From assembly GCA_025454075.1 (NCBI GenBank), contig JALOPD010000138.1:1-8928 (forward strand): DNA of 8,928 nucleotides, read 5' to 3'. The DNA is from Desulfobacterales bacterium. Lineage in GTDB: Bacteria > Desulfobacterota > Desulfobacteria > Desulfobacterales > UBA2174_A. Positions 1 through 8,928 of this stretch are shown piece by piece. Within the stretch, counting starts at the first letter, position 1. Each line of letters begins with the position of its first letter. The translations under genes and the position numbers were made by a program. Under the pieces are notes generated by a model that saw only the letters and a program-made list of their open reading frames with translations, was not told the origin of the DNA and did not search any database.

Positions 1-1355
1 AACCCGCCGATCAGGAACCGGGACCGCTGAATGTCCTGGTCGTCGACGACGAAGCCAACATCCGCAAGACCCTGACCGTCTGCCTGGAAACCAAGGGGCA
101 CCGGGTCACCGCCGTCGGCAGCCTCAAAGGCGCCCAGGAAGAGGCGGCGCTGCAGGTCTTCGACGTGGCCTTTGTCGACCTGAGGCTCGGAACGGACAGC
201 GGGATGGACCTGATCTCCCTCCTGCTGGCCGCCTGCCCGTGGATCAAGATCGTGGTCATTACCGCCTATGCTTCCGTGGACACCGCCGTGGAAGCCATCC
301 GGCGCGGGGCCACCGACTATATTCCGAAACCGTTCAAACCCGACCAGGTCATGTTGGTGACCGAACGCATCGCGACCCTGCATGCCATGGAGCAGCGAAT
401 CTCCGGACTCCAGGAAGACCTGGATCGGGTTCACCCGGAGACTCTTTTTCAGTCCCATCATCCCGGAATGCAGCGCGCAATCGAGCTGGCCCGGCAGGTG
501 GCGCCTTCCGAAGCCGTCGTGATGCTGCGGGGGCCGAGCGGAACCGGCAAGACCGTCCTGGCGCGCGCCATCCACGGATGGAGCCGGCGGGCGCCCAAAC
601 CCCTGGGGATCATCTCCTGCCCGACGTTGAGCCCGGAGCTGCTTGAAAGCGAGCTGTTCGGGCATGTCCGGGGCGCCTTTACCGGCGCCCTGCGGGACAA
701 CCCCGGCCGGGTCGCGGCCTGCGAGGGCGGCACGCTCTTCCTCGATGAGATCGGCGACCTGCCGCTTTCGATCCAGTCCAAGCTGCTGCGCTTCATCCAG
801 GACCGCGAGTACGAGCGGGTGGGCGACCAGCGCACCCGCAAGGCGGATGTCCGTATCCTGACCGCCACCAATGCCGATCTCGAACAAGCGGTCAAAGACG
901 GCCGGTTCCGGGAGGATCTCTACTACCGGCTCAACGTGATTCAGATCCAGATCCCGCCCCTGCGCGACCGTCCGGACGATACGCAGCTTCTGGCCGCAGC
1001 CATGCTGGGGTTTTTCGGTGCCCAGAACCACAAGGCCTTTCGGGGGTTCTCGGACGATGCCCTGCGGGCGCTGCGGAACTACCCCTGGCCGGGAAACATC
1101 CGCGAACTGCGCAACGTCATCGAGCGCGCGGCCATTCTCTGCCCTGGAGACCTCATCGGCGTCGAAAACCTTCCGGAGTCCATCTCGCCTCACCACCCGC
1201 CCATCCAGCTGGGCGACCGCGTGCCGCTTGCCGTGATCGAAGAAAACCACATCCGCCGCGTACTGGCCGCGACCAAATCCCTTCAGGACGCCGCCGAGGT
1301 CCTGGGAATCGACCAGGCCACCCTTTGGCGAAAACGCAGGCAGTTCGGCATCTGA
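1..1355 (+). CDS. Sigma-54-dependent response regulator, AlgB/NtrC family (5' end cut by window)
   Basis: A cytoplasmic transcription activator that is phosphorylated by a histidine kinase and remodels sigma-54 RNA polymerase using ATP. The frame is open from base 3, giving 450 visible residues; the true start lies a few codons upstream. Numbering from base 3, the receiver domain spans about 10-125 with acidic pair D15/D16, phospho-acceptor D59 (FVDLRLG), T87 and K109. The AAA+ domain spans about 150-385: Walker A G177-T184 (GPSGTGKT), GAFTGA loop 224-229 for sigma-54 contact, Walker B LFLDE 245-249, FREDLYYRL 302-310 and WPGNIREL 362-369. A Fis-type helix-turn-helix follows at about 412-450. 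Remembered Pseudomonas AlgB (449 residues) has the same spacing, including D59, so AlgB-like is a confident family call. A GTG at 165 is in frame but would destroy the receiver. It converges on kdpC with 13 bases between stops. That it controls kdp is inferred. Confidence 0.95.
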   Translation, partial: PADQEPGPLNVLVVDDEANIRKTLTVCLETKGHRVTAVGSLKGAQEEAALQVFDVAFVDLRLGTDSGMDLISLLLAACPWIKIVVITAYASVDTAVEAIRRGATDYIPKPFKPDQVMLVTERIATLHAMEQRISGLQEDLDRVHPETLFQSHHPGMQRAIELARQVAPSEAVVMLRGPSGTGKTVLARAIHGWSRRAPKPLGIISCPTLSPELLESELFGHVRGAFTGALRDNPGRVAACEGGTLFLDEIGDLPLSIQSKLLRFIQDREYERVGDQRTRKADVRILTATNADLEQAVKDGRFREDLYYRLNVIQIQIPPLRDRPDDTQLLAAAMLGFFGAQNHKAFRGFSDDALRALRNYPWPGNIRELRNVIERAAILCPGDLIGVENLPESISPHHPPIQLGDRVPLAVIEENHIRRVLAATKSLQDAAEVLGIDQATLWRKRRQFGI

Positions 1356-1357
1356 GC

Positions 1358-1367
1358 CCGCCGGCGG
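1358..1367. repeat. GC-only palindrome between convergent genes
   Basis: CCGCCGGCGG is a perfect 10-bp palindrome filling most of the 13-base gap between the stop codons of the response regulator (+) and kdpC (-). It has no loop and no T-tract on either side, so it is a poor intrinsic terminator. It is recorded because it is the only structure between the two transcription units. Confidence 0.3.
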
Positions 1368-1368
1368 A

Positions 1369-1953
1369 TCACTTCTTCCGGTCCAGCGCCAGGTTGAGCT
1401 TCAGCGCATTGACCCGCGGTTCACCGAAAAGGCCGAGATCGCGGCCCTCGGTGTTCGCCGCGATGAGCGTATCGACGGCCCGGCGGTCCACTCCGCGATG
1501 GTGCGCGACCCGCGGCGCCTGCAGGTAAGCGTTCGCGGGGCTGATGTGCGGATCCAGGCCGCTGCCCGAGGCCGTCACCGCATCGGCGGGGACCGGCGCG
1601 TCGGGCGGAAGGCCGTTTTCGGCGCGATAGGCCTCGACCCGCTCCTTCACTGCATCGGCCAGCTTTTTGGAGAGCGGTCCCAGGTTGCTTCCGGAGGAGT
1701 TCCCGGCGTCATAGCCGGCCGCCCCTGCGGCCGAGGGGCGCGGATGAAAATAGCCGGGGCGGGTGAAGCTCTGAGCGATCCGCTCGGACCCCACAACGGT
1801 TCCGCCGCGCCGAATCAGCGACCCGTCCGCTTCGCCGGGAAAAAGGCCTTGGGCCAGCACCCACACCACCAGCGGATAGACGCCGCACAGGACGACTGCC
1901 AGAGTGAAGACGGCGACCACGGCCACGCGAAGCTCGGAGAGCATGTTTTTCAT
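1369..1953 (-). CDS. kdpC: KdpC, potassium-transporting ATPase subunit C
   Basis: The small accessory subunit of the KdpFABC potassium pump, anchored by one membrane segment and needed for complex assembly and function. The 194-residue product is close to the usual length of about 190. It begins MKNMLSEL, followed by a membrane helix at about residues 9-35. Family signatures are visible: GGTVVGSERIAQSF, FHPRPSAAG, the NSSGSNLGPLSKKL stretch and GLDPHISPANAYLQ near the C-terminus. The ATG at 1953 is chosen because GGAAGGA lies 8 bases upstream. A GTG at 1983 is in frame but would overlap the kdpB end and has no comparable ribosome site. It is the last gene of the operon, 17 bases after kdpB. 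No T-rich terminator hairpin is seen before the convergent response regulator. Confidence 0.97.
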   Translation of the reverse strand: MKNMLSELRVAVVAVFTLAVVLCGVYPLVVWVLAQGLFPGEADGSLIRRGGTVVGSERIAQSFTRPGYFHPRPSAAGAAGYDAGNSSGSNLGPLSKKLADAVKERVEAYRAENGLPPDAPVPADAVTASGSGLDPHISPANAYLQAPRVAHHRGVDRRAVDTLIAANTEGRDLGLFGEPRVNALKLNLALDRKK

Positions 1954-1961
1954 TGCAACGA

Positions 1962-1968
1962 TCCTTCC
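1962..1968 (-). promoter_or_regulatory. Ribosome binding site deciding the kdpC start
   Basis: On the minus strand GGAAGGA lies 8 bases before the ATG at 1953. It sits just past the kdpB stop codon at 1971-1973. This favours ATG 1953 over the in-frame GTG at 1983. Confidence 0.75.
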
Positions 1969-1970
1969 GG

Positions 1971-3995
1971 CTAGACCCGGCACACTGCCGCGACGGCCAG
2001 GTCTATCAGTTTGATCCCGAGAAACGGCACCACCAGGCCCCCCAGGCCATAGATGAACAGGTTGCGGCGGAGCAGCGCAGCGGCGGTGAGCGGCCGAAAC
2101 CGCACCCCCCGCAACGCCAGCGGAATCAGCGCGACGATGACGAGCGCGTTGAAAATGACGGCGCTCAAAATGGCGCTTCGGGGGGAATGCAGCCCCATGA
2201 GGTTCAGCGGGCCGATGGCCGGAAACGTAGCCATCAGCATGGCCGGGATGATGGCGAAGTACTTGGCGACGTCGTTGGCCACACTGAAGGTCGTCAATGC
2301 CCCCCGCGTGATCAGCATCTGCTTGCCGATTTCAACGATCTCGATCAGCTTGGTGGGGTTGGAATCCAGATCCACCATGTTGCCCGCCTCCTTGGCGGCC
2401 TGGGTCCCGGTGTTCATGGCGACCCCCACATCGGCCTGGGCGAGGGCGGGCGCATCGTTGGTGCCGTCGCCGGTCATGGCGACCAGGTGCCCGGCGGCCT
2501 GTTCCCTGCGGATCAGGGCCAGCTTGTCCTCGGGCCGGGCCTCCGCCAGAAAGTCGTCCACCCCGGCTTCCGCCGCAATGGCGGCAGCGGTCAGGCGATT
2601 GTCGCCGGTGATCATGACGGTCTTGATTCCCATGGCCCGGAAGCGCTCGAACCGGTCCCGCAAACCGCCCTTGACGATGTCCTTGAGGTGCACCACGCCG
2701 ACGGCATGGCGGTTTTCGGCGACCACGAGCGCGGTCCCGCCCGAGCGCGAGATCCGTTCGACCTCCGCCTGCACCGCGGGCGGCAGCGTATCGCCGATGT
2801 ATCGAGCGATCGCGTCCGGGGCGCCCTTGCGGATGCTGCGGCCGCCGATGTCCAGTCCGCTCATTCGGGTCTCCGCTTTGAAGGGAACGAACACCGCCGT
2901 GGGCATCTCCGACATCGCCCGGCCCCGCAGCCCATAGCGCTTCGCCAGCACCACGATGCTCCGGCCTTCGGGGGTCTCGTCGGCGAGCGATGCCAGCTGG
3001 GCCGCGTCGGCCATCCGTTCCATGTTCACCCCTTGAGCCGGCCGGAATTCGGCCGCCTGGCGATCCCCTAAGGTGATGGTGCCGGTCTTGTCCAGCAGCA
3101 GCACGTCCACGTCTCCGGCAGCTTCAGCCGCCCGGCCGCTCACGGCCAGGACGTTCTTCTGCACCAGCCGGTCGATCCCGGCGATGCCGATGGCGCTCAG
3201 CAACCCTCCGATCGTGGTGGGGATCAGGCACACCAGCAGCGCCGTCAGGACGGTGACCGAAAAGTTCACATCCGAATAGCGGCCGAACAATTTCAAACTG
3301 ATCACCACCACGAGAAAGATAATGGTCAGCGCCGACAGCAGGATCGTCAGGGCGATCTCGTTGGGAGTCTTCCGGCGCTTGGCGCCTTCGACCAGGTGGA
3401 TCATGTGGTCGAGGAAGCTTTCGCCGGGGTTGGCGGTAACGCGGATCACCAGGTGATCGGACAGGACCTTGGTCCCGCCGGTCACCGAGTTCCGGTCCCC
3501 GCCGGCCTCCCGTATGACCGGCGCGGACTCGCCCGTGATGGTCGATTCATCCACCGAAGCGGCCCCCTCGATGACCTCGCCGTCTGCGGGTATGGTTTCG
3601 CCGGCGGAGACCACCGCGATGTCCCCCTTTTTCATCTCGTCCGCCGGGACATCCTGGAAGCCAGCTCCGCCCTGCACGCGGCGATGCGCCATGGTCCGGG
3701 TGCGGGTGTTGCGCAGCGCCCTGGCCTGGGCCTTGCCCCGCCCTTCGGCCACGGCTTCCGCAAAATTGGCGAACAGCACCGTGAACCAGAGCCACAGGGC
3801 GATCTGCAGGGTAAAGCCGACAGGTTCGCCGTCCGCCCGAAAGATCATCGCCAGGGTGGTGAGCACGGCGCCCGCCTCCGTAACGAACATGACGGGGTTC
3901 TTGAGCAGGCATACCGGGTGGAGTTTCTTGAAGGCATCCACCGCCGCCTGACTCAAGATGGCAGGATCGAAAATCGAATGGATTCTTGCGGCCAT
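1971..3995 (-). CDS. kdpB: KdpB, potassium-transporting P-type ATPase catalytic subunit
   Basis: The ATP-hydrolysing inner-membrane subunit of the Kdp pump, which energises high-affinity K+ import through KdpA. The 674-residue product is full length for the family (about 680). Actuator-domain TGES is at 154-157. The transmembrane CLIPTTIGG motif is at 256-264. The phosphorylated aspartate is D302 in DKTGTIT. Nucleotide-binding features are FKAETRMSG around 372-380 and KGAPDA at 390-395. The hinge motif TGDGTNDAP spans 508-516. The membrane pair D575/K578 lies in [12 protein letters not shown] and corresponds to the charged pair known in E. coli KdpB. The TGES serine whose phosphorylation inhibits E. 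coli KdpB is conserved here (S157). The ATG at 3995 has GAGGA about 9 bases upstream, overlapping the kdpA stop region; an ATG at 4000 is out of frame. kdpA ends 12 bases before it. Confidence 0.98.
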
Positions 3996-4007
3996 GACAT
4001 TGCTTCC

Positions 4008-5822
4008 TCAATAGCTGATTTCTGAGCCGGTCATCAAGAAATGCTCCACGACGGGCCCCAACGAAAGCGCCGGGAAAAAGGTCAAGGCGCCGACGATTAA
4101 AATCGTCCCGACCAGAAGTGCAGAGAAGAGCGGGCCGGAAACCGGAAACCGTCCGCCGCTCAAGGCCACGCGCTTCTTTTTGACCAGGTTGCCCGCCAGC
4201 GCCAGCGCCGGGACAATCATGACAAAACGTCCGAGCAGAATGGCGACACCGATGGTGGTGTTGTACCAGTAGCTGTTGCCGCTCAGACCGGCAAAGGCGC
4301 TGCCGTTGTTGCCGGTGCCGGAGGAATACGCGTACATCATCTCGCTGAACCCATGCGGCCCGGCGTTTAACAGCCCGGCCCGGCCCCATTCGCTTACCGC
4401 TGCCCAGGCCGTGAAGCCCAGGATGCTGAAGGTCGCTGCCATCAGGAACAGCACCCCGGCCTTCACGTCGTAGGCTTCGATCTTCTTGCCCAGGTACTCC
4501 GGAGTCTTGCCGACCATCAGGCCCGCCAGGAAAACCGCGAGCACGACGAAGACCAGCATGCCGTAAAGACCGGCCCCCGCCCCGCCGAAGATCACCTCTC
4601 CGAGTTGGATATTGGCCAACGGGACGAGACCACCCAGCGGCGTAAAGGAGTCGTGCATGGAGTTCACGGCCCCACACGAGGCATCGGTGGTGATGGTGGC
4701 GAAAAGGGCCGAGTTGAAAACCCCGAAGCGCACCTCCTTGCCTTCCATGTTGCCTTGCGAGCTGCCCACCCCCTGCGCGTGCATCCGCGGATTGCCGGCC
4801 GTCTCGGCGGACCAGCTCGCGAGAACGCCGGCCAGGAAGAGGACCGCCATGGCGCTCCATACGCTCCAGCCATGGCGCTGGTTCTTCACCATGCGGCCGA
4901 GGTAGTAGGTCAGACCGCTTGGGATCAGAAAAATGGAGAGCATCTGGATGAAGTTTGAAAGCGGCGTCGGGTTCTCGTATGGGTGCGATGCGTTGGCATT
5001 CGTGAATCCGCCGCCGTTCGTGCCGAGCATCTTGATCGCCACCTGCGAGGCCATCGGCCCCTGCGCGATGGTCTGGGTTTCGATTCTGTGTTCTGCCATC
5101 ACCGGGTTCCCCTGCGCGTCTTTGATGACATCGCCGTTGTCGTCCTTCTTCGCAGCTTCGACCGTGCAGGGGTCGAGGATCCACGCGGTTTCGTACGGTT
5201 TGAAGTTTTGAATCATGCCCTGGGACGCGAGGAACACGGCGTAAACGATGCAGATCGGCAGCAGAAGGTAGAGGTTCAGCCGAACGAGATCCACCCAGAA
5301 GTTGCCGATGGTCCGGGCGGAATGCCGGGCGATGCCGCGCACCAGCGCTGCGGCTGTGGCGATGCCGACGGCAGCGGAAACGAAATGATGAAACGCCAGC
5401 CCCACCACTTGGGAAAAATAGGACGCCGTGGATTCACCGCCGTAGTTCTGCCAATTGGTGTTGGTCATAAAGCTGACGGCCGTGTTAAACGCCAGATGAT
5501 CGCTGAACGGACCCAAACCCTGAGGGTTCAGCGGAAGCAGGTGCTGCAGCCGCAGGATCGCGTAGGTGAAGAGGGTGCCGGTCAGGCTGAAGGCCAGCAG
5601 GGAGATCGCATACTGCTTCCAATCCTGCTCCTTTCCCGGATCAACCCGGAGCAGGAAATAGAAGCATTTCTCCACCGGTCGCAGGACCGGATCCAGGAGC
5701 GTCTTTCCCTGCGCATCCAGAACCCTGAAAAGATAAACGCCCGTCGGACGGGTCAGCATCGTCAAAAACCCCATGAACAGTGAAAGCTGGAGCCACCCGA
5801 ATGCGTCGTTGAACGGTTGCAT
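4008..5822 (-). CDS. kdpA: KdpA, potassium-binding channel-like subunit
   Basis: The inner-membrane subunit that binds and selects K+ in the KdpFABC complex; it belongs to the superfamily of K+ transporters with four pore loops. The 604-residue protein is rich in membrane segments. All four filter regions are visible: TNTNWQNYGGE 120-130, GTNGGGFTNAN 267-277, TTDASCGAVNSMHD 378-391 and GTGNNGSAFAGL 502-513. The usual E. coli length is about 557. The extra length includes a polar, charged stretch at about 215-250, just before the second pore loop. The start is MQPFNDAF at 5822: this matches the family N-terminus, lies 2 bases after the kdpF stop, and has GGAAAGG in the kdpF tail as ribosome site. 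An in-frame codon at 5888 lies inside kdpF and is rejected. Coupled translation with kdpF is likely. Confidence 0.97.
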   Translation of the reverse strand: MQPFNDAFGWLQLSLFMGFLTMLTRPTGVYLFRVLDAQGKTLLDPVLRPVEKCFYFLLRVDPGKEQDWKQYAISLLAFSLTGTLFTYAILRLQHLLPLNPQGLGPFSDHLAFNTAVSFMTNTNWQNYGGESTASYFSQVVGLAFHHFVSAAVGIATAAALVRGIARHSARTIGNFWVDLVRLNLYLLLPICIVYAVFLASQGMIQNFKPYETAWILDPCTVEAAKKDDNGDVIKDAQGNPVMAEHRIETQTIAQGPMASQVAIKMLGTNGGGFTNANASHPYENPTPLSNFIQMLSIFLIPSGLTYYLGRMVKNQRHGWSVWSAMAVLFLAGVLASWSAETAGNPRMHAQGVGSSQGNMEGKEVRFGVFNSALFATITTDASCGAVNSMHDSFTPLGGLVPLANIQLGEVIFGGAGAGLYGMLVFVVLAVFLAGLMVGKTPEYLGKKIEAYDVKAGVLFLMAATFSILGFTAWAAVSEWGRAGLLNAGPHGFSEMMYAYSSGTGNNGSAFAGLSGNSYWYNTTIGVAILLGRFVMIVPALALAGNLVKKKRVALSGGRFPVSGPLFSALLVGTILIVGALTFFPALSLGPVVEHFLMTGSEISY

Positions 5823-5824
5823 CT

Positions 5825-5905
5825 TCAAAACCTTTCCGGCCGGATGACCGCAACAAACAAGTAACCGATGAGGATCACGCCGATGCACCCCCCGATGATG
5901 TCCAT
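5825..5905 (-). CDS. kdpF: KdpF, small stabilising subunit of the Kdp pump
   Basis: A 26-residue single-pass membrane peptide that stabilises the KdpABC complex in species where it has been studied. The reading begins MDIIGGCIGVILIGYLF and ends VAVIRPERF. The C-terminal IRPE(R/K)F ending after a hydrophobic helix is the typical KdpF signature. Its stop is 2 bases before the kdpA ATG, and its own ATG is 2 bases after the stop of the upstream small ORF. AGGATG about 6 bases upstream can serve as ribosome site. It is too short for routine gene callers and is easily missed. Confidence 0.93.
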   Translation of the reverse strand: MDIIGGCIGVILIGYLFVAVIRPERF

Positions 5906-5907
5906 GA

Positions 5908-5991
5908 TCACATCCTATCGAGCGCCGCTACGTACAGCGCGCAGAGAAGGAAAAATACGATCACCCCGATGATGTAGGCCGCGTCACCCAT
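5908..5991 (-). CDS. 27-residue predicted single-pass membrane peptide, first gene of the kdp operon
   Basis: A very small ORF, beginning MGDAAYIIGVIVFF and ending LCALYVAALDRM. Almost the whole chain is one hydrophobic helix (about residues 6-24), with a short charged C-terminal tail (DRM). Three things support translation: AGGAG 7 bases before the ATG, a stop only 2 bases before the kdpF ATG (the same spacing as kdpF-kdpA), and a position directly downstream of a strong sigma-54 promoter match. It is not KdpF, which follows with its own signature. I do not recognise a named family, though short hydrophobic ORFs ahead of kdpF may recur in other genomes. It may be an extra assembly or regulatory subunit of the pump; this is inference. 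A longer in-frame version back to 6120 would run through the promoter and is rejected. Confidence 0.75.
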   Translation of the reverse strand: MGDAAYIIGVIVFFLLCALYVAALDRM

Positions 5992-5998
5992 GGGTCGT

Positions 5999-6003
5999 CT
6001 CCT
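5999..6003 (-). promoter_or_regulatory. Ribosome binding site of the 27-residue membrane peptide
   Basis: On the minus strand AGGAG lies 7 bases upstream of the ATG at 5991. It fixes that ATG as the start and supports the ORF as real. Confidence 0.7.
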
Positions 6004-6036
6004 GTTGGCGGGTCCGGGTTTTCGGCCACCACCTCC

Positions 6037-6052
6037 AGCATGGAGCGTGCCA
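6037..6052 (-). promoter_or_regulatory. Sigma-54 (-24/-12) promoter of the kdp operon
   Basis: On the minus strand the sequence reads TGGCACGCTCCATGCT. The RpoN consensus is TGGCACG-N4-TTGC(A/T), so the -24 block is perfect and the -12 block differs at one base, with the invariant GG and GC exactly 12 bases apart. The predicted transcription start is about 6026, giving a 35-base leader before the ATG at 5991. It implies that kdp transcription needs an activator ATPase, consistent with the AlgB-like regulator nearby. The match is direct; use in the cell is inferred. Confidence 0.82.
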
Positions 6053-6127
6053 CCCGCGCTGCGGCGAGGCGCCCGATGAATGCCGTTGACCTGAAGTCTC
6101 CGGGAGCCGCCATGGGCCAAGGTGTTT

Positions 6128-6137
6128 CAAGGCCTTG
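6128..6137. repeat. Short perfect palindrome sharing the CCTTG half-site
   Basis: CAAGGCCTTG is a 10-bp perfect palindrome. It is followed by CA, so the right side contains CCTTGCA, identical to one arm of the palindrome at 6219-6235. Its centre is 94.5 bp from the centre of that site. It could be a further, weaker activator site or chance; the other arm of the full operator is missing. Confidence 0.35.
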
Positions 6138-6218
6138 CAGCCGGCTGTTTCCTCCGCGCCGGCCGCATCCCGTTTACGCCGGTTTATGTCTGCGCCAATA
6201 GGCCGGGTGGACCATCGA

Positions 6219-6235
6219 CCTTGCAGAATGCAAGG
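6219..6235. promoter_or_regulatory. Perfect 17-bp inverted repeat, candidate enhancer site 1
   Basis: CCTTGCA-GAA-TGCAAGG is an exact 7+3+7 inverted repeat in the middle of the divergent intergenic region. Its centre (6227) is about 200 bp upstream of the predicted kdp start and about 190 bp upstream of the predicted kinase start. Those distances suit an NtrC-type upstream activator site acting by DNA looping. Which protein binds is inferred; the AlgB-like regulator is the obvious candidate. Confidence 0.65.
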
Positions 6236-6250
6236 GCGACGGTGAGGCGG

Positions 6251-6267
6251 GGTTGTATTTTGCAAGC
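6251..6267. promoter_or_regulatory. Degenerate copy of the 17-bp inverted repeat, candidate enhancer site 2
   Basis: Read on the minus strand this is GCTTGCA-AAA-TACAACC, which agrees with the perfect site at 6219-6235 at 12 of 17 positions and keeps the same 7+3+7 layout. The two centres (6227 and 6259) are 32 bp apart, about three helical turns, so dimers on both would face the same side of the DNA. Tandem in-phase sites are typical for NtrC-family activators. Confidence 0.5.
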
Positions 6268-6389
6268 CGCGGCGACGCATCGGGCCGCAACGGCCGGGAC
6301 GGCGCATGGCCCGACAAACCGCACGCATGTCTTGCGCTGCCTGCGCCGCGGCATTCAACGCTAGCGGAGGGGGGCCGATTGGTATCCAG

Positions 6390-6406
6390 TGGCACAGCCC
6401 GTGCTT
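6390..6406 (+). promoter_or_regulatory. Sigma-54 (-24/-12) promoter of the kinase-kdpD operon
   Basis: TGGCACAGCCCGTGCTT matches the RpoN consensus: a perfect TGGCAC block, then GTGC, with the invariant GG (6391-6392) and GC (6403-6404) exactly 12 bases apart. The predicted transcription start is about 6416. The 20-base leader would still contain the AGGTGGAG ribosome site at 6421-6428 before the ATG at 6436. This close fit of start, ribosome site and ATG strengthens the call. Confidence 0.78.
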
Positions 6407-6435
6407 AGCGATGAGGACGTAGGTGGAGACGAATC

Positions 6436-8304
6436 ATGTTCAGCATCCGGCACAAACTCATGCTGGGCTTCGGCGGCCTGCTGGCGATCGTCGCGGTCAT
6501 CGGCATTATGACCATCGTGCAGATCCGGCGCCTGGGCGAGGCGATCGATGTCATTTTGCGCGAGAACTATCGCAGCGTCGTCGCCTGCCAGGAAATGAAG
6601 GAGTCGCTCGAACGCGTCGATCGCGGGGTGGTCTTCACGTTTCTGGGCGCCGATGCCGACGGGCGCCAGCAGGTCGAGGCCGGGATGAAGCAGTTCGCGC
6701 AGGCGCTGACGGTGGCGATGAGCAACATCACCCTGCCGGGGGAAGGCGACAGATCGCGCCGTCTCACCGAGGTCTTCCGCGACTATGCCGAGCTCGTCCC
6801 CCGGGTCATGGACCCGCTCCGCCCGCTCGAAGAACGGCGCCGGGACTACTTCGCCATGCTCCTGCCGCTGTTCGCGCAGATCAAGGCGCTCGCACAGGAG
6901 ATCCTTGAAATGAACCAGGCCAACATGAGCGAGGCCAACGACGCGGCCCGCTCGCTGGCCGCCTCCGCGCAAGGCCGCATGACAAGTGCCATCCTTGCCT
7001 GCGCGGTGGTGGCGGTGCTGTTCAGCCTCCTGATCCAGCGCTGGATCCTGGACCCCATCCGGCGGTTGATCGAATCGGCGAGCGACGTCCGCCGCGGCAA
7101 CCTCGATCTGGTCCTGGTGACCGACTCCAGGGACGAAATCGGGCAGTTGTCCGAGGCATTCAACTCCATGGCGGAGGGCTTGCGCACCATTCGCAGGAGC
7201 GACCGCCTGGATCTGATGCGCACGCGCCGGGCCACCGGCGAGGTATTCAAAGCACTGCCCTCGGCCATTGCGGTGCTGGACCTTGACGGGCATGTGGACG
7301 TCGCGACCGGCGAAGCCGAGCGGTTGTTCGGCTTCAAGCCCGGCGTCAACGTCGCAGACCTCGGCTACGACTGGCTGACGCCCTTGATCCGGCGAGCACT
7401 GGCAGAGGGTCGCGTGGTGGACGTCACAGCCAAGGAGGACTGCGTCCAGATTTTCGGCGACAACCGGGAATACTTCTTCGCGCCGACGGTGGTGCCCATT
7501 CAGTCTGAATCAAACCGCGAAGAGATTTCCGGCACGGCCGTTATCCTCAAGGACATGAGCCAAGTGCGCGAACAGCAGGAGCTGAAACGCAGCGCGGTCA
7601 CGACCGTGTCTCATCAGTTGCGCAATCCCCTGACCTCGATCCGCATGTCCATCCACTTGCTGCTTGAGGAGACGCTGGGTCCGCTGCAACCAAAACAGGT
7701 GGAACTGCTGATCGCCGGCCGGGAGGAATGTGAACGGCTGACCGGCATCGTGGAGGAACTGCTTGACCTGAACCGCATGGAAACCGGAAAGGCCTTGCTG
7801 GATATCGAACGCATTTCACCCCATCACCTGGCCCAGGATTCCTTGGAACCGTTTCAGGTGGAAGCCAGAGACAAAGGGGTCAGTCTTGCCAATGCCGTTC
7901 CGCAGGATGCGCCGGAAGTTCTCGGCGACGCGAAGCGGCTCCAGCATGTGCTGTCCAATCTTCTCTCGAACGCCCTGCGTTTCACCCCCCCCGGAGGGGC
8001 GGTGTCCGTCAGCGCCGAGGCCGAACCGGGGATGGTGCGTTTCGCCGTTACGGACACGGGAACGGGCATCGCAGCGAACGAGGCGGGCCGGGTATTTGAG
8101 CCCTTCTATCGCGTCCCGGGCCAGGGCCAGCCATCGGGTATCGGCTTAGGCCTGGCGATTGTCCAGGAAATCATCCGAACCCACGGTGGGAGCGTCGGGG
8201 TGGACTCAACCCCCGGAAGGGGATCGACCTTCTGGTTCAATCTGCCGCAAGCCGGCACCGCTCCAGCGATGGCCGGTGATCCGGCGCGGGAGTCACGGTC
8301 ATGA
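6436..8304 (+). CDS. KinB-like membrane sensor histidine kinase (HAMP-PAS-HisKA-HATPase)
   Basis: An inner-membrane kinase expected to sense an external or membrane signal and phosphorylate a response regulator. It has 622 residues. TM1 is at about 10-29 and TM2 at about 183-201, bracketing a mostly helical periplasmic domain of about 150 residues. A HAMP linker (about 200-252) and a PAS domain (about 265-375) follow. The phospho-acceptor is H393 in VSHQLRNPLTS. The HATPase domain (about 495-604) shows an N box with N508 and N512, DTGTGI 540-545, FEPFYR 554-559 and GIGLGL 568-573, so it should be active. The start at 6436 has AGGTGGAG upstream and a sigma-54 promoter ahead of it. The domain order resembles Pseudomonas KinB, the partner of AlgB, which fits the AlgB-like regulator at 1-1355. 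It is not KdpD itself: the ATP-binding KdpD sensor domain is the next gene. The ligand is unknown. Confidence 0.93.
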   Translation: MFSIRHKLMLGFGGLLAIVAVIGIMTIVQIRRLGEAIDVILRENYRSVVACQEMKESLERVDRGVVFTFLGADADGRQQVEAGMKQFAQALTVAMSNITLPGEGDRSRRLTEVFRDYAELVPRVMDPLRPLEERRRDYFAMLLPLFAQIKALAQEILEMNQANMSEANDAARSLAASAQGRMTSAILACAVVAVLFSLLIQRWILDPIRRLIESASDVRRGNLDLVLVTDSRDEIGQLSEAFNSMAEGLRTIRRSDRLDLMRTRRATGEVFKALPSAIAVLDLDGHVDVATGEAERLFGFKPGVNVADLGYDWLTPLIRRALAEGRVVDVTAKEDCVQIFGDNREYFFAPTVVPIQSESNREEISGTAVILKDMSQVREQQELKRSAVTTVSHQLRNPLTSIRMSIHLLLEETLGPLQPKQVELLIAGREECERLTGIVEELLDLNRMETGKALLDIERISPHHLAQDSLEPFQVEARDKGVSLANAVPQDAPEVLGDAKRLQHVLSNLLSNALRFTPPGGAVSVSAEAEPGMVRFAVTDTGTGIAANEAGRVFEPFYRVPGQGQPSGIGLGLAIVQEIIRTHGGSVGVDSTPGRGSTFWFNLPQAGTAPAMAGDPARESRS

Positions 8305-8928
8305 TCGAACACCGTGCCGATAGCTTCCTCCGTCTGGTTCGGAAAGCGCAGCGCGGTCGGCTCAAAATTTACCTAGGCTACTGCGCTGGGGTCGGGAAGA
8401 CCTACCAGATGCTCCTGGAAGCCCAGCGCTTCAGGGAAGACGGAATCGACATTGCGGTCGGACTGGTCGAAACCCATGGCCGGGAGGAAACCGAATGCCT
8501 CCTGCAGGGCCTGGAGGTGATCCCCAGGCGTCGCCTCGTGCACCGCGGCATCGAGATCCACGAGATGGACTTGGAAGCGATCATCGCACGGCGGCCCGGC
8601 TTGGTGCTGGTGGATGAACTCGCGCACACGAACGTCCCCGGCAGCCGCAATGCCAAACGTTACCAGGATGTCGAGGAAATCCTGGCGGCCGGCATCCATG
8701 TCATTTCGACCTTGAACATCCAGCATCTGGAAAGCCTGTACGACACCGTCGAGCAGGTCACCGGGGTCAAGGTGCGCGAGCGCGTACCGGACCGGGTGGT
8801 GGCCGAAGCCGACCAGATCGTCAACGTCGACATCACCACCGAAGACCTCCGGCGCCGCCTGGAGGAAGGCAAGGTCTACACGACCGAACGCATCGAGACG
8901 GCGCTCACTCACTTTTTCAGGGCGACCA
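8301..8928 (+). CDS. kdpD: KdpD N-terminal sensor domain protein (3' end beyond window)
   Basis: The visible 209 residues are the cytoplasmic N-terminal domain of KdpD, the K+/turgor sensor of Kdp systems. Walker A is GYCAGVGKT at 26-34 and Walker B VLVDELAHT at 102-110. Other signatures are LVETHGREET 55-64, VPGSR 112-116, STLNIQHLESL 136-146, the VRERVPDR motif near 158-165 and EEGKVY 188-193. The start at 8301 overlaps the kinase stop (ATGA), with GGGAG 8 bases upstream, so translation is coupled. The reading frame is open at the window end. It is therefore unknown whether this is a full KdpD with its own kinase or a short form (ATP-binding sensor with or without a universal-stress domain). 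A complete kinase lies just upstream in the same operon, so a short sensor working with that kinase is plausible; this is inference. Confidence 0.94.
   Translation, partial: MIEHRADSFLRLVRKAQRGRLKIYLGYCAGVGKTYQMLLEAQRFREDGIDIAVGLVETHGREETECLLQGLEVIPRRRLVHRGIEIHEMDLEAIIARRPGLVLVDELAHTNVPGSRNAKRYQDVEEILAAGIHVISTLNIQHLESLYDTVEQVTGVKVRERVPDRVVAEADQIVNVDITTEDLRRRLEEGKVYTTERIETALTHFFRAT

Follow-up and report, generated by a model that had tools for sequence, protein, structure and literature searches.

An AlgB-type regulator, a separate histidine kinase and a KdpD-like protein at a kdpFABC locus of Desulfobacterales: putative two-armed control of potassium uptake

We have analysed a stretch of 8,928 nucleotides from a Desulfobacterales bacterium (contig JALOPD010000138.1), referred to below as the window, in which kdpFABC is flanked by an AlgB-like sigma-54 activator and a separate membrane histidine kinase, with a KdpD-like gene last. 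We propose, with a probability of roughly 0.6, that this is a two-armed K+ control cluster, in which a transcription arm and a pump arm would be joined by docking of an EIIA domain.

Organization of the locus

The protein-coding parts listed in Table 1, other than kdpF and the micro-ORF, were called by Pfam and NCBIfam profile searches of the window ORFs. These domain profiles confirm the original prediction of a kdp locus with regulator and kinase split around the transporter and with the sensor domain of KdpD in addition. The 2 nearest relatives of the window locus, L001 and L002, are used below for comparison.

Table 1. Features of the window
Feature	Position	Strand	Remarks
NtrC-type response regulator, AlgB subfamily	3..1355	+	5' end cut; receiver, Sigma54_activat and HTH_8
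kdpC	1369..1947	-	TIGR00681, 221.6 bits vs cut-off 152.55
kdpB	1971..3995	-	profile match; TGES motif with Ser157
kdpA	4008..5822	-	Pfam/NCBIfam profiles
kdpF, 26 aa	5825..5905	-	read from sequence
One-helix micro-ORF, 27 aa, upstream of kdpF	5908..5991	-	read from sequence; retained in L001
Putative sigma-54 promoter facing the kdpFABC operon	6037..6052	-	1 mismatch
Enhancer-like dyad TTGCA-N3-TGCAA	6221..6233	none	perfect
Second enhancer-like dyad	6253..6265	none	1 mismatch; 32 bp from the dyad at 6221..6233
Putative sigma-54 promoter facing the kinase/KdpD-like operon	6390..6405	+	1 mismatch
Membrane histidine kinase	6436..8304	+	4HB_MCP_1, HAMP, HisKA and HATPase_c; His393 in SHQLRNPL
KdpD-like protein, residues 1-209 (KdpD/atypical serine kinase domain)	8301..8927	+	gene exceeds window

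Regulator and kinase

The regulator has the features of a sigma-54 activator, namely a GAFTGA loop and an AAA+ domain, with predicted -24/-12 promoters at the locus, and its phospho-acceptor Asp is residue 59 in the numbering of the truncated reading, which is about 3 residues short relative to L001. AlgB was the closest of the eight regulators compared (49.5% identity over full length, 439 bits), followed by ZraR (42%, 316 bits). In the regulator tree, AlgB was nested inside one group of kdp-linked regulators, a placement, and with it the assignment of the window protein to the AlgB subfamily, that refers to a single AlgB sequence (L249), AlgB relatives from non-kdp loci being hardly sampled. 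The AU test for AlgB inside the kdp regulators gave p 0.005 for a group picked after a quick tree had been viewed. Short-type kdp regulators of Bacteroidota fell outside the clade containing AlgB. Thus, both BLAST and nested phylogeny support the predicted AlgB likeness. Judged from the sequences, the pump and the regulators have different histories here; the KdpB trees were built from the full set of EIIA-class rows plus every fourth remaining row, with groups chosen after the trees were seen.

The likeness of the kinase to KinB, also predicted, held only in part. The domain layout is that of KinB, and KinB was the top BLAST match among six kinases (24%, 158 bits, the sole whole-length alignment; the next, ZraS, had 112). 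Against this, a Pfam search found no KinB_sensor (PF16767) in the window kinase, whereas the yardstick KinB has it, and in the kinase tree the long KinB branch left from an unresolved node, which gave no placement of KinB with the kdp-linked kinases. The 4HB_MCP_1 match was barely above its cut-off (28.2 vs 27).

In 14 of the 23 loci having both, the kinase and regulator genes adjoin each other, and L001 and L002 show the split arrangement of the window; also, the regulator and kinase trees share an identical ten-row clade. Because of this adjacency and this shared clade the 2 proteins look like a genuine pair, as the original prediction had it. We consider it highly improbable that they are not partners and only flank the pump. 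The 5 kb and the pump operon that separate the 2 genes here, and the 2 kb between them in 7 of the 23 loci, would fit such an arrangement, but the neighbouring genes and matching trees described above argue against it, as does the finding that the L001 and L002 stretches contain no kinase in the 3.3 kb upstream of the regulator.

Promoters and putative operators

The window has exactly 2 sigma-54 sites with at most one mismatch to TGGCACRNNNNTTGCW, one for each of the divergent operons; in 100 first-order Markov simulations such near-consensus sites numbered 0.2 on average and 2 at maximum. Sites with up to 3 mismatches were not above chance in the window (18 vs 20.5). The case for 2 sigma-54 promoters, which were predicted and which we regard as borne out, is made by the placement of these near-consensus sites in the divergent intergenic region and by their conservation in both L001 and L002.

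The enhancer-like dyads sit between the 2 promoters in this region, and the pair at 32 bp spacing is also found in L002. In a relaxed form, with one base loosened after the relatives were seen, the dyad occurred in 13 of 47 kinase upstream regions, that of the window included (shuffle mean 0.115, maximum 2). The sigma-54 pattern was likewise present in 13 of the 47 (shuffle mean 0.225, maximum 2). These regions are those left after removal of near-copies and of stretches shorter than 200 bases, and both counts are lower bounds because kinase starts were taken roughly, as the first Met of the open frame, whereby L001's own promoter was missed. The distance from dyad to sigma-54 pattern is 97-100 bp in L003, L008, L012, L023, L161 and L246. 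Relative to an even spread that ignores base composition, dyads were frequent upstream of module genes (29 observed vs 10.1) and absent from 31 loci with full-length KdpD (0 vs 1.3 expected). As a general enhancer in short-KdpD loci the dyad was discarded, there being no clear enrichment (10 vs 6.5 expected).

The KdpD-like protein and its EIIA-Ntr domain

The KdpD-like ORF matched the KdpD domain with 296 bits. It has the sequence features of the atypical serine kinase of KdpD, with a Walker A sequence G-x5-GKT, a Walker B DE and an adenine-contact pair: G32, K33, T34, D105, E106 and R186 correspond to E. coli G36, K37, T38, D109, E110 and R190, and Tyr35 is at the position of W39. Each of the 45 EIIA-class proteins that lie near kdp genes has these residues, together with an aromatic adenine contact; of 13 fused proteins whose examined stretch lacks kdp genes, 6 have Leu and 2 have Cys at this contact. 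According to PMC11018627, the KdpD domain of E. coli and D. geothermalis has serine kinase activity by which it inhibits the pump, and KdpB Ser157, in the TGES motif, is the counterpart of the inhibitory phosphorylation site given there, E. coli Ser162. KdpB had TGES in 40 of 42 EIIA-class ORFs, and 39 of 42 EIIA-class loci, including the window, showed a kdpF-like peptide (loose C-terminal pattern) upstream of kdpA. Scores to NF038185, the model for a KdpD-like non-kinase potassium sensor, were below its cut-off of 550 for the window fragment (290 bits), for the full orthologue in L001 (373 bits, less than its 384 bits to the full KdpD model, whose cut-off is 1123) and for the short form L026 (358 bits).

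The window gene is cut at residue 209, and Pfam scans gave no HisKA/HATPase match in any of 7 module-type orthologues, which appear to lack the DHp and catalytic kinase domains of a KdpD of the KdpD/KdpE type. All 7 ended instead in an EIIA-Ntr (PtsN) domain; the window gene presumably continues with USP and EIIA-Ntr, as in L001 and L002. The original prediction did not include the EIIA-Ntr fusion, the domain being outside the window. The domain has the PTS_EIIA_2 fold, and the predicted phospho-acceptor His is present in all 59 unique fused proteins. By sequence, its best solved-structure matches are PtsN/IIA-Ntr, which are also among its best fold matches (TM 0.84 to 1a6j). The fused protein was seen in 11 of 11 genomes, chosen for having the module, and of the relay partners HPr was present in all 11 and EI in 10. 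The fusion occurs in Desulfobacterota, Chlorobi and one Hydrogenedentota MAG. It is very unlikely, in view of the invariant His, the PtsN/IIA-Ntr matches and this spread, that the domain is a mere remnant, or that it is a sugar-PTS IIA, devoid of regulatory meaning, as the name "PTS sugar transporter subunit IIA" among the matches might suggest. The NCBI records also use "sensor histidine kinase KdpD", and both names are misleading.

In 8 Chlorobi loci the KdpD-EIIA/kinase set adjoins a KimA-like permease, and the examined stretch shows no kdp genes; 5 genomes (G405, G452, G468, G504 and G528) have such a kdp-less set plus a second, kdp-linked fused protein. Diadenylate cyclase was missing in 4 of the 11 relatives' genomes (completeness not reported), and therefore c-di-AMP input would not be general; it was not found in four Chlorobi genomes examined, so that an input other than c-di-AMP would be needed there.

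Regulators beside the different forms of KdpD

As predicted, no KdpE is visible in the window, and none of the 11 relatives' genomes has a match above the curated cut-off of NF007820, a result weaker than a clean absence since the cut-off is strict, the model is near E. coli KdpE and all 11 genomes have matches below it. OmpR-type regulators, present in all 11, were rejected as a hidden KdpE (best 178 bits vs the 325-bit cut-off). A kdpE just downstream, which would have spoken against the prediction, was not found in the 8 kb after the KdpD-like gene in L001 and L002: the regulator gene that directly follows it in L001 encodes a receiver plus TPR protein in which no DNA-binding domain was detected. 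In L022 the module is preceded, at a distance of about 0.9 kb, by an OmpR-type regulator and a kinase, which we did not call KdpD/KdpE.

We give more weight to a neighbourhood census of 134 classed KdpD-sensor proteins, out of 144 PF02702 matches above cut-off; the 10 unclassed were partial or weak (G196, G053:C105, G053:C356, G285 twice, G100:C64, G129, G101, G427:C20 and the second G507 match). A regulator was called NtrC-type if it matched a sigma-54 domain HMM and scored 190 bits or more against that of the window, and KdpE-type if its score against E. coli KdpE was 95 bits or more. In the examined stretches, from two phyla, kinase-less KdpDs had an NtrC-type regulator in 74 of 96 cases and a KdpE-type in 1, and full-length KdpDs had a KdpE-type in 28 of 31. 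The exceptions were L218, an EIIA-class contig with an OmpR-type regulator, and L207, a full-length KdpD with an NtrC-type. A Fisher p-value for this division takes no account of kinship, and we place no weight on it. Neither type was seen for 15 EIIA, 6 short and 2 full-length proteins and 6 of the 599-692 aa form, often from short contigs (L204 and L240 reach the contig end).

Comparison with known systems

The kdp operon DVU3334-DVU3339 of D. vulgaris, published in 2011 (PMC3333781), resembles the window in its NtrC-type regulator, separate kinase (DVU3335), separate K+-sensor/UspA protein (DVU3336) and kdpFABC. The regulator is reported there to regulate its own kdp operon, and PMC4641369 lists it as a GAFTGA two-component regulator of potassium uptake. 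The D. vulgaris genes form one operon, whereas those of the window are split and divergent; DVU3336, compared by description only, has no EIIA domain named in the passages of PMC3333781. Similar neighbourhoods had been thought possible in other delta-type genomes, and in the light of D. vulgaris the locus is less unusual than thought.

Split or short KdpDs were described in 2017 (PMC5716572) and 2024 (PMC11018627). As in the window's relatives, a kinase-less KdpD is accompanied in Deinococcus, Anabaena and Alicyclobacillus by a separate kinase and regulator; for the D. radiodurans regulator the identity to E. coli KdpE is given as 23.9%, and neither sigma-54 nor EIIA is named in the passages of either paper. 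EIIA-Ntr (PtsN) acts on Kdp signalling, free PtsN on KdpD in E. coli, and a second ptsN is inside the kdp cluster of some alphaproteobacteria (PMC13104625, PMC9239096); in the window's relatives, PtsN is instead a domain of the KdpD-like protein. The word "fusion" is absent from the text of PMC13104625, and "EIIA", "PtsN" and "sigma" from that of PMC11018627.

The locus shares with classical KdpD/KdpE the KdpD domain, the USP domain (in orthologues) and control of kdpFABC, and differs in the KdpD-like orthologues without a histidine-kinase part, the missing KdpE and the use of sigma-54. AlgB and KinB control alginate genes. Their genes overlap by a few bases in L249, unlike those of the window.

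Discussion

In the transcription arm that we propose, the membrane histidine kinase would phosphorylate the AlgB-type regulator, which would bind the dyads between the divergent operons and open both sigma-54 promoters, one driving kdpFABC and the other the kinase/KdpD-like operon (autoregulation). In the pump arm, the KdpD-like serine kinase would phosphorylate KdpB Ser157 and stop the pump at plentiful K+. The C-terminal EIIA-Ntr, known from orthologues, could let the PEP phosphotransferase relay report carbon/nitrogen status. Our best guess is that the arms are linked by docking of this domain on the separate kinase, by analogy with free PtsN on E. coli KdpD. Counting against the model are the location of the EIIA part outside the window, the presence of dyad and promoter patterns in only 13 of 47 regions each, the exceptional regulators of L218 and L207, the Leu or Cys contacts of fused proteins without kdp genes in the examined stretch and the genomes in which diadenylate cyclase was missing; also, the Chlorobi sets beside a KimA-like permease mean that pump inhibition is not the whole story.

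The original prediction of a KdpD sensor feeding the kinase is just one option, because the residues of the pump-stopping serine kinase are kept. Taken strictly, with the KdpD-like protein a K+ sensor whose sole job is to drive the separate kinase, KdpD being split into two chains, it seems to us unlikely. The co-occurrence of the three proteins, the sets beside a permease rather than kdp genes, and the non-aromatic adenine contact of 8 of the 13 fused proteins without kdp genes in the examined stretch favor it, and PMC3333781 likewise reads DVU3335/DVU3336 as one kinase in two parts. Yet, the conserved serine-kinase residues and TGES motif argue for action on the pump, a short KdpD described in PMC11018627 has the pump itself as its target, and KdpB is present after all in the five genomes with both kinds of fused protein. 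Somewhat less doubtful, while still on the unlikely side, is that the action of the KdpD-like protein is confined to the pump, with kinase and regulator sensing independently through the sensor domain of the kinase and EIIA only tuning the serine kinase in cis. This is the model of PMC11018627 for short KdpDs, and the conserved residues and the kinase's own sensor domain agree with it; against it stands the tight linkage to kinase and regulator, even where the examined stretch has no kdp genes.

We offer a broader reading tentatively. A kinase-less KdpD (KdpD serine kinase, USP and EIIA-Ntr) may join K+ and PTS-Ntr signalling in one chain and set both pump activity and transcription according to the carbon/nitrogen state of the cell, its EIIA docking on the kinase that drives an AlgB-type sigma-54 activator. 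Such a system might replace KdpD/KdpE in Chlorobi and part of Desulfobacterota, reach at least one Hydrogenedentota MAG, and have been re-wired to the kdpFABC of two lineages or to a KimA-like permease; pseudomonad AlgB might be an offshoot of this potassium-regulator family.

The D. vulgaris arrangement and the split or short KdpDs were already known. In the open-licence literature we recognised no paper on a fusion of KdpD with EIIA or, D. vulgaris apart, on kdp regulators of the AlgB type. Nor did there turn up in that literature the division of regulator type by KdpD form in two phyla, the EIIA-Ntr end with a conserved histidine on KdpD-like proteins, AlgB nested in kdp-linked regulators, or the differing histories of pump and regulators.

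According to the survey in PMC11018627 (2024), a KdpD without kinase, where KdpE is absent, seems limited to post-translational control; a separate two-component system is named there for a few species, and kdp transcription in others is left open. The census offers an answer for two phyla, in the form of an NtrC-type sigma-54 activator and a separate kinase beside 74 of the 96 kinase-less KdpDs. Our analysis also corrects the misleading database names of the fused proteins, and AlgB gains a possible ancestry among the potassium-regulator family. With EIIA-Ntr fused to the KdpD-like protein, the debated PtsN-KdpD link could be tested within one chain, and the fusion may couple potassium uptake to the carbon and nitrogen status of the cell.

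Gene organization

The genes and sites of the window are collected in the table. The regulator has a phospho-acceptor at Asp59, in the numbering of the 5'-cut ORF, and contains GAFTGA. The kinase stop codon overlaps the start codon of the KdpD-like gene, whose fragment was matched best by the NCBIfam model "KdpD-like non-kinase potassium sensor" (290 bits, against a cut-off of 550), with the full KdpD model nearly equal (287 bits).

Features of the kdp region and their coordinates in the window
Feature	Position	Strand	Remarks
NtrC-type response regulator	3-1355	+	receiver, Sigma54_activat, AAA lid, Fis-type HTH (domain profiles)
kdpC, kdpB, kdpA, kdpF		-	between regulator and intergenic region
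Micro-ORF	5908-5991	-	27 aa, one helix; directly upstream of kdpF
Divergent intergenic region			444 bp, from micro-ORF to kinase
Sigma-54 site	6037-6052	-	
Perfect dyad TTGCA-N3-TGCAA	6221		
One-mismatch dyad	6253		32 bp from perfect dyad
Sigma-54 site	6390-6405	+	
Membrane histidine kinase	6436-8304	+	622 aa
KdpD-like gene	8301-	+	first 209 residues, then window end

The micro-ORF, which is kept in L001 (L001 and L002 are the loci of the nearest relatives), possibly encodes a second small pump subunit. Some relatives have similar peptides ahead of kdpA/kdpF; a search by a loose pattern matched 9/42 EIIA-class, 7/38 short-class and 2/28 full-length-class loci, some of these matches being clearly spurious.

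Regulators found beside KdpD-sensor proteins

We searched with PF02702 297 genomes from the phylum of a Desulfobacterales MAG (G001) and 247 from that of Chlorobium ferrooxidans (G011), with 56 and 74 genomes, respectively, over the cut-off, and classed 134 of the 144 over-cut-off matches by protein form and neighbouring regulator. Full-length KdpD with a kinase (n=31) had a KdpE-type regulator in 28 cases, an NtrC-type in one (L207) and neither seen in two. Short kinase-less KdpD of 374-439 aa (n=45) had an NtrC-type regulator in 39 cases, a KdpE-type in none and neither in six; KdpD with a C-terminal EIIA domain (n=51) had an NtrC-type in 35, an OmpR-type in one (L218, on a short contig) and neither in 15, often with too little flanking sequence. 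The remaining form, of 599-692 aa (n=7), had no EIIA or kinase match, and a domain scan of one (L197) found DUF4118 and GAF and no kinase domain. KdpD proteins of 660-692 aa, likewise matching neither EIIA nor kinase, occur at L197, L201, L203, L205, L206 and L220; L197 excepted, no regulator was seen in the neighbourhoods examined. In these two phyla, therefore, the class counts show a dichotomy: a sigma-54 activator accompanies kinase-less KdpD, and KdpE accompanies the full-length form. The original prediction, that an AlgB/KinB-like pair and a KdpD sensor control kdpFABC instead of KdpD/KdpE, had proposed a neighbourhood survey of kdpFABC loci, and the NtrC-type regulator proved common beside kinase-less KdpD.

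A genuine AlgB/KinB pair, with KinB_sensor present, was found in one of 274 genomes from the class of a gammaproteobacterium (G553), and none in three further genomes. This AlgB shares 49.5% identity with the window regulator, and two trees place it inside the kdp-linked regulators (SH-aLRT 96 in one, 96/93 in the other); a constraint that excluded AlgB from a single clade of 24 kdp regulators was rejected (p-AU 0.005). Bacteroidota short-type kdp regulators lay outside this grouping. Identity and nesting thus bear out the predicted "AlgB-like" character of the regulator. The "KinB-like" label suits the kinase in layout (24% identity over its length; of the six kinases compared by BLAST, KinB scored highest, at 158 bits) but not in the sensor domain, which in KinB is its own, and the kinase tree gave KinB no resolved placement.

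Predicted promoters and putative operator

Exactly two matches to the sigma-54 consensus, with at most one mismatch, occur in the 8,928 bases, each facing one of the divergent operons. Simulated sequences (n=100) had a mean of 0.2 sites and at least one had two, so the argument for promoters lies in location and conservation and not in the raw count; on both grounds the two predicted promoters are upheld, since they precede each operon and are conserved in L001 and L002. Between them lies the perfect dyad, for which the chance expectation in the window is about 0.02. L001 and L002 have the two promoter sites and three dyads each (one dyad perfect in L001, two in L002), all, at up to one mismatch, in the intergenic region between the operons and nowhere else in 21.8 kb. 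Among 47 kinase upstream regions from the wider class, the window counted among them, 13 had a relaxed dyad (shuffles: mean 0.115, maximum 2) and 13 had a sigma-54 pattern (mean 0.225, maximum 2). The dyad-promoter distance is 97-100 bp in L003, L008, L012, L023, L161 and L246; the nearest dyad is 137 bp away in the window and 135 bp in L002. On this evidence the dyad is likely to be the regulator's binding site.

Histories of the kinase-regulator pair and the pump

A kinase-based genome scan gave 53 loci, and in 23 of these an AlgB-type regulator accompanies a kinase match with 38% identity or more. Two of the 23, L001 and L002, have the gene geometry of the window; the kinase directly adjoins the regulator in 14, and in seven about 2 kb lie between them, where L005 has a KimA-like permease. 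Ten loci from Deltaproteobacteria, Chlorobi and one Hydrogenedentota MAG (L003, L008, L011, L012, L013, L016, L018, L022, L023 and L028) carry, in one direction, regulator, kinase, kdpA, kdpB, kdpC and KdpD-like genes, the L022 kinase being spread over two open frames. The same ten-row clade surrounds the window in the regulator (100/98) and kinase (100/100) trees. From this shared clade and the conserved adjacency in relatives, we conclude that the kinase-regulator pair is old; its separation by the pump genes seems to have arisen by rearrangement within the window's own lineage.

In another regulator tree the window falls in a 32-row clade with L003, L126, L023, L012 and Chlorobi (SH-aLRT 100), the grouping also seen as the ten-row clade, and L120, L011, L214 and kin lie outside; L003, L126 and L023 are the nearest group within the 32-row clade (SH-aLRT only 81), with no resolution within the ten-row clade. 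The window KdpB belongs to a 12-row clade with L120, L011, L214 and others (support 100). A constraint that groups the KdpB proteins of the window and its two nearest relatives, L001 and L002, with those of L003, L023 and L126 was rejected (p-AU 9.6e-6, 484 log-likelihood units); so was one that groups them with the entire other pump clade of 29 rows (p-AU 1.2e-10, 123 units). The trees indicate that pump and regulators have different histories in the window lineage. The tree conflict and the split layout would both be accounted for by a pump swap in which the new pump genes entered, in opposite orientation, between the regulator and kinase genes.

Downstream of the KdpD-EIIA gene, L001 (13566-17920) encodes four further proteins: one with receiver and TPR domains, a Kup-type transporter, a 4HB_MCP protein and a TrkA-like protein that binds NAD (the Kup and TrkA assignments come from visual inspection of the sequence). 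A similar set in L002 suggests a K+ island.

EIIA-Ntr fusion

Ten proteins, eight of them KdpD-like, were domain-scanned. Seven (L001, L002, L003, L011, L012, L022, L025) had KdpD and PTS_EIIA_2 over cut-offs, whereas the Usp match passed its threshold only in L001 and L025 and scored too low in the other five; the scan found no EIIA domain in L026, a short Chitinophagaceae form. Each of 11 relatives' genomes, chosen for having the module, had one over-cut-off KdpD-sensor match, fused in 11/11, and as PTS partners HPr (11/11), EI (10/11) and a further EIIA protein (10/11). Among the matches listed with this EIIA domain, 63/65 proteins have PF02702 and PF00359; where a source gives them a name, it is "PTS sugar transporter subunit IIA" or "sensor histidine kinase KdpD". 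All 59 unique fused proteins have the phospho-acceptor His (PH[AGS] recognised it in 54, inspection by eye in five), and the EIIA sequence matched four PtsN/IIA-Ntr chains among solved structures. The L001 protein model (mean pLDDT 66.6, EIIA part 73-92 by tens; pTM 0.34, inter-domain placement unreliable) gave TM 0.84 with IIA-Ntr (1a6j), 0.84 with the c-di-AMP-bound Usp of KdpD (7ji4) and 0.52, by target length and with poor superposition, with a KdpD domain (2r8r). The window fragment ends before the EIIA part and is 94% identical to L001, from which we infer the fusion in the window's own gene. In protein P0305 a related EIIA domain is joined to a KefB-type K+ transporter, a hint that such fusions have arisen more than once in K+ transport.

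Discussion

The core of these findings is of a kind already described: in D. vulgaris, Rajeev et al. 2011 (PMC3333781) report that the kdpFABC operon is controlled by its own regulator, DVU3334, and that the kinase seems to be divided between DVU3335 and DVU3336; DVU3334 is among the sigma-54-dependent regulators listed in PMC4641369, and a split KdpD is described for Deinococcus in PMC5716572. We found no earlier report, in the literature searched, of the EIIA fusion, the two-phylum dichotomy, the AlgB placement or the pump swap.

PMC11018627 describes the KdpD domain of E. coli as an atypical serine kinase, by which KdpB Ser162 is phosphorylated at high K+; the domain is retained in short KdpDs, and c-di-AMP stimulates that of D. 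geothermalis. The window KdpD-like protein conserves G32, K33, T34, D105, E106 and R186, with Tyr where E. coli has Trp39, and the window KdpB has TGES with Ser157. These residues make a pump-inhibiting arm likely, in which the KdpD-like protein, as a serine kinase, would phosphorylate Ser157 and inhibit the pump. The E. coli work on PtsN and KdpD reportedly includes a result concerning the KdpD transmitter domain. PtsN acts on KdpD in E. coli, and PtsN1 of S. fredii binds the KdpD GAF domain (PMC13104625, PMC9239096). By analogy, the link that we prefer is one in which the separate kinase could be a docking partner of the EIIA domain carried by the KdpD-like chain.

Diadenylate cyclase was found in 7/11 module genomes. 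The four from Chlorobi (G004, G005, G008, G011) had none, so it cannot be taken for granted that c-di-AMP is the signal there. Thirteen fused proteins had no kdpA/B in the neighbourhood examined, some on short contigs, and eight of them adjoin a KimA-like permease; Chlorobi-phylum loci with KdpD-EIIA/kinase and such a permease, and no kdp nearby, are L178, L180, L183, L185, L186, L188, L190 and L191. The L005 permease matched KimA at 217 bits. The adenine contact is Leu in six and Cys in two of the 13, and aromatic in the other 45/45 fused proteins. Although caution is called for by five of these genomes, which also encode a second, kdp-linked fused protein, the kdp-less proteins, their permease neighbours and their altered contact favour a role for the fused protein beyond the pump.
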